Source: Rhodohalobacter sp. 614A (lineage in GTDB: Bacteria > Bacteroidota > Rhodothermia > Balneolales > Balneolaceae). From it: a DNA stretch of 64,000 bases. Position 1 is the first letter of the stretch, and every line of letters begins with the position of its first letter. Under the pieces are notes generated by a model. It searched no databases and was not told where the DNA came from. It worked only from the letters and a program-made list of their open reading frames with translations. The position numbers and the translations under genes were made by a program. This document shows, in pieces, positions 1 to 64,000 of this stretch. The stretch is taken from positions 1-64,000 of the forward strand of contig NZ_JAKEDS010000004.1 in the NCBI RefSeq assembly GCF_021462415.1. The letters run 5' to 3'.

Positions 1-74
1 TGCTGGCAGGCTGCCATGGACATTACTAACAAAGCGAAAAGCAATGAGAACAGATGTTTTGATTGAATCTTCAT
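1..74 (-). CDS. Lipoprotein, N-terminal fragment (cut by window edge)
   Basis: Reading leftward from an ATG at 72-74, an open frame runs off the window start and encodes about 24 residues: a basic N-terminus (MKIQSKH), a hydrophobic stretch (LFSLLFALLVMSM) and a lipobox ending AAC. This is a typical type II (lipoprotein) signal peptide, so the mature protein is probably anchored by the cysteine in the envelope. Only the leader is visible and no function can be given. The gene is divergent from the SpoU methyltransferase gene, with about 140 bases between the two starts. Confidence 0.6.
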   Translation of the reverse strand, partial: MKIQSKHLFSLLFALLVMSMAACQ

Positions 75-213
75 TTTAACAATTCTTCGAGTTGTGTTTA
101 GTTTCTAATAAGTTAAGAATAGAAAGTAAACAATTTGATTTAAGATTATATTATGAATTCTATATGGTTTCATGAACCTGTTTTTAAAAAGAAAATAATT
201 TAGTTCGCCAAAT

Positions 214-735
214 GTGAAGAAACTTTCAACCAAACAGATCCTCGCTCAAAACCAGGAACGTACTTCGCCTATGCGGAATCGTTTCATTCTCTGGCTTCAT
301 GATATCCGAAGTCTTCATAATGTAGGCGCCGCTTTCCGTAACGCCGATGCGTTTGGAATTTCCCAGTTATGGTTTTCTGGATTTACTCCAACCCCGCCCC
401 GGCCAGAAATCACAAAAACAGCTATTGGGGCCGAAGATCATGTAAAATGGAGAAAAATTGAACATGAAATTGAAGCCATTCATCAACTAAAAAAAGAAGG
501 ATATACAATCCTTGCCCTCGAACAAACCGACCAAAGTGTTCCGATCCACGAATATAAACTCTCCGAAAAACCCATCTGCCTGATTCTTGGAAACGAGGTT
601 ACCGGGGTTGATGAAAAACTTCTCTCTGAAATTGATACCGCTGTTGAGATTCCACAGTTTGGAATGAAGCACTCGCTGAATGTATCCGTCGCTTCGGGTG
701 TTGCTTTGTATGCATTCTGTGAAAAGTTACTATAA
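214..735 (+). CDS. SpoU/TrmH-family RNA 2'-O-methyltransferase
   Basis: SPOUT-fold methyltransferase that moves a methyl group from S-adenosylmethionine to a ribose 2'-OH in tRNA or rRNA. The three SpoU motifs are present: NVGAAFRNADAFG at residues 36-48, LILGNEVTG around 123-131, and IPQFGMKHSLNVSVASG around 146-162, the last forming part of the AdoMet-binding knot. At 173 residues it is a minimal catalytic domain without the N-terminal substrate-binding extension of RlmB, closer in size to TrmL/TrmH-like enzymes. The start is GTG, giving MKKLSTKQ. The target nucleotide cannot be told from sequence. It is a single gene, followed by about 150 non-coding bases before metG. Confidence 0.9.
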   Translation: MKKLSTKQILAQNQERTSPMRNRFILWLHDIRSLHNVGAAFRNADAFGISQLWFSGFTPTPPRPEITKTAIGAEDHVKWRKIEHEIEAIHQLKKEGYTILALEQTDQSVPIHEYKLSEKPICLILGNEVTGVDEKLLSEIDTAVEIPQFGMKHSLNVSVASGVALYAFCEKLL

Positions 736-828
736 CCCGTCTTGATGAGTTGGCTCACGAATAACTTTAAATTTCGACCTTAATCCTGAAATCCCAAACT
801 AACAACTGCAACTTGTCTGTTGAATTGG

Positions 829-836
829 TAATTTTG
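829..836 (+). promoter_or_regulatory. Candidate Bacteroidetes-type -7 element upstream of metG
   Basis: TAATTTTG matches the TAnnTTTG -7 consensus of Bacteroidetes housekeeping promoters and lies 50 bases before the metG start. The nearest upstream TTG (813-815) is only 13 bases away, shorter than the usual 17-23, so the call is weak. Confidence 0.25.
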
Positions 837-886
837 AGGGCGCAATCATAAATTCAGCCGCTTAGAAAACTGACCGAAAATATTTT

Positions 887-2917
887 ATGTCGAAACGAAT
901 TTTAGTTACTTCGGCTCTGCCTTATGCCAATGGTCCCATTCACCTTGGGCATCTTGCCGGCGCCTATCTGCCTGCTGATCTTTTTACAAGATATCAGCGT
1001 TTGAAGGGGAAGGATATCATCCACATTTGCGGATCGGATGAAAATGGCGTGCCTATTACTATTGCCGCTGAAAAAGAAGGAGTGAGTCCGCAGGAAATTG
1101 TAGACCGTTATCATACGCGAAACAAAGATGTATTCCGAAAATTCGGGATTGATTTTGACTACTACGGACGCACCAGTTCGGAGACTCACAAAAAAACCTC
1201 CCAGGATTTTTTCCTGAATTTGTATGATCAGGATATCTTCACCAAACAAAAACAGGAGCAGTTTTTTGATGAAGAAGCAAATATGTTTCTTCCCGACCGT
1301 TATGTGAAAGGAACCTGCCCAAACTGTGGCCATCCGGAAGCATATGGCGACCAATGCGAGAAATGTGGAACGTCTCTCTCTCCGACAGACCTGATTGACC
1401 CGGTCAGCGCACTCACCGGAAATAAACCGATTGTAAAAGAAACCGAACATTGGTTTATACCACTTGGAAATTACCAAGAGTGGCTGGAGGAATGGATTGG
1501 ATCGCGTGAAAACTGGAAACCAAATGTTGTGGGGCAATGCAAAAGCTGGCTGGATACCGGCCTGGGCGACCGCGCCGTAACCCGGGATCTGAGTTGGGGT
1601 GTTCCCGTCCCTCTCAAAGAAGGCGAAGGCAAAGTACTTTATGTGTGGTTTGATGCGCCTATCGGTTACATCTCGGCAACAAAAGAGTGGGCCAAAATTC
1701 AGGGTGATCCCGATCGCTGGAAAACATACTGGCAGGATGAAGAGACAACGCTCATTCACTTTATCGGGAAAGATAATATCGTGTTTCACTGCATCATGTT
1801 TCCCGCTATGCTGAAACAGCATGGAGATTTTGTACTGCCGGAAAACGTTCCGGCTAATGAATTTTTAAACCTGGAGGGCCGAAAACTTTCTACTTCTAAA
1901 GGATGGGCGGTTTGGCTGGAAGAGTATCTTGAAGAATTCCAGGCCGATTTGCTTCGTTATGTTTTGGGAACCACACTTCCTGAAACCAAAGATTCCGATT
2001 TTTCCTGGAAAGATTTCCAAAGCCGGGTGAACAGCGAACTGGCAGACATCCTCGGAAATTTTGTATTCCGAACAACCAGTTTTACCCAACGATTTTTTGA
2101 AGGAGCCGTACCTGAACTTTCCAATCCCACTGACCTTGATATAAAAACGTTAGAAAAGATTTCTGATCAGAAAGAAAAAATTGAGAAAGCGTACGAATCC
2201 TTCAAATTTCGTGAAGCCATTTACGAAACCATGGAACTGGCCCGAATCGGAAACCGCTACTTTACAGAAACCGAGCCGTGGAAAACGCGCAAGGAAAATC
2301 CTGAGGCTTGTGGTAATACGCTGTATGTTTGTCTGCAAATCAGTGCGGCCCTTTCCGTGCTTTTTGAACCCATCCTTCCTCAAAAAATGCATCAGCTTCG
2401 CCAACAGCTTGGCGTGCCGGAAAGTATCGCATGGAATATGGTGGACGATCACATCCTCTCCGCAGGCCAGTTAATTGAAGAAGGAGAAATTCTTTTTGAA
2501 AAAATTGAAGACGAAACGGTAGAAAAACAGGTTGAAAAACTGAAACAACGGGCTGCCGATAAAGGATCTTCTGAAAAGAATTTCACTCCGCTTAAAGATG
2601 AAATTGAGTTTAACAATTTTGCTTCTCTTGATCTCAGGGCAGGAAAAATTATCGCCGCGAAAAAAGTTAAAAAATCAAATAAACTAATCCAGATAACCGT
2701 TGATCTTGGGTTTGAAAAACGAACCATACTCTCAGGAATCGCCGAATTTTTCGACCCGGATGAGATTGTCGGGCAGTCCGTTTGTGTGGTAGCAAATCTA
2801 GCACCTAAAAAAATGATGGGTATTGAAAGCAATGGAATGATCCTGATGGGCGAAGACACCGAAGGAACACTTCATTTCGTTGAAACCGATGCCGAACCCG
2901 GAAGTCCTGTTACCTGA
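887..2917 (+). CDS. metG: Methionyl-tRNA synthetase
   Basis: Class I aminoacyl-tRNA synthetase charging tRNA-Met. The HIGH signature appears as HLGH at residues 19-22 after PYANGPI. A zinc-binding knuckle CPNC...CEKC lies near residue 144. The KMSKS loop is KLSTS near residue 333. From about residue 575 to the end (676) there is the OB-fold tRNA-binding appendix (FASLDLRAGKII) that dimerises many bacterial MetG proteins. Length and domain order match the long MetRS form. The stop codon overlaps the ATG of the next gene by one base (TGATG), so translation of the two may be coupled. Confidence 0.97.
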   Translation: MSKRILVTSALPYANGPIHLGHLAGAYLPADLFTRYQRLKGKDIIHICGSDENGVPITIAAEKEGVSPQEIVDRYHTRNKDVFRKFGIDFDYYGRTSSETHKKTSQDFFLNLYDQDIFTKQKQEQFFDEEANMFLPDRYVKGTCPNCGHPEAYGDQCEKCGTSLSPTDLIDPVSALTGNKPIVKETEHWFIPLGNYQEWLEEWIGSRENWKPNVVGQCKSWLDTGLGDRAVTRDLSWGVPVPLKEGEGKVLYVWFDAPIGYISATKEWAKIQGDPDRWKTYWQDEETTLIHFIGKDNIVFHCIMFPAMLKQHGDFVLPENVPANEFLNLEGRKLSTSKGWAVWLEEYLEEFQADLLRYVLGTTLPETKDSDFSWKDFQSRVNSELADILGNFVFRTTSFTQRFFEGAVPELSNPTDLDIKTLEKISDQKEKIEKAYESFKFREAIYETMELARIGNRYFTETEPWKTRKENPEACGNTLYVCLQISAALSVLFEPILPQKMHQLRQQLGVPESIAWNMVDDHILSAGQLIEEGEILFEKIEDETVEKQVEKLKQRAADKGSSEKNFTPLKDEIEFNNFASLDLRAGKIIAAKKVKKSNKLIQITVDLGFEKRTILSGIAEFFDPDEIVGQSVCVVANLAPKKMMGIESNGMILMGEDTEGTLHFVETDAEPGSPVT

Positions 2918-4908
2918 TGATATCAAATACAAGAAGTGGTACCCAAACTATGTTGGGGTGCGTAGTGTCCGACGACTCTACAAAATTTGGATTTTACTGC
3001 CCGAAAGCTACATCTGTTACCTGCATTATTTTCGATCATTATGATGACGAAGAAGGGGCCGAACATCCGATGAATAAGGGTGAAAACGGATCGTGGACAC
3101 TTACCATTGAAGAAAATCTTTCTGAAAAGTGGTATGGATACAGGGCCAAATTCAAGAAATCGGATCAACCCAAATCACCTTACAGAGATGCATTCTTTGC
3201 CGATCCTTACAGCAAACATGTGACGGTTAAAAACACCTATCAGCAGGATGCGAAATCTTATATTTTTGATCACCATTTTGATTGGGAAGATACCGGCCAT
3301 TGTTTCCCCAAAGATCCCCGAGACCTGGTTATTTATGAAACGCATCTGAAAGATCTCACAGCTCATAAGAGCAGCGGAAGTGAGGCTATGGGATCCTACA
3401 AAATGTTTATTGATTCAAATCAGCGTGGAGGCATCAATCACCTGAAGAAACTTGGCGTGAATTGCGTGGAGTTTTTACCGTTGCAGAAATTTGCTCCCGT
3501 TGAACCTCCTTATGGCGTAAAAACAGACGAGGGATTTCACAATAGCTGGAATGTGTACGAGGCCAACTATTGGGGATATATGACCTCCTTCTTTTTCGCT
3601 CCGGAAAATGCCTACGCATCCGACAGAAGCAACCGGCATTCGGGCAAAACAACAGCGGCTGTTGATGAATTCAAACAGGTCGTCAAAAAATTACACTCCG
3701 AAGGAATTACAGTTTTGATGGATGTGGTGTATAATCACACCTCATTATTTGACAAAAATCCACATACCCATCTCCTCCCGGATGTTTTTCTCCGAAGAGA
3801 TGGAAACGGAAACCTTCTAAACCGAAGCGGAACCGGTAACGAGTACAAATCAGAAGAACCGGCTGCGAGGCAACTCATCATCGATTCACTTTTGTACTGG
3901 ATGGATGAGTATAAAATTGACGGTTTCCGGTTTGATTTGGCTGCACTTTTGGATGAAGAAACCTGGGATATCATTAAAGCCGAAATCCAAAAGAAATACC
4001 CGAAAGCAGTATTGATTGCCGAACCGTGGGGCGGTAACTATTCGCCGCATCGTTTTTCCGATCACGGTTGGGCGTCCTGGAATGACCGGATCAGAAACAG
4101 TTTTAAGGGAGCTGATCCCCAACACGACCGGGGGTTTATTTTTTCAGACTGGCAGCACGAAACCCGTCGTCAGCGTCTCGAAAATATTCTGCGGGGTACG
4201 TTAAATCATGGCGAGGGCGGCCTGTTTCATACATCGGCCCACAGCGTAAATTACCTGGAAAGCCATGATGGATATACGCTTGGGGATTTCATACGCATTG
4301 GGCTGAATCCTGAAATTCATGACCAGGTGATCGAAAACCTGTATGAGCATAAAAAACTGAATGATGATGAAATGCGCCTTTCCAAACTGGCGGCGCTCTC
4401 TCTTTTTGTGGCACAGGGAATAACCATGATTCATGCCGGACAGGAATTTGCACGCTCAAAAGTAATTGCAAAAACGCCTGTTAACGATCCGGACGAAGGA
4501 AAAATCGATCACAACAGCTATCAAAAAAATAATGAGACAAACTGGATCAATTTTGATGATATTGATCTAAACCGCGACCTTTACGAATATTACAGGGGAC
4601 TGATTGACATCCGTAAAAAATCGCCCGCATTGCGAAAGTGTAATCCCGATGAAATTCATTTTGATTACTATGGAAACCCGTTATTGTTGAGTTTTTATAT
4701 AAACGGAAATTCAACCGGAGACATGTACGACTACTACGTGATATTAAATGGAAATTCGTACCCATATGAAAATCATGAACTGCCGGGCGGTGCATGGGAG
4801 GTTATTGCAGATCATGAAATCACTTCGTCTCATGTGATAAATATTGCGAGCGGAAGTATAAACATACCACCTCAAAGCGGTATATTGTTTCGAAAGTTGC
4901 GTCATTAA
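2917..4908 (+). CDS. GH13 alpha-glucan debranching enzyme (pullulanase/isoamylase type)
   Basis: Predicted to hydrolyse alpha-1,6 branch points of glycogen or related alpha-glucans. An N-terminal carbohydrate-binding-like domain (about residues 10-120) precedes the GH13 barrel. The four conserved GH13 regions are visible: DVVYNH near 269, GFRFDLA near 334 with the nucleophile Asp, IAEPW near 367 with the acid/base Glu, and LESHD near 447. The phrase VIYETHLKDLT before the barrel is typical of type I pullulanases. No signal peptide, so cytoplasmic glycogen turnover is likely. At 663 residues it is full length. Its ATG overlaps the metG stop, an unusual pairing with no obvious metabolic link. 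Confidence 0.88.
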   Translation: MISNTRSGTQTMLGCVVSDDSTKFGFYCPKATSVTCIIFDHYDDEEGAEHPMNKGENGSWTLTIEENLSEKWYGYRAKFKKSDQPKSPYRDAFFADPYSKHVTVKNTYQQDAKSYIFDHHFDWEDTGHCFPKDPRDLVIYETHLKDLTAHKSSGSEAMGSYKMFIDSNQRGGINHLKKLGVNCVEFLPLQKFAPVEPPYGVKTDEGFHNSWNVYEANYWGYMTSFFFAPENAYASDRSNRHSGKTTAAVDEFKQVVKKLHSEGITVLMDVVYNHTSLFDKNPHTHLLPDVFLRRDGNGNLLNRSGTGNEYKSEEPAARQLIIDSLLYWMDEYKIDGFRFDLAALLDEETWDIIKAEIQKKYPKAVLIAEPWGGNYSPHRFSDHGWASWNDRIRNSFKGADPQHDRGFIFSDWQHETRRQRLENILRGTLNHGEGGLFHTSAHSVNYLESHDGYTLGDFIRIGLNPEIHDQVIENLYEHKKLNDDEMRLSKLAALSLFVAQGITMIHAGQEFARSKVIAKTPVNDPDEGKIDHNSYQKNNETNWINFDDIDLNRDLYEYYRGLIDIRKKSPALRKCNPDEIHFDYYGNPLLLSFYINGNSTGDMYDYYVILNGNSYPYENHELPGGAWEVIADHEITSSHVINIASGSINIPPQSGILFRKLRH

Positions 4909-4960
4909 TTTTCAGAGAATATTTTAATTGCGTTCAAATTAACCTAAAACTCTCTTTCAC

Positions 4961-6307
4961 TTGGCTACATCAACTGCTTCGACCCGAGGTACATGGAACT
5001 CTAAACTTGGATTTATTCTTGCTGCAGCCGGATCTGCTGTTGGCCTTGGTAATATTTGGGCTTTTCCTACAAAAGTAGCAACCGAAGGAGGAGCCGCCTA
5101 CCTGTTAATCTATTTGCTCTGTACATTTGCGATTGGCTTCCCGGTTATGGCTGCCGAGATAACCATTGGACGCAGGGCCGGCAAAAATCCCGTTGGCGCT
5201 TTTAAAGCCATCAGTAACAATACGTTCTTTCCATTGGTAGGTATTTGGGGAGTCATTTGTGGTGTAATGATACTCTCTTTTTACACGGTCATTGCCGGTT
5301 GGGCATTTGGTTTTGCATTCGAAGAGATTTTCTACTTTTTTGGTTGGGCTGAAGCCGCCGAATGGCTTACCGATACCGGCAACGGTTTTAAAAATGCACT
5401 CATTGCTGCCGTATTCATGCTGGGAACCATTAAAATCATTACCGGAGGCGTGAGTGAAGGTATTGAGCGGGCAACAAAAGCCATGATGCCGATGCTTATT
5501 ACCATCATTGTTGTGATGATTATTTATGTTCTTTCGCAACCCGGCAGTAGTGAAGGAATCAGCGCCTACCTCCTTCCGGATTTCAGTAAAATCAATGCAG
5601 GACTGATCTTTTCTGCGATGGGTCAGGCATTTTTCTCACTGTCTTTGGGAATGGGAGCATTAATCACATATGGATCGTATCTGAGCAAAAGGGAAAACAT
5701 TCCTCAGGCCGCAGCATTTGTAACCATTGCAGATGTCGGCATTGCTTTCCTGGCAGGACTTTTGATAGTTCCTGCCATGTACCTTGCCCAAAGCCAGGGG
5801 ATTAATATTAATGTTGGAGGATCACTGGCCTCAAGTACCGATCTTGTATTCCAGATTCTGCCCGCACTTTTCCATTCCATTGGAGGCGGCATTGGTTTGA
5901 TTCTGGGGGTTACCTTTTTCCTGCTCCTGAGTATTGCCGCACTTACCTCAACCATTTCCCTTCTGGAAGTTCCCGTTTCCTATGTGATCGATGAATTTGA
6001 AGTAAAGCGTAAAAAAGCAGCGTGGTCGGTCGGTCTGTTTATCTTTGTGATTTCTGCTGCTGTGGCTTACTTCCCGGCATTAATCGGCTGGTTTGATTAC
6101 CTGTTTAGCAGTATTGGCCTGCCGTTGGGAGGATTTCTGATCTGTATTTTTGTAGGATATTTTTGGAAAACCGACCAGGCTATCGCCGAAATGGAAAACG
6201 GTTATTCCAACATCCGAAATAGCCTCTTTGCAAAAGCCTGGCCTATATTTATTAAGTTTATCTGTCCTGCTGCCATTCTGTATAATCTTCTTTCTAATTT
6301 TCTGTAA
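4961..6307 (+). CDS. SNF-family sodium-dependent transporter
   Basis: Member of the sodium:neurotransmitter symporter family (LeuT/MhsT fold), importing an amino acid or related amine with Na+ across the inner membrane. The N-terminal segment GSAVGLGNIWAFP is the conserved TM1 motif lining the sodium and substrate sites. About 11 hydrophobic segments follow; at 448 residues this is the bacterial 11-TM length. A TTG start is used (4961), giving MATSTASTRGTW just before TM1. The substrate cannot be assigned. A second, longer paralogue lies at 24470-25978 on the other strand. Confidence 0.92.
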   Translation: MATSTASTRGTWNSKLGFILAAAGSAVGLGNIWAFPTKVATEGGAAYLLIYLLCTFAIGFPVMAAEITIGRRAGKNPVGAFKAISNNTFFPLVGIWGVICGVMILSFYTVIAGWAFGFAFEEIFYFFGWAEAAEWLTDTGNGFKNALIAAVFMLGTIKIITGGVSEGIERATKAMMPMLITIIVVMIIYVLSQPGSSEGISAYLLPDFSKINAGLIFSAMGQAFFSLSLGMGALITYGSYLSKRENIPQAAAFVTIADVGIAFLAGLLIVPAMYLAQSQGININVGGSLASSTDLVFQILPALFHSIGGGIGLILGVTFFLLLSIAALTSTISLLEVPVSYVIDEFEVKRKKAAWSVGLFIFVISAAVAYFPALIGWFDYLFSSIGLPLGGFLICIFVGYFWKTDQAIAEMENGYSNIRNSLFAKAWPIFIKFICPAAILYNLLSNFL

Positions 6308-6371
6308 TCTTTTTGTTATCAAAGCAAGCTCGTAGTATTTTTCAGTTGTCGATTAGAACACAAAAAAAAAT

Positions 6372-6947
6372 ATGTCAAAAGTATCTACCTCAGATTTCCG
6401 CACTGGATTGAATATCCTTGTAGACGGCGAAATCTACAATATTATTGATTTTCAGCATGTTAAACCGGGAAAAGGCGGCGCATTTGTCCGAACAAAACTA
6501 AAGGGCGTCGTGAATGAAAAAAATATTGAAAAGACGTACCGTTCGGGCGAAACAGTAGAAGCCGTGCGCGTGGAACGCCAACCTTACCAGTTTTTGTACG
6601 CTGATGGCGACCTTTTCTTTTTTATGCATCAGGAAACGTACGAACAGATTCCACTCGAACAGTCACGGGTTGAAAAATCCGAGTTTATCTCTGATGGAAT
6701 GGTCTGCACGCTCGTGGTTGATGTGGATAATGAAAACATTCTTTACGCCGAACCACCAGATCATATTGATTCTGAAGTTATTGAAACAGATCCCGGCCTG
6801 AAGGGCGATACCGCTCAGGGCGGCAGTAAACCGGCAACCATTGCCGGGGGCGCCGTTGTACAAGTACCGCTTTTTATAAATAAAGGCGACATGATTCGAG
6901 TGGATACCCGAACCAGCGAATATGTTGAAAGAGTAAAAACCGATTAA
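6372..6947 (+). CDS. efp: Elongation factor P
   Basis: Translation factor that binds between the P and E sites and relieves ribosome stalling at polyproline stretches. Its 191 residues give the normal three-domain, tRNA-shaped protein. The acceptor loop reads HVKPGKGGAF with Lys34 at the tip, the residue that is lysylated, otherwise modified or left bare in different bacteria. No modification gene (epmA, ymfI) is seen nearby. It starts a run of same-strand genes with accB, accC and gcvH. Confidence 0.97.
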   Translation: MSKVSTSDFRTGLNILVDGEIYNIIDFQHVKPGKGGAFVRTKLKGVVNEKNIEKTYRSGETVEAVRVERQPYQFLYADGDLFFFMHQETYEQIPLEQSRVEKSEFISDGMVCTLVVDVDNENILYAEPPDHIDSEVIETDPGLKGDTAQGGSKPATIAGGAVVQVPLFINKGDMIRVDTRTSEYVERVKTD

Positions 6948-7041
6948 ATCGGAACACAAGCTAATACTTAAAAGTTAATAGAAGCAGGTATTTGGGGCTA
7001 TAAGCCTGCATTTGAAATTAATTTTAAACCAAAATAGAGTA

Positions 7042-7530
7042 ATGGATTTAAAACTTGTCAAAAAATTACTGGACCTGATCTCTGAAAGTGAAGTAGATGA
7101 AGTTTCAATCGAGGAAGGAGATTTTAAAATTAAGGTTAAAAAAACCTCTGATGTGCCATCACCGGCTCCCGTGCAGTATCAAATTCCTCAGCAGCCGCAA
7201 ACGCCGCAACAACCGGTACCCCCTCAGGCTGGTGGGGCAGCAACTTCAGCGGCAACCGAAGAGACCAAAAAAGAAGAATCCAAGCCCGATGGAGAAGTTG
7301 TAAAATCTCCGATTGTCGGAACCTATTACGAAGCTCCCTCTCCCGATTCTGATCCGTTTTTAAAAGTGGGAGACCATGTAGATGCAGGACAGACACTTTG
7401 TATTGTGGAAGCGATGAAAATCATGAACGAAATTGAAGCTGAATTTGCAGGAACCGTTCAAAAAATTATGGTGAGCAATGCTTCTCCTGTGGAATTCGAC
7501 CAGCCACTATTTATCATTAAAAAAGATTAA
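7042..7530 (+). CDS. accB: Biotin carboxyl carrier protein of acetyl-CoA carboxylase
   Basis: Carries the biotin cofactor of acetyl-CoA carboxylase in the first step of fatty-acid synthesis. The N-terminal [13 protein letters not shown] helix and the beta strand [13 protein letters not shown] are typical of AccB. A Pro/Gln/Ala-rich linker follows, then the biotinyl domain with EAMKIMNE, whose lysine accepts biotin. A TTG 30 bases upstream is in frame, but the ATG at 7042 gives the canonical N-terminus and is preferred. accC follows after 8 bases, the classic accBC operon. Confidence 0.95.
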
Positions 7531-7538
7531 ATCCCAGT

Positions 7539-8891
7539 ATGTTTAAGAAGATACTGATTGCTAACCGTGGTGAAATTGCGCTCAGAGTCATTCGTACATG
7601 CAAAGAGATGGGAATTAAGTCTGTTGCGGTTTACTCGACGGCAGATGAAAACAGTCTTCATGTAAAATTTGCTGATGAGGCGGTTTGTATTGGACCGCCT
7701 GCCAGTAAAGAAAGTTACCTGAAAATTCCCTCCATTCTTGCTGCTGCAGAAATTACCAACGCCGAAGCAATTCATCCGGGTTATGGTTTTCTCGCCGAAA
7801 ACGCAGAATTCAGCCGGATTTGCAGCGAGCACGACATTAAGTTTATAGGGCCATCTCCTGAAATGATCAGCACCATGGGAGACAAGGCCACTGCAAAGGC
7901 CACAATGATCAAAAACAACGTACCTGTGGTCCCCGGCTCAGATGGAATTGTTGAGTCTCTCGAAAAAGCTGAAAAGCTCGCAAAAGAAATTGGTTTTCCA
8001 TTGATTATTAAAGCTACTGCAGGCGGTGGCGGACGTGGAATGAGAGTTGTAAATGATCCCGAGAACTTCAAAAATGCTTATAAAACCTGCCGAAATGAAG
8101 CAGAAGCAGCCTTTGGAAATGCCGAGGTTTACATTGAGAAGTTTATCGAAAATCCGCGCCATATTGAGATTCAGATCTTAGGTGACCAGCACGGAAATGT
8201 TGTTCATCTTGGTGAACGTGAATGTTCCTTACAGCGCCGGCATCAAAAAATTCTTGAGGAAGCTCCCTCTCCTGTTATGACACCCGAAGTACGTGAAAAA
8301 ATGGGAGAAGCAGCCGTGAATGCCGGTAAAGCCATCAATTATGAAGGCGCCGGAACCGTTGAGTTTATCGTGGATAAAGACCTCAATTTCTATTTTATGG
8401 AGATGAATACCCGAATACAGGTTGAGCATCCCATAACCGAAGAAATTACCTTTACAGATCTTGTACAACACCAAATTCTTGCCGCAACCGGAGAAAAGCT
8501 CAACGCCAAATCATTCAAATTTCGTGGGCACGCCATAGAGTGCAGAATCAATGCAGAAGACCCGGAACATAACTTTCGGCCAACAGCCGGGACTATCACT
8601 ACCTTTAATATTCCCGGCGGGCGAAGTGTAAGGGTTGATACACATGCCTATGCGGGATATAAAGTTCCGCCGTATTATGATTCAATGATTGCCAAATTAA
8701 TCGTAAGTGCTTCGAACCGGCAAGAAGCCATTAAAAGAATGAAGCGAGCACTTGAAGAATTTGTGATTGAGGGAATCAAAACAACCATTCCCTACCATCT
8801 GCAACTAATGGAAGATCCCAATTTTATTAACGGGGACTTTAATACTCAGTACCTTGAAAAATCATTTACCTTTAATCCTGATAAAAATTAA
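7539..8891 (+). CDS. accC: Biotin carboxylase subunit of acetyl-CoA carboxylase
   Basis: ATP-dependent carboxylation of the biotin on AccB. The N-terminal pre-ATP-grasp domain ([16 protein letters not shown]) is followed by the ATP-grasp fold with the glycine-rich loop [14 protein letters not shown] and the catalytic [16 protein letters not shown] segment, then the C-terminal biotin carboxylase domain. The 450 residues are the standard length. It sits 8 bases downstream of accB and 8 bases upstream of gcvH, so all three are probably co-transcribed. Confidence 0.97.
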
Positions 8892-8899
8892 CTACGATT

Positions 8900-9280
8900 A
8901 TGAAATTCCCCGAAGATCTGAAGTATACAAAAGAGCATGAGTGGGTCCGTGATAATGGCGACGGAACAGCAACAATCGGTATTACAGATTTTGCCCAGGG
9001 AGAGTTGGGAGACATTGTATTTGTAGAACTGGAACCAGAAGGAACCGAGTTTGAGCAAGACGAAGTCTTTGGTACCGTTGAAGCGGTAAAAACGGTTTCA
9101 GAACTTTTTTGCCCGGTGGCCGGAGAAATTACAGAACTGAACGAGGAGCTGGAAGATGATCCGGAACTGGTAAACACCGATCCTTATGGCAAAGGATGGA
9201 TGGTAAAAATTAAGATTAGTGACCATTCAGAACTGGATTCCCTCCTCTCCGTTGACGAGTATAAAGAAATTGTTGAATAA
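8900..9280 (+). CDS. gcvH: Glycine cleavage system H protein
   Basis: Lipoyl carrier that shuttles the aminomethyl group between the P, T and L proteins of the glycine cleavage system. The 126-residue protein has the full H-protein fold, with the lipoyl-lysine in VEAVKTVSEL (equivalent to ESVKAASD). The catalytic partners gcvP and gcvT are not in the window. Placement right behind accBC may reflect shared dependence on swinging-arm cofactors, or a role of H protein as an octanoyl/lipoyl relay from fatty-acid synthesis; that link is inference. Confidence 0.96.
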   Translation: MKFPEDLKYTKEHEWVRDNGDGTATIGITDFAQGELGDIVFVELEPEGTEFEQDEVFGTVEAVKTVSELFCPVAGEITELNEELEDDPELVNTDPYGKGWMVKIKISDHSELDSLLSVDEYKEIVE

Positions 9281-9333
9281 AGGGGTTTAGCAGATAAAAC
9301 TGCTCAGATCTTTTTATATTCACACTTCATTTA

Positions 9334-9385
9334 AAACCCGCGCAGTTTTTCTTAGGATAAAAAATAAGTGAAACTTCGCGGGTTT
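9334..9385 (+). other. Long imperfect hairpin between gcvH and guaA
   Basis: AAACCCGCG at 9334-9342 pairs perfectly with CGCGGGTTT at 9377-9385. Inside, AGTTT/AAACT and CTTA/TAAG continue the stem, giving about 18 paired positions over 52 bases. There is no clean T-run after it, so it may be a factor-assisted terminator for the efp-gcvH operon or a structured leader for guaA. It does not resemble the purine riboswitch. Confidence 0.55.
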
Positions 9386-9415
9386 CATGTAAATGCTTAT
9401 TCTAAAAATTGAAAC

Positions 9416-10966
9416 ATGTATACTCATCATGATGAGTGGATTCTCATCCTTGATTTTGGCTCTCAATACACCCAATTAATTGCCCGGCGGATTCGCGAAT
9501 TAAATGTTTACTGCGAAATCCATCCTTTCAATGTCTCACCTCAACAATTTAATGATCACCCGCCTAAAGGCATCGTTCTTTCCGGCGGTCCTAAAAGTGT
9601 TTATGATGAAGACGCTCCGGTTCTAAACCTTGACTTTTTTGATTATGGAAAACCGGTTTTGGGCGTATGTTACGGACTTCAGTCACTGGCTCATTCCCTG
9701 GTTCCCGGCAGTGTAGAGCGGGCCGAAAAGAGAGAGTTTGGCCGTGCAAAACTGATAATTGATGACGATTCTGGCCTCCTCAAAAATGTACCTGATGATT
9801 CCGTTGTTTGGATGAGCCATGGCGATCATATCAATAAATTGCCGGAACCTTATAAAGTTATTGCTCACACATCGAACGCACCGGTTGCGGCTGTTCGCCA
9901 TAAAGAGAAAGATATTTTTGGTGTTCAGTTTCATCCCGAAGTTGTACATACCGAAAAGGGCAAAGAGATTCTTCAAAATTTTGTGATCCACATCTGCAAA
10001 TGCCAGGGTCAGTGGACGGCTTCTTCGTTCATCGAAACTGAGATCGAAAGCATTCGTGAACTCGTGGGAGACAATAAAGTTATTTGTGCTCTTTCTGGCG
10101 GGGTGGATTCCACGGTAGTTGCCACTCTCATCCATAAAGCGATTGGAGACCAGCTTCTTTGCGTTTTTGTAGATAACGGACTACTCCGAAAAAATGAATT
10201 CAATGAAGTTCTGGATACATATAAAGAGCATTTACATTTACCCGTTATTGGCGTTGACGCTTCAGAGAAATTTTTAAAAAATCTTGAAGGTGTGGCTGAT
10301 CCCGAGGAAAAACGCATCATTATTGGAAATACATTTATTGAAGTATTTGATGAATCGATTTCTGATCAAGAGGATTTTAAATACCTGGCGCAGGGAACCT
10401 TATATCCGGATGTAATTGAGAGCGTTTCATTTAAAGGGCCTTCCGCTACGATCAAATCTCACCACAATGTGGGCGGTTTGCCAGAAAAAATGCATCTTGA
10501 TTTAATTGAGCCTGTTCGGGAACTCTTTAAAGACGAAGTTCGAAGTGTTGGCCGTGAACTTGGTATCCCCGATTCATTTATTGGAAGACATCCATTTCCC
10601 GGTCCCGGACTCGGAATTCGCGTTTTGGGAGAACTTTCCAAAGAGAAACTCGATCTTCTGCGGGAAGCCGATTCAATTTTCATCCATGCTCTGCGGGAAT
10701 ACGGATTATATGATAAAGTCTGGCAAGCACTGGCTGTGCTTCTACCGGTTCAGTCTGTTGGAGTGATGGGCGATGAACGAACCTACGAATACACAATCGC
10801 ACTGCGGGCCGTGACCAGTGTGGATGGAATGACAGCCGACTGGGCCCGTTTACCCTACGAATTTCTATCCGAAGTCAGTAACCGAATTATCAATGAAGTT
10901 CGGGGAGTAAACAGGGTTGTATATGATGTGAGTTCGAAACCTCCGGCAACTATTGAGTGGGAATAA
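9416..10966 (+). CDS. guaA: GMP synthase (glutamine-hydrolysing)
   Basis: Converts XMP to GMP with ATP and glutamine. The N-terminal class I amidotransferase domain has the nucleophile Cys in GVCYGLQS and the catalytic His/Glu in QFHPEVVHT. The ATP pyrophosphatase domain starts with [15 protein letters not shown] (the P-loop SGGVDS), and the C-terminal dimerisation domain ends with [11 protein letters not shown], the invariant GuaA tail. Length 516 is standard. The start ATG is preceded by the hairpin at 9334-9385. Confidence 0.98.
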
Positions 10967-10996
10967 AAAAGGAACAAACCGATACAGATTAGCTAT

Positions 10997-12718
10997 ATGA
11001 AAATGCATGTTACACCCGACTCTTTTATGAAAGCATTTCTAATCTCAATTTTTCTTCTTTTAACGGTCCAATCACAAATTTTTGCCCAATCTTTTAGCCA
11101 GGCAATGGAGCACTATCGAGCCGAAGAATACCAGGAAGCCGCTGAACTTTTCCTGAATTCTGACGATGAACGGTCTCAACTTTTTGCGGGAAAAAGTTTC
11201 CTGGCGCTGGCTGATTATTCAAAGGCGATCAGACATCTGCAGAGCGCCCTGGAAAGTAATCGTGAGAATGTTCGGCAGGAAGCAAAATATTCCCTGGCAA
11301 TGGCGCATTTTGGCCTGCAAAACTATGATGTGAGCCTTCAACATCTCTATGATCTGGCCAATGGTTTTAATCAAACTGGGTTACGATCTGATGCACAGCG
11401 GTTTTATAACCAGATACTCAATTATCTGAGCATTAATGACCGATATGAAACCCTCTACAGGTTAACTTCAACCTCCGTTCAATACGACCTTGTAAATAGT
11501 TCAAAACCATTTTTAGATGAAGATGCCTACAGGATTCTGGTTGATGAACTTGTACGCTTAACAGGGGATACATTTTCACAAAGACAAATTGAACAGCTTC
11601 TCACCAATTTGAGATCACAAACCAGACGTGATCAGTATCCCTCTGCACCCGAAGGTATTGTATATAACATCGGCGTAATTCTGCCCACTTTTGATGAAAA
11701 TGACCCCGATTTTACAATTCCCCGAAATCTTTATTACGGAATGGTTTTGGCAGCAGACGATTTTAACGGCAGAAATAGTAATCAAAAAGTAAACCTGATT
11801 TTCAGAAACTCGAATGAAAATGTAGATTCAACGGCTGCCGCTTTTTCAGAACTTGCGTGGACAAAAAAAGTGGATGCAGTTATTGGCCCTCTTTTTTCTG
11901 AGCCAGCCACTCGCATGGCCCAACTTTCCGAAGAATTCAGAATTCCCATGTTGGCTCCACTCGCCAATTCCGACAGCCTGAACCTCGATTACAATTATAC
12001 ATTCCAGATGAATCCTACCTTTGAAGTACATGGGAAAAAAATGGCTCAATATGCGGTTCAGGAATTGAATTTAAACTCTTTTGCAATCATTACTGAAGAG
12101 GGTTCGCTGGGGCGTACATCTGCACTGGCTTTTCGCCACGAAGCTGAACGGCTGGGCGCGAATGTTTCCTATTATATTGAAGAAGATTTTGCAGCAACAG
12201 GTTATGATTTCAATCAACTCACAGAAATTTTTTCTTCTGATGCTGCCCTTATCGATTCTTTAGGCATTGAGCCATCAGATGCAATTTATGCGCCATTTAC
12301 AGGAGAAGCATCAACTACGATGATGAATCTGTTGATGAACAACCTCGAAGCCATGAATAGTGATATTACCATTTTGGGATCAGAAGAGTGGGAGTATGCT
12401 ACGCTTACAGATTACCAAAGACGCTATTTTGATATTTACTACTCACAGTCGTATGTCGAAAATCCGGATACAGATGCCATCGATTATTTCATTGAGGATT
12501 ATGAAACAAGATTTGGATCTCAACCCGACCAATTTTCAAGGATTGGCTACGACACTGCAAACTTCCTGCTGCAATCCCTGGAAACAGCCGGTAACCCGGA
12601 TTACCTGAGCCAAGCTATGAGGAGCCGGTCTATGTATGATGGGCTCGCATTTCATGTCTACTTTAATGGAGGAAGAATCAATCAGAATGTATTCATCCGA
12701 TCGCTGAGTCTTCCCTAA
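10997..12718 (+). CDS. Exported TPR plus periplasmic-binding-like protein (LppC/Leu-binding type)
   Basis: Exported protein with TPR-like helical repeats in the first half of the N-terminal region (AMEHYRAEEYQEAAELFL, FAGKSFLALADYSKAIRHL), then a type I periplasmic-binding fold from about residue 220 (YNIGVILPTFDE ... VDAVIGPLFSEPATRMAQ). This order resembles LpoA/LppC-like activators of penicillin-binding proteins and branched-chain amino-acid binding proteins. No transporter genes are adjacent, so a role in envelope biogenesis or ligand sensing is more likely than nutrient uptake. The signal peptide starts best at an internal Met (11027, MKAFLISIFLLL), which may be the true start. Confidence 0.75.
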   Translation: MKMHVTPDSFMKAFLISIFLLLTVQSQIFAQSFSQAMEHYRAEEYQEAAELFLNSDDERSQLFAGKSFLALADYSKAIRHLQSALESNRENVRQEAKYSLAMAHFGLQNYDVSLQHLYDLANGFNQTGLRSDAQRFYNQILNYLSINDRYETLYRLTSTSVQYDLVNSSKPFLDEDAYRILVDELVRLTGDTFSQRQIEQLLTNLRSQTRRDQYPSAPEGIVYNIGVILPTFDENDPDFTIPRNLYYGMVLAADDFNGRNSNQKVNLIFRNSNENVDSTAAAFSELAWTKKVDAVIGPLFSEPATRMAQLSEEFRIPMLAPLANSDSLNLDYNYTFQMNPTFEVHGKKMAQYAVQELNLNSFAIITEEGSLGRTSALAFRHEAERLGANVSYYIEEDFAATGYDFNQLTEIFSSDAALIDSLGIEPSDAIYAPFTGEASTTMMNLLMNNLEAMNSDITILGSEEWEYATLTDYQRRYFDIYYSQSYVENPDTDAIDYFIEDYETRFGSQPDQFSRIGYDTANFLLQSLETAGNPDYLSQAMRSRSMYDGLAFHVYFNGGRINQNVFIRSLSLP

Positions 12719-12753
12719 TCAGACAGGCGAAAGTTTTTAGAACTCTTTTATCT

Positions 12754-13818
12754 TTACAGGTTTGATGAAGAGGAATGTTCTTCCCTTTCGCGCCGAATTC
12801 TGTACTGTTCTCTGATCCATTCTCTCCATTCTGCGCTTGCCTGCTGGTGTTCGCTATAGGTTTCTGAAAAACGGTGCCCTCCCTGAGGCGTAGCAACCAT
12901 ATAAATGTAATCGTGATTTTCTGGATTTAAGACCGCTCTGATTGAGTTCAAATCGGGATTTGTAATTGGCCCCGGAGGCAAGCCTTGAATCTTGTAAGTA
13001 TTGTAAGGATGATCTAACTCATAATCGGCGTATAAAAGACGTCTTCTTTCACCCAAAGCATAGATCACAGTTGGATCTGCCTGTAGCAGCATACCCCGAT
13101 CCAGTCGGTTTAAATACAGTCCGCTGATTTTAGGTTTCTCTTCATTAAGCTGAGCTTCCCCTTCTACAATTGAGGCAAGCGTTATGATTTCGTTCAGGCT
13201 GAGTGGGTTTTCATCAATTTCATTCTTATACGAATCAATAACGGCTGATTCAAACTCGGAATGCAATCGCCGGACTACGCTTTCGGGGGATGAAGTCCAA
13301 TACATTTGATACGTGTCAGGAAGCATTCTGGCGAAGAGTTCTTCTCCACTTAAACCGAGTTCCAAAGCAACGGAAGAACTGTCTTCAAATAATTCTCTGA
13401 ATGATAAGCTATCTGCCCGAAGCTGCTCGGACAATCTCTTAGCCAAACGTTCGCGATCTATTCCGGGTAATACGGTAACAGCTCCCGGATCCTGAATGCC
13501 CCGGCCCATTTTTGACAAAAACGAAGAGTACGAATCTTCACCGGTAATTACATATCGTCCGGGTTGATAATTTCTCCAGCCCAGCGTATTGGCCGCCCAA
13601 ATCAATTCCTGCGTATTGTACTCAACCCTCAGGCTGTCCAGCTGATTTGTTAACCCTTCTACGTTGGTTCTCTCATAGAGTAAAAGTTCTATAGAGTCAT
13701 CCGTATTCAGTGCTGTTCCCTGATAAAGCCTGGCCGTTCTGGAAAAAAATGTAGCAGTGAAAACGACAATGAACAGAAGAACCAACATTGTCATTTCTTT
13801 TTTAGAAAAATGATTCAT
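12754..13818 (-). CDS. mltG: Endolytic murein transglycosylase MltG (YceG-like)
   Basis: Inner-membrane lytic transglycosylase that cuts nascent glycan strands and helps set their length. One N-terminal membrane anchor (MLVLLFIVVFTATFF, residues about 11-25) is followed by a LysM-like region and the YceG catalytic domain. The catalytic Glu lies in LASIVEGEAQ, with LYLNRLDRGMLLQADPTVIYA and YNTYKIQGLPPGPI also matching the family. The 354 residues are normal. It converges with the preceding gene, with only 35 bases between stops. Confidence 0.94.
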   Translation of the reverse strand: MNHFSKKEMTMLVLLFIVVFTATFFSRTARLYQGTALNTDDSIELLLYERTNVEGLTNQLDSLRVEYNTQELIWAANTLGWRNYQPGRYVITGEDSYSSFLSKMGRGIQDPGAVTVLPGIDRERLAKRLSEQLRADSLSFRELFEDSSSVALELGLSGEELFARMLPDTYQMYWTSSPESVVRRLHSEFESAVIDSYKNEIDENPLSLNEIITLASIVEGEAQLNEEKPKISGLYLNRLDRGMLLQADPTVIYALGERRRLLYADYELDHPYNTYKIQGLPPGPITNPDLNSIRAVLNPENHDYIYMVATPQGGHRFSETYSEHQQASAEWREWIREQYRIRREREEHSSSSNL

Positions 13819-14122
13819 ACAGATATTTCTTTAAAAATGAACTTCGAAAATATAACGTTTACAGATCAATTTTATCTCTGAATCTATCTACCCTTATGAT
13901 ATTCTATTCTCCCCTTGTTTGTTCCAAATAGTAATTTCAACGGCATTTGTGGAGGATGGCGTTCGTTTTGAACTTTTCAAAATCCGCAACAAATAAAAAA
14001 AGTGGACGTATATCCTCAGGACACGATTTTTGGCGACCGAAAGGTGCCAAATGCCCTAAAGAACAGTCTCAGATCCTGACCGGTCTGAGGCTTTTTTATG
14101 GCTTAAATACAGGGATAAACTA
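13819..14122 (+). ncRNA. Probable unassigned small RNA on the plus strand
   Basis: This 304-base gap separates two minus-strand genes, yet its clear structures read on the plus strand. A GAAA-capped hairpin at 14030-14050 pairs TTGGC and ACC with GGT and GCCAA (one bulged G). A rho-independent terminator follows at 14065-14097. No open frame of note is present. The GNRA tetraloop and the U-run both fix the direction. The RNA's 5' end is not determined; it may begin anywhere from about 13870 onward. I could not match it to 6S, SRP, tmRNA or a known riboswitch. Confidence 0.45.
14065..14097 (+). terminator. Rho-independent terminator, plus strand
   Basis: AGTCTCAGA (14065-14073) pairs with TCTGAGGCT (14084-14092) around a 10-base loop, followed by a T-run at 14092-14097. 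No plus-strand protein gene lies upstream within 1.3 kb, which supports an RNA gene in this gap. Confidence 0.75.
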
Positions 14123-15523
14123 TTAAAAGGTAGGATTAAAGCGAATCCAGAAAGCGGGTGAACTGTCAAAGGTTTTTAGCGGCCATGCCAGTTCGAAACG
14201 AAAAGCACCTGAGCCAATACCAAATCCGGCATCATGCTGCATATCTGAAATCGAAAAACGGTGAAATCCTTCAAATGGATTTGTTGATTCTCTCAGCTCA
14301 GGCGTCTGTGCCACCCATCCTGAATCCAGAAATAAAAGAATGTGCAGATTGTAGTCAGTCAGCCATTCACTTGAGTAATGGGAGGGCCTTCCAAATTTCA
14401 CTTCAAGATTACTCAATATCATCTGGTTCCCCTGGAAGATCTTGAACGGAGAACCTCTGAGAGTACCAATCCCCCCCAAATAGAAGTCTTTGAAATCGGG
14501 AGCATTTCCCGTGATACTTCCCGCCTGCAATCTCCATTTTAACACGGAACCAGGTTCAAAGTTGTAATACATTCTGAACTCGGAACGATATTTATTGAAG
14601 CGGTAATCTTCATCACTATCACTGTTATCCGCCAGTTCTGCTTGTATTGATCCCGCCATCGTAAACCTGTTGGCAAGAAGTACATTTCTGGGATTTAGCG
14701 AAAGTGAAAGAGTATAAATGTCTAAATCAATTTCGTCCGCGTCTGAATCTATCGCTGGATTCGGCCGGTATGTGCTCGCCTTGCCAAATAATGAATAGCT
14801 TGTATTCTGTTCCAGTGAACTAAATCTGTCACTATTGAATGAAAATCCGGTTTCCAGCCATCGGTGGGTTCGGAAAAGGGCATACGCTCCAAATCCCTCC
14901 ATTTTGTAATAATCCAGAAAATCATAACCTGCAAAAAAGGATGTGATGGAAGATTCAACAAGCCCAACCCGTTTATAATCCTCCGTAGCTGTTGCATTAT
15001 GATATTCACCCCCGATCAAAAAGCGTCTGTTCTCGCCAATAAGCTTCTCTAAACCAAGTGTGTATTCCCAATCTTTTGAGGCGGTTCCCCATCCTATCAA
15101 TCCATGTGGCTGAATTTGTGGGATGTCGAGAAAAGAATTATATCGATGCCACTGCATCCGTTCCTTTCTAAGCCCCAAAAAGAGACCGTTTACCCTGTTA
15201 AAATGTATTGTTGGGAGATTTGGATATTGGCTATACAGATCACTGCTAAAATAAGGCCCGGCTTCAAGCCCTCCTCCTAAATCAATGCCATCCTGCGAAA
15301 GCCGGCGAACGGCTCCATCAAAATCATCATTGTAATGATCCATCTCTTCTTCCTCGTCACCGAACTCATCATCTTTTTCATTGTCGAATAATTCATCAAT
15401 CGACTTGCTGAAAATGGGGTCTCTTTCAAATGGATCATCGGGATCGGATTGCTGTGCAAACAACCAGAGCGGAGCAAGCAAAAAACAGAGTAAGAGGATT
15501 AAATATTTAGCCATACCGAACAA
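14123..15523 (-). CDS. Outer-membrane beta-barrel protein, Omp85/surface-antigen type
   Basis: Exported (signal peptide LILLLCFLLAPLWLFAQ) and rich in aromatic-alternating strands. The C-terminal half carries the surface-antigen (bacterial Omp85 barrel) features GGIGTLRGSPFKIFQGNQM, then LLFLDSGWVAQ, and the protein ends in Phe (RFNPTF), the usual C-terminal beta-signal. An acidic stretch (residues about 45-70) follows the signal. At 466 residues with no clear POTRA domains, it resembles the barrel part of BamA/TamA-like or patatin-linked proteins rather than BamA itself. The substrate is unknown. Confidence 0.7.
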   Translation of the reverse strand: MFGMAKYLILLLCFLLAPLWLFAQQSDPDDPFERDPIFSKSIDELFDNEKDDEFGDEEEEMDHYNDDFDGAVRRLSQDGIDLGGGLEAGPYFSSDLYSQYPNLPTIHFNRVNGLFLGLRKERMQWHRYNSFLDIPQIQPHGLIGWGTASKDWEYTLGLEKLIGENRRFLIGGEYHNATATEDYKRVGLVESSITSFFAGYDFLDYYKMEGFGAYALFRTHRWLETGFSFNSDRFSSLEQNTSYSLFGKASTYRPNPAIDSDADEIDLDIYTLSLSLNPRNVLLANRFTMAGSIQAELADNSDSDEDYRFNKYRSEFRMYYNFEPGSVLKWRLQAGSITGNAPDFKDFYLGGIGTLRGSPFKIFQGNQMILSNLEVKFGRPSHYSSEWLTDYNLHILLFLDSGWVAQTPELRESTNPFEGFHRFSISDMQHDAGFGIGSGAFRFELAWPLKTFDSSPAFWIRFNPTF

Positions 15524-15601
15524 TTTCTATTCACTACGAAGTGACCTGATTTGTGTTTCAGAAATCAATAAATCTGTTAGTCAAATTTCAGCCTGAAAAA
15601 G

Positions 15602-17680
15602 TTATTCCTGCATTTTTAATACCATGATGGTAATGTCATCATGCGGTTCTTTTCCGCCCGACCACGTATTCATCAATTGTGTAAGCTGATTAACAATATC
15701 ATTTGCGCTCAATCCGTCTGCATTCGACAATACATCTTCCACTTTCGTGAGGCCTAACATTTTTTTCTCCGAATCAAACAATTCTGTCAGACCGTCACTC
15801 ATCATAAGCAGAATATCACCGGCATTAAGCTGGAAGCATTGATTTTCGTAGGGATACTGAACGCTGCTTCCTAAAGGTAACCCTTTCAGCGTAATTCGTT
15901 GAACTGAATTCGTCTCTTTTTTAAAATGGAGGGCCGGTGGCATTCCTGCAGTTGCAATATCTACTTCCTTTCCTCTGCATCGAACCAGCATCAATCCCAT
16001 GTACATCATCTTCATGTTCATGTTGCGAAGACCGGATGAGATTCTTTCCAGCATGGTAAGATTATTCATTTCATGAACAAGTGTATGAAAATAACTTTTT
16101 GCCGCAGCAACCATGATACCAGCCTTCATGCCATGGCCGGTAGCATCTCCCAAAGCCAGCACTAACGTCCCATCCGGCGCCACGCTGTAGTCGTAATAAT
16201 CTCCGCCTACTTCTGTAGCTGTTTCCATAAAAACAGCCATATCGTAACTGGGTAAGGAAGGCATTTTCTTCGGCAACATGGAGAGCTGAAGCGTACGTGC
16301 TTCTTCCAGTTCTTTGGTTTTTCGTTTATTCTCAACTTCAAGCAATCGCTTTTCAATCTCACGTTCTTTGTTGACTCTTTCTTGATCTAAAGACCTTTTT
16401 GAAAGATGTTTTACTTCGATCAACTTCTGTTCAAGTCTTCGTTGAGTGATTGCAAAATCCCGGGAAAGAAATACAGACATGGATAAAACCAGGAACCCGG
16501 AACCTACCATATTTGCCATTTGTACACTTCCGGAAAGAATTTCAAAATTGATCATGATATTATAGATCAACGAGAAAACATAGACCAAAACACCAACGCC
16601 CAACATCCAGACACCTCCACGGTTCCTGTAAAACATCATGATTACCGTTCGAAATATTTCTGCTACAAAAACCAGGACCGCGAGCTCTTTGAGCCACGTA
16701 AGTTTTCCGGGATAGAACCAAATCAGAATTCCAACTACAAAACCCGACAACACAAGAAGGTTCGAATAAAACGGGGTATTCTTTTTGTCAATACTATGCG
16801 TAAAACGGGTTGCAAAGGCTAAAACCAGCACTTCAATAACGAACAGAAATTTCAGAAAAAGTAATGTGCCGTTTGTATTCTCTGTCAATTCCACTTTGTA
16901 CAGCAAGTAGGATAAAATGGCCAGAAACCCTACAAAAACTGCGAAATAGAGATTTCGTTTTTCAGCCGGATAAAAAATAAACAGTAGAAAATGAATGATC
17001 CCGAATGCAAGAAGTGCCCCGATGTAAAACAGATTTCTCCCGGTCCACCGGGAGAGAAATGAAAATGTTTGAGCCTGATGAGTTGCCCAGTCTCCCATCA
17101 AAAATCGGAAACCATTATAACCCATAATTAACTCCGTTTCCGAATAATTCGGATTTATGAAGCGAACCGCGATGGTTTGAATCTCCTCATCAGAAAAAAC
17201 AATAGCCAACGGATTGTTGCTGTTATAACTGACAACGGATTCCGGATCGGTTGAAAAATCTCCAAGTTCGTAAATTCTTTCCCCGTTCAAATATACTTCA
17301 GAAGCCCCGAGGTGCCGTTCTACCAATAAGGCAATGGGTTTACCCCGCAAATTGGGGTGAACCTTGAATTGTTTGCGGAACCATCCGATGCCGGCCCATT
17401 CCACAAAAGAAAGATCGGCTGGAGATAAATTCGTGCTCAAATAATCCCATCCCGCATCATCATACTCCGGATTGGACCATGCCAGGCTGTCTCCTACGTG
17501 AAACTTCCACATATCCTGAATGTAGATGATCTTGCTGTCATTGAGCATCATATCCGGTGTAATTTCCTCAACCTCGGGTTCAGGAAATTGAAAAATATCT
17601 TCGTCCTGAGCTGATACCCCATCAACCCCTGCAAGTAATATGCCCCAAAAAATAATATTTAGTATTCCTAACCTATACAC
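15602..17680 (-). CDS. 7TM-DISM sensor with SpoIIE-type PP2C phosphatase output
   Basis: Predicted membrane receptor that dephosphorylates a partner, usually an anti-sigma-factor antagonist. A signal peptide is followed by an extracytoplasmic jelly-roll-like domain (about 30-200; WFRKQFKVHPNLRGKPIALL), seven membrane helices (about 215-400), a coiled-coil linker rich in Glu/Lys/Arg (about 405-455), and a SpoIIE PP2C domain containing TEVGGDYYDY and LALGDATGHGMKAG with the metal-binding aspartates, and MSDGLTELF near the end. Length 692 fits this architecture. It lies 12 bases after the DUF4097 gene, so the two are probably one transcription unit. Confidence 0.88.
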   Translation of the reverse strand: MYRLGILNIIFWGILLAGVDGVSAQDEDIFQFPEPEVEEITPDMMLNDSKIIYIQDMWKFHVGDSLAWSNPEYDDAGWDYLSTNLSPADLSFVEWAGIGWFRKQFKVHPNLRGKPIALLVERHLGASEVYLNGERIYELGDFSTDPESVVSYNSNNPLAIVFSDEEIQTIAVRFINPNYSETELIMGYNGFRFLMGDWATHQAQTFSFLSRWTGRNLFYIGALLAFGIIHFLLFIFYPAEKRNLYFAVFVGFLAILSYLLYKVELTENTNGTLLFLKFLFVIEVLVLAFATRFTHSIDKKNTPFYSNLLVLSGFVVGILIWFYPGKLTWLKELAVLVFVAEIFRTVIMMFYRNRGGVWMLGVGVLVYVFSLIYNIMINFEILSGSVQMANMVGSGFLVLSMSVFLSRDFAITQRRLEQKLIEVKHLSKRSLDQERVNKEREIEKRLLEVENKRKTKELEEARTLQLSMLPKKMPSLPSYDMAVFMETATEVGGDYYDYSVAPDGTLVLALGDATGHGMKAGIMVAAAKSYFHTLVHEMNNLTMLERISSGLRNMNMKMMYMGLMLVRCRGKEVDIATAGMPPALHFKKETNSVQRITLKGLPLGSSVQYPYENQCFQLNAGDILLMMSDGLTELFDSEKKMLGLTKVEDVLSNADGLSANDIVNQLTQLMNTWSGGKEPHDDITIMVLKMQE

Positions 17681-17692
17681 TTTTCTCTAAAT

Positions 17693-18691
17693 CTATTCCT
17701 GAGATTCCGCTACCCGAACCCTGCCCGACATCGTTGTAACATGGACAGGTAATCCACCCTCTCTAATGACGACGTTCAGCTGTCGATGGTTTTGATGCCT
17801 TTCAGAAATTATTTCATCATCAAAGCCAACAAAATCATAACTCATGGCACTTCCTTCAATATTGTAACCGTCAGATCTTGGCAAAAGAAGATCAATGTCA
17901 CCACTGACAGTCTCCAGGTAAATGGCTTTGGATACATTCCTGAAATCGGCAAAAATACTACCACTTGTAGTGGCAGACACCAGCGTACCATTTATATCAG
18001 AAGCAATAATATTACCGGATACCGAACGAACCCGAACCTCGCCAGAGTTGGATAGTACATTAACACTTCCATTTACTGTTTTAGCCCAAATGTTGCCGTT
18101 CAGGTTTTCCAACCCAATATTTCCCAGTGTGGATACAACCCTTATCTCCCCCGAAGCATTAATAATATTTACATTGCCGGATTGATTTTGAACGTAATGA
18201 TACCCTTCTACATTTTCGAGAAAAATATCTCCATCTAAAGTGCGAAGGTTGCTTGAAATATTAGCCGGGGTCTGAACTACAAAGTGAAATTTGATATCAC
18301 TGTTTACGGAAACCGAGCCTGATTTTTTGTCCTCTACAGAGGCGATAATATGATCTCCCTGCTGTTGTAAAATAATGCGGTAGTTGTCGAGACTTCTTCT
18401 GCCCGACCAAAGTGAAAAGCTACGCTCCAGGTACAAATCCACCATCACGCCATCGATCTCTGAATTTTGAAAAACCTCGATATTTCCGGTTGTGGTGTGA
18501 ACGGTAACTTTGGGCGTGCCCCTGACATGGAAAAACTCAGATTTATAGGGTTTATCCTGAGTTTTTTCAAGGGTTGAACTCGATTTGCTAACCACGCTAT
18601 ACGCCGCCTGTTGAGCAATAACCGGGCGTGAAATGCCTGTTATCAGCAAGAACAGAACGATAAGAGAAGATATGGATTTAAATACTTTCAT
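17693..18691 (-). CDS. Exported DUF4097 beta-helix-like protein
   Basis: Signal peptide (MKVFKSISSLIVLFLLITG) followed by repeated short strands of the DUF4097/DUF4098 type: TTTGNIEVFQNS, NVEGYHYVQNQSGNVNI, NLNGNIWAKTVNGSVNV, SVSGNIIASDINGTL, TTSGSIFADFRN. Each carries an S/N-G-x-I/V turn, as expected for a right-handed beta-helix. The function of this family is not established; some members sit next to anti-sigma or regulator genes. A Met ten codons further upstream (18721) is in frame, but the internal Met fits the signal peptide better. It is upstream of the SpoIIE phosphatase in the same direction. Confidence 0.8.
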   Translation of the reverse strand: MKVFKSISSLIVLFLLITGISRPVIAQQAAYSVVSKSSSTLEKTQDKPYKSEFFHVRGTPKVTVHTTTGNIEVFQNSEIDGVMVDLYLERSFSLWSGRRSLDNYRIILQQQGDHIIASVEDKKSGSVSVNSDIKFHFVVQTPANISSNLRTLDGDIFLENVEGYHYVQNQSGNVNIINASGEIRVVSTLGNIGLENLNGNIWAKTVNGSVNVLSNSGEVRVRSVSGNIIASDINGTLVSATTSGSIFADFRNVSKAIYLETVSGDIDLLLPRSDGYNIEGSAMSYDFVGFDDEIISERHQNHRQLNVVIREGGLPVHVTTMSGRVRVAESQE

Positions 18692-18803
18692 ACGCTGCAA
18701 ATGGTTACGGTAATTCATCAATAAAACAGTCGATGGCTACATTTCGGAGTAGCTACACCATTTACTTTCATTACGCCTGTAAAACGGCCCGGGTTGCAAA
18801 TTC

Positions 18804-19364
18804 CTAATAACTTTTATCTTTAAACACTTCAATCAAAAAAAGTATATGATCAGACAATTCTTTATTGATTAACTCAACTCCTTTTTGAATATCGTCCCGG
18901 GACACATTTGCAGCAAACCGCTTATCCTTTAGTTTTTTTCTCACGGATTTTACTTTCATATCTGCAAATCCATTCGGTCTCATCAAGGAAACTGCATTCA
19001 AAAATCCTGAAATTTCATCGCAGGCAAATAGATAACGCTCTATTTCGCTTTCGGGCTCTTTGCCGGTTCTCTCCGGTGCATGAGCTTTTATAGCGGATAT
19101 AACATCTGCGGGATATCCCATAGGTGGTAATATTGTTGTAACTGCCCTGTTGGGATGTTCATCCGGAAACTTTTCCCAATCAAGATCATGCAGTAATCCT
19201 GCCGTCCACCAATCCTCCGTTTCATTGTCTGGCTTGCTCAGCTTATTTGCATATGCTTCCATTGCATCAGCAACCATACGCGAGTGTATTCTCAGGCTCT
19301 CTGATTCTATATACTCTTTGAGGAGTTCTTCGGATTTTTCCCGGTTTGGTTTTGCATTCACCAT
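18804..19364 (-). CDS. HD-domain phosphohydrolase
   Basis: Small cytoplasmic metal-dependent phosphohydrolase of the HD superfamily. The metal ligands are visible as His27 (LRIHSRMVADAM), the His59-Asp60 pair (AGLLHDLDWEKFPDEHP), a further His near 94 (IKAHAPER) and an Asp near 115 (FACDEISG). The pattern resembles the HDIG-related hydrolases annotated as acting on nucleotides; the substrate is unknown. Its ATG overlaps the stop of the TM2 gene upstream (TGATG), which indicates translational coupling. Confidence 0.82.
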   Translation of the reverse strand: MVNAKPNREKSEELLKEYIESESLRIHSRMVADAMEAYANKLSKPDNETEDWWTAGLLHDLDWEKFPDEHPNRAVTTILPPMGYPADVISAIKAHAPERTGKEPESEIERYLFACDEISGFLNAVSLMRPNGFADMKVKSVRKKLKDKRFAANVSRDDIQKGVELINKELSDHILFLIEVFKDKSY

Positions 19365-19732
19365 CAGTTGAAATCCTTTAGAAGGTCTTGAGCAATTTTT
19401 CTGTTATACTCAAAAGCGAAATTTTTGTAGTTAATCATATCCACAATTGTACCGATAAAGCAAAGTCCGCACGTCAATAAATAAAGAATTCCCATGCCGA
19501 TATGGCCTACAAAAAACCTGTGGATTCCGGCAACTCCAAAAAGTCCGATCAGTGCCAATACCAAAAGAAGAATGGGATCCTTTCTCCTGGATCTATAGAT
19601 ATTTGAAAACATTTTAGCTTCCTCTTCGGGCATATCTTCAATAATGCGGCCAATATATTCGGATTCATCTCCTTCAAGCTCGGGCAGATATTCAAATATT
19701 TTCTTCATTTTTCTCAGTTCTTTTGAATTCAT
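19364..19732 (-). CDS. TM2-domain membrane protein
   Basis: 122-residue protein with a cytoplasmic N-terminus and a TM2 domain: two helices around LIGLFGVAGIHRFFVGHIG and GILYLLTCGLCFIGTIVDM. TM2 proteins are common in this phylum and their role is not known. The start overlaps the end of the DUF2752 gene by about 40 bases; a second Met (19708, MKKIFEYLPEL) would cut this overlap to 17 bases. It forms a three-gene unit with the DUF2752 gene upstream and the HD gene downstream. Confidence 0.85.
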   Translation of the reverse strand: MNSKELRKMKKIFEYLPELEGDESEYIGRIIEDMPEEEAKMFSNIYRSRRKDPILLLVLALIGLFGVAGIHRFFVGHIGMGILYLLTCGLCFIGTIVDMINYKNFAFEYNRKIAQDLLKDFN

Positions 19733-20018
19733 AATTTCGACGAAGAATTGAACCTATTCTCGCCAGAATGATCAGTATTGCAAACAATCCTAACGGGTGC
19801 GATTGAAAGGATGCCGACAGATTACCGCGTGCAGCAAATGCTATCGACTTACCCAATCCGCATCCCGGACAAAAATCAAATCCAAGTCTGTCAATCGGAC
19901 ATATAGATGGTGCTTGACTGAAAGGATCCAAAAAAGCCATTAATAACAAGCCGGATATTAGTGCTATCCATTCAAAATGCAAAAAAAAGTAATATTTGAA
20001 TGGTTCTCTGCCAGACAT
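19692..20018 (-). CDS. DUF2752 membrane protein
   Basis: 108-residue integral membrane protein. The conserved DUF2752 core is visible: CPIDRLGFDFCPGCGLGKS, then the amphipathic region and a second helix (LGLFAILIILARIGSIL). The three cysteines (C, then CPGC) may bind metal or form a disulphide. Function unknown. In this phylum DUF2752 genes very often sit beside TM2 genes, as here. Confidence 0.82.
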   Translation of the reverse strand: MSGREPFKYYFFLHFEWIALISGLLLMAFLDPFSQAPSICPIDRLGFDFCPGCGLGKSIAFAARGNLSASFQSHPLGLFAILIILARIGSILRRNYEFKRTEKNEENI

Positions 20019-20065
20019 GATTATATTTAATGCGCAATATTTTTATTTAAAATAATACAGGATTA

Positions 20066-22099
20066 ATGCATTCTTCAATACGAATTACAAACAGAATTGT
20101 TTGTCTTATTTTTTTAATCATTTTGGCTTCACCCTATGTTAGTGTCGCACAAATAGTATCGAGTGATACTTTATCTGCAGAGCTTGAGGAAATTCGTGTT
20201 GAAGCTGCCCACTCTTCCATCACAATCGGGAAAGCTCCGATGGCTCTTTCATACCTGATTCGAGGCTCGGGCGATCTTGCCTCCAGACCGGCCGCCACGA
20301 TGGACGAACTCACGCATACCATTCCGGGAATTTTCATCAGCAACCGGGAAAATTATGCTTTAGGTGAACGCCTGACAATTCGTGGTTTAGGCTGGAGAAC
20401 CCAATTTGGAGTACGCGGAACCCAGGTTATTTTGGATAACATTCCACTCACCGTTGCCGACGGACAGACAATTATGAACATGATTGATCCATCCATGGTT
20501 CAGAGAATTGAATTACTCCGCGGACCTGCAGCAACTTTTTGGGGAAACTCCAGCGGTGGAGTCCTTGCATTATCAACAAAACCGCCGGCTGACGCACCCT
20601 CCGTTCGATATCGGGGATATGGCGGGTCCTTCAGCACGATTAAACAAGAGCTGGAACTAAACAGTACAATTGGAAATACCCGTGTGTATGGATATGGTAC
20701 TTATTTCGAAACCAACGGCTATCGAAACCACAGCGCAGCCCGACTTTACCGTGGCAGTTTGGGTTTTGAAAGGCCAATTTCTGATAACGGAAATTTTACT
20801 CTCCGGGTAGCATATACCGGAATGCCAAAAGCTCAGCACCCAGGATCGCTGACTAAAGAGGATGCCGAAGACACTCCACGCAATGCAACCCCTAATTTTG
20901 TTGAGAATAAAGCGGGAAAACAGTTCGATCAGGCAATGATCGGCACATCCTATATTCACCAATTCAGTTCCGGTATTCTGGATGTTTCTGCCCATGGAAC
21001 TTACCGCGATCTTCAAAATCCGCTGACTTTCGGAGTCGTCAATCTGGAGCGGTATGCAGGTGGTATACGGTCTACTTACCAGTTTAACACGCTGCCGTTT
21101 GATTTTCAGATTGGCGCTGAGATGAAAATTCAAAATGATGACCGGCTCGAAACAAACAATGTGAATGGGGAGTCCGGCAATGAGATAACACTTCAACAAG
21201 AAGAGCAGGTATTTAACCGGGCTTTATCAACAAGAGTTTCCATTCCTTTGAGTGAAGTCTTTTCAGTAAGTGCAGGGGCACGCGCGGATTGGCTGGATTT
21301 TGAAACGCCAAAATCTCTTGATGATGACCAAACAGGGTCACGTACTTTCTTTGCGATCAATCCAAGTATAGGACTGTTGTACTACCAGAATAATACTTCT
21401 CTTTATGCTAATTTGAGTACCTCTTTTGAATCACCAACCACTACAGAATTGGTCAACCGGCCCGAGGGAGGAGCCGGTTTTAATCAATCTATAGAGCCGG
21501 AAAAAACAATAAGCCTGGAATCGGGTATTCGCGGAAGGACGCCCCGCTTAAGCTACGATGTGGCTATGTATGGAATGAGAGTGGATAATATTTTGGTACC
21601 CAGCGAACTCCCAAACGGGGCTGTTTACTATCAAAATGAAGGGCAAACCATTCATTATGGTACGGAAATGGGGCTCGCATATAATAGCAATAAGAACATT
21701 GGCGTACGTCTCATGCTTAATTTATTGACAGCCACATTTGACGGCGGCGAATATGACGGCAATCAGCTTCCCGGTGTTGCACCATTCCGCGCTGGCGTAA
21801 CGTTGAATTATACTCCGGGTGATCATCATTTCAGCATTGACAGCGAATGGGTAAGCAAATACTATGCAGACAGTGGGAATACTTCTTCTAATAGTGGATA
21901 TGGTCTGTTCCATTTTCGCTGGACGTTGCAGGTCCCACAAGTCTTTGAATCGGGAACCATCCGGCCATTTATCGCTGTCAACAACATATTGAATACGCGA
22001 TATAACAGCTCTGTTTTTGTGAATGCATTTGGCAGCAGATACTTTGAACCGGGCAGCAGCCGTAACTTCAGAGCTGGTATCCAGTTAAGCTTTAATTAA
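20066..22099 (+). CDS. TonB-dependent outer-membrane receptor
   Basis: Outer-membrane gated channel that imports a ligand with energy from TonB. Signal peptide (LIFLIILASPYVSVAQ), then a TonB-box-like stretch (EEIRVEAA), a plug domain with LTIRGLGWRTQFGVRG and RIELLRGPAATFWGNSSGG, and a 22-strand barrel ending in SRNFRAGIQLSFN. There is no CarboxypepD_reg extension, so it is not SusC-like. At 677 residues it is close to siderophore or small-molecule receptors. No neighbouring transport genes reveal the ligand. Confidence 0.9.
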   Translation: MHSSIRITNRIVCLIFLIILASPYVSVAQIVSSDTLSAELEEIRVEAAHSSITIGKAPMALSYLIRGSGDLASRPAATMDELTHTIPGIFISNRENYALGERLTIRGLGWRTQFGVRGTQVILDNIPLTVADGQTIMNMIDPSMVQRIELLRGPAATFWGNSSGGVLALSTKPPADAPSVRYRGYGGSFSTIKQELELNSTIGNTRVYGYGTYFETNGYRNHSAARLYRGSLGFERPISDNGNFTLRVAYTGMPKAQHPGSLTKEDAEDTPRNATPNFVENKAGKQFDQAMIGTSYIHQFSSGILDVSAHGTYRDLQNPLTFGVVNLERYAGGIRSTYQFNTLPFDFQIGAEMKIQNDDRLETNNVNGESGNEITLQQEEQVFNRALSTRVSIPLSEVFSVSAGARADWLDFETPKSLDDDQTGSRTFFAINPSIGLLYYQNNTSLYANLSTSFESPTTTELVNRPEGGAGFNQSIEPEKTISLESGIRGRTPRLSYDVAMYGMRVDNILVPSELPNGAVYYQNEGQTIHYGTEMGLAYNSNKNIGVRLMLNLLTATFDGGEYDGNQLPGVAPFRAGVTLNYTPGDHHFSIDSEWVSKYYADSGNTSSNSGYGLFHFRWTLQVPQVFESGTIRPFIAVNNILNTRYNSSVFVNAFGSRYFEPGSSRNFRAGIQLSFN

Positions 22100-22375
22100 A
22101 AAATGCCGGACTGGTCCATCTATCGATACTTCATTTTCAATCATAAATCCCTTTTTTTCCGCTCAAAGTCCATCAAAACAACTGCAAAAATTTACCTATT
22201 TTAACACTTACTTTACATCAATTTAACTCATTTCTCATTGTATTTTCTGAACTTACGATGATTATTGCGAAATAGGTTCTAACAAAGTATTTTAGCGATT
22301 GATGGTTTTGGTTTCACAAAATGAAATCAAGCTGTTGTAACTATCAATGGGAACTTAGTTAGATGGGATTTATTT
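22100..22375 (+). other. Long leader region of the cold-shock gene
   Basis: No open frame is seen here. The 276 AT-rich bases before the cold-shock gene would provide the long 5' untranslated leader usual for csp mRNAs, but I could not define a promoter or a specific structure. Confidence 0.35.
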
Positions 22376-22591
22376 ATGGAAAACCGTGAAGTAGGAACTG
22401 TTAAATGGTTTCATAATGGTAAAGGTTATGGGTTCATAACCAGGGAAGATGGTGAAGACGTATTCGTGCACTATTCAGAGATCCAAAGCGATGGATTCAG
22501 AAAGCTGACCGAAGGAGAAAAAGTTGAATTTACAATTGCTGATGGCGAGAAAGGCCTGCAGGCTAAAGAAGTTATTCAACTCCAACAGTAG
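22376..22591 (+). CDS. Cold-shock protein (CspA family)
   Basis: 71-residue single OB-fold protein that binds single-stranded RNA/DNA and melts mRNA structure in the cold. The RNP1 motif (GKGYGFIT) and RNP2 motif (DVFVHYS) are intact, and [14 protein letters not shown] is the family N-terminus. Probably autoregulated through its leader. Confidence 0.93.
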
Positions 22592-22636
22592 TTTTTTGAA
22601 GATACGCCTGTTATTTGATTTTATTCTCACCTATTT

Positions 22637-22963
22637 GTGATGCAGTGGCTTAAACACATTACTGTAGATTTGATTGCCACAATAGTCATTGCTATTGTTG
22701 TTTTTTTTGAAGAAACAATTGCGTTGGAATATGTGCTGTATGTATATACCGGCCTAATGGTACTGGCTCGTGCATTTACATTATTTAATCAAAATTTCAG
22801 GTCTATTACGAAAAGAAAAACCGAAAGTGCACCGGCGTGGATGTATCACGTACTCTATTTTTTAAATGTTGCATTCCTGGCCTATGGGATGTATTACATC
22901 ACCGCCGGTGGATGGGTTTTTATATGGGGTGTTGCCTATTATGTTAATAGGCAACAATCTTAA
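22637..22963 (+). CDS. Small membrane protein of unknown function
   Basis: 108 residues with about four hydrophobic segments: LIATIVIAIVVFFEETIAL, VLYVYTGLMVLARAF, WMYHVLYFLNVAFLAYG and WVFIWGVAYYV. There is a charged loop (TKRKTES) in the middle. No family was recognised. It starts 45 bases after the cold-shock gene on the same strand and may be read through from it. Confidence 0.65.
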   Translation: MMQWLKHITVDLIATIVIAIVVFFEETIALEYVLYVYTGLMVLARAFTLFNQNFRSITKRKTESAPAWMYHVLYFLNVAFLAYGMYYITAGGWVFIWGVAYYVNRQQS

Positions 22964-23155
22964 TGGTTAGCATTCTTTTCTTTCTGCAAATCATAACAAG
23001 TCTGTAACATTTATCGCGCAAGCGTACGATTCTGCCTATAAATAAGTTCATAATCAGTAGATTAGTCACGCGTTGAATTAACAGACAATCTTTCCCTCGT
23101 GAATGCAATTTAAACCGGTTTTGTTCTGGCCGCAACAAACGTCAAACATCGAATT

Positions 23156-23734
23156 ATGAAATTACCTCACATATTCTTTCTCTCATTTCTTGTTCTCCTC
23201 TTTTTTCTTTCCTGGACCTCATTGGGGCAAAGTCAGGAAGTAAATGAGGAAGGACACAAACATTTTTTGAATAGCATAACATATACCGAAGCGATGAGCG
23301 AATCATACGACAAAGATAAAGTGGTACGATCGGAAGATGAATGGAAAAATAGACTCTCTTCAGAAGAATTCAGAATATTACGGAAAAAAGGTACCGAAAT
23401 TCCCTTCATTAATGAACATAACGGCAATTACGAAACCGGAGTTTATCTTTGCAAGGCTTGTGGACAACCTCTTTTTCACTCCGAAACCAAATACAAAAGC
23501 GGAACCGGCTGGCCAAGCTTTTACGCCCCTGTTGAGGAAGATGCGGTTGAGGAAAAAGAAGACAACAGCTTTTTTATGACGCGAACTGAAATTGTCTGTA
23601 GTCGTTGCGATTCACATATCGGTCATGTTTTTGACGATGGCCCCAAACCAACAGGCCTTCGATATTGCATGAATTCAGCTGCTTTACATTTTGTGCCGAA
23701 AGACTCAGAAAAAACAGCTCAGAGCAACCACTAA
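23156..23734 (+). CDS. msrB: Exported peptide-methionine (R)-S-oxide reductase
   Basis: Reduces the R-epimer of methionine sulphoxide in oxidised proteins. An N-terminal signal (LSFLVLLFFLSWTS) places it in the periplasm or anchored to the membrane. The MsrB domain has two zinc-binding CxxC pairs (CKAC and CSRC), the substrate-binding SGTGWPSFY, and the catalytic Cys in RYCMNSAAL. Full length at 192 residues. A terminator follows at 23771-23802. Confidence 0.94.
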   Translation: MKLPHIFFLSFLVLLFFLSWTSLGQSQEVNEEGHKHFLNSITYTEAMSESYDKDKVVRSEDEWKNRLSSEEFRILRKKGTEIPFINEHNGNYETGVYLCKACGQPLFHSETKYKSGTGWPSFYAPVEEDAVEEKEDNSFFMTRTEIVCSRCDSHIGHVFDDGPKPTGLRYCMNSAALHFVPKDSEKTAQSNH

Positions 23735-23770
23735 TCTGATTCTCGATTACTACAGCTTAGAAAATAATTC

Positions 23771-23802
23771 AAGGCTATCGAGCATTATCGGTAGCCTTTT
23801 TT
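23771..23802 (+). terminator. Rho-independent terminator after msrB
   Basis: AAGGCTATCG (23771-23780) pairs with CGGTAGCCTT (23789-23798), including one G-U pair, around an 8-base loop. A T-run follows to 23802. Confidence 0.8.
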
Positions 23803-23865
23803 GTTGTACTTGTCTACAAGATTCTATTCTTTTGATGGACATCAAATAACATTGATATAAATTTT

Positions 23866-24426
23866 ATGGACAAACAATTATCCAATGTAAAGGCCCGAAC
23901 TCTTGTAGAAGCTCAATTCAATCCGCGGATCAAAACATATATCAATATCTCGGTTATCCTGATCTGCTGTCTGACCATCATTGGGATTATCATTATTCCT
24001 TTTTGGCTGATCTTTGGAAGAATGTATTTGAAACGCTATTTCAACAGCCTTTTTTGTGAACTGACCACCCGGTCTTTGAAGTTCAAGAAAGGAGTCCTTT
24101 TCCAGGTAGAACGCACTATTCCTCTCGATAAAATCCAGGATTTAACCTTTCGCGAAGGTCCTCTTCTCCGATACTTTGGTTTGAGTACTTTGAAAATAGA
24201 AACAGCGGGACAAAGTGCCCAGGGAGGCACAGACATGTCTCTGATTGGCATTGTGGATGCGAGGGAATTCAGAGAACAAGTGATTGATCAGCGGGACAGA
24301 ATTACCGATTTGGGATCGTCTTCATCATCAAAAAAATTAACCACTACTCCGAAGGACAGCGACTCAGATGATACCCTGAAAGCCATTCTCGAAACGCTTC
24401 AAAGAATAGAGAAGAAAATTCAGTAA
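23866..24426 (+). CDS. Bacterial PH-domain (YdbS-like) membrane protein
   Basis: 186 residues: two hydrophobic segments near the N-terminus (ININISVILICCLTIIGII then IPFWLIFG), followed by a bPH2/membrane-flanked domain (LTTRSLKFKKGVLFQVERTIPLDKIQDLTFREGPLLRYFG), a Ser-rich linker and a short C-terminal coiled coil (LKAILETLQRIEKKIQ). Function is not established for this family. It faces the SNF transporter gene, with about 40 bases between stops. Confidence 0.8.
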   Translation: MDKQLSNVKARTLVEAQFNPRIKTYINISVILICCLTIIGIIIIPFWLIFGRMYLKRYFNSLFCELTTRSLKFKKGVLFQVERTIPLDKIQDLTFREGPLLRYFGLSTLKIETAGQSAQGGTDMSLIGIVDAREFREQVIDQRDRITDLGSSSSSKKLTTTPKDSDSDDTLKAILETLQRIEKKIQ

Positions 24427-24469
24427 GCTTAGCCAACCAATGCGTAGATATGATTAAAGGATGACTACT

Positions 24470-25978
24470 TTAATTCAGAATCGTTTTATCAGCAATTTTT
24501 GAATTGTAAAGTTTGAATAGAAGCATCACTACTCCCCACTGAACAAAAACGGTAGCTACTGAAAACGGACTGAGCGGATTGTACCAGGTATCCGGCGCAT
24601 ATACGGCCGCACTTAGATAAATCCACCAAACAAGAAGCGTTACCACTTCCACAGGTATCACATATTTGATAATGAAGGTCCACCAATACCCCAGTTTCAC
24701 TCGGCTTTCCGCGGTATTAACAAGTGTATTTCTGAATTCATTAGCCCCAAAGCGGATCACGGCAAACGAAATAAATCCGCCGGAAATCATCAAACCTACG
24801 CCCCAAACAAAGTCTTGATTGGCGAGAATATCTACAGAAATGGCTGAAGGCAATCCAAATAAAAATCCTACAATACATACTCCAATTGTAGCTTTTTTCC
24901 GTGTTATACCCATATCGATAAACACTTTTGTGGCGAGTTCAATCATTGAAATGAGTGAACTGAATGCCGCGAACGTGAGCCCAAGAAAAAAGAGAATCGC
25001 AAAAATACGCCCGCCAGTCATTTCATTAAAAAGCTGTGGCATCCACATGAACGTAAGACCTGTTGAAGCTGGTCCCGACGTTCTCATGACTTCCAGAATT
25101 TCTCCGTCACTCATTTGAGATCCCAGTGTGCCGAAAACTGTTGAAAATATAATGACAGCAGCCATCAATGATATCAGGTTGTTCCCGATACCGGTTTGAA
25201 AAGCGCTAATGGTAATATCATCCTGTTTCCGCATATAGGCCCCGTACGTAAGGATTAATCCCCAGGCGGCACCGGTATCCCAGGCATTTTGTGTAAGAGC
25301 CTCAAGCCAAACACCGGGTTCTTTCAATGTTGACCAATCGGGCGTAAACAGATAAGCAATCCCGGCACCACTTCCTGATAATGTGAGAGCTTTAATCAAA
25401 GAAATGATTAATACCACCAGAAGAGACGGAATCAAAATCATGTTAATTCGCTCAATGCTCTTCACTCCTTTTAAAATGACCAGTCCTCCCAGAAATATCA
25501 TCAGTGCATGCAAAATGGATGGAAGTGTTGAGCTTTGAAAACCCGACCAAACCATATCCGCATGTTCAACAGAGTCCGGAAGTACAGAGAAAACGGATTC
25601 GATCAGGTAATAGACACACCATCCGGCAACTACGCTGTAGTAAAACATAATGGCTGTGGCTACAAACCCAATAAAACTTCCCATCCAGGCAGAGTTCTTG
25701 CCAACCATTTTAATATAGGATCCGATAACTCCTTTCCGTCCATTTCTACCCATTCCATATTCGGCAATGATCAGAGGAATCGACCAGATGAAAAGAAATG
25801 TAATCCAGGCAATCAGGAAGGCACCGGCTCCGGTATCGCCCCCATTTTGAGCTGCAATGCGGGGAAATCGCCAAATATTACCCGTACCAACTGCGATTCC
25901 CAAAACGCTTAAAATCAGTCCCCATTTAGTGGAAAAACGTTCTTTCGGAAGATTACTGCCCTTTGCTTGCAAATCCAT
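24470..25978 (-). CDS. SNF-family sodium-dependent transporter (second paralogue)
   Basis: 502-residue Na+-coupled symporter of the SNF family. The TM1 motif reads GIAVGTGNIWRFPRIAAQ, with about 12 transmembrane segments after it. It is longer at the C-terminus than the paralogue at 4961-6307 and has WRFP where that protein has WAFP, so substrates may differ. Monocistronic; its start faces the DUF2723 gene across a 350-base divergent promoter region. Confidence 0.92.
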   Translation of the reverse strand: MDLQAKGSNLPKERFSTKWGLILSVLGIAVGTGNIWRFPRIAAQNGGDTGAGAFLIAWITFLFIWSIPLIIAEYGMGRNGRKGVIGSYIKMVGKNSAWMGSFIGFVATAIMFYYSVVAGWCVYYLIESVFSVLPDSVEHADMVWSGFQSSTLPSILHALMIFLGGLVILKGVKSIERINMILIPSLLVVLIISLIKALTLSGSGAGIAYLFTPDWSTLKEPGVWLEALTQNAWDTGAAWGLILTYGAYMRKQDDITISAFQTGIGNNLISLMAAVIIFSTVFGTLGSQMSDGEILEVMRTSGPASTGLTFMWMPQLFNEMTGGRIFAILFFLGLTFAAFSSLISMIELATKVFIDMGITRKKATIGVCIVGFLFGLPSAISVDILANQDFVWGVGLMISGGFISFAVIRFGANEFRNTLVNTAESRVKLGYWWTFIIKYVIPVEVVTLLVWWIYLSAAVYAPDTWYNPLSPFSVATVFVQWGVVMLLFKLYNSKIADKTILN

Positions 25979-26329
25979 GTAAATTTATAAAATTAAGTAA
26001 CACGATTGGGTTGATAATCATTTTTTAAGTCTTTGGCAAATGGCGGCCGATTATTGTTAAAAAATTATGCAAACCGAGCAAGATTCTATCAAAAAAATCA
26101 TCAGATGAGTGTTGAAACCCGTTATCATATTCTCAGCACATCTACTTATCCGCTGACTGGATTTGGAATTTTCAATTGTGCTTTCAAGAGTTGATTCGGT
26201 ATCTTTGCCAGTTCAGTCAATCGTTTAAAGTTTTAATGTAAGATATTTACAATTATCGTGTTGGCTGTCTCGTTATGACTTATTCAAAAAAATGCAGATC
26301 GTAAAACTAAAGCAACCATAAATCAGTCT
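25979..26329. other. Divergent intergenic region, no gene
   Basis: 351 bases between the divergent SNF transporter and DUF2723 genes. No open frame or RNA gene is seen. It holds the promoter-like element at 26176-26207 for the plus-strand gene. Confidence 0.6.
26176..26207 (+). promoter_or_regulatory. Bacteroidetes-type promoter for the DUF2723 gene
   Basis: TTG at 26176-26178 and TATCTTTG at 26200-26207 are separated by 21 bases, matching the -33 TTG / -7 TAnnTTTG pattern of Bacteroidetes housekeeping promoters. It would give a leader of about 115 bases. Confidence 0.5.
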
Positions 26330-29300
26330 ATGGATTTCTCTTCAATTTTCGCTACTCACAGAAAGCGAAACATTTTCTTTGCATCTATCAGCTTTATCTA
26401 TGCTTTTTTTGTCTACTTCCTGACTGTGGCACCTACCACGTCATTTTGGGATCCCGCTGAATATATTGCCATTGCACATACATTGCAGGTAGCCCATCCT
26501 CCGGGTTCACCCTTCTTTGCCCTTGTGGGACGAATTGTATCGATGTTCATGCCTACGGAGTATGTCGCTTTAAGCATCAATATGATCAGCGTGGTTGCAT
26601 CGGCATTTACAATCATGCTTCTTTATCTGATTATTGTTCGCTTGATTGAAGAGTGGCGCGGCCCTGCTGAAGAGATGGATTTTATGGACCAGGTGAGTAC
26701 TTACGGGGGGGCACTTCTGGGAGCACTCACCTTCACAGTGAGCCACACACAATGGTTTAATGCGGTTGAGGCAGAAATGTATGCCTCGTCCATGTGTTTA
26801 ACTGCACTTGTGGTTTGGCTTTCTTTGAAATGGTCTGCTAACCACGATCAACCTTATGCCGAACGCTGGCTGATACTCATTGCATATCTTTTCGGAATTG
26901 GAATCGGTGTTCACCTTCTCAACTTACTCGCTTTGTTCTTTGTAGCAATGATTATTTACTACAAGAAAGTCGAGTTTTCTATTCCTTCTTTTTTAATGAT
27001 GGCCGGGATTGCCGTTCTCGGATTTTTATCGGTTTATCCAGGCATTGTTATCTGGCTTCCTAATCTTGCCGGACAGATTGGCCCGGCCACCTATGACCTG
27101 ATTGGACCGATCACTTTTATTGTGATTGTTGTAGCAGCACTGGCATATGGCATTTATTATACGCATACACACGGTCATCGCCTGATAAATATGATTCTCC
27201 TGGCATATGCCATGATTATTATCGGCTATTCCAGTTATGCACTGGTTATTATCCGTTCGCAGGCCGGTCCGCCTATTGATGAAAATGACCCCTCAACCGT
27301 TGAAGCATTTGTGAGTTATCTCAGCCGGGATCAGTATGGGCAGTCTCCCCTTTTGATGGGTAATACTTTCGACAATTCCATCGGAGCGATCGACCGTGAA
27401 GATGAAGTGCTCTTCCCACGACGGCATTCAGCACAGCCGCAGCACATGCAGTACTACTCCAATTTTGATTCCGACCTGGACTATTTCCTCGGTTACCAGG
27501 TTAACCACATGTATGTGCGATACTTTAACTGGAATTTCATTGGGCGCGAAGCCGATATTCAGGATACCGGTTGGTACTCGGGATTTTCAGAAACCAGGCA
27601 TTCCAACAATCCCGCTAACTCCGGCTATTTCTATCTGCCGCTCCTGATTGGCCTTTTCGGCTTCCTTTATCATTTCCGGAATGACTGGAAACGGGCGCTC
27701 TCCATTCTCGCACTGTTTCTGCTTACGGGCCTAGCGATCATTTTTTATCTAAATCAAACGCCTTATGAACCGCGCGAGCGGGACTACGCATATGTAGGTT
27801 CGTTTTTTGCATTTACAATATGGGTAGGGTTGGGAGCCGCCGGGATCATCGAAATGATTAAAGACGCTGTCGGGAACAGTAAACCTGTTGTTTTTCTTTC
27901 TATTGGAGTGATGTTTCTGGCCGTTCCCGGCTGGATGCTTGTTGAAAACTGGCCGAGCCATGACCGAAGTGAACTTTATGTGGCACGGGATTACGCTTAC
28001 AATCTTCTGCAATCTCTTGAAGAAAATGCCATCGTTTTTACAAACGGAGACAACGACACCTTCCCTCTTTGGTACTTACAGGAAGTGGAAGGGGTTCGTA
28101 CGGATGTACGGGTTGTTAACCTGAGCCTCCTCAATACCGATTGGTACATCAAACAACTTCGCGACCGGCAAACACACGAATCTCTGCCTCTCCCAATTAA
28201 TCTTTCCGATCAGGAAATTGAAGAGATGACATCTCAGCTTGAACTTTTCAATCCACAGGAGATTGTCATCCCGGTAGATAAGGATTTGCTATCCTCCGTA
28301 TTTGAAGCCAATCCCGACCAGCTTGAGGATTCAACCAGCCAGTTCTTCAGAGGTGGTGGACTGCCTGAGGATGTTGAACTCACTCCCATGCTGTATAATC
28401 AGTTGAGGATGGCAAAAGACTATTCCATCTCCGTTGATGAAATGGATGATGAAGTTCGATGGTATTTGGAAGGACGCTCCGCCGGACGCGACAGCCAAGG
28501 CAACGAACGGTTTTACCTGCAAACGCAGGATAAAATGATCCTCCACATTTTACAAAATAACCAATGGATACGACCAGTTTACTTTGCGAATACAGTTTCG
28601 AATTCGGGACAGTTAGGACTCCAGAATTTCTTTCAGTTTGAAGGAAAAGCATTCCGGATTGTACCAAAACAAAGGGAAGTCGGACCGTTCGGTTATGTTG
28701 ATCCCGAAGTACATGCCGACAGGCTTGAAAAATTCCGGTTTGAAAACTGGGATTCTCCCGACGCCTATTTCAATGAGAATATTCGCCGGATGCTTGGAAA
28801 CTATCGCTATGGATTTACACAGCTTGCCGATGCATATATGGAACGCGGTGATACAACCAGCGCCGCCCAGTGGCTGAAGTTTGGAGAAGATAAAATTCCG
28901 GTGCGCGAAATCGAGCATGACTGGACAATTCCAACGCTCTATGCTTACAGGTATATGCGAACCGGCGAAACAGATCGGGCCAACGATCTTTCAATGTTTA
29001 TAAGCGATCAGCTTCAGCGCGAACTTCGCTATGACATGCAGGAACTCGACGACCTTGAAAGCCAGTTAACCAGTCTTGAACAAGATATACAAATGGCACG
29101 CTCCAGAGCCCGAACAGACGAAGCCCAACAGCTGCGAAGCAGGCTCCAAAGGCTGGCTAACACACGGGAATCACTCGTTCAGAATATCAGCTTTTCGGTA
29201 AGCAGGCTAACAATTCTTCAGAATATTTTTTATGAAAATGATGAACTTGAAGCAGCCGATTTACTGCGAATGGAGGTAAATTCAATTACAGATGGACGGT

Positions 29301-29362
29301 TGGCATTGCCCGATTCCATAGGAGAAAGCCGTCAGCGAATAAGCCAGTTTGGTCTGAATTGA
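26330..29362 (+). CDS. DUF2723 multi-span membrane glycosyltransferase-like protein
   Basis: 1010 residues. The first ~540 form about 12 membrane helices with the DUF2723 signature at the N-terminus: FLTVAPTTSFWDPAEYIAIA and HPPGSPFFALVGRI, where the Asp/Glu pair in an early loop recalls GT-C enzymes. The second half is soluble with FTNGDNDTFPLWYLQ and a C-terminal helical repeat and coiled coil (about 850-1000). DUF2723 is shared with the eukaryotic protein O-mannosyltransferase TMEM260, so a lipid-linked-sugar glycosyltransferase role is plausible but not proven here. Confidence 0.85.
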   Translation: MDFSSIFATHRKRNIFFASISFIYAFFVYFLTVAPTTSFWDPAEYIAIAHTLQVAHPPGSPFFALVGRIVSMFMPTEYVALSINMISVVASAFTIMLLYLIIVRLIEEWRGPAEEMDFMDQVSTYGGALLGALTFTVSHTQWFNAVEAEMYASSMCLTALVVWLSLKWSANHDQPYAERWLILIAYLFGIGIGVHLLNLLALFFVAMIIYYKKVEFSIPSFLMMAGIAVLGFLSVYPGIVIWLPNLAGQIGPATYDLIGPITFIVIVVAALAYGIYYTHTHGHRLINMILLAYAMIIIGYSSYALVIIRSQAGPPIDENDPSTVEAFVSYLSRDQYGQSPLLMGNTFDNSIGAIDREDEVLFPRRHSAQPQHMQYYSNFDSDLDYFLGYQVNHMYVRYFNWNFIGREADIQDTGWYSGFSETRHSNNPANSGYFYLPLLIGLFGFLYHFRNDWKRALSILALFLLTGLAIIFYLNQTPYEPRERDYAYVGSFFAFTIWVGLGAAGIIEMIKDAVGNSKPVVFLSIGVMFLAVPGWMLVENWPSHDRSELYVARDYAYNLLQSLEENAIVFTNGDNDTFPLWYLQEVEGVRTDVRVVNLSLLNTDWYIKQLRDRQTHESLPLPINLSDQEIEEMTSQLELFNPQEIVIPVDKDLLSSVFEANPDQLEDSTSQFFRGGGLPEDVELTPMLYNQLRMAKDYSISVDEMDDEVRWYLEGRSAGRDSQGNERFYLQTQDKMILHILQNNQWIRPVYFANTVSNSGQLGLQNFFQFEGKAFRIVPKQREVGPFGYVDPEVHADRLEKFRFENWDSPDAYFNENIRRMLGNYRYGFTQLADAYMERGDTTSAAQWLKFGEDKIPVREIEHDWTIPTLYAYRYMRTGETDRANDLSMFISDQLQRELRYDMQELDDLESQLTSLEQDIQMARSRARTDEAQQLRSRLQRLANTRESLVQNISFSVSRLTILQNIFYENDELEAADLLRMEVNSITDGRLALPDSIGESRQRISQFGLN

Positions 29363-29401
29363 TCATAAAATTTAAAATGATTCTTTCAGATCGTATATTA
29401 C

Positions 29402-29899
29402 GTGATAAATCAGGTTACAATTGAGCATTTTATGATACACGAATTTACGGAAGAAAATATCTTATCGATTGGGAAAGTACTTGAGTCCACTCCCAAAAAA
29501 CTGGGTGCTGATGTATACCGGCTTGAAATGGAAAACCAGGAAGATAACCGGAAACTGGCATTTGAAATTCACCTTGGTCTTGAGGTGAATCATAAACGAA
29601 TGAACATGGTATCCGTTTATTCCGGCAGCACATTTATGCAACTCCATAATTGCACAGCGTTCATTGCCAGTGATATTTTAAAACAGGTAACCTTTTTCGG
29701 GAAACAAAACGGCATCACTTCTGGCTTGATCATTGAGCAAGGCGCCGGATGCAGCCTGTATTCTAATGTGGATGATTCCGTTCTGACTGGCGATTTCACA
29801 AAACTTCCGGAAGATATGATGATGTGCGGTGTTGCACTTTCACTGACCGACACACTGGATATCGACGACTTTTCTTTCGACGATGACAACGTTTCCTGA
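29402..29899 (+). CDS. Protein of unknown function
   Basis: 165 residues, soluble, acidic at the C-terminus (DTLDIDDFSFDDDN). No signal peptide, membrane helix or known motif was recognised. A GTG start at 29402 or the Met at 29432 are both possible. The gene end overlaps ybeY by 17 bases, so it is translated with the ybeY-topoisomerase unit and may be tied to it in function. Confidence 0.6.
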   Translation: MINQVTIEHFMIHEFTEENILSIGKVLESTPKKLGADVYRLEMENQEDNRKLAFEIHLGLEVNHKRMNMVSVYSGSTFMQLHNCTAFIASDILKQVTFFGKQNGITSGLIIEQGAGCSLYSNVDDSVLTGDFTKLPEDMMMCGVALSLTDTLDIDDFSFDDDNVS

Positions 29900-30347
29900 T
29901 TTCCCGGCCAAATCGAACGAGTCGGTTTTATCTGTTCATAATCCTTCCCAATTTAATCTTCCGGTCAACGAACCGGCTCTTGAGAGGCTTCTTCAAATCA
30001 TAGAGAAGGAAGAGAATAGCAGTTTTTCCTTCGTAGAAGTTGTTTATGTTGATGAGGAAGGAATTATCGAAATCAACAAAGAGTATTTAGACAGAGATTA
30101 TGTAACCGATATCATTTCGTTCAATTACGAGGATGATCCCGAAGAAGGAATTGAAGGTACGCTCTATTGCTGTGCTCCCAGAATCGCCGAACAAAGCAGG
30201 GAATTGGAATCTGATCCGGAGCAAGAATTTTATCGTATATTTATCCATGGTTTACTCCATCTTGTGGGGTATGAAGACTCGACAACCGAAGAGAAAGAAG
30301 CCATGACAAAGCTCGAAAATCACTACCTGGAATATTTGAGCAACTGA
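29883..30347 (+). CDS. ybeY: Endoribonuclease YbeY (16S rRNA maturation)
   Basis: Zinc-dependent single-strand RNase involved in 16S rRNA 3'-end processing and ribosome quality control. The metal site HGLLHLVGYED gives His122 and His126, with Asp132 where proteobacterial enzymes have a third His; the Asp form is common in Bacteroidetes. A 154-residue protein, normal length, with an extended N-terminus (first ~25 residues). The gene starts inside the end of the preceding one and is followed after 2 bases by a topoisomerase-like gene. Confidence 0.92.
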   Translation: MTTFPDFPAKSNESVLSVHNPSQFNLPVNEPALERLLQIIEKEENSSFSFVEVVYVDEEGIIEINKEYLDRDYVTDIISFNYEDDPEEGIEGTLYCCAPRIAEQSRELESDPEQEFYRIFIHGLLHLVGYEDSTTEEKEAMTKLENHYLEYLSN

Positions 30348-30349
30348 TT

Positions 30350-31714
30350 ATGGACACATCTGTCTATACACTGCTCATTGTTGAATCTCCTACAATTGCC
30401 GGCATTATTCAGAAAATGTGTCCGCCATCGGTCTATGTAATCTCCACAGATGGATTCTGCTGGCGGCCCAGGTACGATGTTCATGAACATCAAATAAAAG
30501 CCATTGCCGATCCCGATAAATTACCGATCAGAAATGAACTGAAGGAACAGGCAAAAATAGCCGGTACCATTGTTATTGCCGTAGACTCGGATGCTTCCGG
30601 TGATTTTATCGCATGGTCGGTTAACCGATTCATTCAATCATCCAACATTAAACGTGGACAACTGCAAAGCCTCAGCAAAAAGAGTATCTATACTATGCTG
30701 AGTGAAACTACCGAACTGGATGAAGCACACCTCGAAGCACGTTTAAAAAACCAATTTCTCATTCAGAAATTATGGTCGAAATATGCTGAAATTCCTGATA
30801 TGCAGCTTGCAGGATTGATTTCCATTCTTGGAGCCAACACACATTTTCATTCTTTTTTGGATGAAAATCATTCCCTTTATCGCAGCAACAAACCGGTTCA
30901 ATCTCATTTTGATGAATGGATCAATTTGAGGCCGGCCCAGAATCATGATCAGTTTCGGGTTCAAAAACCACTTTCTACATTTGATGTTTTAGAGTTTATC
31001 CAATCTGAAAAGCTTTCTCCCACTTTCCATGATGGTCAGTTGTTGCTAAATCAGCTATTCCAGACTGTGCTTCCCTTTTCAGAGGAATCACTTATCAGTT
31101 ATCCGAGAACATCCGCCCAGGCATTTTATAGCGACACCTGGGCACACATGCGTCAGCAGTATCTTAATATCGGTTCGGTTAATCATTTGAAGCCGACCTA
31201 TTTGCAGGAAATTGCAGACAATGAGGATCCCCATGAAAGCATCCATCCTATTGATCTTTCCATTGAACCGGATTCCGTTGCCGGTGAGCTTCCAAAAAAC
31301 ATCGGCAAACTCTACCGCTGGATATACAATCAAACTCTTGAAAGCCTTTCTATGCCAAAGCTCCTGGAAAAGAGTTTGATAAGTGATCTGAATCCGGATG
31401 TGATTTTTTATCCTGATTCAGACAATATTTTCAACAGCATTCAATCTATTTATCCGTGCTTAACTTTGAGTGAGCTTGGAATTAAAATGAATGAACTGGG
31501 CATCGCAAAATCCTCAAAGTTTGGAAAAACGGTTGACGAATGGATTTCTAAAGGATGGATACATCTGAACAATCGCACCGTTACACCCGGAAAGAAAGTT
31601 GTAAAATACCTGGACGAGGCAAATTCACTTCACAAAAAATTACTGGAAGTAAATCGCCTGAAAGAAAATCGCACCCTCAAACCTGAAACCGTAAAGGAGA
31701 TCATAACGTCTTAA
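30350..31714 (+). CDS. Compact, divergent type IA topoisomerase-like protein
   Basis: 454 residues with a recognisable type IA core. The N-terminal Toprim domain has the Glu in LLIVESPTIAG (Glu12) and the DxD in AVDSDASGDFIAW (Asp79, Asp81), where normal enzymes read DPDREGE. The active-site tyrosine is Tyr251 in LISYPRTSA, with the neighbouring Arg kept. DPHESIHPIDL matches the PHxAIRPT segment, and MNELGIAKSSKFG matches LEELGIGRPSTYA. Normal TopA proteins exceed 650 residues and end in zinc ribbons; none is present. It is co-transcribed with ybeY. It may be an active minimal enzyme or a DNA/RNA-binding derivative. Confidence 0.75.
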   Translation: MDTSVYTLLIVESPTIAGIIQKMCPPSVYVISTDGFCWRPRYDVHEHQIKAIADPDKLPIRNELKEQAKIAGTIVIAVDSDASGDFIAWSVNRFIQSSNIKRGQLQSLSKKSIYTMLSETTELDEAHLEARLKNQFLIQKLWSKYAEIPDMQLAGLISILGANTHFHSFLDENHSLYRSNKPVQSHFDEWINLRPAQNHDQFRVQKPLSTFDVLEFIQSEKLSPTFHDGQLLLNQLFQTVLPFSEESLISYPRTSAQAFYSDTWAHMRQQYLNIGSVNHLKPTYLQEIADNEDPHESIHPIDLSIEPDSVAGELPKNIGKLYRWIYNQTLESLSMPKLLEKSLISDLNPDVIFYPDSDNIFNSIQSIYPCLTLSELGIKMNELGIAKSSKFGKTVDEWISKGWIHLNNRTVTPGKKVVKYLDEANSLHKKLLEVNRLKENRTLKPETVKEIITS

Positions 31715-31783
31715 AGAATGATCATTCCTTCTTTGCAAGGAGTAACCTGAATTCAACGGTTGTTAATTGAAGTTTGAAAATCC

Positions 31784-32920
31784 ATGGAAATAGAAGAAAA
31801 AGAACCACTGACTCCCAAAACCGTGGGCAAAAAAAGCGAAGAAAGTCACTTCAAAAAACTTGGGCAAATTCTTTCTAAATACCTGGAGTTCGATTCTGAC
31901 GGAGACTCCAAAAAGGTACAAGTTCAGGCCGCTCCAGAAATTTCAAAGCTGCCGATTCTTCAATTTCTCAAACCCATTCCATGGATTTTATGTGTCCTGT
32001 TTCTGTTCTCATTTCTCTGGGATTTTGAGGGAATGGGAGTCGAAATTTTTGGAATGTCTCTTCAGTTTGATGGATTAATACGAATCATTTCTGTAAGCGG
32101 ATTGATTGGCTACCTGACGAACTGGATTGCCATAACAATGCTTTTCAAGCCGGTAAAAAAACGTCCTCTATTGGGACAAGGACTTGTTCCTGCTCACAAA
32201 AACCGCATCGCTTACAGGCTTTCTCATGCCGTATCCGACGATCTTATCAATCCCGAATTAATCAAACAAAAAATCCGGGAATCGAAAGCCATCAGCCGTT
32301 ACCGGTTGCAGGCTATTGAGCACATGCAGGAGATTACCGAGCGTGAAGATTTTCGTGAAGATCTGAAAGAGTGGATTTTAAATTATGTGGATTCGATTGT
32401 CCAAAACCCGGAATTCAGAAAGAAAGTCTCCGATCATATCCTGCTGGAAATTGAGGATGCTCTTCAAAACAAGGCTTTTGAAAAAGTAGCTTTAAAAACC
32501 TATTCATTTCTCAGCGGCCAGACGCTCCAGGAATTCATTGAAAATCTTCTGGAGAGATTACCGGTTACGGCTGAGAGAAATATCGGATACATTGAAGAAT
32601 ATCTGGATGAATTTCCCGATAAAATTCACCGAAACAGTGACAAAATTGACGAGCTGATTACACAGCTTCTTTACAAACTTATCAACCAATTGAATGTTCA
32701 GACACTGGTTGAAGAAAATTTGAAGAAGTACGATGAGCAGCGCCTCGAATCCATGATCCGGAACGCAACAAACGAACAGCTCAAAACGATTCAGTATCTT
32801 GGAGCTGTTCTGGGAACAATAGGCGGATTTGTAATTTGGGAACCGATCCTGAGCCTGATTGGCCTCACACTCATTTTTGGAACGATTTACTTGATCGACC
32901 GGCAGTTGTATCAGCAGTAA
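31784..32920 (+). CDS. DUF445 family membrane protein
   Basis: 378 residues: hydrophobic segments near 60-80 (PWILCVLFLFSFLWDF), near 100 (IISVSGLIGYLTNWIAITML) and at the C-terminus (FVIWEPILSLIGLTLIFGTIYLI) bracket a long helical domain. The family signature LFKPVKKRPLLGQGLVPAHK is clear. DUF445 proteins are membrane-associated, role unknown. The gene follows the topoisomerase-like gene by 70 bases. Confidence 0.85.
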   Translation: MEIEEKEPLTPKTVGKKSEESHFKKLGQILSKYLEFDSDGDSKKVQVQAAPEISKLPILQFLKPIPWILCVLFLFSFLWDFEGMGVEIFGMSLQFDGLIRIISVSGLIGYLTNWIAITMLFKPVKKRPLLGQGLVPAHKNRIAYRLSHAVSDDLINPELIKQKIRESKAISRYRLQAIEHMQEITEREDFREDLKEWILNYVDSIVQNPEFRKKVSDHILLEIEDALQNKAFEKVALKTYSFLSGQTLQEFIENLLERLPVTAERNIGYIEEYLDEFPDKIHRNSDKIDELITQLLYKLINQLNVQTLVEENLKKYDEQRLESMIRNATNEQLKTIQYLGAVLGTIGGFVIWEPILSLIGLTLIFGTIYLIDRQLYQQ

Positions 32921-32930
32921 GACTGAAGAA

Positions 32931-32960
32931 ATCCGCGAAATCTTTAAAGATCTCGCGGAT
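32931..32960. terminator. Palindrome between converging genes
   Basis: ATCCGCGA at 32931-32938 pairs with TCGCGGAT at 32953-32960, and the inner ATCTTT/AAAGAT extends the stem to 14 pairs with one mismatch and almost no loop. The position between convergent stops (DUF445 and cyclophilin) suggests a bidirectional terminator, although no T-run is present. Confidence 0.5.
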
Positions 32961-32965
32961 CTAAA

Positions 32966-33403
32966 CTATTCTTCTATAATTCGAATTTTCTCAATCCGGT
33001 CTCCCTGCCTGATCTCATCAATTACATCCAAGCCCTTCACAACTTTACCAAAAACAGTATGATTCCTGTCTAGATGAGCCGTATTCTTCCGACTGTGACA
33101 AATAAAAAACTGAGAGCCTCCCGTGTTTCTACCGGCATGGGCCATCGATAAAACTCCGCGATCGTGGTATTGGTTGTCGCCATCCAGCTCGCAATCAATT
33201 TTATAACCGGGTCCACCACTTCCGTCTCCTTTTGGACAACCGCCCTGAATCACAAAATCAGGAATCACCCGGTGAAAAGTCAGTCCGTCATAAAACCCTT
33301 TTTTAGAGAGTGATAAAAAATTATCAACGGTGTTTGGAGCATCCTCTGAAAAGAATTCAACTTCCATATTCCCTTTTTCGGTCTCAATAATTGCTTTTTC
33401 CAT
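32966..33403 (-). CDS. Cyclophilin-type peptidyl-prolyl isomerase
   Basis: 145-residue cytoplasmic cyclophilin catalysing cis-trans isomerisation at proline. Core motifs are present: [17 protein letters not shown] (catalytic Arg), [10 protein letters not shown] and [15 protein letters not shown]. No signal peptide. Length fits the small PpiB type. Monocistronic. Confidence 0.95.
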
Positions 33404-33633
33404 TACGATATGAATCTTTACTTTAATTTCGTTTTATTTTTGCGGTTGAAAATATACATCAATTAATCGAATTAATTCGTTGTGATTTCTCCAAACACAT
33501 CAGATGAACGAAACAGAGTTTTATCAAATTTACTTCTATTCCATTGGTTTATACATCTCGTTTTATTGGGAACTGAATTTCATAACTGCCGTACAAATAC
33601 AATTGGCAGGCTTCATTTATCTACAGCTTTGTA

Positions 33634-36000
33634 ATGGAACAACTCAAACATATTCTTAGAAAAATAAAGAACAACATCACCAAAACGCATATTTGGATTT
33701 TAATATGTGTATTCCCCTTTATTTTAGCCTATCTCTTTATTATTTCAGTATGGCTCGGTTTTTGGGGACCTGTTCCCGGTACGGATGAATTGACGACGAT
33801 TCAAAATCACGAAGCGTCCCAGCTATATTCCTCTGATGGAAAACTTCTGGGAACGTATTACCTGCAGAATCGAAATGAAGTCACACTGGATGAAATTAAT
33901 CCGGCTATGACGCGCGCGCTCATTGCCGTTGAAGACGCCCGCTTTTATGAACATAACGGTGTGGATACAAGAGCTCTTGTACGGGTGGCTGTTAAGACCA
34001 TTCTCTTAGGACAGGACACCGGGGGTGGAAGTACTATTACTCAACAGCTTGCCAAGAATATTTATCCGCGGGAAGGAAGCGGCTTGATACATTTAGTAGC
34101 CGATAAATTACGGGAAATGATGATCGCCCGGCGGCTTGAACGCGCATATGATAAAGACAAAATCCTTGAACTTTACCTGAATAGTGTTTCGTTTGGCGAG
34201 GAAGTTTTTGGGGTTGAAATGGCCGCTCAAAGATTTTTCAGCAAAGATGCTTCCGAATTGAATATCCAGGAAGCCGCAACCCTTGCCGGCATGTTGAAAG
34301 CCACTTCATGGTACAATCCCAGAAACCATCCCGAACGCGCAAAACAGAGACGAAATGTGGTACTACTTCAAATGGAACGGTTTGGAAGCATGCAGGCCGG
34401 TGTTGCGGACTCCGTGATGGCTTTACCATTAGAAGTCAACTACAACCGGTTATCGGCTGATAATGGCCCGGCCTCCTATTTTAGTGAGCATATCCGGCAG
34501 GAAATGTTGAATCTTTTAAAGTCCGAACCCTCTCTTGATGGAAATCAATATAATCTCTATACGGATGGACTCATTATTAATACCAGCGTTGATTCCAGGG
34601 TACAAAATGCAGCCGAAAAAGCTGTATCAGCTCAGATGAAGGAATTACAGGCGGCTCTTGATCGTCAAATTGAACGAGTTCCAATTTTTGATGATAAGAA
34701 CGATTCAGACATCCAATACGCCTGGCGACAATCCGGCCACTATAAAAAGTTAAAGAATTCAGGGATGTCTGAAGCCAAAATCGACAGCATTCTCCATCAA
34801 CCTGTAGAAATGGAATTGTTTACCTGGGATGGATATGAACAAAAATCCGTCACACCTTACGATTCGCTCCGCCACTACCTTACATTCTTAAATTCCGGAT
34901 TCATAGCGATGAATCCGCACGATGGTCAGGTCCTTGCCTGGGTTGGCGGTATCAATCATAAACACTTCAAGTACGACCATGTAAAATCAAAACGCCAGGT
35001 CGGTTCTGCTTTTAAACCGATTGTTTATGCTGCCGCACTTGAGTCCGGAATGAGGCCCTGCGATTACCGCAGAAATGTACTGACAACCTATGAGCAATAC
35101 GAAGAGTGGACGCCCAGAAACCACGCCGATGAATACGGCGGACGGTATTCTCTTTCTGCTGCTCTGGCTCATTCTTACAATACCATTGCTGTAGATCTGC
35201 TTATGGAGACAGGCATTTCCAGGGTACAGGAAACAGCTTACAGAATGGGAATTGAATCTAACATACCGGCAGAACCCTCCATTGCTTTGGGAACAGCCGA
35301 AGTTTCTTTGATAGAATTGGTTACAGCTTACTCCTCTTTTTTAAATGAAGGAAAACCGGCAAAACCGCAATTAATTACCACTGTTTACAACTCGAGTGGT
35401 GAATTAATTTATGATTTCCGTCCTGAAGAATCTGAGTCACCTGAAAGTGTAGAGGCGCAGGAATCCATCTCGCCTCGTACCGCATCAACAATGGTGAAAA
35501 TGCTGGAAAAAGTAGTAAACGAAGGTACGGGATACCGGCTTCGGACAATTTATGGCATTAATCACGCCCTTGCAGGTAAAACAGGAACCACCCAGGATTA
35601 TACGGATGGCTGGTTTGTTGGAATGACACCGGACATGGTTTTCGGATCATGGGTCGGCGGTTGGAACTACCGCATCCGGTTTACAGGAAATATGGGATAC
35701 GCTTCTCAAACAGCACTCCCGATTGTTGGGCGCTTCCTTCAAAATCTTCAGCAATATCCTGCTTATGAACAGCCTACCCGTTTTCATGATAATCAAACGA
35801 ATCTTTCATACCGCTTAAATTGTCCTGACTTCAGGCCCGACAAATTTAGTGACCGGCTCCGCGATTTCTTCTCCGGAAGAGATGACGACGAAGCAGAAAT
35901 GGAAAACGGAGACCGCGAAAAGGAAGGTCTTTTTGGTCGGATCCGAAGTATTTTTTCAAGAGAGAGAAATAACGACAATGATGACAATCAGGATAACTGA
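33634..36000 (+). CDS. Class A penicillin-binding protein (bifunctional)
   Basis: Peptidoglycan synthase with glycosyltransferase and transpeptidase domains. One N-terminal membrane helix (IWILICVFPFILAYLFII) is followed by the GT51 domain with EDARFYEHNGVDTRAL (catalytic Glu) and GGGSTITQQLAKNIY. The transpeptidase domain has the nucleophile Ser in GSAFKPI (SxxK), SYNT (SxN) and KTGTT (KTG). A charged, disordered C-terminal tail rich in Arg/Asp/Asn ends the protein. Length 788 fits PBP1a. It may act with MltG in the periplasm. Confidence 0.96.
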   Translation: MEQLKHILRKIKNNITKTHIWILICVFPFILAYLFIISVWLGFWGPVPGTDELTTIQNHEASQLYSSDGKLLGTYYLQNRNEVTLDEINPAMTRALIAVEDARFYEHNGVDTRALVRVAVKTILLGQDTGGGSTITQQLAKNIYPREGSGLIHLVADKLREMMIARRLERAYDKDKILELYLNSVSFGEEVFGVEMAAQRFFSKDASELNIQEAATLAGMLKATSWYNPRNHPERAKQRRNVVLLQMERFGSMQAGVADSVMALPLEVNYNRLSADNGPASYFSEHIRQEMLNLLKSEPSLDGNQYNLYTDGLIINTSVDSRVQNAAEKAVSAQMKELQAALDRQIERVPIFDDKNDSDIQYAWRQSGHYKKLKNSGMSEAKIDSILHQPVEMELFTWDGYEQKSVTPYDSLRHYLTFLNSGFIAMNPHDGQVLAWVGGINHKHFKYDHVKSKRQVGSAFKPIVYAAALESGMRPCDYRRNVLTTYEQYEEWTPRNHADEYGGRYSLSAALAHSYNTIAVDLLMETGISRVQETAYRMGIESNIPAEPSIALGTAEVSLIELVTAYSSFLNEGKPAKPQLITTVYNSSGELIYDFRPEESESPESVEAQESISPRTASTMVKMLEKVVNEGTGYRLRTIYGINHALAGKTGTTQDYTDGWFVGMTPDMVFGSWVGGWNYRIRFTGNMGYASQTALPIVGRFLQNLQQYPAYEQPTRFHDNQTNLSYRLNCPDFRPDKFSDRLRDFFSGRDDDEAEMENGDREKEGLFGRIRSIFSRERNNDNDDNQDN

Positions 36001-36332
36001 TTTTAGCGCCTAACCTACTATTTTAATTGCCTTTCCGTCAGGATCTGTTAAATTGGAACAGACAGTACCGGTTATCATTGGTAGGATCGTGAGAGTGTAA
36101 CTATATCCCAATTCTTTAGAACAAACTTCCTGAATCTGATTTGAGTTGAGATATAAAAAACTTCGGATAAGCCTTCAGGGTATTCTCACTTTAGTTCTGA
36201 AGCGTAAGACGATATTCTTACTTTGATATGAACTCCGTTTTCTTCATGTTATCCTCATTATTTTAAGAATAACGTGAAGAAAACTTGTGTACGAAGTAAT
36301 GATAACCTGAATAGCATTGGTCATATGCCAAT
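36001..36332. other. Intergenic region before the cassette-like gene
   Basis: About 330 bases with no convincing open frame. It ends in the inverted-repeat arm at 36327-36346. No integron integrase or attI site could be recognised. Confidence 0.5.
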
Positions 36333-36346
36333 GTTGTGTGCAAGCT
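36327..36346 (+). repeat. Left arm of 20-bp inverted repeat around the metallopeptidase gene
   Basis: GCCAATGTTGTGTGCAAGCT matches the reverse complement of 37681-37700 at 18 of 20 positions. The core GTTGTGTGC (36333-36341) is the exact reverse complement of GCACACAAC at 37686-37694, as expected for the R' and R'' boxes of one gene cassette. Confidence 0.7.
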
Positions 36347-36365
36347 GAAAAACGAAAACTAAACA

Positions 36366-37676
36366 ATGAATAAAATTATAACTTTCTTGACCATTTCCGT
36401 AATCTTGACAAGTTGTCAAACACAAAAACAAAGTTCGAATATTGTTACTTCAGATATAAAAAACTTTTGGGAAGCCTACGACAAAGTCACTTCGACACAA
36501 GATTCGATTTTGCAAAACAAATATCTCGACAGTCTGTATCTTAAAAAAGGAACTGATGGATTAAAAGCAATCCGACAAGCAAGAAATTATACGCCCCAAG
36601 AGTACATTTCTGCAATCAATAATTATCCTAAATTTTGGACTTCAATTAGAGAAAATACATTGAAAGCAGACCAATACAGTTCCGAATTGGAGAAAGGAAT
36701 TAAAAACTTAAAAGAAATTTACCCAAACATAAAACCTGCTAAAATATATTTTACGATTGGTGCTTTAAGAACAAACGGTACAACTTTAGACAGTTTAGTT
36801 CTAATTGGTTCGGAATTGGCTCTGGCAGATAAGAAAACGCCAACAAATGAATTTCCTGAAAATTTATCGCACTTACGGAATTATTTTGATTCTGAACCCA
36901 GCAAGAACATTGTATTTTTAAATATTCACGAATATGTTCACACGCAACAAAAAACAACTATTGGAAATAGCTTATTAGCACAAACCGTTTTGGAAGGCGT
37001 TGCAGAGTTCGTTGCTGAAAAGGCATTGGAAACAAAGTCACCAAACCCGCAAATTGAATTTGGCAGAAACAACGATGCTAAAATTAAAGCCAAATTTGAA
37101 TTGGAAATGTTCTCACCAAATCTATACAACTGGATTTGGAACAGTTCGGATAACGAGTTTGGAATGCGTGATTTGGCATACTACGTTGGTTATAAGATTT
37201 GTGAAGATTATTACAACATATCAACGGACAAACAACAAGCAATTAAGGAAATGATAGAACTTGATTACAATAATGAACGTGAGCTAATCAAATTCGTAGA
37301 AAAATCAGAGCATTTTGACAAACCTTTAAACTCATATAAAGAAGCATTTGAAAGAAGCAGACCTAAAGTTGAAAGTGTAGATAAAATTCAAAACAAAAGC
37401 ACCAACGTACAAACTGACATTGATGTATTGACAATTCATTTTTCTCAAAAAATGGATACACGTTTTCGTAATTTTCAATTAGGTTCTCTTGGAGAAGAAA
37501 ACGTTATTCGAATTAAAGATTTTCAAGGTTTTTCAGAAGACGGAAAATCCGTAAGTTTTGGCATAGAAAAATTAGAACCATCAAAAAAATATCAAATTGT
37601 TGTTGGTTCTGGATTTAGAAATACAGAAGGTATTCCATTAATCCCATATTTGATTGAATTTGAAACAACTGAATAA
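36366..37676 (+). CDS. Putative zinc metallopeptidase lipoprotein on an AT-rich cassette
   Basis: 436 residues. A lipoprotein signal (LTISVILTSC, Cys17) exports it. The centre holds an HExxH motif, HEYVHTQQ near residue 188, followed about 20 residues later by EGVAEFVAE, whose Glu is a likely third zinc ligand (gluzincin layout as in DUF2268-like peptidases). The last ~90 residues (from about 345) resemble an Ig-like strand domain (LTIHFSQKMDTRF ... YQIVVGSGFRN). The gene is visibly more AT-rich than its neighbours and is flanked by inverted repeats and an attC-like site, so it was probably acquired. Its substrate is unknown. Confidence 0.7.
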   Translation: MNKIITFLTISVILTSCQTQKQSSNIVTSDIKNFWEAYDKVTSTQDSILQNKYLDSLYLKKGTDGLKAIRQARNYTPQEYISAINNYPKFWTSIRENTLKADQYSSELEKGIKNLKEIYPNIKPAKIYFTIGALRTNGTTLDSLVLIGSELALADKKTPTNEFPENLSHLRNYFDSEPSKNIVFLNIHEYVHTQQKTTIGNSLLAQTVLEGVAEFVAEKALETKSPNPQIEFGRNNDAKIKAKFELEMFSPNLYNWIWNSSDNEFGMRDLAYYVGYKICEDYYNISTDKQQAIKEMIELDYNNERELIKFVEKSEHFDKPLNSYKEAFERSRPKVESVDKIQNKSTNVQTDIDVLTIHFSQKMDTRFRNFQLGSLGEENVIRIKDFQGFSEDGKSVSFGIEKLEPSKKYQIVVGSGFRNTEGIPLIPYLIEFETTE

Positions 37677-37680
37677 TAAA

Positions 37681-37818
37681 AGCCTGCACACAACAATGGC
37701 TATAAACAATTGGGGCTAAAGTGGTAAAACGGAAATATAAACATAAAACAAAGGTCGGTGCCAAACCGAACAGTTAGGGCATAAAATCCCCAACTGTTCA
37801 TACCCGAAACCGTTGAAC
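37681..37818 (+). repeat. attC-like recombination site (putative integron cassette end)
   Basis: An R''-like box GCACACAAC (37686-37694) is followed by an inner arm AACAATTGGGG (37705-37715), a loop region, the complementary inner arm CCCCAACTGTT (37788-37798, 10 of 11 paired) and a boundary GTTGAAC (37812-37818) that fits the integron consensus GTTRRRY. The span of about 133 bases is within the attC size range. The R'' box is not a perfect consensus match and no integrase is in the window. Confidence 0.5.
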
Positions 37819-38555
37819 TAACTACTCTGTGACCGATTAATCACATTTCCATCTTCATCCCATTCTGCCAGGATGTACCTCTCTTCTTCTTTGATATATT
37901 TATCCATCATTTCTTCATCATAAGAAAGGCCGTGCTTATCAAGGACTTCCTGTGGAACGCCATCCCAAAAACCGGGATTATTTCCTTCGTATCCAAGATA
38001 GTCAACTCCCATTCTGGTTGTGAAGAAACCGGTTGCCGTCAGATCCCGCATCCGGTTAAAGAAGCGAACACCGTACATCATATCCGGTTCAGCATTATCC
38101 GGCCAGGCGATCAGTTCTACCATTTCAATTCGCTCTTCTTCTGAACAATCCACGAAATTTTTACCAAAGCGTTTATTGCATTGGCCATCCAGCCACATCA
38201 GTCCACCGCGTGTAGGATCCTGAAACGGAGGATAATCTTTCATCATAAACTCTATGAAGTCGGGAACGCCGGCATCGGTTGCACTTCCTGATTCTTCATC
38301 AGCCGGAATAATGATATCTGCCAGTACAGCCACCGTTGCCAGTTCATGCTCCGTAAAAAACGTTTGGGATCGTAATTGGGCATCGCGGGCTGTCTCTTCT
38401 TCGGTTCGACCATAGCCATAGGTGGGTTCACCGCCATTTTCCGCAATAATATTCTCGCTTTGTTTGCGATCTTCCTCCGTACATCCGGTTGAAAGAAAAA
38501 GGGCCGCTCCGGCTCCACCTGCCAATAATAATTTAAGATGTTCTCTTCTGTCCAT
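37818..38555 (-). CDS. Gluconate 2-dehydrogenase subunit 3 family protein
   Basis: 245-residue small partner of a GMC-type flavin dehydrogenase. The N-terminus MDRREHLKLLLAGGAGAAL carries an RR pair and a lipobox (LSTGC), so it is probably a Tat-exported lipoprotein. The core (FTEHELATVAVLADIIIPADE ... GVPDFIEFMM) is the family signature; subunit 3 is needed for export or maturation of the large subunit. The start at 38555 lies 13 bases after the stop of the oxidoreductase gene; longer in-frame starts would overlap that gene. Confidence 0.88.
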   Translation of the reverse strand: MDRREHLKLLLAGGAGAALFLSTGCTEEDRKQSENIIAENGGEPTYGYGRTEEETARDAQLRSQTFFTEHELATVAVLADIIIPADEESGSATDAGVPDFIEFMMKDYPPFQDPTRGGLMWLDGQCNKRFGKNFVDCSEEERIEMVELIAWPDNAEPDMMYGVRFFNRMRDLTATGFFTTRMGVDYLGYEGNNPGFWDGVPQEVLDKHGLSYDEEMMDKYIKEEERYILAEWDEDGNVINRSQSS

Positions 38556-38568
38556 ATTCGTAGTCTTT

Positions 38569-40308
38569 TTAGAGGTTTCCTTTTTCCATTTGATCAACGA
38601 TGTAATCCGATGTACGCCATGAAAGCGCCATAATTGTCCATGTAGGGTTTTTATCTGCCTGAGACACAAAACTTCCGGCATCCACCACAAAGAGGTTTTC
38701 GCATTCGTGAGCCTGTGAATAACTGTTTAATACGGAAGTAGACGGATCATCACCCATTCGCGTGGTTCCCACCTCGTGGATAATTCTTCCCGGTGCTGCC
38801 AATCCATAATCCGTATCCGGCCCCGGTTTGTCTCCGAGTAAAATGGCTCCCATATTTGTCAGGATTTCTTCAAATGTATCCTGCATATGTTTCGCCTGAT
38901 TTATTTCGTGCTCGCTCCAGGTATAGTTAAATCGCAGTACCGGAATTCCATACTTGTCCACCGTATCGGGATCGATTTCACAGTAGTTATCGTATCGAGC
39001 GATACACTCACCCCGTCCGGACATACCCACCGAAGAGCCGTATAATCTTCTGATATCCTGCTTCAGGCTTTTTCCATATCCTCCATTGGGCGATGGATTT
39101 CCAAACTCATCTTTGACGTACTGACGGGCGCTGTCCATTCCAAAACCTGTTCCGTACATCGGCATACCCATCCCTCCCCAATATTCTATGTGATACCCTC
39201 GGGGAAAATCGAGCTTGGAATTATCGCCCCACCAGGGCGTATAAACGTGAAGGCCGCCAACGCCATCTTCATTATACCTCTGGCGGTCAATCATCTCAGG
39301 CATAATTGCAGATCTTGAAGCACCCGTTGAATCATGAAGATAACGCCCTACAACGCCGCTGCCATTTGCCAGTCCATCCGGATGTTGGGTTGATTTAGAG
39401 TTCAATAAAATTCGAGCGGTCTCACATGCAGAAGCTCCCAGAACAACAGTTCGGGCTTTTACCTGATACTCCTTCATGTCTTCCTTGTTGATGTAGATCA
39501 CACCCGTAGCCAGTCCGTCACCGTTTGTGGTTACTTCGCGGACCATAGCATTTGTGTAGAGCTCTACTTTGCCACGTTCCATTGCAGGCTGAACAAGACA
39601 CGTTCCTGCAGAAAAATCGGCATATGCATTGCAAGCCCGGTTACACTGACTGCAATAAAAACAAGCTCCCCTTCTGTCACTTACACGCCGGGTAAGTATC
39701 GACAATCGTGAAGGAATAACCGGTATACCTACCCCTCGTGCGGCTTTTTGTACATACAATTCATGAAGCCTCGGTTTTGGCGGAGGGAGAAAAAACCCAT
39801 CCGGGTCATTTGGAAGACCTTCGTTTGTACCAAAAACCCCGATCATTTTATCTACCTGGTCATAATACGGACTAATATCATCGTAGCTGATCGGCCAGTT
39901 TTCGCCCAATCCGTCAACGTCTTTCTTTTTGAAATCCATCGGGCCAAAACGGAGTGAAATTCTTCCCCAGTGATTTGTTCTTCCTCCCAGCATCCGGGAC
40001 CGGAACCAATCGAATTGAGTTCCATTTTTCCGGGTATAAGGTTCCCCGTCAATTTCCCATCCACCCCAGGCTGCATCAAAATCGCCAAAATCACGAACAG
40101 TGCTGGCTCCCCGCCGGGGAGATTCCCACGGCCATCTCAATTGTGTTCTGTATTCTTCCTGGGCGGGATCAAAATAACCGCCGGCTTCCAAAACGGCGAC
40201 AGACAGTCCGGCCTCGGCTAAAATTCGCGCGGCCATCCCTCCTCCGGCCCCCGATCCTACTATTGCTACATCATATTTATCTCCGGAAGACTGGATTTGA
40301 AAACTCAT
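38569..40308 (-). CDS. GMC-family FAD-dependent dehydrogenase (large subunit)
   Basis: 579 residues. The FAD-binding Rossmann motif VAIVGSGAGGGMAARILAEAG lies near residue 14, GRTNHWGRISLRF further on, and a GMC C-terminal domain ends with HEVGTTRMGDDPSTSVL and DAGSFVSQADKNPTWTIMAL. CxxCxxxC clusters near 240 (ACFYCSQCNRAC) recall gluconate and 2-keto-gluconate dehydrogenase large subunits. With the subunit 3 gene it would oxidise a sugar or polyol and feed electrons to the respiratory chain. The start at 40308 (MSFQIQSSG) is preferred to an upstream Met. Confidence 0.9.
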   Translation of the reverse strand: MSFQIQSSGDKYDVAIVGSGAGGGMAARILAEAGLSVAVLEAGGYFDPAQEEYRTQLRWPWESPRRGASTVRDFGDFDAAWGGWEIDGEPYTRKNGTQFDWFRSRMLGGRTNHWGRISLRFGPMDFKKKDVDGLGENWPISYDDISPYYDQVDKMIGVFGTNEGLPNDPDGFFLPPPKPRLHELYVQKAARGVGIPVIPSRLSILTRRVSDRRGACFYCSQCNRACNAYADFSAGTCLVQPAMERGKVELYTNAMVREVTTNGDGLATGVIYINKEDMKEYQVKARTVVLGASACETARILLNSKSTQHPDGLANGSGVVGRYLHDSTGASRSAIMPEMIDRQRYNEDGVGGLHVYTPWWGDNSKLDFPRGYHIEYWGGMGMPMYGTGFGMDSARQYVKDEFGNPSPNGGYGKSLKQDIRRLYGSSVGMSGRGECIARYDNYCEIDPDTVDKYGIPVLRFNYTWSEHEINQAKHMQDTFEEILTNMGAILLGDKPGPDTDYGLAAPGRIIHEVGTTRMGDDPSTSVLNSYSQAHECENLFVVDAGSFVSQADKNPTWTIMALSWRTSDYIVDQMEKGNL

Positions 40309-40464
40309 AAGAACTGTCCTTGAATTAATTTCTGATAACAATATCTGACACGCCCGACACATTACAATTTTTTCGCTAAAAACTGAAACCGTTTTCAGAA
40401 AAATGGAAGCGGTACCTGTTTGGAGTTGTCGCAAAGATGTTTTGCAGCTTTTTTCCTAAGACTA

Positions 40465-40495
40465 TTGACTCATCACAATATGATCTCTATTTTTA
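40465..40495 (+). promoter_or_regulatory. Candidate promoter of the ars genes
   Basis: TTG at 40465-40467 and TATTTTTA at 40488-40495 are 20 bases apart, one mismatch from the Bacteroidetes -33/-7 pattern. The -7 element abuts the ArsR operator, so bound ArsR would block RNA polymerase. Confidence 0.45.
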
Positions 40496-40511
40496 ATCGT
40501 AAAATTACGAT
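40496..40511. promoter_or_regulatory. ArsR operator (inverted repeat)
   Basis: ATCGTAA-AA-TTACGAT is a perfect 7-bp inverted repeat with a 2-base spacer, ending 9 bases before the arsR ATG. A further half-site ATACGAT overlaps just downstream. Position and AT-rich dyad fit an ArsR/SmtB operator. Confidence 0.65.
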
Positions 40512-40519
40512 ATACGATT

Positions 40520-40852
40520 ATGGCGATTACAAAAGCACAACTTTTTAACGAAAACCAGATTAAAACGGCCGAGTTTGCAAAAGCTCTCGGGCATCCAGCC
40601 CGAATTGCTATACTTGAAATACTTGCCAAACGCGATACTTGTATTTGCGGCGATATCACCGATCAACTTCCCCTCGCCCAATCTACAGTGTCCCAACATC
40701 TGAAAGCACTGAAATCTGCCGGCATTATTAAGGGTGAAATTGATGGCGTACGAACCTGTTATTGTTTGGATGAAGAAAACCTGGCCGGACTAAAAACCAT
40801 TTTAGAAACTTTTTTAACAAATTTAACCACTCAAAATTCAAGCTGCTGTTAA
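40520..40852 (+). CDS. arsR: ArsR-family metalloregulator
   Basis: 110-residue winged-helix repressor that leaves DNA when As(III)/Sb(III) binds. The DNA-binding helix-turn-helix is AQSTVSQHLKALKSAGII. Cysteines Cys41 and Cys43 (TCICGDI) sit in the alpha3 position used for arsenic in ArsR, with more cysteines in RTCYCLD and the terminal SSCC. It lies just behind a dyad operator and is the first gene of an arsenic operon, with arsM 1 base after its stop. Confidence 0.9.
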   Translation: MAITKAQLFNENQIKTAEFAKALGHPARIAILEILAKRDTCICGDITDQLPLAQSTVSQHLKALKSAGIIKGEIDGVRTCYCLDEENLAGLKTILETFLTNLTTQNSSCC

Positions 40853-40853
40853 T

Positions 40854-41762
40854 ATGAAAACAAGACCCAAATCTCCGGAAGAACTCAAAGAAACCGTTCG
40901 ACAAAAGTACAGTCAGATCAGTGATCAGGGGAAAGACTACAACGCCCGAAGCTGTTGTGGTGCAGGCGGTGAATCTACAAAAGTGTACAACATCATGACG
41001 GATGATTACAGTGAACTGGAGGGATATAATGCCGATGCTGATCTTGGCCTTGGATGCGGACTCCCGACCCAGTTTGCAAAAATCAAAAAGGGAGATACGG
41101 TCATAGATCTTGGATCAGGAGCCGGTAATGATTGCTTTGTAGCCCGGCACGAAACAGGCTCTGAGGGAAAAGTTATCGGGATTGATTTCACAGAACCGAT
41201 GATTCATAAAGCCCGGCAAAATGCCGAAAAGCTTGGCTTTAACAACGTGGAGTTTCGCTTTGGGGATATTGAAGACATGCCGGTTTCTGATAACATAGCT
41301 GATGTTATTGTAAGTAATTGTGTGCTGAACCTGGTACCTAATAAGCCGAAGGTATTCTCTGAAATGCACCGTGTGTTAAAGCCCGGCGGACATTTCAGCA
41401 TCTCCGATATTGTATTGGAAGGAGATCTTCCCGCAGCCCTGCAAAATGATGCAGAAATGTACGCCGGATGTGTGGCCGGAGCGATTCAAAAAGACGAGTA
41501 TCTTGGGCTTATCCGTAATGCAGGTTTTGAAAATATCACCCTTCAAAAAGAGAAACCGATTGAACTTCCGGAGGATATTCTCAGCCAATACCTGGATGAA
41601 GATGAAATCGCGGAGTTTAATACGGGCAGTGTTGGCATCTACAGTATCACCGTGTTTGCACAAAAATCCGGATCATCGGAGCGATTCGCCCTAAAAGATG
41701 AGGCTGAGGTTTCGGCGGATTCAGAATCAGGCTGCTGTACTCCCGGTTCCGGTTGCTGCTAA
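40854..41762 (+). CDS. arsM: Arsenite S-adenosylmethionine methyltransferase
   Basis: Methylates As(III) to methylated, partly volatile species using AdoMet. AdoMet-binding motif DLGSGAGNDC at about 85-94. The conserved arsenic-binding cysteines are visible: Cys34/35 (ARSCCG), Cys68 (GLGCGLPTQ), Cys156 (SNCVLNL) and Cys206 (AGCVAGA). The C-terminus carries extra cysteine pairs (SGCCTPGSGCC). At 302 residues this is the usual bacterial size. It is translated right after arsR. Confidence 0.93.
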   Translation: MKTRPKSPEELKETVRQKYSQISDQGKDYNARSCCGAGGESTKVYNIMTDDYSELEGYNADADLGLGCGLPTQFAKIKKGDTVIDLGSGAGNDCFVARHETGSEGKVIGIDFTEPMIHKARQNAEKLGFNNVEFRFGDIEDMPVSDNIADVIVSNCVLNLVPNKPKVFSEMHRVLKPGGHFSISDIVLEGDLPAALQNDAEMYAGCVAGAIQKDEYLGLIRNAGFENITLQKEKPIELPEDILSQYLDEDEIAEFNTGSVGIYSITVFAQKSGSSERFALKDEAEVSADSESGCCTPGSGCC

Positions 41763-41787
41763 AATCCAATCCACAAAACATTCCGAT

Positions 41788-41827
41788 ATGGCAGGGACAA
41801 TTCATGGATTGCCCCTGCCATGAATTG
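41788..41827 (+). other. Two mutually exclusive hairpins between arsM and arsC
   Basis: Hairpin 1 pairs ATGGCAGGG (41788-41796) with CCCTGCCAT (41813-41821), and CAAT/ATTG extends it. Hairpin 2 pairs CAATTCATGG (41798-41807) with CCATGAATTG (41818-41827), 10 perfect pairs. They share bases, so only one can form at a time. No T-run follows, so a plain terminator is unlikely; an mRNA-processing or attenuator-like role is possible. Confidence 0.5.
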
Positions 41828-41841
41828 CTTCCAACACAAAC

Positions 41842-42453
41842 ATGTATCAAAAATTAAAAGCATATATCTCAGAATTGGAATCCGGTTTTGATTCCATTCC
41901 AACATCCCGGAAGGAAGAATTGAAGAAAACGGCTGATTATATCCACAGCAAATTAGAAGATCATAAAACCGCAAAACTTAACTTTATCTGTACCCATAAC
42001 AGCCGGAGGAGTCACCTCGCCCAGATTTGGACAGCTGTTGCGGCATCTCAATACGGCATTGGAAATGTTGAAACATTCTCCGGGGGAACGGAAGCCACTG
42101 CCTTTAACCCGAGAGCTGTGGCGGCTTTGGAACGCGCCGGCTTCAGGGTAGAAAACCCGGGAGGAGACAATCCTGAATACCAAGTGTATTTTCACGAAAA
42201 AGCTGAACCGTTGACCTGTTTTTCCAAGACATTTGACGATCCGCTAAATCCCCAAAAAGAATTTGCCGCTGTGATGACCTGCTCCGATGCCGACGAGAAT
42301 TGTCCGTTTGTGCCGGGAGCAGAATTTCGAATTCCGATTACTTACCGAGATCCCAAAGAATCAGACGGAACAGAACAGGAAACAGACATCTATGATGAAC
42401 GCTGTAAACAGATTGCGGCAGAAATGTTTTATATGATGAGCCTGGTCAACTGA
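41842..42453 (+). CDS. arsC: Arsenate reductase/low-molecular-weight phosphatase-like protein
   Basis: 203 residues. The N-terminal region adds about 45 helical residues before the LMW-PTPase fold. The P-loop is CTHNSRRS (Cys50 to Ser57), the CxxNxxRS form seen in thioredoxin-linked arsenate reductases and relatives. A second Cys pair lies in the C-terminal half (TCSDADENC), a plausible redox relay. It would reduce As(V) to As(III) for methylation by ArsM or efflux by the ACR3 pump that follows. A gene of this type without arsenate activity cannot be excluded. Confidence 0.8.
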   Translation: MYQKLKAYISELESGFDSIPTSRKEELKKTADYIHSKLEDHKTAKLNFICTHNSRRSHLAQIWTAVAASQYGIGNVETFSGGTEATAFNPRAVAALERAGFRVENPGGDNPEYQVYFHEKAEPLTCFSKTFDDPLNPQKEFAAVMTCSDADENCPFVPGAEFRIPITYRDPKESDGTEQETDIYDERCKQIAAEMFYMMSLVN

Positions 42454-42562
42454 ATTAAAACCGATAGTTTACAAGCCAAGTATGAATATCAAGAATGAAT
42501 TGGTTCCCTGCGGTTAAACAATTGTAACAAACGTGAATACTTTATCGAGCTTTTAAATATTT

Positions 42563-43606
42563 ATGATGGCTGAATCAAAAAAACGGATGGACTTTTTTGA
42601 AAGGTATCTCACGCTATGGGTGCTTCTCTGTATCGGAATTGGAATTGGAGTGGGTTTTTTAGCGGAAGATTCCATTGAATTCATCAGCCACTGGGAGATC
42701 TACAGAGTCAATATTCCGGTAGCCATTCTAATCTGGCTGATGATTTACCCGATGATGTTACAGGTCGATTTCGCCTCCTTAAAGGAGATTGGAAAATCTC
42801 CAAAAGGAGTTGTCTGGACCGTAATTATCAACTGGGCTATCAAGCCTTTTACAATGGCCTTTTTTGCATGGATCTTTTTTCAGCAAATCTATTCGGCCTG
42901 GCTGAGCCCTGAAATGGCCGATCAGTATATTGCAGGAGCCATTTTATTGGGCGCCGCACCTTGTACAGCCATGGTGTTCGTCTGGTCATATTTATCGGAC
43001 GGCGACCCCAACTACACGCTTGTCCAAGTATCGGTTAATGACTTATTAATTCTTATTCTGTTTATCCCGATTGTAGGATTACTATTGGGCATCACAGATA
43101 TTACCATTCCCTACGAAACCCTGGCGGTTTCAGTCATTGTCTTTGTGGTAATTCCGCTTGTAGCCGGGTATATCACACACAAAATTGCCATAAACCGTAA
43201 AGGCGAGGAGTGGTATACAAAAACATTTCTGCCCAAATTTAAGCCGGTTTCCATTTCTGCATTACTCATCACCCTGATCCTTCTGTTTGCATACCAGGGC
43301 GAACGTATTATTGCTCAGCCTATGGATATTGTACTGATTGCCATCCCTCTCATGATTCAGACGTATTTCATATTTGTCTTAGCCTGGTATGGCGGACGAT
43401 GGATTGGGTTGCCCTACCAAGTGTGTGCCCCGGGTTCTATGATTGGGGCCAGCAACTTTTTCGAGCTTGCCGTTGCCGTGGCTATTGCACTGTTCGGGCT
43501 ACAATCGGGAGCCGCGTTGGTAACCGTGGTTGGAGTGCTAATTGAAGTCCCGGTGATGCTTTCTCTTGTCCGATTCGCTAATCATCAGAGAGCATCTTAC
43601 AATTAA
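42563..43606 (+). CDS. acr3: ACR3-type arsenite efflux pump
   Basis: 347-residue inner-membrane As(III) exporter of the bile/arsenite/riboflavin transporter superfamily, about 10 helices. The key motif with the essential Cys is GAAPCTAMVFVWSYL, followed by VNDLLILILFIPIVG; the C-terminal GASNFFELAVAVAIALFG is also typical. It is the last gene of the arsR-arsM-arsC-acr3 run and ends overlapping the convergent aquaporin gene by 4 bases. Confidence 0.94.
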   Translation: MMAESKKRMDFFERYLTLWVLLCIGIGIGVGFLAEDSIEFISHWEIYRVNIPVAILIWLMIYPMMLQVDFASLKEIGKSPKGVVWTVIINWAIKPFTMAFFAWIFFQQIYSAWLSPEMADQYIAGAILLGAAPCTAMVFVWSYLSDGDPNYTLVQVSVNDLLILILFIPIVGLLLGITDITIPYETLAVSVIVFVVIPLVAGYITHKIAINRKGEEWYTKTFLPKFKPVSISALLITLILLFAYQGERIIAQPMDIVLIAIPLMIQTYFIFVLAWYGGRWIGLPYQVCAPGSMIGASNFFELAVAVAIALFGLQSGAALVTVVGVLIEVPVMLSLVRFANHQRASYN

Positions 43607-44367
43607 AAAAGAAGGTACAATCCCGCGGCAAGAGCGGCACCCACAATCGGCGCTATAACCGGAACCCATGCATAGGCCCAATCGCTGTTTCCTTTATGAG
43701 GAAGCGGCAGAATGGCGTGGGCAATGCGCGGCCCGAGATCCCGTGCCGGATTGATGGCATAGCCTGTGGGACCTCCCAAAGCCAAACCTATTCCCAACAC
43801 CAGGAGCCCCACCGGAAGTGCAGAAAGAGCGCCGAGTCCAAAACCAACTTCTTGTCCCTCAATCACAATTGAAGAGAGTAACTCTCCATTCACATCCACA
43901 AAACCGGGAGATGCCAGATAAAGTATTGCGTAAATAAGAATGAATGTTCCGATAACCTCCGTTACAAAATTCCAGGAGTAATTCCTGATTTCAGGAGCCG
44001 TGGAAAAAACAGCCAGGTTCAGGCCTTCATCATCGGTAGCCGCAAAATGATCTTTGTAAGCCAGCCAAACCAATACAGCGCCTAAAAAAGCGCCCACAGT
44101 TTGTGCAAGGATGTAGGGGATGACCAATCCCCACTCAAATAATCCCGCAATAGCCAAACCAACCGTAACTGCCGGATTGATATGAGCTCCGCTGAATTGC
44201 CCCATGGTAAATACGGCGATAAAAACTCCCATACCCCAACCCCAGGTGATGACAATCCAGCCGCTGCCGTTTCCCTTTGTTTTGTTGAGTATTACATTGG
44301 CAACAACACCGCCTCCAAATAATATGAGTATTGCCGTTCCGATAATTTCTGCAATGATAGGTGACAT
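43603..44367 (-). CDS. Aquaglyceroporin (MIP family)
   Basis: 254-residue channel with two NPA boxes, GAHINPAVTVGL and GYAINPARDLGPR, the Asp after the second box being the glycerol-facilitator type. In several bacteria a MIP channel in ars clusters (AqpS) passes uncharged As(OH)3 out of the cell; convergence with acr3 and overlap of the two ends make that likely here. It could instead be a plain glycerol facilitator, as no glpK is nearby. Confidence 0.9.
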   Translation of the reverse strand: MSPIIAEIIGTAILILFGGGVVANVILNKTKGNGSGWIVITWGWGMGVFIAVFTMGQFSGAHINPAVTVGLAIAGLFEWGLVIPYILAQTVGAFLGAVLVWLAYKDHFAATDDEGLNLAVFSTAPEIRNYSWNFVTEVIGTFILIYAILYLASPGFVDVNGELLSSIVIEGQEVGFGLGALSALPVGLLVLGIGLALGGPTGYAINPARDLGPRIAHAILPLPHKGNSDWAYAWVPVIAPIVGAALAAGLYLLF

Positions 44368-44553
44368 AGTCGATTCATTAAGTTTTGTGGTCCATCAAAC
44401 CGGAGCAACCATTCTATAACATTCAAAAAACTTGTTATCAGTCATCATTCAGAAAATCCTTTCTGATCGGCTCCTTGTTCTGTTATGGTATTTTTGAACA
44501 TGAAATAAAAAAGCAGAAAAAACCGTGAATAGCAATAGAGGAAGTGACCTAAA

Positions 44554-44597
44554 TCCCTCCCTATTTCATTGAAAAAGAACCAATGAACAAGGAGGGA
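44554..44597. repeat. Two-part palindromic hairpin
   Basis: TCCCTCC (44554-44560) pairs with GGAGGGA (44591-44597); inside it TTCATTG (44565-44571) pairs with CAATGAA (44581-44587) around a 9-base loop. The structure stands alone between the aquaporin and the GIY-YIG gene and may be a small mobile palindrome or terminator. Confidence 0.5.
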
Positions 44598-44629
44598 CTT
44601 CTAATACTCCCCTTCTTTATGTCGATCTT

Positions 44630-45589
44630 TTACGGCATAGGGAAGAGGCCGGGGGATGGGTCCTTACCTTTAATTTTAGTCATCAAATCATCCAGTTCAT
44701 GTTGATGAATCAGATGGGATTTCGGATTCGGGATTGATTCACGCATCATTCGATATCTTTCAAGATTTCGTTGAAAAAATCCGGACAAAATTTCTGTACT
44801 CTCATCTAAAAATGTTTTTGTAAAAAGAGAATCATCTGCTATGGAAATCCTTGTCCGTAAATAATCGACAATTTCGAATGAATCTCCCAGGAACCAATCA
44901 TTCAGCATATCTGTCAGTTGATCTTTTTTCAGGGATGATTTCTCAGAAACAGGAAAATAAAACCGCATCGGAGTCAGATTTCTACTTAACTGGACCGGAA
45001 GATAATGGGGTGAGACGGATTCATATTCTGCCATCCAAAGTAGTTGGAGCAATGCTCCCAAAGAGGTTCGGACAATTCTGTGGCCTTTAAAACAGCCATA
45101 AATCTTCTTCTCCACATTTTGTTCAAAAGGTGGATGCAGTTCCCGATAAAGTGGTTTATCAGAATCAGGGTAAAGATTACCCGACGGATTCATAGAAAGC
45201 CCAAACGTCAATCCAGATTGATGTTCCTGAATTGTAATGAAATAGTAGGTTTCCGTATGCTTATTGGCATAATTGAATTCCGGACGATGTTCGCGAATCC
45301 AGTAATTTTCGCACAGAATTGCTTCGTGTTCTGACTCCAGGATGTCATATTCAATCCGATGAATCTTGCTGATCATGGCCGCTTCTTTCCGGGAGGTTTT
45401 ACCAGGTTTGGCCCGTTTATAGGAGAATAGCCGCCGTCTGAGATTTTTGGCTTTGCCCACGTACAGAAGCAACTCATTCTCATCATAGAATCGATAAATG
45501 CCAGGCTCCTGCGGAATATCCTCAAAAATTTCTGGTCCTAGTTTTCGCTCCAGGAAAGGAAAGGTGTCAAAAAGGTCAGAAATATGCAT
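44630..45589 (-). CDS. GIY-YIG domain protein (UvrC-N-terminal-like nuclease)
   Basis: 319 residues. The N-terminal GIY-YIG nuclease domain (about 27-115) reads EPGIYRFYDENELLLYVGKAKNLRRRLFSYKR, close to the UvrC/Cho and DNA polymerase III epsilon-linked nucleases. The rest shows no UvrB-binding UVR motif or UvrC endonuclease domain, so it is a stand-alone Cho-like protein. It may incise damaged DNA; the exact role is unknown. Confidence 0.78.
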   Translation of the reverse strand: MHISDLFDTFPFLERKLGPEIFEDIPQEPGIYRFYDENELLLYVGKAKNLRRRLFSYKRAKPGKTSRKEAAMISKIHRIEYDILESEHEAILCENYWIREHRPEFNYANKHTETYYFITIQEHQSGLTFGLSMNPSGNLYPDSDKPLYRELHPPFEQNVEKKIYGCFKGHRIVRTSLGALLQLLWMAEYESVSPHYLPVQLSRNLTPMRFYFPVSEKSSLKKDQLTDMLNDWFLGDSFEIVDYLRTRISIADDSLFTKTFLDESTEILSGFFQRNLERYRMMRESIPNPKSHLIHQHELDDLMTKIKGKDPSPGLFPMP

Positions 45590-45680
45590 GCATTATGAAT
45601 TTGTTCGAGCTTTCTGAGAATAATAAAAGAGAATCATGACACCATGGTGACATCAATAATTTTTGGACTCAGACTTTTAA

Positions 45681-45735
45681 AAACCGCTAAGTGCGCTAAG
45701 ATTCGCGAAGCTTTTTTAGATGTCTTTGCGGTTGT
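45681..45735. repeat. Dispersed repeat, CGCTAAG family
   Basis: AACCGCTAAGTGCGCTAAG then GCGAAG ... CTTTGCGGTTG forms an imperfect inverted repeat. Related copies lie at 46192-46258, 58984-59057, 59508-59583 and 60735-60803, always between genes. Confidence 0.6.
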
Positions 45736-45743
45736 CCCAAACT

Positions 45744-46121
45744 CTATAAATTGTTGACGACTCTTCTAATTCCATTCTTAATGAGCGGAACATTAAAATG
45801 AATCAGAAATCCCAGTTTATTTCCTGATAGTTTAAGGTAGGTCAGAATTTGTGCTAAATGGATATCATTTAAACTATCGACAGCTTTAATTTCTATAATG
45901 ACATTTCTTTCAATCCACAGATCAATTCTATATCCACAGTCCAGCTTTACTTCCTCATAAACTACTGGCAATCCAACCTCAGACTCAACAAAAAGATCTG
46001 ATTTTCTTAGTTCGTATTTCAAACAAGCCTGATATGCAGACTCCAATAGTCCGGCACCCAAGTTTCTATGAACATGAAGTGCCGAATTGACAATTATCTT
46101 TCCAATTTCATTTTCTGTCAT
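45744..46121 (-). CDS. GxxExxY-family protein (predicted PD-(D/E)XK nuclease fold)
   Basis: 125-residue small protein with the name-giving motif GLLESAYQACLKYEL near residue 24, then GYRIDLWIERNVIIEIKAVD with the DxxExK-type catalytic triad and a C-terminal HLAQILTYLKLSG helix. Common in Bacteroidetes-related genomes, function not established. A related but decayed copy lies at 59066-59444. Confidence 0.88.
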   Translation of the reverse strand: MTENEIGKIIVNSALHVHRNLGAGLLESAYQACLKYELRKSDLFVESEVGLPVVYEEVKLDCGYRIDLWIERNVIIEIKAVDSLNDIHLAQILTYLKLSGNKLGFLIHFNVPLIKNGIRRVVNNL

Positions 46122-46191
46122 ACAGTAAACTTTTATAAGTATTAGCTATCTGTATGAACTAACAATATCAAATACCTTACAGAATTTGTTT

Positions 46192-46258
46192 TAACCGCTA
46201 AGGGCGCAACGTTTTTGGTAGACGCCTTTGCGATTCTTAGCGCTCTTTGCGGTTTATC
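46192..46258. repeat. Dispersed repeat, CGCTAAG family
   Basis: AACCGCTAAGGGCGCAACG ... CGATTCTTAGCGCTCTTTGCGGTT pairs end to end as an inverted repeat. It sits between the GxxExxY and cyclase genes. Confidence 0.6.
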
Positions 46259-46264
46259 AAAAAT

Positions 46265-47059
46265 CTACTCACTGATATGCGCCACAATCCTCAATGGCCC
46301 ACCACTGCCGTCTTTGATTTTCATGGGGAGAGCAATGATGTAAGCACCGGTTGTGGGCAGTTGATCCAGATTCGCCACGTTTTCAAATCCGGGAATATCG
46401 TGTTCAAAAAGAGTTTGATGGGTTTCGTAGAGCTCTGACTGACCATAATCCAAACTTGGTGTATCCAATCCAACTGCTTTTACATTTCGGTTTTCTACAA
46501 TCCATTGCGCCGCATCAGGGTGAATGCCCGGAAAACTAAGTTCAGAAAGGGCCTCCTCTCCCCTGTTGGCCGTTCCAAGATAGGCTTCCGCATCCGGCCA
46601 GTAGGCTCCCATTCCGGTATAAAAAAGCAGAATGGATCCTTCAGGAATCTGCCCGTGCTCCTGCTCCCATTCGGTGATATCCGAAGGCTGAATTTGATAA
46701 TCCCGATTTTGTGCTACAGGCTCAGTCACATCAATCACAACGGCATAACCGGTTAACTGGTCGATGCCGATCTCGTCCACCGTCTTACCCGTTTCGTAAA
46801 AATGAATGGGTGCATCCAGATGGGTCCCACCATGTTCGGCTGTAGATACTGTGAAAGCTTCGTAATAATATCCACCCTCCGTTTCTCCCACAAAAACAGT
46901 ATCTACCTTAAAGAGAGCTGATGTTGGCCAATAGAGTGTTTCATCGGAGTATTCATAGGTCAGATCAATCCAGGTTCCATCCTCCCAATTCATCTGTTCT
47001 ACTTTTGTGCAGGAAGCAAAAATCAAAAGAGCGACCAATAAAGAACAAGAAAATTTCAT
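46265..47059 (-). CDS. Cyclase/kynurenine-formamidase-like metal hydrolase, exported
   Basis: 264 residues. A lipoprotein-like signal (LLVALLIFASC) exports it. The metal motif HGGTHLDAPIHF (HxGTHxDxPxHF) is the signature of the cyclase (KynB-type) family, which opens or closes amide/lactone rings or hydrolyses formamides. Length is usual. The substrate cannot be read from context; neighbours are unrelated. Confidence 0.85.
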   Translation of the reverse strand: MKFSCSLLVALLIFASCTKVEQMNWEDGTWIDLTYEYSDETLYWPTSALFKVDTVFVGETEGGYYYEAFTVSTAEHGGTHLDAPIHFYETGKTVDEIGIDQLTGYAVVIDVTEPVAQNRDYQIQPSDITEWEQEHGQIPEGSILLFYTGMGAYWPDAEAYLGTANRGEEALSELSFPGIHPDAAQWIVENRNVKAVGLDTPSLDYGQSELYETHQTLFEHDIPGFENVANLDQLPTTGAYIIALPMKIKDGSGGPLRIVAHISE

Positions 47060-47149
47060 ATAAGTTATCCATTCATTTGAGGTTGATTCAATTAAGCAGA
47101 ATGCCAGGAAAGAGTAAAGCAGTTCTTTTAAATTTGTTCGGGAGTTGTT

Positions 47150-47839
47150 CTAAGACATTTTTTTCCTGGTGATGGATTCCTTTAGAATCCGCATGATATT
47201 GGCTTTATGATCTTTGACCAGAATCCACGATAAATTTGATCCGTGGAAACGTCTCCGAACCAATTTCTTTTCAATCTTTATTATGAGAATATTCGCATCT
47301 TTTGCCCGCCAAATCCATTCCACATCTTCACTTGACTGATAGTCGGGTGAATAATTTCCAATCTTATCGAAAACCGACCTGTGTGCGACCATGGTACTGG
47401 GAATGTTTTCCTCCATAGTTTGCCAGTCATCTTTTTGCTTGAGATGATCCGGCAATTCAGTTCCTGCTTCAAGAAAATTGATCTTATCTGTGGTTGTGAT
47501 CTGGTAATCAGGGTTTTTGAGCATAAAGTCAATTTGAACCAAAAGCTTCTCCGGAAGCCATATATCATCGGCATCCAGGAAAGCAATATATTCTCCACCG
47601 GCTTTGGATATTCCCGTGTTTCGTGCCACCGAAACTCCCTGATTTTCCTGGTAAGTGTAATTTACACCGGAATAACTTTGTGCAATTTCAGCGCTATCGT
47701 CGGTTGAACCATCATCAACAACAATAATTTCAATGGCTGGATAGGTCTGATCATACACACTCTGCAGTGTTTCTTCTAAAAATTTAGCACTATTGTAAAC
47801 AGGAATAATAACTGAAACCAATGGGTAGTTTTGTACCAC
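47150..47839 (-). CDS. Family 2 glycosyltransferase
   Basis: 229 residues, only the catalytic GT-A domain. SVIIPVYNSAKFLEETLQSV is the nucleotide-binding N-terminus, VVDDGSTDDS the first Asp motif, FLDADDIW the DXD-like motif and SSEDVEWIWRAKD the acceptor-site ED motif. No membrane segment. It is an isolated gene without neighbouring polysaccharide genes, so the glycan product is unknown. Confidence 0.9.
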   Translation of the reverse strand: MVQNYPLVSVIIPVYNSAKFLEETLQSVYDQTYPAIEIIVVDDGSTDDSAEIAQSYSGVNYTYQENQGVSVARNTGISKAGGEYIAFLDADDIWLPEKLLVQIDFMLKNPDYQITTTDKINFLEAGTELPDHLKQKDDWQTMEENIPSTMVAHRSVFDKIGNYSPDYQSSEDVEWIWRAKDANILIIKIEKKLVRRRFHGSNLSWILVKDHKANIMRILKESITRKKMS

Positions 47840-47987
47840 TACAGATTGAATTTAATCCACGTGTTTTTTTATCAGCCAAAATATACATATAAAGATTCCA
47901 ATGTCTTTTAACAAGCCAACTGCATTTTTTAACTATATTGAAGACAGATTTTCATAATGAATACTTCCATAACATAATGCAAAACCA

Positions 47988-48425
47988 ATGAAATCAAATA
48001 AAAGCCATTTTTTTCTGATTGCCCTCCTTGCCGCTTCTTTTCTGTGGATGAATGTATCATCCTATACGGCTGAGGCACCCGAACAAGCCCATACCGATCA
48101 CGATAAAGTTTATGAACTCAGAACCTATACCACTCACGAAGGAAAACTGGATGATCTCAACAGAAGATTTGCCGATCATACCATGGCTCTCTTTGAAAAG
48201 CATGGTATGAAAAATATTGGATACTGGACGCCGACAGATAAAGAAAATACACTGATATATATTTTAGCTCACGAAAGCCGGGAAGCCGCCGAAAAAAGCT
48301 GGGAGGCATTTGTAAACGATCCTGATTGGCAGAAGGTTTATGCCGCATCCCGTCAAGACGGACCCATTGTTGAGAATATTGTTTCGGTGTTTATGACGAG
48401 CACAGAATTCTCTCCGATAAAATAA
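47988..48425 (+). CDS. NIPSNAP-family protein, exported
   Basis: 145 residues. A signal peptide (FLIALLAASFLWMNVSS) leads a NIPSNAP (dimeric alpha-beta barrel) domain: YELRTYTTHEGKLDDLNRRF and NIGYWTPTDKENTLIYILAH. Biochemical role unknown. The gene ends next to a copy of the dispersed GCGAAC repeat. Confidence 0.88.
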   Translation: MKSNKSHFFLIALLAASFLWMNVSSYTAEAPEQAHTDHDKVYELRTYTTHEGKLDDLNRRFADHTMALFEKHGMKNIGYWTPTDKENTLIYILAHESREAAEKSWEAFVNDPDWQKVYAASRQDGPIVENIVSVFMTSTEFSPIK

Positions 48426-48429
48426 AGGA

Positions 48430-48531
48430 AGTGCGAACAGCTGAGTAGAGAATGCAAAGTTAAGAAGTATTTTACCTCTGACTTTCCCGAGGCCTCGGGG
48501 TTCGCTAATCCATTGTTGGCAATTTCAATCA
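48430..48531. repeat. Dispersed GCGAAC repeat, copy a
   Basis: Starts GTGCGAACAGCTGA, includes GAATGCA, AGTTAAGAAGTATTTTAC, the palindrome CCCGAGGCCTCGGG and TTCGCTAATCCATTG. Related copies are at 48973-49055, 49150-49246 and 50752-50850, with a partial one near 49790-49842. Confidence 0.65.
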
Positions 48532-48611
48532 TCCCAATAAAATTGTAAGGCGTTCGATTTTCCCGGTTCATACAGTTATAAAACTTTTAATCAATAACTG
48601 TTAAATCAGAA

Positions 48612-48986
48612 ATGGGAAAATCAGACCTCGAAGACCGGCTCATTGAATTTGCCGTATCGATTATTGAAATCATCAATGAAATTCCAAAATCAAAAGCAGG
48701 CCAACATCTTTCAGGACAATTGGTTCGATCAGGAACATCTCCGGCTTTGAATTATGGAGAAGCTAAACGAGCAGAATCAAGAAGAGACTTCATTCATAAA
48801 ATTCAAATTGTGCTCAAAGAACTTGGCGAAACGTTGGTAATACTCAAAATACTTCATCGCACAAATATGTATACATCTGAGAAAAAATTTCTTCGAATAC
48901 TTAAAGAGTGTGATGAACTTATAGCCATTTTTGTAAAAAGCGTTCATACAGCAAAAAGTAAACAAAAAAGAAATGCGAACAGCTGA
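48612..48986 (+). CDS. Four-helix-bundle protein (S23-like)
   Basis: 124 residues, all helical, with the family phrases EIINEIPKSKAGQHLSGQL and SGTSPALNYGEAKRAESRRD. Such proteins are frequent in FCB bacteria and within 23S rRNA intervening sequences; function unknown. The last codons (NANS, stop) are encoded by the start of a dispersed GCGAAC repeat, and the C-terminal third is duplicated downstream. Confidence 0.88.
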   Translation: MGKSDLEDRLIEFAVSIIEIINEIPKSKAGQHLSGQLVRSGTSPALNYGEAKRAESRRDFIHKIQIVLKELGETLVILKILHRTNMYTSEKKFLRILKECDELIAIFVKSVHTAKSKQKRNANS

Positions 48987-49066
48987 TTGCAGAATGCAGA
49001 TTTAAGAAGTGCTTTACATCTGACTTCAATTATTCGCTAATCCATTGTTCGCAATTTATTAGATTT
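48891..49066 (+). repeat. 176-bp tandem duplication, copy 1 (includes gene tail)
   Basis: From CTTCGAATAC at 48891 the sequence repeats at 49067 (offset 176), almost identical. It covers the last ~30 codons of the four-helix gene and GCGAAC repeat copy b (48973-49055). Confidence 0.75.
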
Positions 49067-49248
49067 CTTCGAATACTTAAAGAGTTTGATGAACTTATAG
49101 CCATTTTTGTAAAAAGCGTTCATACAGCAAAAAATAAACAGAAAAGAAATGCGAACAGCTGATTGCAGAATGCAAATTTAAGAAGTGCTTTACATCTGAC
49201 TTTCCCGAGGCCTCGGGATTCGCTAATCCATTGTTCGCAATTCAATCA
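49067..49248 (+). pseudogene. Duplicated tail of the four-helix gene plus GCGAAC repeat, copy 2
   Basis: Direct repeat of 48891-49066. The coding remnant (49067 to about 49162) keeps the frame ...DELIAIFVKSVHTAK but has no start. GCGAAC repeat copy c follows. Here the palindrome CCCGAGGCCTCGGG is present, whereas copy b has CAATT in its place. Confidence 0.7.
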
Positions 49249-49713
49249 GTCTTTCCGAACACGACTTGCCAAGCCCTTAAAAAAATACCGCAGAACCTGG
49301 TCGCCTGCCTTCATGTAATTCGAGTGTTTTTCTTTTTGGAAAAGAGCGTTTACTTCAGACTTCGAAATAGAAAAACCGGTTGATCTCAGAATGTCAAGAA
49401 TATCATCGTCCCGGAGTTTAAAAGCCACCCGGAGTTTTTTCAAAACCATGTTATTGGTGACCGGTGTTCGGATTGGCCGCGGAGGATGCTTATCACTCTT
49501 ACCGCGTTTGTAATAAATCAATCCATCCAGGAAATAAGCCGTTAGCTCGTGTGTGGTATCCACCTTTTGATCCTCGGGAATCGAATCATCAAAAATGTAG
49601 GAGATTTCCTCCCGTTTTGGCTGATAATCAGCCAGTTTCAAAATGTTGGCAATTTCACCTTCGCCTGCATCTAAAATATACCTGATACTTTGAATGATAT
49701 CGTCGTTTCTCAT
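49246..49713 (-). CDS. DUF1456 family protein (YehS-like)
   Basis: 155 residues containing two tandem DUF1456 units: NDDIIQSIRYILDAGEGEIANIL (5-27) and NNMVLKKLRVAFKLRDDDILDIL (88-110), each a small helical domain. Function unknown. The C-terminus overlaps the edge of a GCGAAC repeat. Confidence 0.88.
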   Translation of the reverse strand: MRNDDIIQSIRYILDAGEGEIANILKLADYQPKREEISYIFDDSIPEDQKVDTTHELTAYFLDGLIYYKRGKSDKHPPRPIRTPVTNNMVLKKLRVAFKLRDDDILDILRSTGFSISKSEVNALFQKEKHSNYMKAGDQVLRYFFKGLASRVRKD

Positions 49714-49930
49714 AAAGAGATACTACACTGTTTTAAAAATTATTTTTTTGATTGGATGAAAGGTACGGGAAAGACAGGAGAAATATGAATAACGAACATC
49801 TAAATGCAGAGTTTAGAAGTGCTTTATTTCTGACTCCACTGGATCCCTATTCAAATAATCGTACTTAAAATATCACCATCCTTATTCAAACTTTCCTGAA
49901 ATCATCTTATTTTTCAAGGCTGGTTGATTA

Positions 49931-50293
49931 TTGAAAACCAACCGGAGGGATGGCAGAGTGGACGAATGCGGCGGTCTCGCCCCAAAGGGATCCCTTCGGG
50001 AAAAACCGTCATGGCTTTACAAATGGGAAGTACAAACAAAAAAATACGTTTTGTTTTCTGTATACATTCTTAGGAGCACGAAAACCGGAAACCATTATTA
50101 TGGTCACACAAAAAATCTCGAAAAAAGATTAAAAGCACATAATGATGGAAAAGTACGAAGTACCAAAGCCTACAGGCCGTGGAAAATCATTTACACTGAA
50201 AAATTTTTAACTACATCCGAAGCCTTCAGACGTGAACTCTTCTTCAAATCTATAGAAGGCTATCAATATCTTAAGAAGGAAAAAATTATATGA
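49931..50293 (+). CDS. GIY-YIG nuclease ORF nested in a tRNA-Ser-derived unit, copy 1
   Basis: The catalytic domain starts near residue 40 (VLFSVYILRSTKTG, then HYYGHTKNLEKRL with the YIG-like YYG and Arg) and ends EAFRRELFFKS, including the catalytic Glu. This is a complete single-domain GIY-YIG nuclease of about 80 residues. The first ~35 codons are read through the tRNA-Ser 5' half and the 22-nt palindromic insertion. A TTG at 49931 would give the full ORF; a shorter product from an internal start is possible. The stop overlaps the ATG of copy 2. Confidence 0.75.
   Translation: MKTNRRDGRVDECGGLAPKGSLREKPSWLYKWEVQTKKYVLFSVYILRSTKTGNHYYGHTKNLEKRLKAHNDGKVRSTKAYRPWKIIYTEKFLTTSEAFRRELFFKSIEGYQYLKKEKII
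49944..50001 (+). pseudogene. tRNA-Ser 5' half with interrupted anticodon loop, copy 1
   Basis: 49944-49979 matches the intact tRNA-Ser (50656 on) from the acceptor strand to the anticodon CGA, apart from two D-loop changes. A 22-nt palindrome then interrupts the loop. AAAACCGT resumes, but the T-arm and 3' acceptor strand are missing, replaced by the GIY-YIG ORF. Confidence 0.8.
49980..50001. repeat. 22-nt palindromic micro-element, copy 1
   Basis: Its core CCCAAAGGGATCCCTTCGGG is a near-perfect palindrome. It lies between CTCG and AAAACC of the anticodon loop, interrupting the tRNA exactly there. Confidence 0.7.
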
Positions 50294-50649
50294 ATGCACG
50301 GAGGGATGGCAGAGCGGACGAATGCGGCGGTCTCGCCCCAAAGGGATCCCTTCGGGAAAAACCGTCACGGCTTTATAAATGGGAAGTAGAAACAAAAAAA
50401 TACGTTTTGTTTTCTGTATACATTCTTAGGAGCACGAAAACCGGAAACCATTATTATGGTCACACAAAAAATCTCGAAAAAAGATTAAAAGCACATAATG
50501 ATGGAAAAGTACGAAGTACCAAAGCCTACAGGCCGTGGAAAATCATTTACACTGAAAAATTTTTAACTACATCCGAAGCCTTCAGACGTGAACTCTTCTT
50601 CAAATCTATAGAAGGCTATCAATATCTTAAGAAGGAAAAAATTATATGA
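50290..50649 (+). CDS. GIY-YIG nuclease ORF nested in a tRNA-Ser-derived unit, copy 2
   Basis: Nearly identical to the protein at 49931-50293: the nuclease domain from VLFSVYILRS to SIEGYQYLKKEKII is the same residue for residue. It has an ATG (50290) overlapping the copy 1 stop as ATGA. The N-terminus is again encoded by the tRNA 5' half and the palindrome. It ends 6 bases before the intact tRNA-Ser. Confidence 0.75.
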   Translation: MNARRDGRADECGGLAPKGSLREKPSRLYKWEVETKKYVLFSVYILRSTKTGNHYYGHTKNLEKRLKAHNDGKVRSTKAYRPWKIIYTEKFLTTSEAFRRELFFKSIEGYQYLKKEKII

Positions 50650-50654
50650 ATGCA
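50299..50654 (+). repeat. 356-bp tandem unit 2 (tRNA-Ser half plus GIY-YIG)
   Basis: Second copy of the unit at 49943-50298, directly adjoining it and the intact tRNA-Ser. Its tRNA half spans 50300-50335, with one fewer D-loop difference from the intact tRNA than unit 1. Confidence 0.85.
50336..50357. repeat. 22-nt palindromic micro-element, copy 2
   Basis: Identical to copy 1 and at the same anticodon-loop position of the second tRNA-Ser half. Confidence 0.7.
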
Positions 50655-50655
50655 C

Positions 50656-50744
50656 GGAGGGATGGCAGAGCGGTCGAATGCGGCGGTCTCGAAAACCGTT
50701 GAGGCTTTTTTAAGTCTCCGGGGGTTCGAATCCCCCTCCCTCCG
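50656..50744 (+). tRNA. tRNA-Ser (anticodon CGA)
   Basis: 89 nt with the acceptor stem GGAGGGA/TCCCTCC and discriminator G; D-arm from GCAG; anticodon stem GCGGT/ACCGT around loop CTCGAAA, so the anticodon is CGA (codon UCG); a long class II variable arm (TGAGGCTTTTTTAAGTCTCCG region) and T-arm GGGGG-TTCGAAT-CCCCC. The 3' CCA is not encoded. Two truncated copies with GIY-YIG ORFs lie directly upstream. Confidence 0.93.
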
Positions 50745-50751
50745 CTTCTTT

Positions 50752-50850
50752 AGAAGTCAAAGTTCAGAATGCCCCAAAGGGATGCCTTCGGCACAGATTT
50801 CAGAAGTTTTTTACTTCTGACTTTCCCAAGGCTTCGGGATTCGCTATTCA
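50752..50850. repeat. Dispersed GCGAAC repeat, copy e, carrying a micro-element
   Basis: Degenerate at its 5' end but recognisable: TTCAGAATG and CAGATTTCAGAAG are separated by a 22-nt insertion (50772-50793), then TTTTTTACTTCTGACTTTC and a variant of the CCCGAGGCCTCGGG palindrome. It runs into the end of the DUF1080 gene. Confidence 0.65.
50772..50793. repeat. 22-nt palindromic micro-element, copy 3
   Basis: Differs from the tRNA-borne copies at 2 of 22 positions (13 and 21). The two changes swap one C-G pair to G-C in the small stem TNCC-TTC-GGNA, so the fold is kept. It sits between GAATG and CAGATTT of a GCGAAC repeat whose other copies lack it. Confidence 0.65.
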
Positions 50851-51572
50851 TCAGCACTTAATTCTGTAATTGGCGTCAGCTCCACTTTTCGAAATTCCAC
50901 TTCAGCACCTTCGGCCTGGAGTGCGATGTGTCCGCTTTGGGCAGTCGCATCATAACCAAAATTAACCAGGTCTCCATTCACCCAAACTTTCACAGAGTCG
51001 CCAAGTGTTTCTATGGTCATCTGATTCCATTCTCCCAATGGATGTTCGGAATCATCTGTCAAATTTAAAATGCGCCGGTTCTCTCCTTCACGAATGCCCC
51101 ACTCCTCTTCAGGTCCGCGGCGTTCCACCATATTCGGCACAGTAATATCTTCCACAATCACCCAAAAATCCCCGGCATCACTATGCTGCATTTGTACCTC
51201 GATGGACTGTGGAAACATCTCATAAAGCGCTCTTGGCGTTGAGGCGTGAACAAGTACTCCACAATTCCCTGGTTCTCCCGGAAAACGATACTCCACTTCC
51301 AGCCGGTAATCGGAATATTCCTCGTCTGTAATCAGGTGCCCGCGCGGATCGCCAAGGCTGACCAGCATTCCATTTCGCACAATAAATGCTTCTGTCGTAT
51401 CAGGATTTTCATCCATTGCGGGGACATCCACATGCCAGCCCGTGAGATCTTCGCCATTAAAAAGTTGGATCGTTTCGGATTCCTGGCCGGCCTGAATCTG
51501 GGATTGTGGTTCAGATTGACAAGAAATCAGAGTAAAAAAAAGGAGTGATAAGAGGAATGGAGATTTCGCCAT
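50844..51572 (-). CDS. DUF1080 (3-keto-disaccharide hydrolase-like) lipoprotein
   Basis: 242 residues. A lipoprotein signal (LLFFTLISC) exports it. The DUF1080 lectin-like fold has IQLFNGEDLTGWHVD, YRLEVEYRFPGEPGNCGVLVH and GHIALQAEGAEVEFRKVEL, the family landmarks. Members include 3-keto-glucoside hydrolases. The gene is an ordinary-looking chromosomal gene between the tRNA array and the defence island. Confidence 0.88.
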   Translation of the reverse strand: MAKSPFLLSLLFFTLISCQSEPQSQIQAGQESETIQLFNGEDLTGWHVDVPAMDENPDTTEAFIVRNGMLVSLGDPRGHLITDEEYSDYRLEVEYRFPGEPGNCGVLVHASTPRALYEMFPQSIEVQMQHSDAGDFWVIVEDITVPNMVERRGPEEEWGIREGENRRILNLTDDSEHPLGEWNQMTIETLGDSVKVWVNGDLVNFGYDATAQSGHIALQAEGAEVEFRKVELTPITELSADE

Positions 51573-51936
51573 GGGTTATTCATTTTGGAGGTTATTTATT
51601 CTAAAATAGAATTTTCCCACAGAAGAACTAATACTATTATCGAGGAAAGACGTTAAAAATTGTTGCTTTGGATGGGCTTTTGCTTCAAGCAACTCCTAAT
51701 AATATAACAGGGTTTGTCTCTCATTACCAAATCGATTTTGTGATGTATAAGTAATGTTAGGTGGTGTTGAGTAATCAGTAAGTAAGAGTTAATAAAGAGG
51801 TTCTATCAGTTGATTGAACAAGACAAAATTGAATTGGTTTCGAAATAATTCTCACCGATTTAGACGTAAATGGAATATTGAAGAGTGATGTATTTATATT
51901 AATAGTATCAACTACAAATTGTGGACAATTTGATAT
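51573..51936. other. AT-rich intergenic region, no gene
   Basis: 364 AT-rich bases without a clear open frame. A small hairpin ATTCTA-AAA-TAGAAT lies near 51598. Base composition shifts here to the AT-rich character of the island to the right. Confidence 0.5.
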
Positions 51937-52638
51937 ATGACATTTAAAAGATGGATAAGTATAACGGGGCTCACCGAAGCATCAGCTAAGAAGTACTCAA
52001 GTGCAATATTCGGATCGATTTCAAATTGGGCGAGAGAGGCCGGATTAGTTGATTCCTCTTTACTTGAAATATCCGATCCTGATGAGTTTGAGAGGCTTGC
52101 CGACAAAATTAAACAACTTTCCATTTTTCAGGAACGAAATGATAAAGGAAATAACATGTATAGTAGTGCTCTAAACAAATACCATGAGTACTTAAAAGAT
52201 GACTCCGAGGAATTAGAAAAAGACATCGAGAATATCATTCAGGATGACACTTACACGAATACAGATAAATTAAGGCTTATTAAATCCAGGGTCGGTCAAG
52301 GGGAGTTTAGAAAAAATTTACTTTTATATTGGAAAGGTTGTGCTGTTACAGGTTATAAAACAGGCTCCATGTTAATTGCTTCCCATATAAAACCTTGGAG
52401 AGATTCAAACAATAATGAGAGACTTGATAGTTTTAACGGTTTACTGCTTACTCCAAATCTTGATAAGGCCTTCGATAGGGGTTTTGTAACTTTTGGGACT
52501 AACGGAAAGATTTTAATCTCTGATATTCTCGAAAAACCGGATGTTTTAGGAATTGATGATAATATGAATATTAAGTTGGAATCTGCTCATTTCAAATATT
52601 TAGAATATCATCGAGAGATGGTTTTTTTGAATTTTTAG
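51937..52638 (+). CDS. HNH endonuclease, likely restriction enzyme
   Basis: 233 residues. The C-terminal HNH_2-type domain has the zinc/catalytic landmarks GCAVTGYKTGSMLIASHIKPW, NGLLLTPNLDKAFDRGFV; the catalytic His is in SHIKPW. The N-terminal ~120 residues are helical and probably bind DNA. The gene converges on vsr with a 4-base overlap and lies beside a cytosine methyltransferase, so it is the best candidate for the restriction half of a type II system. AT-rich. Confidence 0.8.
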   Translation: MTFKRWISITGLTEASAKKYSSAIFGSISNWAREAGLVDSSLLEISDPDEFERLADKIKQLSIFQERNDKGNNMYSSALNKYHEYLKDDSEELEKDIENIIQDDTYTNTDKLRLIKSRVGQGEFRKNLLLYWKGCAVTGYKTGSMLIASHIKPWRDSNNNERLDSFNGLLLTPNLDKAFDRGFVTFGTNGKILISDILEKPDVLGIDDNMNIKLESAHFKYLEYHREMVFLNF

Positions 52639-53057
52639 CCGACCCTTTTTATTTCTTGGACTAGTTTTTCCAATCGTTCAAACCGATCCGACTTGTTTTT
52701 TATCTCACATCCCCAAACTGTAAGAACTTGCCAACCTTGTTCTTGAAGAGCTTCTTTATTTTGTTTGTCTCGTTGTTTATTGCCGGTGATTTTCTTTTCC
52801 CAAAATTCTTTTCGCGTTTCAGGCAATGTTCCTCTCTTACAATCGTGGCCGTGCCAAAAGCAACCGTGAACAAAAACAACGACCTTATACTTCGGAAGAA
52901 CGATGTCCGGTGTACCGGGATATCGTTTGTCATTCTTTAAATAGCGAAAGCCTTTTGAGAAAAGATATTTCCGAACAATGATTTCCGGTTTGGTTTCCTT
53001 CCCGGAAATTTTGGACATAATTTTACTTCGCTTTGATTTGCTAAATATATCAGCCAA
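52635..53057 (-). CDS. vsr: Very short patch repair endonuclease
   Basis: 140 residues. Nicks next to T:G mismatches made when 5-methylcytosine deaminates. Signature segments: RSKIMSKISGKETKPEIIVRK, KNDKRYPGTPDIVLPKYKVVVFVHGCFWHGHDC (catalytic Asp and zinc His/Cys) and WQVLTVWGCEIK. It overlaps the end of the methyltransferase gene by 8 bases, the usual dcm-vsr coupling. Confidence 0.94.
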   Translation of the reverse strand: MADIFSKSKRSKIMSKISGKETKPEIIVRKYLFSKGFRYLKNDKRYPGTPDIVLPKYKVVVFVHGCFWHGHDCKRGTLPETRKEFWEKKITGNKQRDKQNKEALQEQGWQVLTVWGCEIKNKSDRFERLEKLVQEIKRVG

Positions 53058-54087
53058 GATGTTGATCCAGATGTTCTTTTATATTCTTAGATTGAACATA
53101 ACTGAAACGTGGCGGCAATGCATTTCCTATTAATAATGCAAGAGAACCTTTAGAAATATCGGTTGGAAATTTGTAATCCTCCGGAAAAGACTGAAGCAAA
53201 GCAGCTTCGCGAGGTGTAATCACACGATCCTGTTCGGGGTGCAAAAAACGGCCTTTGGAAGGATTTAAACACCCACCGGTAATTGTAGTTGAATAATCAT
53301 CCCATCTTAAACGTCCATAAACATCATTAAATCCTATGTTTTTCTTACTGTGGCAATCTAAAAGATATTCATCCGGTAAATCTTTTCGGCTGCCGCCGTC
53401 TTTTGGCGTTAATCGAATTCTCTCCATTATTCTTTCGGTATGATTCGCAACGATTTGTTGTAATGGATCGTCAGACTCTTCAGGTGTTGATAGGTGCTCT
53501 ATCTCACTTCTTACCGTTCTTTTTTCTCCGGTTCCCGGAGCAATTTCTAAATTACCCAGAAGAGAACCCACCATTATCAATCGTTTTCGGTTCTGGGGCA
53601 CACCATAATCTTTAACATTAACAATATCGACTTTAGGGTTGTAGCCCAAATCCTCAAGTTTCTTTACAATCTCTTTGAATAGATAGTAATCTTTTAAACC
53701 CGGCACATTTTCCATCATAATGGTAAGTGGTTTTAGTTCCTTCACCATTCTGAAGTATTCTTCCACCAGGCTATTTCTTTTGTCCCTCACATTGGCTTTT
53801 CTATTCAATTTTCGAACTCTTGAAAAACCTTGACAAGGTGGGCACCCAGCAAGAAGATATAGAGGTCCATCTCTCAAGTGATCTTTTATTTCTTTAACAT
53901 CTATTTCACGGATGTCCTTAGGTATGACTTCCGTATCTGGAAAGTTCATTTTGTAGCCTTTGGCAGCATCTTCTTCAAGTTCAATTGCTATCTTAGTTTT
54001 AAAACCAGCATTATGCATACCAGCAGTAAGTCCACCAACTCCTGAAAATAAATCAATCGAATTATATTTTATTGCTTTATGAGACAA
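53050..54087 (-). CDS. DNA (cytosine-5-)-methyltransferase
   Basis: 345 residues. AdoMet motif DLFSGVGGLTAG near residue 12; catalytic motif IV GCPPCQGFSRVRKLNR with the nucleophile Cys; motif VI MMENVPGL; motif VIII PQNRKRLIMVG; motif IX-X RFLHPEQDRVITPREAALLQSFP and LIGNALPP. It protects host DNA and creates the 5mC that Vsr repairs. The recognition sequence depends on the short target domain (about 215-260) and is unknown. Confidence 0.94.
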   Translation of the reverse strand: MSHKAIKYNSIDLFSGVGGLTAGMHNAGFKTKIAIELEEDAAKGYKMNFPDTEVIPKDIREIDVKEIKDHLRDGPLYLLAGCPPCQGFSRVRKLNRKANVRDKRNSLVEEYFRMVKELKPLTIMMENVPGLKDYYLFKEIVKKLEDLGYNPKVDIVNVKDYGVPQNRKRLIMVGSLLGNLEIAPGTGEKRTVRSEIEHLSTPEESDDPLQQIVANHTERIMERIRLTPKDGGSRKDLPDEYLLDCHSKKNIGFNDVYGRLRWDDYSTTITGGCLNPSKGRFLHPEQDRVITPREAALLQSFPEDYKFPTDISKGSLALLIGNALPPRFSYVQSKNIKEHLDQHLG

Positions 54088-54167
54088 TAGATTAACTTTG
54101 TTTTATTAAGTTGTATTCTTTACCTAATCTCTATATTTAAAACTATATCTAAGAAAATAATTTCTCA

Positions 54168-57083
54168 ATGGCTGATATACAACAAATCTTAAGAGACAAT
54201 CTAACATCAGAACAACTTGAAGCCGCTACAGACGAAACAAAGGAAATATTATGCCTTGCATGTGCTGGGTCAGGAAAATCAAGAACCCTAGCTTATAGAA
54301 TTGCTAGGTTAGTCGCTGAAGGTGAAAAACCAGAAAGTATTGTTGCTTTCACTTTTACAAATAAAGCAGCTGAATCAATAAAAATTAGAGTGGCCGATGC
54401 TTTGATATCAAGTGGTGTTGATCCAAAAATTCTTGGTGCAATGTATTTAGGTACAATAGATTCATACTGTGGATTTATTTTGGGAGAAATAAATGCGGAT
54501 TATAGACAATTTGATATGTTGGACTCTAACCGCTTAACAATGTTTATAATGTCAAGAGCAGCGGAATTAGACATTTATCAACTTATAAATAGCCGAAACT
54601 CAAAATATTTTAAAACTATACAAAATGTTGTAGAGTCTTGGAATATTGTAAATAATGAAATGTTAGAGCTGAATTCCATTGCGGAACTTGATGATAGGTT
54701 AGGAAATACTCTTATCAATCTTAGACAGTTACTTCATAGAGATAAATTTATGGATTTCTCTTATGCTCAAAGGTTAGCGATTGAAGAATTGAATGCTGGA
54801 CATCGATCCGAAGATGTCTTGCATCATGTAAAACACCTTATGGTTGATGAATATCAAGATGTGAATCCGGCACAAGAACAGTTAATCTCTAATATATATG
54901 AACATGCTGAATCTTTATTCGTAGTTGGTGATGATGATCAGTCCATCTATTCCTGGCGAGGTGCAGACGTAAGAAATATTCTAGAATTTCCTGATAGATA
55001 TCCAGAGAGTTCTCAACATGAGCTTTCAACTAATTTTAGAAGTACTCCCAATATAATTAATGCCTCCACGAATTTTATTGAAAACCAACTTGGTGCAAGT
55101 AGATTCCCTAAAACTCCTACACCATCCGAGGGAAACACTAACCATCCTAGCCAAATTGGTAAATTCTGGTTTGATAATCGTAATGAAGAGGCAATATGGG
55201 TTGCTAAAAGAATACAGTATATGTTAGGAAAATCTTTTTTTGATAATGAAATGAATGAAATCAGAGGCCTTACACCTGGTGACTTCGCAATTCTAATGAG
55301 ATCTACTCATGGTAGCGGTGACGTCCTCCGACATGAACCTTTTACGAATTCATTAGACAATCTTAATTTACCATATTTTATTGAGACAGAGGGTTCAATT
55401 TTTTCACATCCACCAGTAAATGTTTTACACCAGACATTTTCACTCTTAAGAGATTCAAATCCTGATCGTACAACTGTTAGAAATCTATACAATGATTTAG
55501 TTATATCAGTATTTCCACAAACAAATTTTACTGATTATGCGGATCTAATCGCTCAATGGGGTAGATTAATTCATGGCTCAAGAGCAAGTGTACGTAGAAA
55601 AGTTTATCCTCAAGAATTTGTACATCAGTTACTTGAAGTATTTAAATATGATGAGTCAAATTTTGACTACATGGACAATAAAGCTCTTGGAGTTTTTAGC
55701 TCAATAATGTTAGATGTTGAATCAGTTTACATGAGTATTGATTCAACTGCTCGCTTTCATCAAGTGCTCAATTTTTTAGATAACGTTGCTGAAGGTGGTT
55801 ATGAAACAAGTCAAGATATTGTACTTCAGAGACCAGACAGGGTATTTGTTTCAACAATTCACAAAGCTAAAGGATTAGAGTTTCCTGTTACTTTTATTGT
55901 AGATATGGAACAAGCTAGATTTCCTGGACCAGTTGATCGAACATACAAAAAATGGCTGCCTGAAGAATTGATGGCGAATGCTTTCACCTCTGGAAGATAT
56001 GCTAATACGCTAGAAAACGATATAAGATTATTTTATACAGCCGTTACTCGATCGGAACGTTACTTATATTTGTCGGGGTGTAAGAGTTTGCCAACCGGCA
56101 CAAAAGTTTGGAAAAGATCAAATTTTATGAATGAATTTATCTATGATGAAATCGAGGAAAACTCAGAAGAACTTCCACCAAATCTCTCTGAGGCTGAACC
56201 AAAATCAAGAGTTGATGATAGCATCAAACCTACGAGTTTTACTGAGGTTCAGTATTATTTAAGATGTCCCAAAGAATATCAATTCAGGAAACAGTATGGT
56301 TTTAATCCATCTGTACCCGAAATGTTTGGATTTGGTCAAACTACTCATGTAACGATAGGCAAATTGCACGAACTGTATAAAAATCATCGACCTTCAGATG
56401 AACAAATTGATGAGACTGTTGAAGAGATATTTCATCTAAAACATGTACCCCAAAGTAGAAACCCTCAGGAAAATCCAGGGCCCTATGAAAGAGCAAAAGA
56501 AAAAACACGTGATATTATAAAAAGTTATGTTGATAAGCATGATGATGATTTTACTCAAGAGAAAAGAGTCGAGGCCAGATTTGAAATCCCTGCTGAAAAT
56601 ACAGTCATCTCTGGGGCAATTGATTTAATGATAAAAGAAAATTCAGAAGGAGAAATTGAAAGCGCTACGGTAATTGATTTTAAATCAATGGAATTAGGAG
56701 AGGATGGTGATGAGTTTAATGAGGAGCTTGACTGGATTTCACTTTCATTACAAGTTCAACTCTATGCACTAGCAGCCACTCAAGTTTTAGGAGAAAATGC
56801 AAAAACTGGTAAAATCCATTTTTTAAAGGATAATAAAAGAGTAGAAATACCAGTTGACGATCAATCTTTAGAAAATGCATTAAAAAATGTTGAGTGGGCA
56901 GTAAAACAAATCATTAATAGGGACTATCCAATGCGTCCAGCTACTGACAAATGTGATAAATGCGATTTTAAAAGATTGTGTAAAAAGGAGTTACAAGATT
57001 TTCGTGATGATGACGTACCTCCTCCTATTAAAACTCCTCATGGTGAGATGTTAATTACTTGTTTTAGTCAAATAGAAACATAA
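54168..57083 (+). CDS. UvrD/Rep helicase fused to an iron-sulphur PD-(D/E)XK nuclease
   Basis: 971 residues. SF1A helicase motifs: Q-motif LTSEQLEAAT (12-21), Walker A ACAGSGKSRT (31-40), VDEYQD (226-231), GDDDQSIYSWRGAD (254-267), NFRS (289-292), then THKAKGLEFP-like IHKAKGLEFPVTF and YTAVTRSERYLY. The C-terminal part (about 690-950) is an AddB/Cas4-like nuclease: SFTEVQYYLRCPKEYQFR, GAIDLM, VIDFKS, QVQLYA and CDKCDFKRLC, so one upstream Cys plus CxxC-x5-C for a 4Fe-4S cluster. AT-rich; divergent from the methyltransferase, 80 bases apart. Probably a DNA-degrading defence or repair machine. Confidence 0.88.
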   Translation: MADIQQILRDNLTSEQLEAATDETKEILCLACAGSGKSRTLAYRIARLVAEGEKPESIVAFTFTNKAAESIKIRVADALISSGVDPKILGAMYLGTIDSYCGFILGEINADYRQFDMLDSNRLTMFIMSRAAELDIYQLINSRNSKYFKTIQNVVESWNIVNNEMLELNSIAELDDRLGNTLINLRQLLHRDKFMDFSYAQRLAIEELNAGHRSEDVLHHVKHLMVDEYQDVNPAQEQLISNIYEHAESLFVVGDDDQSIYSWRGADVRNILEFPDRYPESSQHELSTNFRSTPNIINASTNFIENQLGASRFPKTPTPSEGNTNHPSQIGKFWFDNRNEEAIWVAKRIQYMLGKSFFDNEMNEIRGLTPGDFAILMRSTHGSGDVLRHEPFTNSLDNLNLPYFIETEGSIFSHPPVNVLHQTFSLLRDSNPDRTTVRNLYNDLVISVFPQTNFTDYADLIAQWGRLIHGSRASVRRKVYPQEFVHQLLEVFKYDESNFDYMDNKALGVFSSIMLDVESVYMSIDSTARFHQVLNFLDNVAEGGYETSQDIVLQRPDRVFVSTIHKAKGLEFPVTFIVDMEQARFPGPVDRTYKKWLPEELMANAFTSGRYANTLENDIRLFYTAVTRSERYLYLSGCKSLPTGTKVWKRSNFMNEFIYDEIEENSEELPPNLSEAEPKSRVDDSIKPTSFTEVQYYLRCPKEYQFRKQYGFNPSVPEMFGFGQTTHVTIGKLHELYKNHRPSDEQIDETVEEIFHLKHVPQSRNPQENPGPYERAKEKTRDIIKSYVDKHDDDFTQEKRVEARFEIPAENTVISGAIDLMIKENSEGEIESATVIDFKSMELGEDGDEFNEELDWISLSLQVQLYALAATQVLGENAKTGKIHFLKDNKRVEIPVDDQSLENALKNVEWAVKQIINRDYPMRPATDKCDKCDFKRLCKKELQDFRDDDVPPPIKTPHGEMLITCFSQIET

Positions 57084-57153
57084 ATAATTTTTTCATTAGT
57101 GATACATAGTAAAATTACGCTATAACCTTATTACTGGCAGATTATTTTAAAGA

Positions 57154-58134
57154 TTACTGAACTTCCTTAAATCTTAAATAATGATTTTCCAACGCCTCCC
57201 GGGCAGGTTGGTACCCAATCGCCTCAGGCAGGAGTATACTTTCTTTGTTCAAATCCCACAAGTTCCCAACGTTATTATTTTCTTCTTTTAACCATTTGGA
57301 GAGCCGGATGGTATAATCCGGGGTTACGGTCAGCATATACTCATCGAACATCCAGTGGTGTGATTTGCAGAGGGCGAGGCCGTTGCGCGGGTCGTCGTTA
57401 TTGCTTTGGCTTCTCGGAATAATGTGTGCACCGTCCACAAGCGTGCTGCCGCCCTGTGTAATCACTTTGGAACGGCAAACCGCGCAGGTGTAATTGTAGA
57501 CTGACCGGACGGTTTTACTGAATCCGGCATCGCGTACTTGTGTTTGGGTTGTTCTGTATTTCACGCTCTCTTCTTGTGTGTGATCCTTTCTGAACGGCTC
57601 CGCTGCGAAAGCCTCCAATTGCCTGGAATAATCGTAGGACTGGTAGTTAAATGAACGGATGGCAGCGAGTTTCTTGTGGACTTCTGGAGAAAAATAGCTT
57701 CTTGCAAGCAATGCACGGATCATTTCTCTCTGCTGCGGATCGCTCATCATACGAAAAAACTGATCGTCCAGAATAGCATAATCAGCGCGGTCTTTTAATC
57801 CTCCCAGAGAGGGAGCTGTTTGATACTCCGGTTTGTCCTTCTTGTAAACCAAGTCCCAGAACGGTTCACTCTTCATATAGAAAAAAGGCAGCGCAATAGT
57901 TGTAACCCTCTCCTCTCCCATCACCACCTTCCAGTAGGTAAAAAATGTCTCAACAAGCGATTGGCTGAGTTCAATGTTGTTGCCTTTAATCCAGCCCTGT
58001 TCCATTCCATCCATCACACTCAACAATAAAAGCGGCTTATGCGGAGCCCGTCCCCTGGTCTCCTCCGGCCAGTTGTGGGAGGTATCCGAATGGAGGGAGG
58101 TTAAGGCGTTTATGATGGTATCCGTCAGTTGCAT
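57154..58134 (-). CDS. HNH nuclease with ScoMcrA-like N-terminal domain
   Basis: 326 residues. The N-terminal APHKPLLLLSVMDGMEQGW motif is typical of restriction-type HNH proteins related to ScoMcrA. The C-terminal HNH_2 domain has CAVC (zinc), VDGAHIIPRSQSNNDDPRNG and ALCKSHHWMFDEYML. Base composition is more like the host than the other island genes, so it may be of separate origin. It would cut foreign, perhaps modified, DNA; the modification sensed is unknown. Confidence 0.8.
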   Translation of the reverse strand: MQLTDTIINALTSLHSDTSHNWPEETRGRAPHKPLLLLSVMDGMEQGWIKGNNIELSQSLVETFFTYWKVVMGEERVTTIALPFFYMKSEPFWDLVYKKDKPEYQTAPSLGGLKDRADYAILDDQFFRMMSDPQQREMIRALLARSYFSPEVHKKLAAIRSFNYQSYDYSRQLEAFAAEPFRKDHTQEESVKYRTTQTQVRDAGFSKTVRSVYNYTCAVCRSKVITQGGSTLVDGAHIIPRSQSNNDDPRNGLALCKSHHWMFDEYMLTVTPDYTIRLSKWLKEENNNVGNLWDLNKESILLPEAIGYQPAREALENHYLRFKEVQ

Positions 58135-58339
58135 TCATGAAATATCGAATCGCGGCAGATGAATATCAACCTTCGCGTTCCTCTGCGTTCTCCCGATTAT
58201 AAAAGGTAACCGTCCGAAGGATTGGGACAGTCTTGGCGCGGAGGAACACGGGGATCTTCTGCTATATGCTACGCTTTGTTCTTCTTTTAGTTTTTTCTGT
58301 ATCAAGCTCGTATCAACACCTGTACAACACCGTTATTTT

Positions 58340-58383
58340 ACGGAGTATATACGGACTATACACGGAGTATAGCCGGAGTTAAT
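58340..58383. repeat. Four 11-bp tandem iterations
   Basis: ACGGAGTATAT, ACGGACTATAC, ACGGAGTATAG and CCGGAGTTAAT follow each other without gaps, about one DNA helical turn each. Confidence 0.7.
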
Positions 58384-58390
58384 AGGAGGG

Positions 58391-58500
58391 AATATCGAAT
58401 GTTGAACAAGGAATGCCGAATTACGAAGTGGCCAATACTTCAACATTCTTTGGCAGAGGCATTCCTTTGGGAAATCTTTGCCCGACATTCAATCTTCACC
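58391..58500. repeat. Dispersed ATATCGAA/GGAATG repeat with reversed micro-element
   Basis: AATATCGAATGTTGAACAAG and GAATGCCGAATTACGAAGT resemble the inverted repeat at 62535-62620. At 58450-58472 a degenerate reverse copy of the 22-nt micro-element is present (its complement reads CCCAAAGGAATGCC then TCTGCCA). Confidence 0.5.
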
Positions 58501-58520
58501 CGAATTCTATATATTGAACT

Positions 58521-58985
58521 GTGATCAAATATATTTTCATCTTGATTTTGGCTTTTTCGTGGACGGATGCCCTGTCTCAATCTCTCGGTATCTCGCCCAG
58601 CTCTCATAAACTTTGGGGAGAAACTACCGGAATGACCGAATTTTATGCGGAGTATAAATTCGTGGGGTTACACTATTTTCACAATCGTGATGAAACCCGG
58701 TATACCCTGGAAGGATCGGATGATGTCATCAGAAAAACTTCTTCCTTCGCCTTCTCTATAACTCCGGTGGATCTTACCTATTTTCGTGCCGGGATGATTT
58801 TTTTCGAACAACGGTTTCCAGTTGAAGTTGCGTCACGGGCCCAATTCCTGCTGGAAGCCAATTTGCCGATTCGTCGATTTACCATCAGTTACCGGCATAT
58901 CAGTAATGGCTTTGGTCTGTTTAATGAAGTTAATCCTGGCGTGGATTCTTTTTCGGTGAAGGTGAATTTCGGAAAAGTAGATTAA
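58521..58985 (+). CDS. PagL-like acyloxyacyl hydrolase (lipid A deacylase)
   Basis: 154 residues with a signal peptide (IFILILAFSWTDALS) and an alternating-strand outer-membrane barrel. The family's active-site region is YRHISNGFGLF followed by NPGVDSF; the His-x-Ser pair is the catalytic His/Ser of PagL, while the third catalytic residue (Glu in Pseudomonas) aligns with Asp here. It would remove an acyl chain from lipid A at position 3. The start is GTG. A role in non-lipid A deacylation cannot be excluded. Confidence 0.78.
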   Translation: MIKYIFILILAFSWTDALSQSLGISPSSHKLWGETTGMTEFYAEYKFVGLHYFHNRDETRYTLEGSDDVIRKTSSFAFSITPVDLTYFRAGMIFFEQRFPVEVASRAQFLLEANLPIRRFTISYRHISNGFGLFNEVNPGVDSFSVKVNFGKVD

Positions 58986-59057
58986 CCGCGGAGCCCGCTG
59001 AGAAACGCGGAGGAATTATCAACCCTACTCTGCGACCCTCAGCGTACACCACGGTTT
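58984..59057. repeat. Dispersed CGCGGAG hairpin repeat
   Basis: AACCGCGGAGCCCGCTGAG ... CTCAGCGTACACCACGGTT pairs end to end and is related to the copies at 59508-59583 and 45681-45735. Confidence 0.6.
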
Positions 59058-59065
59058 AATATGTT

Positions 59066-59444
59066 TTAAAGGTTATTCACAACCCTTCGGATTCCTTCTT
59101 TCATTAATGACACATTAAAAATTAAGCAGATATCCCAGTTTATTATTTGAGAGTTTCAAATAAGTTAAAATTTGGGCCATGTGTATATCATTGAGTGCTT
59201 ATACAGATTTAATTTCAATAATTACCTTCCGCTCAACCCAGAGATCAATCCGGTATCCACATTCCAGTTTTACATCATTATAAATTACAGATAAGGCCAC
59301 TTCTCTCTCCGTAAAAAGTCCGGTTTCCATTAGCTCATACTTCAGACAAGCTTGGTAAGTTGATTCGAGTAATCCCGGTCCAGTGTTTCTGTGAACTTGA
59401 ATAGCAGCACGTACTATTTTATCGCCAATCTGATTTTCGGTCAT
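59066..59444 (-). pseudogene. Decayed GxxExxY protein gene
   Basis: The frame from 59444 (MTENQIGDKIVRAAIQVHRN) matches the intact gene at 45744-46121, but a nonsense codon follows IEIKSV where the homologue has IEIKAVDS. Beyond it, the reading continues ALNDIHMAQILTYLKLS, then a single extra T shifts the frame before NVSLMKEGIRRVVNNL. So it has at least two inactivating changes, and only an 81-residue fragment could still be made. Confidence 0.88.
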
Positions 59445-59507
59445 ATAATAAAGTTTATCGATGTTTAACTATATGAACCAAAAACTCTGAATACCTTACA
59501 TTTTTGT

Positions 59508-59583
59508 TTAACCGCAGTGATCGCAGGGGAACGCGGAGAACTTCTTAATCAAACTCTGCGATCCTCCGCGTACTCCGCGGTTC
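59508..59583. repeat. Dispersed CGCGGAG hairpin repeat
   Basis: AACCGCAGTGATCGCAGGGG ... CTCCGCGTACTCCGCGGTT forms an imperfect inverted repeat between the decayed GxxExxY gene and the quinone reductase gene. Confidence 0.6.
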
Positions 59584-59588
59584 ATTTT

Positions 59589-60611
59589 TCAAGGAACTAA
59601 AATTACTTTCCCGATATTCTTTCTCTCCTCGATATACCGGTGTGCATCACCCACATCATCAAAGGAAAATGTGGTATCTACATGCGGGTTGATCCAGCCC
59701 TCTTCCACGCCTTCCAAGATCTCTTTCATCCAAAGTGACGCTTTATCGGGTTCGTGCCAGAGGTGGCCGAGGTTTACGCCGAAAACCCCGTTATTCTTAT
59801 TTAAAAGTGGAATAGGGTGATAAAACGGCATCCCAACGACGGTTTTCAGGAGATTGAAGGTAGCTTTGAGTCCGCCGGAATCGGAGCTGGCTGTTGAAAT
59901 GCCGAACATCCCCAAGCGGCCGGTGGATCGCAACGCTTTATAACTTTGTTTCCAGTGCTTGCCTCCAAGTGGATCCGTGACCAGCTCCACGCCTCGGTCA
60001 TTGGTGAGATTCATCAGCTCGGAATACCAGTCGTTATTTCTATAATCGATGGGATGGTCCAGTCCTCGATCGCTCAGAAAATCGTGCTTTTGTTGGCTGG
60101 ACGTTCCAAATGTGGTCGCCCCGATGTGTTTGGCGATGTCGAGCTGGGCGAGCCCCATTCCTCCACCGGCATTGTGGATGAGTACCGATTCATCCTCCCG
60201 GAGTCCGCCCATCACCACAAGTAATACCCACGCCGTCAGGTAATTAACCGGAAGTGTGGCGGCCTCTTCAAATGAAAGTCGATCCGGTTTTTCATGAATC
60301 TGGCTCTGTTTTACTACAACCTGCTCCGCCTGTCCGCCGAATCGTGTAATGGCTACAACTTCTTTCCCTATCCAGTCTTTATTGACACCCGATCCTACAT
60401 CCTTAATTACCCCGGAAACTTCATATCCCATTACGCAGGGTTTATCCGGAGCATCCTGGTATTGTCCTTTTCGGGCAAGGATATCGGCGAAGTTCAAACC
60501 GGAGGCCTTCACCTGGATTAGGATTTCATCATTGGCTGGTTCTAAATCAGGAACTTCCTGAATTTGGAGTATGTCGTAATTGCCGTTGGTTGTGTTTACA
60601 ATTTGTCTCAT
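59589..60611 (-). CDS. Quinone oxidoreductase-like/VAT1-type dehydrogenase
   Basis: 340 residues from the Met at 60611 (MRQIVNTTNGNYDILQ). Medium-chain dehydrogenase fold without catalytic zinc ligands: GroES-like N-terminal domain (LIQVKASGLNFADILARKGQ), then the NADPH-binding Rossmann domain with LIHNAGGGMGLAQLDIAK. Closest in style to quinone oxidoreductase and synaptic-vesicle VAT1 proteins, which reduce quinones or enones. A longer upstream start would run into the dispersed repeat and is not favoured. Confidence 0.88.
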   Translation of the reverse strand: MRQIVNTTNGNYDILQIQEVPDLEPANDEILIQVKASGLNFADILARKGQYQDAPDKPCVMGYEVSGVIKDVGSGVNKDWIGKEVVAITRFGGQAEQVVVKQSQIHEKPDRLSFEEAATLPVNYLTAWVLLVVMGGLREDESVLIHNAGGGMGLAQLDIAKHIGATTFGTSSQQKHDFLSDRGLDHPIDYRNNDWYSELMNLTNDRGVELVTDPLGGKHWKQSYKALRSTGRLGMFGISTASSDSGGLKATFNLLKTVVGMPFYHPIPLLNKNNGVFGVNLGHLWHEPDKASLWMKEILEGVEEGWINPHVDTTFSFDDVGDAHRYIEERKNIGKVILVP

Positions 60612-60635
60612 AAAAAATGAATATTGAATTTTAAT

Positions 60636-60728
60636 CGTCAGTTCGAGCGCAATGGAGCCATAGTGAAATGAAGTCAAGAAGCCTACTCTGAGGTCTCGAC
60701 TTCGCATTCGCTGCGCTCGACCTGACGG
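60636..60728. repeat. Dispersed GTCAGTTCGA inverted repeat, copy 1
   Basis: CGTCAGTTCGAGCGCA at the left pairs with TGCGCTCGACCTGACG at the right, with GAAGTCAAGAAG and CTCGACTTCG inside. Typical dispersed, non-coding repeat of FCB genomes. Confidence 0.65.
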
Positions 60729-60827
60729 GAAACTTCTTAGCGAAACTTTGCGACCTTAGCGGTTAAAAAGGGATGAACCGCTAAGTATGCGAAGGAACGC
60801 AAAGAAATATTATTATATGGTATAAAC

Positions 60828-60949
60828 TGTCAGTTCGAACGCAATAGAACGAAGTGGAATGAAGTCGAGAAGTCTTTATCGGTACTAATGAGTTCCCGAC
60901 TTTCTCTTTGGCTTCACTTTGTTACGCTCAGAGTGCGCTCGAACTGACG
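60828..60949. repeat. Dispersed GTCAGTTCGA inverted repeat, copy 2
   Basis: TGTCAGTTCGAACGCA ... GTGCGCTCGAACTGACG, same family as copy 1 but longer in the centre. Confidence 0.65.
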
Positions 60950-61084
60950 GACAACTACTTTGCGACCTAAGTGTGACCACAAGCGAGACGCTTGCGCTAT
61001 CTCAAGATCCCGACTCTTCAGGTAAATTCAGAATTTCTAAGAAGGCCTTCGTTACTCGTCATTCCTTGTTTTATATTCGATATT

Positions 61085-62446
61085 CTATTGCGGCTGAAGT
61101 TCTTCGATCTCTTTGATGTTTTCGGTCAATCGTTCTTCTTCAATTTCGTGATCACTCAGCTTGCCGGCGAAATAGTCGTCATAGGCTGCCATGTCCACGA
61201 ATCCATGTCCACAGAGATTAAAGAGAATCGTCTTTTCAGTTCCCTCCTCTTTGGCTTGCCTGGCCTCCCGAATTACCTGGGCTATACCATGTGTTGCTTC
61301 GGGAGCGGAGATAATTCCTTCGGCTTTCGCAAACATCACACCGGCTTCAAAACACTCGAGTTGCTGGAGAGCCACGGCTTCAATCAAATCATCTTTCAGC
61401 AACTGGCTGCACAATACACTGGCTCCGTGATATCGCAGCCCGCCCGCATGGATGGCCGCCGGTGTAAAGTTGTGGCCTAAGGTGTACATTGGTAACAGTG
61501 GCGTATATCCGGCAGAATCGCCATGATCGTACATGAACTTGCCGCGGGTTAGTTTGGGACAGGATGCCGGTTCAACCGCTACAAATCGCGTGTTTTTGCC
61601 ATCCGTGAGATTATTCTTCAGAAACGGAAATGAGATGCCGGCAAAATTTGAACCGCCTCCAAGCGGAGCAACCACCACATCAGGATAATCCCCGGCATAT
61701 TCCAATTGCTTGATCGCTTCCTGGCCAATAATCGTTTGATGCAAGAGAACATGATTTAGCACCGAACCGAGAGAATATTTTGTATTCTCATCACCCACCG
61801 CGCGTTCAATCGCTTCGGAAATGGCAATTCCAAGACTACCGCTGGTATCCGGTGTTTTTTCAAGAATCTTTCGGCCCGCTTCGGTTCTGTCGCTGGGTGA
61901 TGGATACACATCCGCACCGAATGTATTCATCATCACTTTTCGATAGGGTTTTTGATCGTAGCTGATCCGAACCATATACACTTCGCACTTCAAATCAAAC
62001 TGGGAGCATGCAAACGCCAGGGCCGTTCCCCACTGACCCGCGCCGGTTTCCGTCGTAATACTTTTTACCCCTTCTTTCTTGTTGTAGTACGCCTGGGGAA
62101 CTGCGGTATTTGGCTTATGTGATCCACTCGGACTCACACCTTCATATTTGTAGTAAATTTTTGCTGGCGTATCCAGCATCTTTTCCAAACCCGTGGCGCG
62201 ATACATCGGCGTTGGCCGCCAGATCTTGTAGATCTCCCGAACCTCATCCGGAATTTCAATGTACTGCTCTGTGGAGACTTCCTGCTCGATCAATCCCATC
62301 GGAAAAATCGGGCTCAGGTCATCCGGTCCGGCCGGCTGGCGTGTTTTTGGATTCAGCGGCGGCAGAGGTTTATTGGGCATATCCGCCACAATGTTGTACC
62401 ATTTTGTGGGGATATCCGATTCGTTGAGCATGATTTTTCGGTTCAT
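61085..62446 (-). CDS. trpB2: TrpB2-type tryptophan synthase beta-like protein
   Basis: 453 residues from the Met at 62446. PLP-dependent fold type II: the PLP lysine is in [15 protein letters not shown], with the substrate loop [16 protein letters not shown] and the phosphate-binding GGGSNFAGI. The extended N-terminus ([20 protein letters not shown]) and C-terminus mark the TrpB2 subfamily, which makes tryptophan from indole and serine without TrpA or salvages indole. No other trp gene is near. The first codons of a longer in-frame reading are hydrophobic and lie in a repeat, so that start is rejected. Confidence 0.92.
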
Positions 62447-62534
62447 AGGTCCTTCAAGTTTTTGATGAGATTGATATTCATAAGGATAGAATAGTAAAAT
62501 AAAAAGGACAGCGATATAAACAACAGGTAAGAAT

Positions 62535-62620
62535 AATGAATATCGAACAAGGAATGACAAATTTTGAAGTTTAAAATACTTCTACATTCTAACTTCGTTG
62601 TTCAGTATTCGATATTCAAA
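62535..62620. repeat. Dispersed ATATCGAA inverted repeat
   Basis: GAATAATGAATATCGAACAA at the left and TTGTTCAGTATTCGATATTC at the right are complementary over most of their length, with a GGAATG / CATTC pair inside. It ends just at the DUF3127 stop. Confidence 0.65.
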
Positions 62621-62975
62621 ACGGCACATCGTCTTCATCATAGTCGATCTCTTGGTTTCCTTCCATGGTCATACCCGGAGCACTTGGCGGGGCGTTCACT
62701 TCTCCAGAGCCCTGTTCCACTTTCCATGCTTTAACATCCGTGTACCAGTTTCCCTTGTATTCCCGGCTTTGGATGTCGATGTAAACGGTCACTTCCAGAT
62801 CTTCTTCCACTGCCTGCTTATCGATGTTATCGCCCCACTGGGTGATGCATACTTTCTTGGGAAACTTGCCCTTTGTTTCGAGGATAAAATCCCGCTTCCG
62901 CCAGGGACCGTTTTTACTTTCTCCTGATTGTTCATCTAAAACTTTAAATACCCGACCGCTTAGTTTGAGATCCAT
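62616..62975 (-). CDS. DUF3127 (SSB-tail-like) protein
   Basis: 119 residues. The OB-like domain (VFKVLDEQSGESKNGPWRKR, VCITQWGDNIDKQAVEEDLE) is the DUF3127 core, and the acidic C-terminal tail ends DEDDVPF, like the protein-binding tail of single-strand DNA-binding proteins. It may bind nucleic acid or SSB partners; function not established. Confidence 0.85.
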   Translation of the reverse strand: MDLKLSGRVFKVLDEQSGESKNGPWRKRDFILETKGKFPKKVCITQWGDNIDKQAVEEDLEVTVYIDIQSREYKGNWYTDVKAWKVEQGSGEVNAPPSAPGMTMEGNQEIDYDEDDVPF

Positions 62976-63416
62976 TTTGAACTGTCATTATTTTGGTTTG
63001 ATTGATTACCTGAAGATATGAAATGATTTAGTGAATGTTGATTCGGGAATGATGATTGACAAATGTTGAATAATGAGTGTTGAATTTTGAATGGTCATTG
63101 TGAGGAAGTTTTACGACCGCGTCAATCTACTGCTTGCGAACAAAATTGAATACTCTTAATGGGATTAAACTTTATCTAATTTCTTGCTTTGAGATTGCTT
63201 CGCGTTGTTCGCAATGACCACTGCTCGGTCCATTGCGAGGGAGTATTTATACGACCGCGGCAATCCCCAGACGGAGTCCATGACGACGCGGCAATATACG
63301 ATCTCTCGACACTATTGATTCGTAAAATAGCGGATTGAAGCGTTATCACGTTTTGCTGTGGGATTGCGTTACTTCGTTCGTAATGACATGAACCTCGGAT
63401 ACTCTCTTTGATTCTT
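62976..63416. repeat. Intergenic repeat cluster (GTCATTGCGAGG family)
   Basis: 441 bases without a gene. Two inverted-repeat pairs are visible: GGTCATTGTGAGGAAG (about 63093) with GTTCGCAATGACC (about 63208-63220), and CCATTGCGAGGGAG (about 63229) with TTCGTAATGACA (about 63378-63390), each with ACGACCGCG inside. Typical dispersed, non-coding repeats. Confidence 0.6.
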
Positions 63417-63839
63417 TTAAATAACTTCTTCAATACATGTTTTAGGGGAGACAATTTTAACCCTTTTATCTTTTGATTTAAAATCTCCTTGATTTCGGGT
63501 AACAAGGTAGTCGCAGTCATTTTCTAACGCACAATAATATTGCAAAGCATCTTCCAAATCCCGCCACCCGGCCTCAATTGCTTGTCTTACTACTTTATCA
63601 TCAATCGTTCCGATCTCAATATGAGAGCAAAGTAAGCGAAGCAGTTCTGTTGTTTTCTTTGCTCCCATGGAGGGTCTCATCACATAGAAAAGAGTGTCAA
63701 AGGACAGCCCGGAAATCATTAGGATGATTTTACCTTTTTCAGCCTCTTCAAAAATTCTCCCGGAATACTCTACGAATGGCTTTCGATCCATTAAAACATC
63801 CAGGCAAACATTCACGTCAGCTAATACCCTAATCGCCAT
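63417..63839 (-). CDS. PIN-domain ribonuclease toxin (VapC-like)
   Basis: 140 residues. PIN acidic residues are visible: Asp8 in VLADVNVCLDVL, Glu in the middle (TTELLRLL), and the Asp cluster DLEDALQYYC and NDCDYLVTRNQGDF. It probably cleaves RNA and is held by the overlapping antitoxin gene. Its ATG overlaps the end of that gene by 11 bases, the usual toxin-antitoxin layout. Confidence 0.88.
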   Translation of the reverse strand: MAIRVLADVNVCLDVLMDRKPFVEYSGRIFEEAEKGKIILMISGLSFDTLFYVMRPSMGAKKTTELLRLLCSHIEIGTIDDKVVRQAIEAGWRDLEDALQYYCALENDCDYLVTRNQGDFKSKDKRVKIVSPKTCIEEVI

Positions 63840-64000
63840 ACTTTTTCAGAATCTCTTTCTCTTTGATCTTTTTGATATCGTTCTCTTTTAGCTCATCAGA
63901 AATTGGAATACTGCCCAGCATTTTAGCAGTCCAGGAACCTTCCTTCGGCTTCCATTTTGTGTCTTCTGATGTTTTTTCTGCCAGATATTGCTCTACTATT
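63829..64000 (-). CDS. Antitoxin (DUF6364-like), C-terminal part, cut by window edge
   Basis: An open frame enters from beyond the right edge and ends at TAG (63829-63831), overlapping the toxin start. The visible ~56 residues (EQYLAEKTSEDTKWKPKEG ... IKEKEILKKYGD) fit the C-terminal tail of DUF6364-type antitoxins that pair with PIN toxins. The DNA-binding N-terminus is outside the window. Confidence 0.65.
   Translation of the reverse strand, partial: IVEQYLAEKTSEDTKWKPKEGSWTAKMLGSIPISDELKENDIKKIKEKEILKKYGD

Follow-up and report, generated by a model that had tools for sequence, protein, structure and literature searches.

Small GIY-YIG nuclease genes found beside tRNA genes in Bacteroidota and related bacteria probably belong to a selfish cassette, whose sole protein is a minimal Slx1-like nuclease and which spreads into tRNA genes. 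In the genomes we compared, the cassette has an intact tRNA on one side and a partial copy of it on the other. Some relatives have the cassette at a given tRNA gene, to either side of it, where others do not, and it forms tandem arrays; the partial copy often has a foreign hairpin in, or instead of, one of its tRNA arms. From this anatomy and the allelic presence and absence we infer a nuclease cassette that would spread by recombination through tRNA sequence. The case for it draws on adjacency to tRNA genes, a nuclease tree ordered by tRNA type, the partial copies, the syntenic alleles and the arrays, and also on the pairing in the hairpins, the dN/dS ratios and the absence from congeners of both the array and the tRNA at the locus described here.

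That locus lies in the window, by which we mean the whole stretch of DNA analysed, 64,000 nt from Rhodohalobacter sp. 614A. It consists of two units in front of an intact tRNA-Ser(CGA), laid out as follows.

49943 to 50298, + strand: unit 1 of the tandem pair (partial tRNA copy, hairpin and nuclease gene), a direct repeat with a spacing of 356
50299 to 50654, + strand: unit 2 of the tandem pair, a direct repeat with 4 differences from unit 1
49944 to 49979, + strand: partial tRNA-Ser copy 1, tRNA nt 1-36 (repeat family and tRNA alignment)
49980 to 50001, + strand: 22-nt double hairpin in the anticodon loop of copy 1 (repeat and hairpin analysis)
50002 to 50018, + strand: tRNA copy 1 continued, from the 3' anticodon strand into the first part of the variable arm (tRNA alignment)
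50051 to 50293, + strand: GIY-YIG nuclease gene 1, 80 aa, likely TTG start, stop included (PF01541; start from the alignment of relatives)
50300 to 50335, + strand: partial tRNA-Ser copy 2, tRNA nt 1-36 (repeat and tRNA alignment)
50336 to 50357, + strand: 22-nt double hairpin in copy 2 (repeat and hairpin analysis)
50358 to 50374, + strand: tRNA copy 2 continued (tRNA alignment)
50407 to 50649, + strand: GIY-YIG nuclease gene 2, identical in DNA to gene 1
50656 to 50745, + strand: intact tRNA-Ser(CGA) (ARAGORN; Rfam RF00005, 57.2 bits)
50772 to 50793, + strand: one more double hairpin (22 nt, dispersed type) shortly beyond the 3' end of the intact tRNA (pattern match), which may not belong to the cassette
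49769 to 50854, no strand: approximate stretch missing from congeners G015 (L212) and G005 (L213) between the same two genes (locus comparison); its edges include dispersed repeats

The two 356-nt units precede the tRNA-Ser without gaps and the DNA of their nuclease genes is exactly the same, both as an earlier reading made from the sequence alone had described. The units are 98.9% identical, and all 4 substitutions between them fall 5' of the nuclease gene. Because a repeat of 300 nt is 99% identical and the arrangement recurs across genera, it is not a product of chance. That an assembler made the tandem pair is very improbable. Near-identical short repeats are difficult for assembly, and the contigs of three relatives stop at such a tRNA (L281, L283 and L284), but the window's units differ at 4 places and arrays also occur in single-contig genomes, at 7 of 24 loci. 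One such array has 5 units about 365 nt apart and two others have 3 units each, at 323 and 317 nt, so tandem arrays such as the window's are found elsewhere too.

The sequence-only reading had each tRNA copy run to the anticodon and then lose its T arm and 3' acceptor half. The T arm is indeed missing, together with the 3' acceptor strand and nothing else; the tRNA sequence does not stop at the anticodon, but resumes beyond a 22-nt insert placed after tRNA nt 36 in the anticodon loop, between CTCG and AAAA, and goes on for about 17 nt. With the insert skipped, the two copies match the tRNA at 48 and 49 of its first 53 positions. This foreign hairpin in the displaced tRNA part had escaped the reading. 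A short spacer then separates the tRNA copy from the 80-aa GIY-YIG protein. In the window the tRNA part can be read through in frame, as had been claimed, but this is no feature of the family: the frame is open in 4 of 17 comparable upstream units, two of the four being the window's own, and we rejected a functional in-frame tRNA–nuclease fusion. The alignment of relatives makes TTG at 50051 and 50407, 3' of the tRNA part, the more likely start of the nuclease. In an Rfam scan of 49700-50900 the intact tRNA alone reached the gathering score and no intron family appeared. The 356-nt units contain no integrase; the nuclease is their sole gene content.

The surroundings of the array hold further repeats and nucleases. 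Dispersed direct repeats flank it on both sides (49812-49866, 50794-50849 and 49203-49218), and a single hairpin, TCCCGAGGCCTCGGGA, breaks one copy of the flanking dispersed repeat, outside any tRNA. At 45272-45505 a GIY-YIG match (48.8 bits) lies within an unrelated larger frame of 320 aa. Just downstream of the array, at 51937-54087, are frames that may form a restriction-modification locus: from their translations we take them to encode an HNH-type protein, a Vsr-like endonuclease and a DNA cytosine methyltransferase.

The nuclease matches PF01541 at 55.3 bits (cut-off 22.6). Y13, G26 and E70 are invariant in 30 aligned members, and Y24 and R34 are found in at least 90%. Its 80 residues are wholly catalytic fold, without a separate DNA-binding region (structure model, pLDDT 92.9). 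The nearest solved structures in a structure search were Slx1–Slx4 and UPF0213, and the I-TevI catalytic domain matched only at E 1.4. I-TevI has a separate DNA-binding region next to its catalytic domain; our protein has none and matches I-TevI only at that level, and we therefore do not class it as an I-TevI-type enzyme. No C-terminal Asn is conserved in the 30 aligned members, and the accessible part of one source describes the Slx1 lineage as lacking a conserved C-terminal Asn too (PMC1564403). With its minimal domain, no such Asn and a modelled Slx1-like fold, the protein apparently fits that lineage. The family libraries scanned name it only as a GIY-YIG domain, and the sole NCBIfam match, partial and below the cut-off, was to a model of a group I intron endonuclease, made by 9 of 26 members at E ≤ 0.01. 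All 7 usable pairs have dN/dS values of 0.05-0.22, which mark purifying selection on the protein. Some copies of the nuclease contain stops.

Sequence comparison places the window locus in a large family of such cassettes, found in Bacteroidota and related bacteria. Related proteins occur in 33 of the 58 genomes searched (the window's genome included), many of them beside tRNA genes. We measured this association with a 30-sequence profile, taking all 83 matches in 16 single-contig genomes; the 60 regions examined hold 75 of these, and the 8 left out scored E 1.2e-8 or weaker. A strong family match was one with E ≤ 1e-17, and adjacency meant a same-strand tRNA or tmRNA within 200 nt. The sequence-only reading had staked its claim on an association with tRNA genes, and the association is there: a tRNA or tmRNA adjoins 23 of 24 strong regions against 2 of 36 weaker GIY-YIG regions. 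Weaker GIY-YIG matches are rarely beside a tRNA and thus serve as an internal control. Locus L228 alone is a strong region without a tRNA, and the two weaker regions beside one (L243 and L249) are both short or broken copies. Across the phylum, the best match reached E ≤ 1e-17 in 88 of 198 sampled genomes, a count of match level alone, adjacency being counted elsewhere. Among named records, a Ser-type query yielded 67 loci, from taxa that include Balneolaceae, Rhodohalobacter, Cytophagales, Bacteroidales, Flavobacteriales, Ignavibacteria, Melioribacteraceae and Calditrichia.

The proposal that the element targets tRNA-Ser did not survive this wider view. The family is not Ser-specific and uses tRNAs of 13 amino-acid types as well as a tmRNA. 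In a quick tree of 134 distinct proteins the neighbouring tRNA is Ser in 57 rows, Met in 15, Gly in 11, Pro and Asn in 10 each, Val in 9, Asp in 7, Leu in 4, Glu in 3, Arg, Ala and Cys in 2 each and Phe in 1, with tmRNA in 1. The amino acid of that tRNA changes 24 times on the tree, against a mean of 73.7 when shuffled (0 of 200 shuffles as low), and nuclease lineage tracks tRNA type; Glu, Arg, Ala and Cys, each taken alone, do not cluster. Single forks are weak, as the tree has few columns and includes near-copies. It is made of proteins of at least 68 aa that hit at E 1e-17 or better and have a same-strand tRNA within 400 nt, with identical rows removed. The samples behind the tree, the hairpins and the partial copies are all enriched in Ser because 67 loci came from the Ser-type query, and a locus present in two collections was treated as a duplicate only where its nuclease DNA was identical.

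Individual sites add to this picture of tRNA use. At L242 (403-1206) a tmRNA gene is followed, at a distance of about 200 nt, by a strong family member on its 3' side; no partial tmRNA copy scored above shuffles within 260 nt, so that this case is one of association only. In the window's own genome, strong copies sit just 3' of tRNA-Val(TAC) (L001, G000:C1:647829) and tRNA-Gly(GCC) (L007, G000:C2:99848), so one genome has cassettes at several tRNA types. Another strong copy in that genome (L005, G000:C1:957201-957440) has a tRNA-Asp remnant (nt 20-75) on each side, and no intact tRNA was found in the 3.2 kb examined. Phages and plasmids were rejected as a source, each having given 1 weak match (67% and 73% of the query covered, respectively). 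In viral contigs, 22 stretches fit the peptide pattern and none was a relative (Ser-type query only), and PHROGs held no relative of the nuclease.

Beyond the nuclease, part of the neighbouring tRNA recurs in 113 of 128 loci with enough flank, as a copy that outscores all 60 letter-shuffles (4 loci were omitted for short flanks), namely 86 of 99 loci with the nuclease 3' of the tRNA and 27 of 29 with it 5'; the remaining 15 have none. Upstream copies typically hold the 5' end of the tRNA and downstream copies its 3' end. Rebuilding or duplication of the 5' half, which the sequence-only reading had proposed, is not specific to the family, since the nuclease is 3' of the tRNA in those 99 loci. 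The local intact tRNA was the best match to the copy in 82 of 104 comparisons, tied in 7 and was beaten in 15, the variation among tRNAs being too small to distinguish donor from host. Empty loci L293 and L290 have the same downstream flank as occupied L295 has after its displaced part. At the single-contig loci with a tRNA or tmRNA (L219 to L243 without L228), 20 of 24 have a copy that scores above 100 shuffles; 11 of these 20 have an insert of at least 8 nt, and 7 of the other 9, judged by eye, a swapped arm. At another locus (L108, 3244-3659) tRNA-Ser T-arm ends recur about every 120 nt downstream of the nuclease, with no nuclease genes between them.

A tRNA copy next to a nuclease gene could also be read as a toxin with its antidote. 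Here the target of the nuclease would be the tRNA or the tRNA gene, and the copy with its hairpin would act as a decoy or antidote RNA. The copy does adjoin the nuclease gene on the same strand, the local tRNA is strictly its best match in 82 of 104, and its anticodon arm is altered in many cases. Yet upstream copies, without a T arm and 3' acceptor half, cannot fold as tRNA, and the nearest solved folds are DNA nucleases; we give this explanation very little credence.

The hairpins follow a strict design. We found 79 inserts inside partial tRNA copies, 56 of them exactly 22 nt long and 4 of 44 nt, mostly in Ser copies and also in those of Glu, Met, Leu, Gly, His and Asn. The 51 inserts in clean register comprise 39 distinct blocks of two 11-nt hairpins, each with a 4-bp stem and a 3-nt loop. 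In these blocks 296 of 312 stem cells are paired, against a mean of 233 and a maximum of 249 in 2000 trials with the 3' arms re-dealt, and both stems are complete in 26 of the 39. The commonest insert points (n=51) are in the anticodon, after TTG or TCG and before AAAA (21), and in the T loop, between TTC and GAAT (17); D-loop-type points (between GTC and GAAT, and similar) account for 7. An unrelated hairpin replaces the anticodon arm, and sometimes the T arm, in other tRNA types. Overall, a foreign stem of at least 5 bp is present in 77 of 113 copies, where shuffled letters give 31.9. Among the 36 copies without one, 25 are Ser, and in 22 of these the stems measure 4, the length seen in the 22-nt double hairpins. 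L099, L104 and L158 have 44-nt inserts, which in L099 and L158 are two double hairpins in tandem.

Hairpins of the 22-nt type are also dispersed: the window's genome has 42 matches, spread over 31 places (reversed control 0), several of them inside other repeats. At least 4 matches occur in 23 of the 88 genomes that have a strong nuclease match and in 1 of the 110 that lack one, a correlation whose Fisher p of 2e-8 is inflated by relatedness. The notion that the 22-nt repeat enters any hairpin apex was rejected: at 22 dispersed sites in the window's genome flank pairing averaged 1.32 against 1.60 when shuffled, and 932 of 1000 shuffles were as high or higher.

These hairpins invite another explanation, in which the hairpin copy, and not the intact tRNA, is the substrate. 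A structure-specific Slx1-like enzyme would open the hairpin-bearing copy in its own unit to give a recombinogenic end with tRNA homology, and the dispersed hairpins would be its non-autonomous relatives, a logic that resembles RAYT/REP. We consider this unlikely. It would explain why the intact tRNA is spared, and it accords with the nearest solved folds (Slx1–Slx4 are nucleases of branched DNA), with the recurrence of hairpins in independent copies with differing sequences and with the excess of 22-nt-type matches in genomes with a strong nuclease. But that correlation is inflated by relatedness, and 65 of the 88 strong-match genomes do not reach 4 pattern matches, although hairpins of other types occur. 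The 30 or so dispersed copies in the window's genome would be equally at risk, and they sit at inverted-repeat apices no more than shuffled flanks do.

Comparison of congeners gave us alleles. Of the 21 genomes of the genus compared with the window's, 17 have a close match to the tRNA, in every case as tRNA-Ser(TGA). At this site 9 loci are empty within the flank examined, a cassette is upstream of the tRNA in L285, L287 and L294 and downstream in L295 and L296, and three contigs end at the tRNA. Relative to reference L293, the upstream gene is kept in 13 of 13 other loci and the downstream gene in 12; with these shared flanking genes, the loci are therefore one site. Strains with and without the cassette, which the sequence-only reading had proposed comparing, thus exist at the same syntenic tRNA within a genus.

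It is improbable, against this background, that the nuclease is a domesticated or neutral gene that serves its host in repair or in changing tRNA copy number, with partial copies and hairpins piling up passively. Slx1 is described, in the accessible part of the source, as keeping rDNA copy number through recombination (PMC1564403), and the nuclease is under purifying selection. But a selfish element accounts better for a cassette that one congener has and another lacks at a single syntenic site, that inserts to either side of a given tRNA, that occupies tRNAs of several types in one genome and that is sometimes found broken. Hairpins also speak against domestication, being more frequent in the copies (77 of 113) than in shuffled letters (31.9).

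The window locus differs from the tRNA-Ser(TGA) site in that the whole tRNA gene belongs to the inserted stretch. Both flanking genes are found in the same order in L212 and L213, with about 105-125 nt between the matches and no tRNA; in L214 to L218 the same two genes are neighbours, one of them inverted, and no tRNA was found. The CGA form occurs in the window's genome only, of 22 same-genus genomes searched with one pattern. As the tRNA is absent from these congeners, either the array arrived with a whole tRNA or a moved tRNA copy changed its anticodon.

How might a selfish cassette of this kind spread? The nuclease would break DNA at or near a tRNA gene, and repair by recombination through tRNA sequence would copy the cassette in. 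A whole tRNA would remain, so that the host survives, and one tRNA part would be pushed outward. Further breaks, with unequal recombination between units, would give rise to arrays. Our first guess for the hairpin, and the least certain of these steps, is that it might destroy the nuclease target in the displaced part.

The weak point of this scheme is self-cutting. A resistant intact tRNA was not supported at tRNA-Ser(TGA), whose loops are alike in empty and occupied congeners; the intact tRNA so keeps the loops that house the hairpins in the copies, and with them the supposed target, and self-cutting must be avoided somehow. Either the enzyme would cut its own allele poorly or the hairpin copy would be the substrate. 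Other observations also count against a selfish cassette: the protein has no DNA-binding domain, and its nearest solved folds are Slx1 rather than I-TevI; 15 of 128 loci have no copy, 36 of 113 copies no foreign stem of at least 5 bp and L228 no tRNA; and in 15 of 104 cases the local tRNA is not the best match to the copy. The hairpin could be a working part of the cassette, an idea we regard as a long shot. The enzyme would then recognise the tRNA-shaped, hairpin-swapped copy, as folded DNA or RNA, and the copy would both mark self and aim or start recombination at the tRNA gene that it matches. If this were true, specificity would come from a tRNA-like nucleic acid and not from a protein DNA-binding domain.

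The selfish cassette shares features with several known systems. Integrative islands use tRNA genes as attachment sites and leave the tRNA whole, as the cassette does; the cassette unit, by contrast, is without an integrase, is about 0.3-0.4 kb long and carries a nuclease only. Short, dispersed double-hairpin elements are known in fungal mitochondria. Ours likewise have two adjacent hairpins and dispersed copies, here inside the loops of tRNA copies, but they are bacterial, 22 nt long and beside a nuclease, and our figures are counts of copies and do not imply mobility.

SegB of T-even phages is a free-standing GIY-YIG homing endonuclease beside tRNA genes, and it drives tandem amplification of a tRNA locus in phage T6 through recombination; other free-standing GIY-YIG enzymes are said to cut their own allele poorly (PMC13096335, accessible part). 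As far as that account goes, SegB and the cassette nucleases are alike in being GIY-YIG enzymes beside tRNA genes, outside introns and linked to tandem amplification; SegB is found in phages, whereas the cassette family is chromosomal, has the catalytic domain only and uses many tRNA types. Like SegB, the cassettes have presence/absence alleles (9 empty, 5 occupied and 3 at contig ends among the 17 congeners), and the window's enzyme is a nuclease domain alone, not inside an intron. Mobile endonuclease ORFs of fungal mitochondria (Allomyces atp6 and Glomus) displace gene ends (PMC3630166, accessible part). There, as here, a nuclease gene separates the complete host gene from a displaced, incomplete copy of its end, but the hosts described are protein genes in mitochondria and the endonucleases are larger; the cassettes use bacterial tRNA genes, at both ends, and have arrays and a hairpin in the displaced part. 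A displaced part disabled by a hairpin is absent from the accessible descriptions of both SegB and the fungal ORFs. Slx1 and the stand-alone Slx1-like proteins of prokaryotes are likewise minimal domains without the conserved C-terminal Asn (PMC1564403, accessible part), and the cassette nucleases differ from them in being tied to tRNA genes, arrayed and allelic.

The cassettes look like an undescribed kind of minimal mobile element: we found no description of them in the titles and abstract starts of the open PMC literature, a body of work that has most subscription papers and bioRxiv outside it. Genes for tRNA are well-known landing sites of large, integrase-driven islands, and a single 80-aa gene appears to do a comparable job in about 0.35 kb. 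The family would tie an apparently Slx1-type nuclease to selfish spread. It raises the question of how a nuclease without a DNA-binding domain stays with one tRNA type, and it offers natural pairs of empty and occupied alleles.
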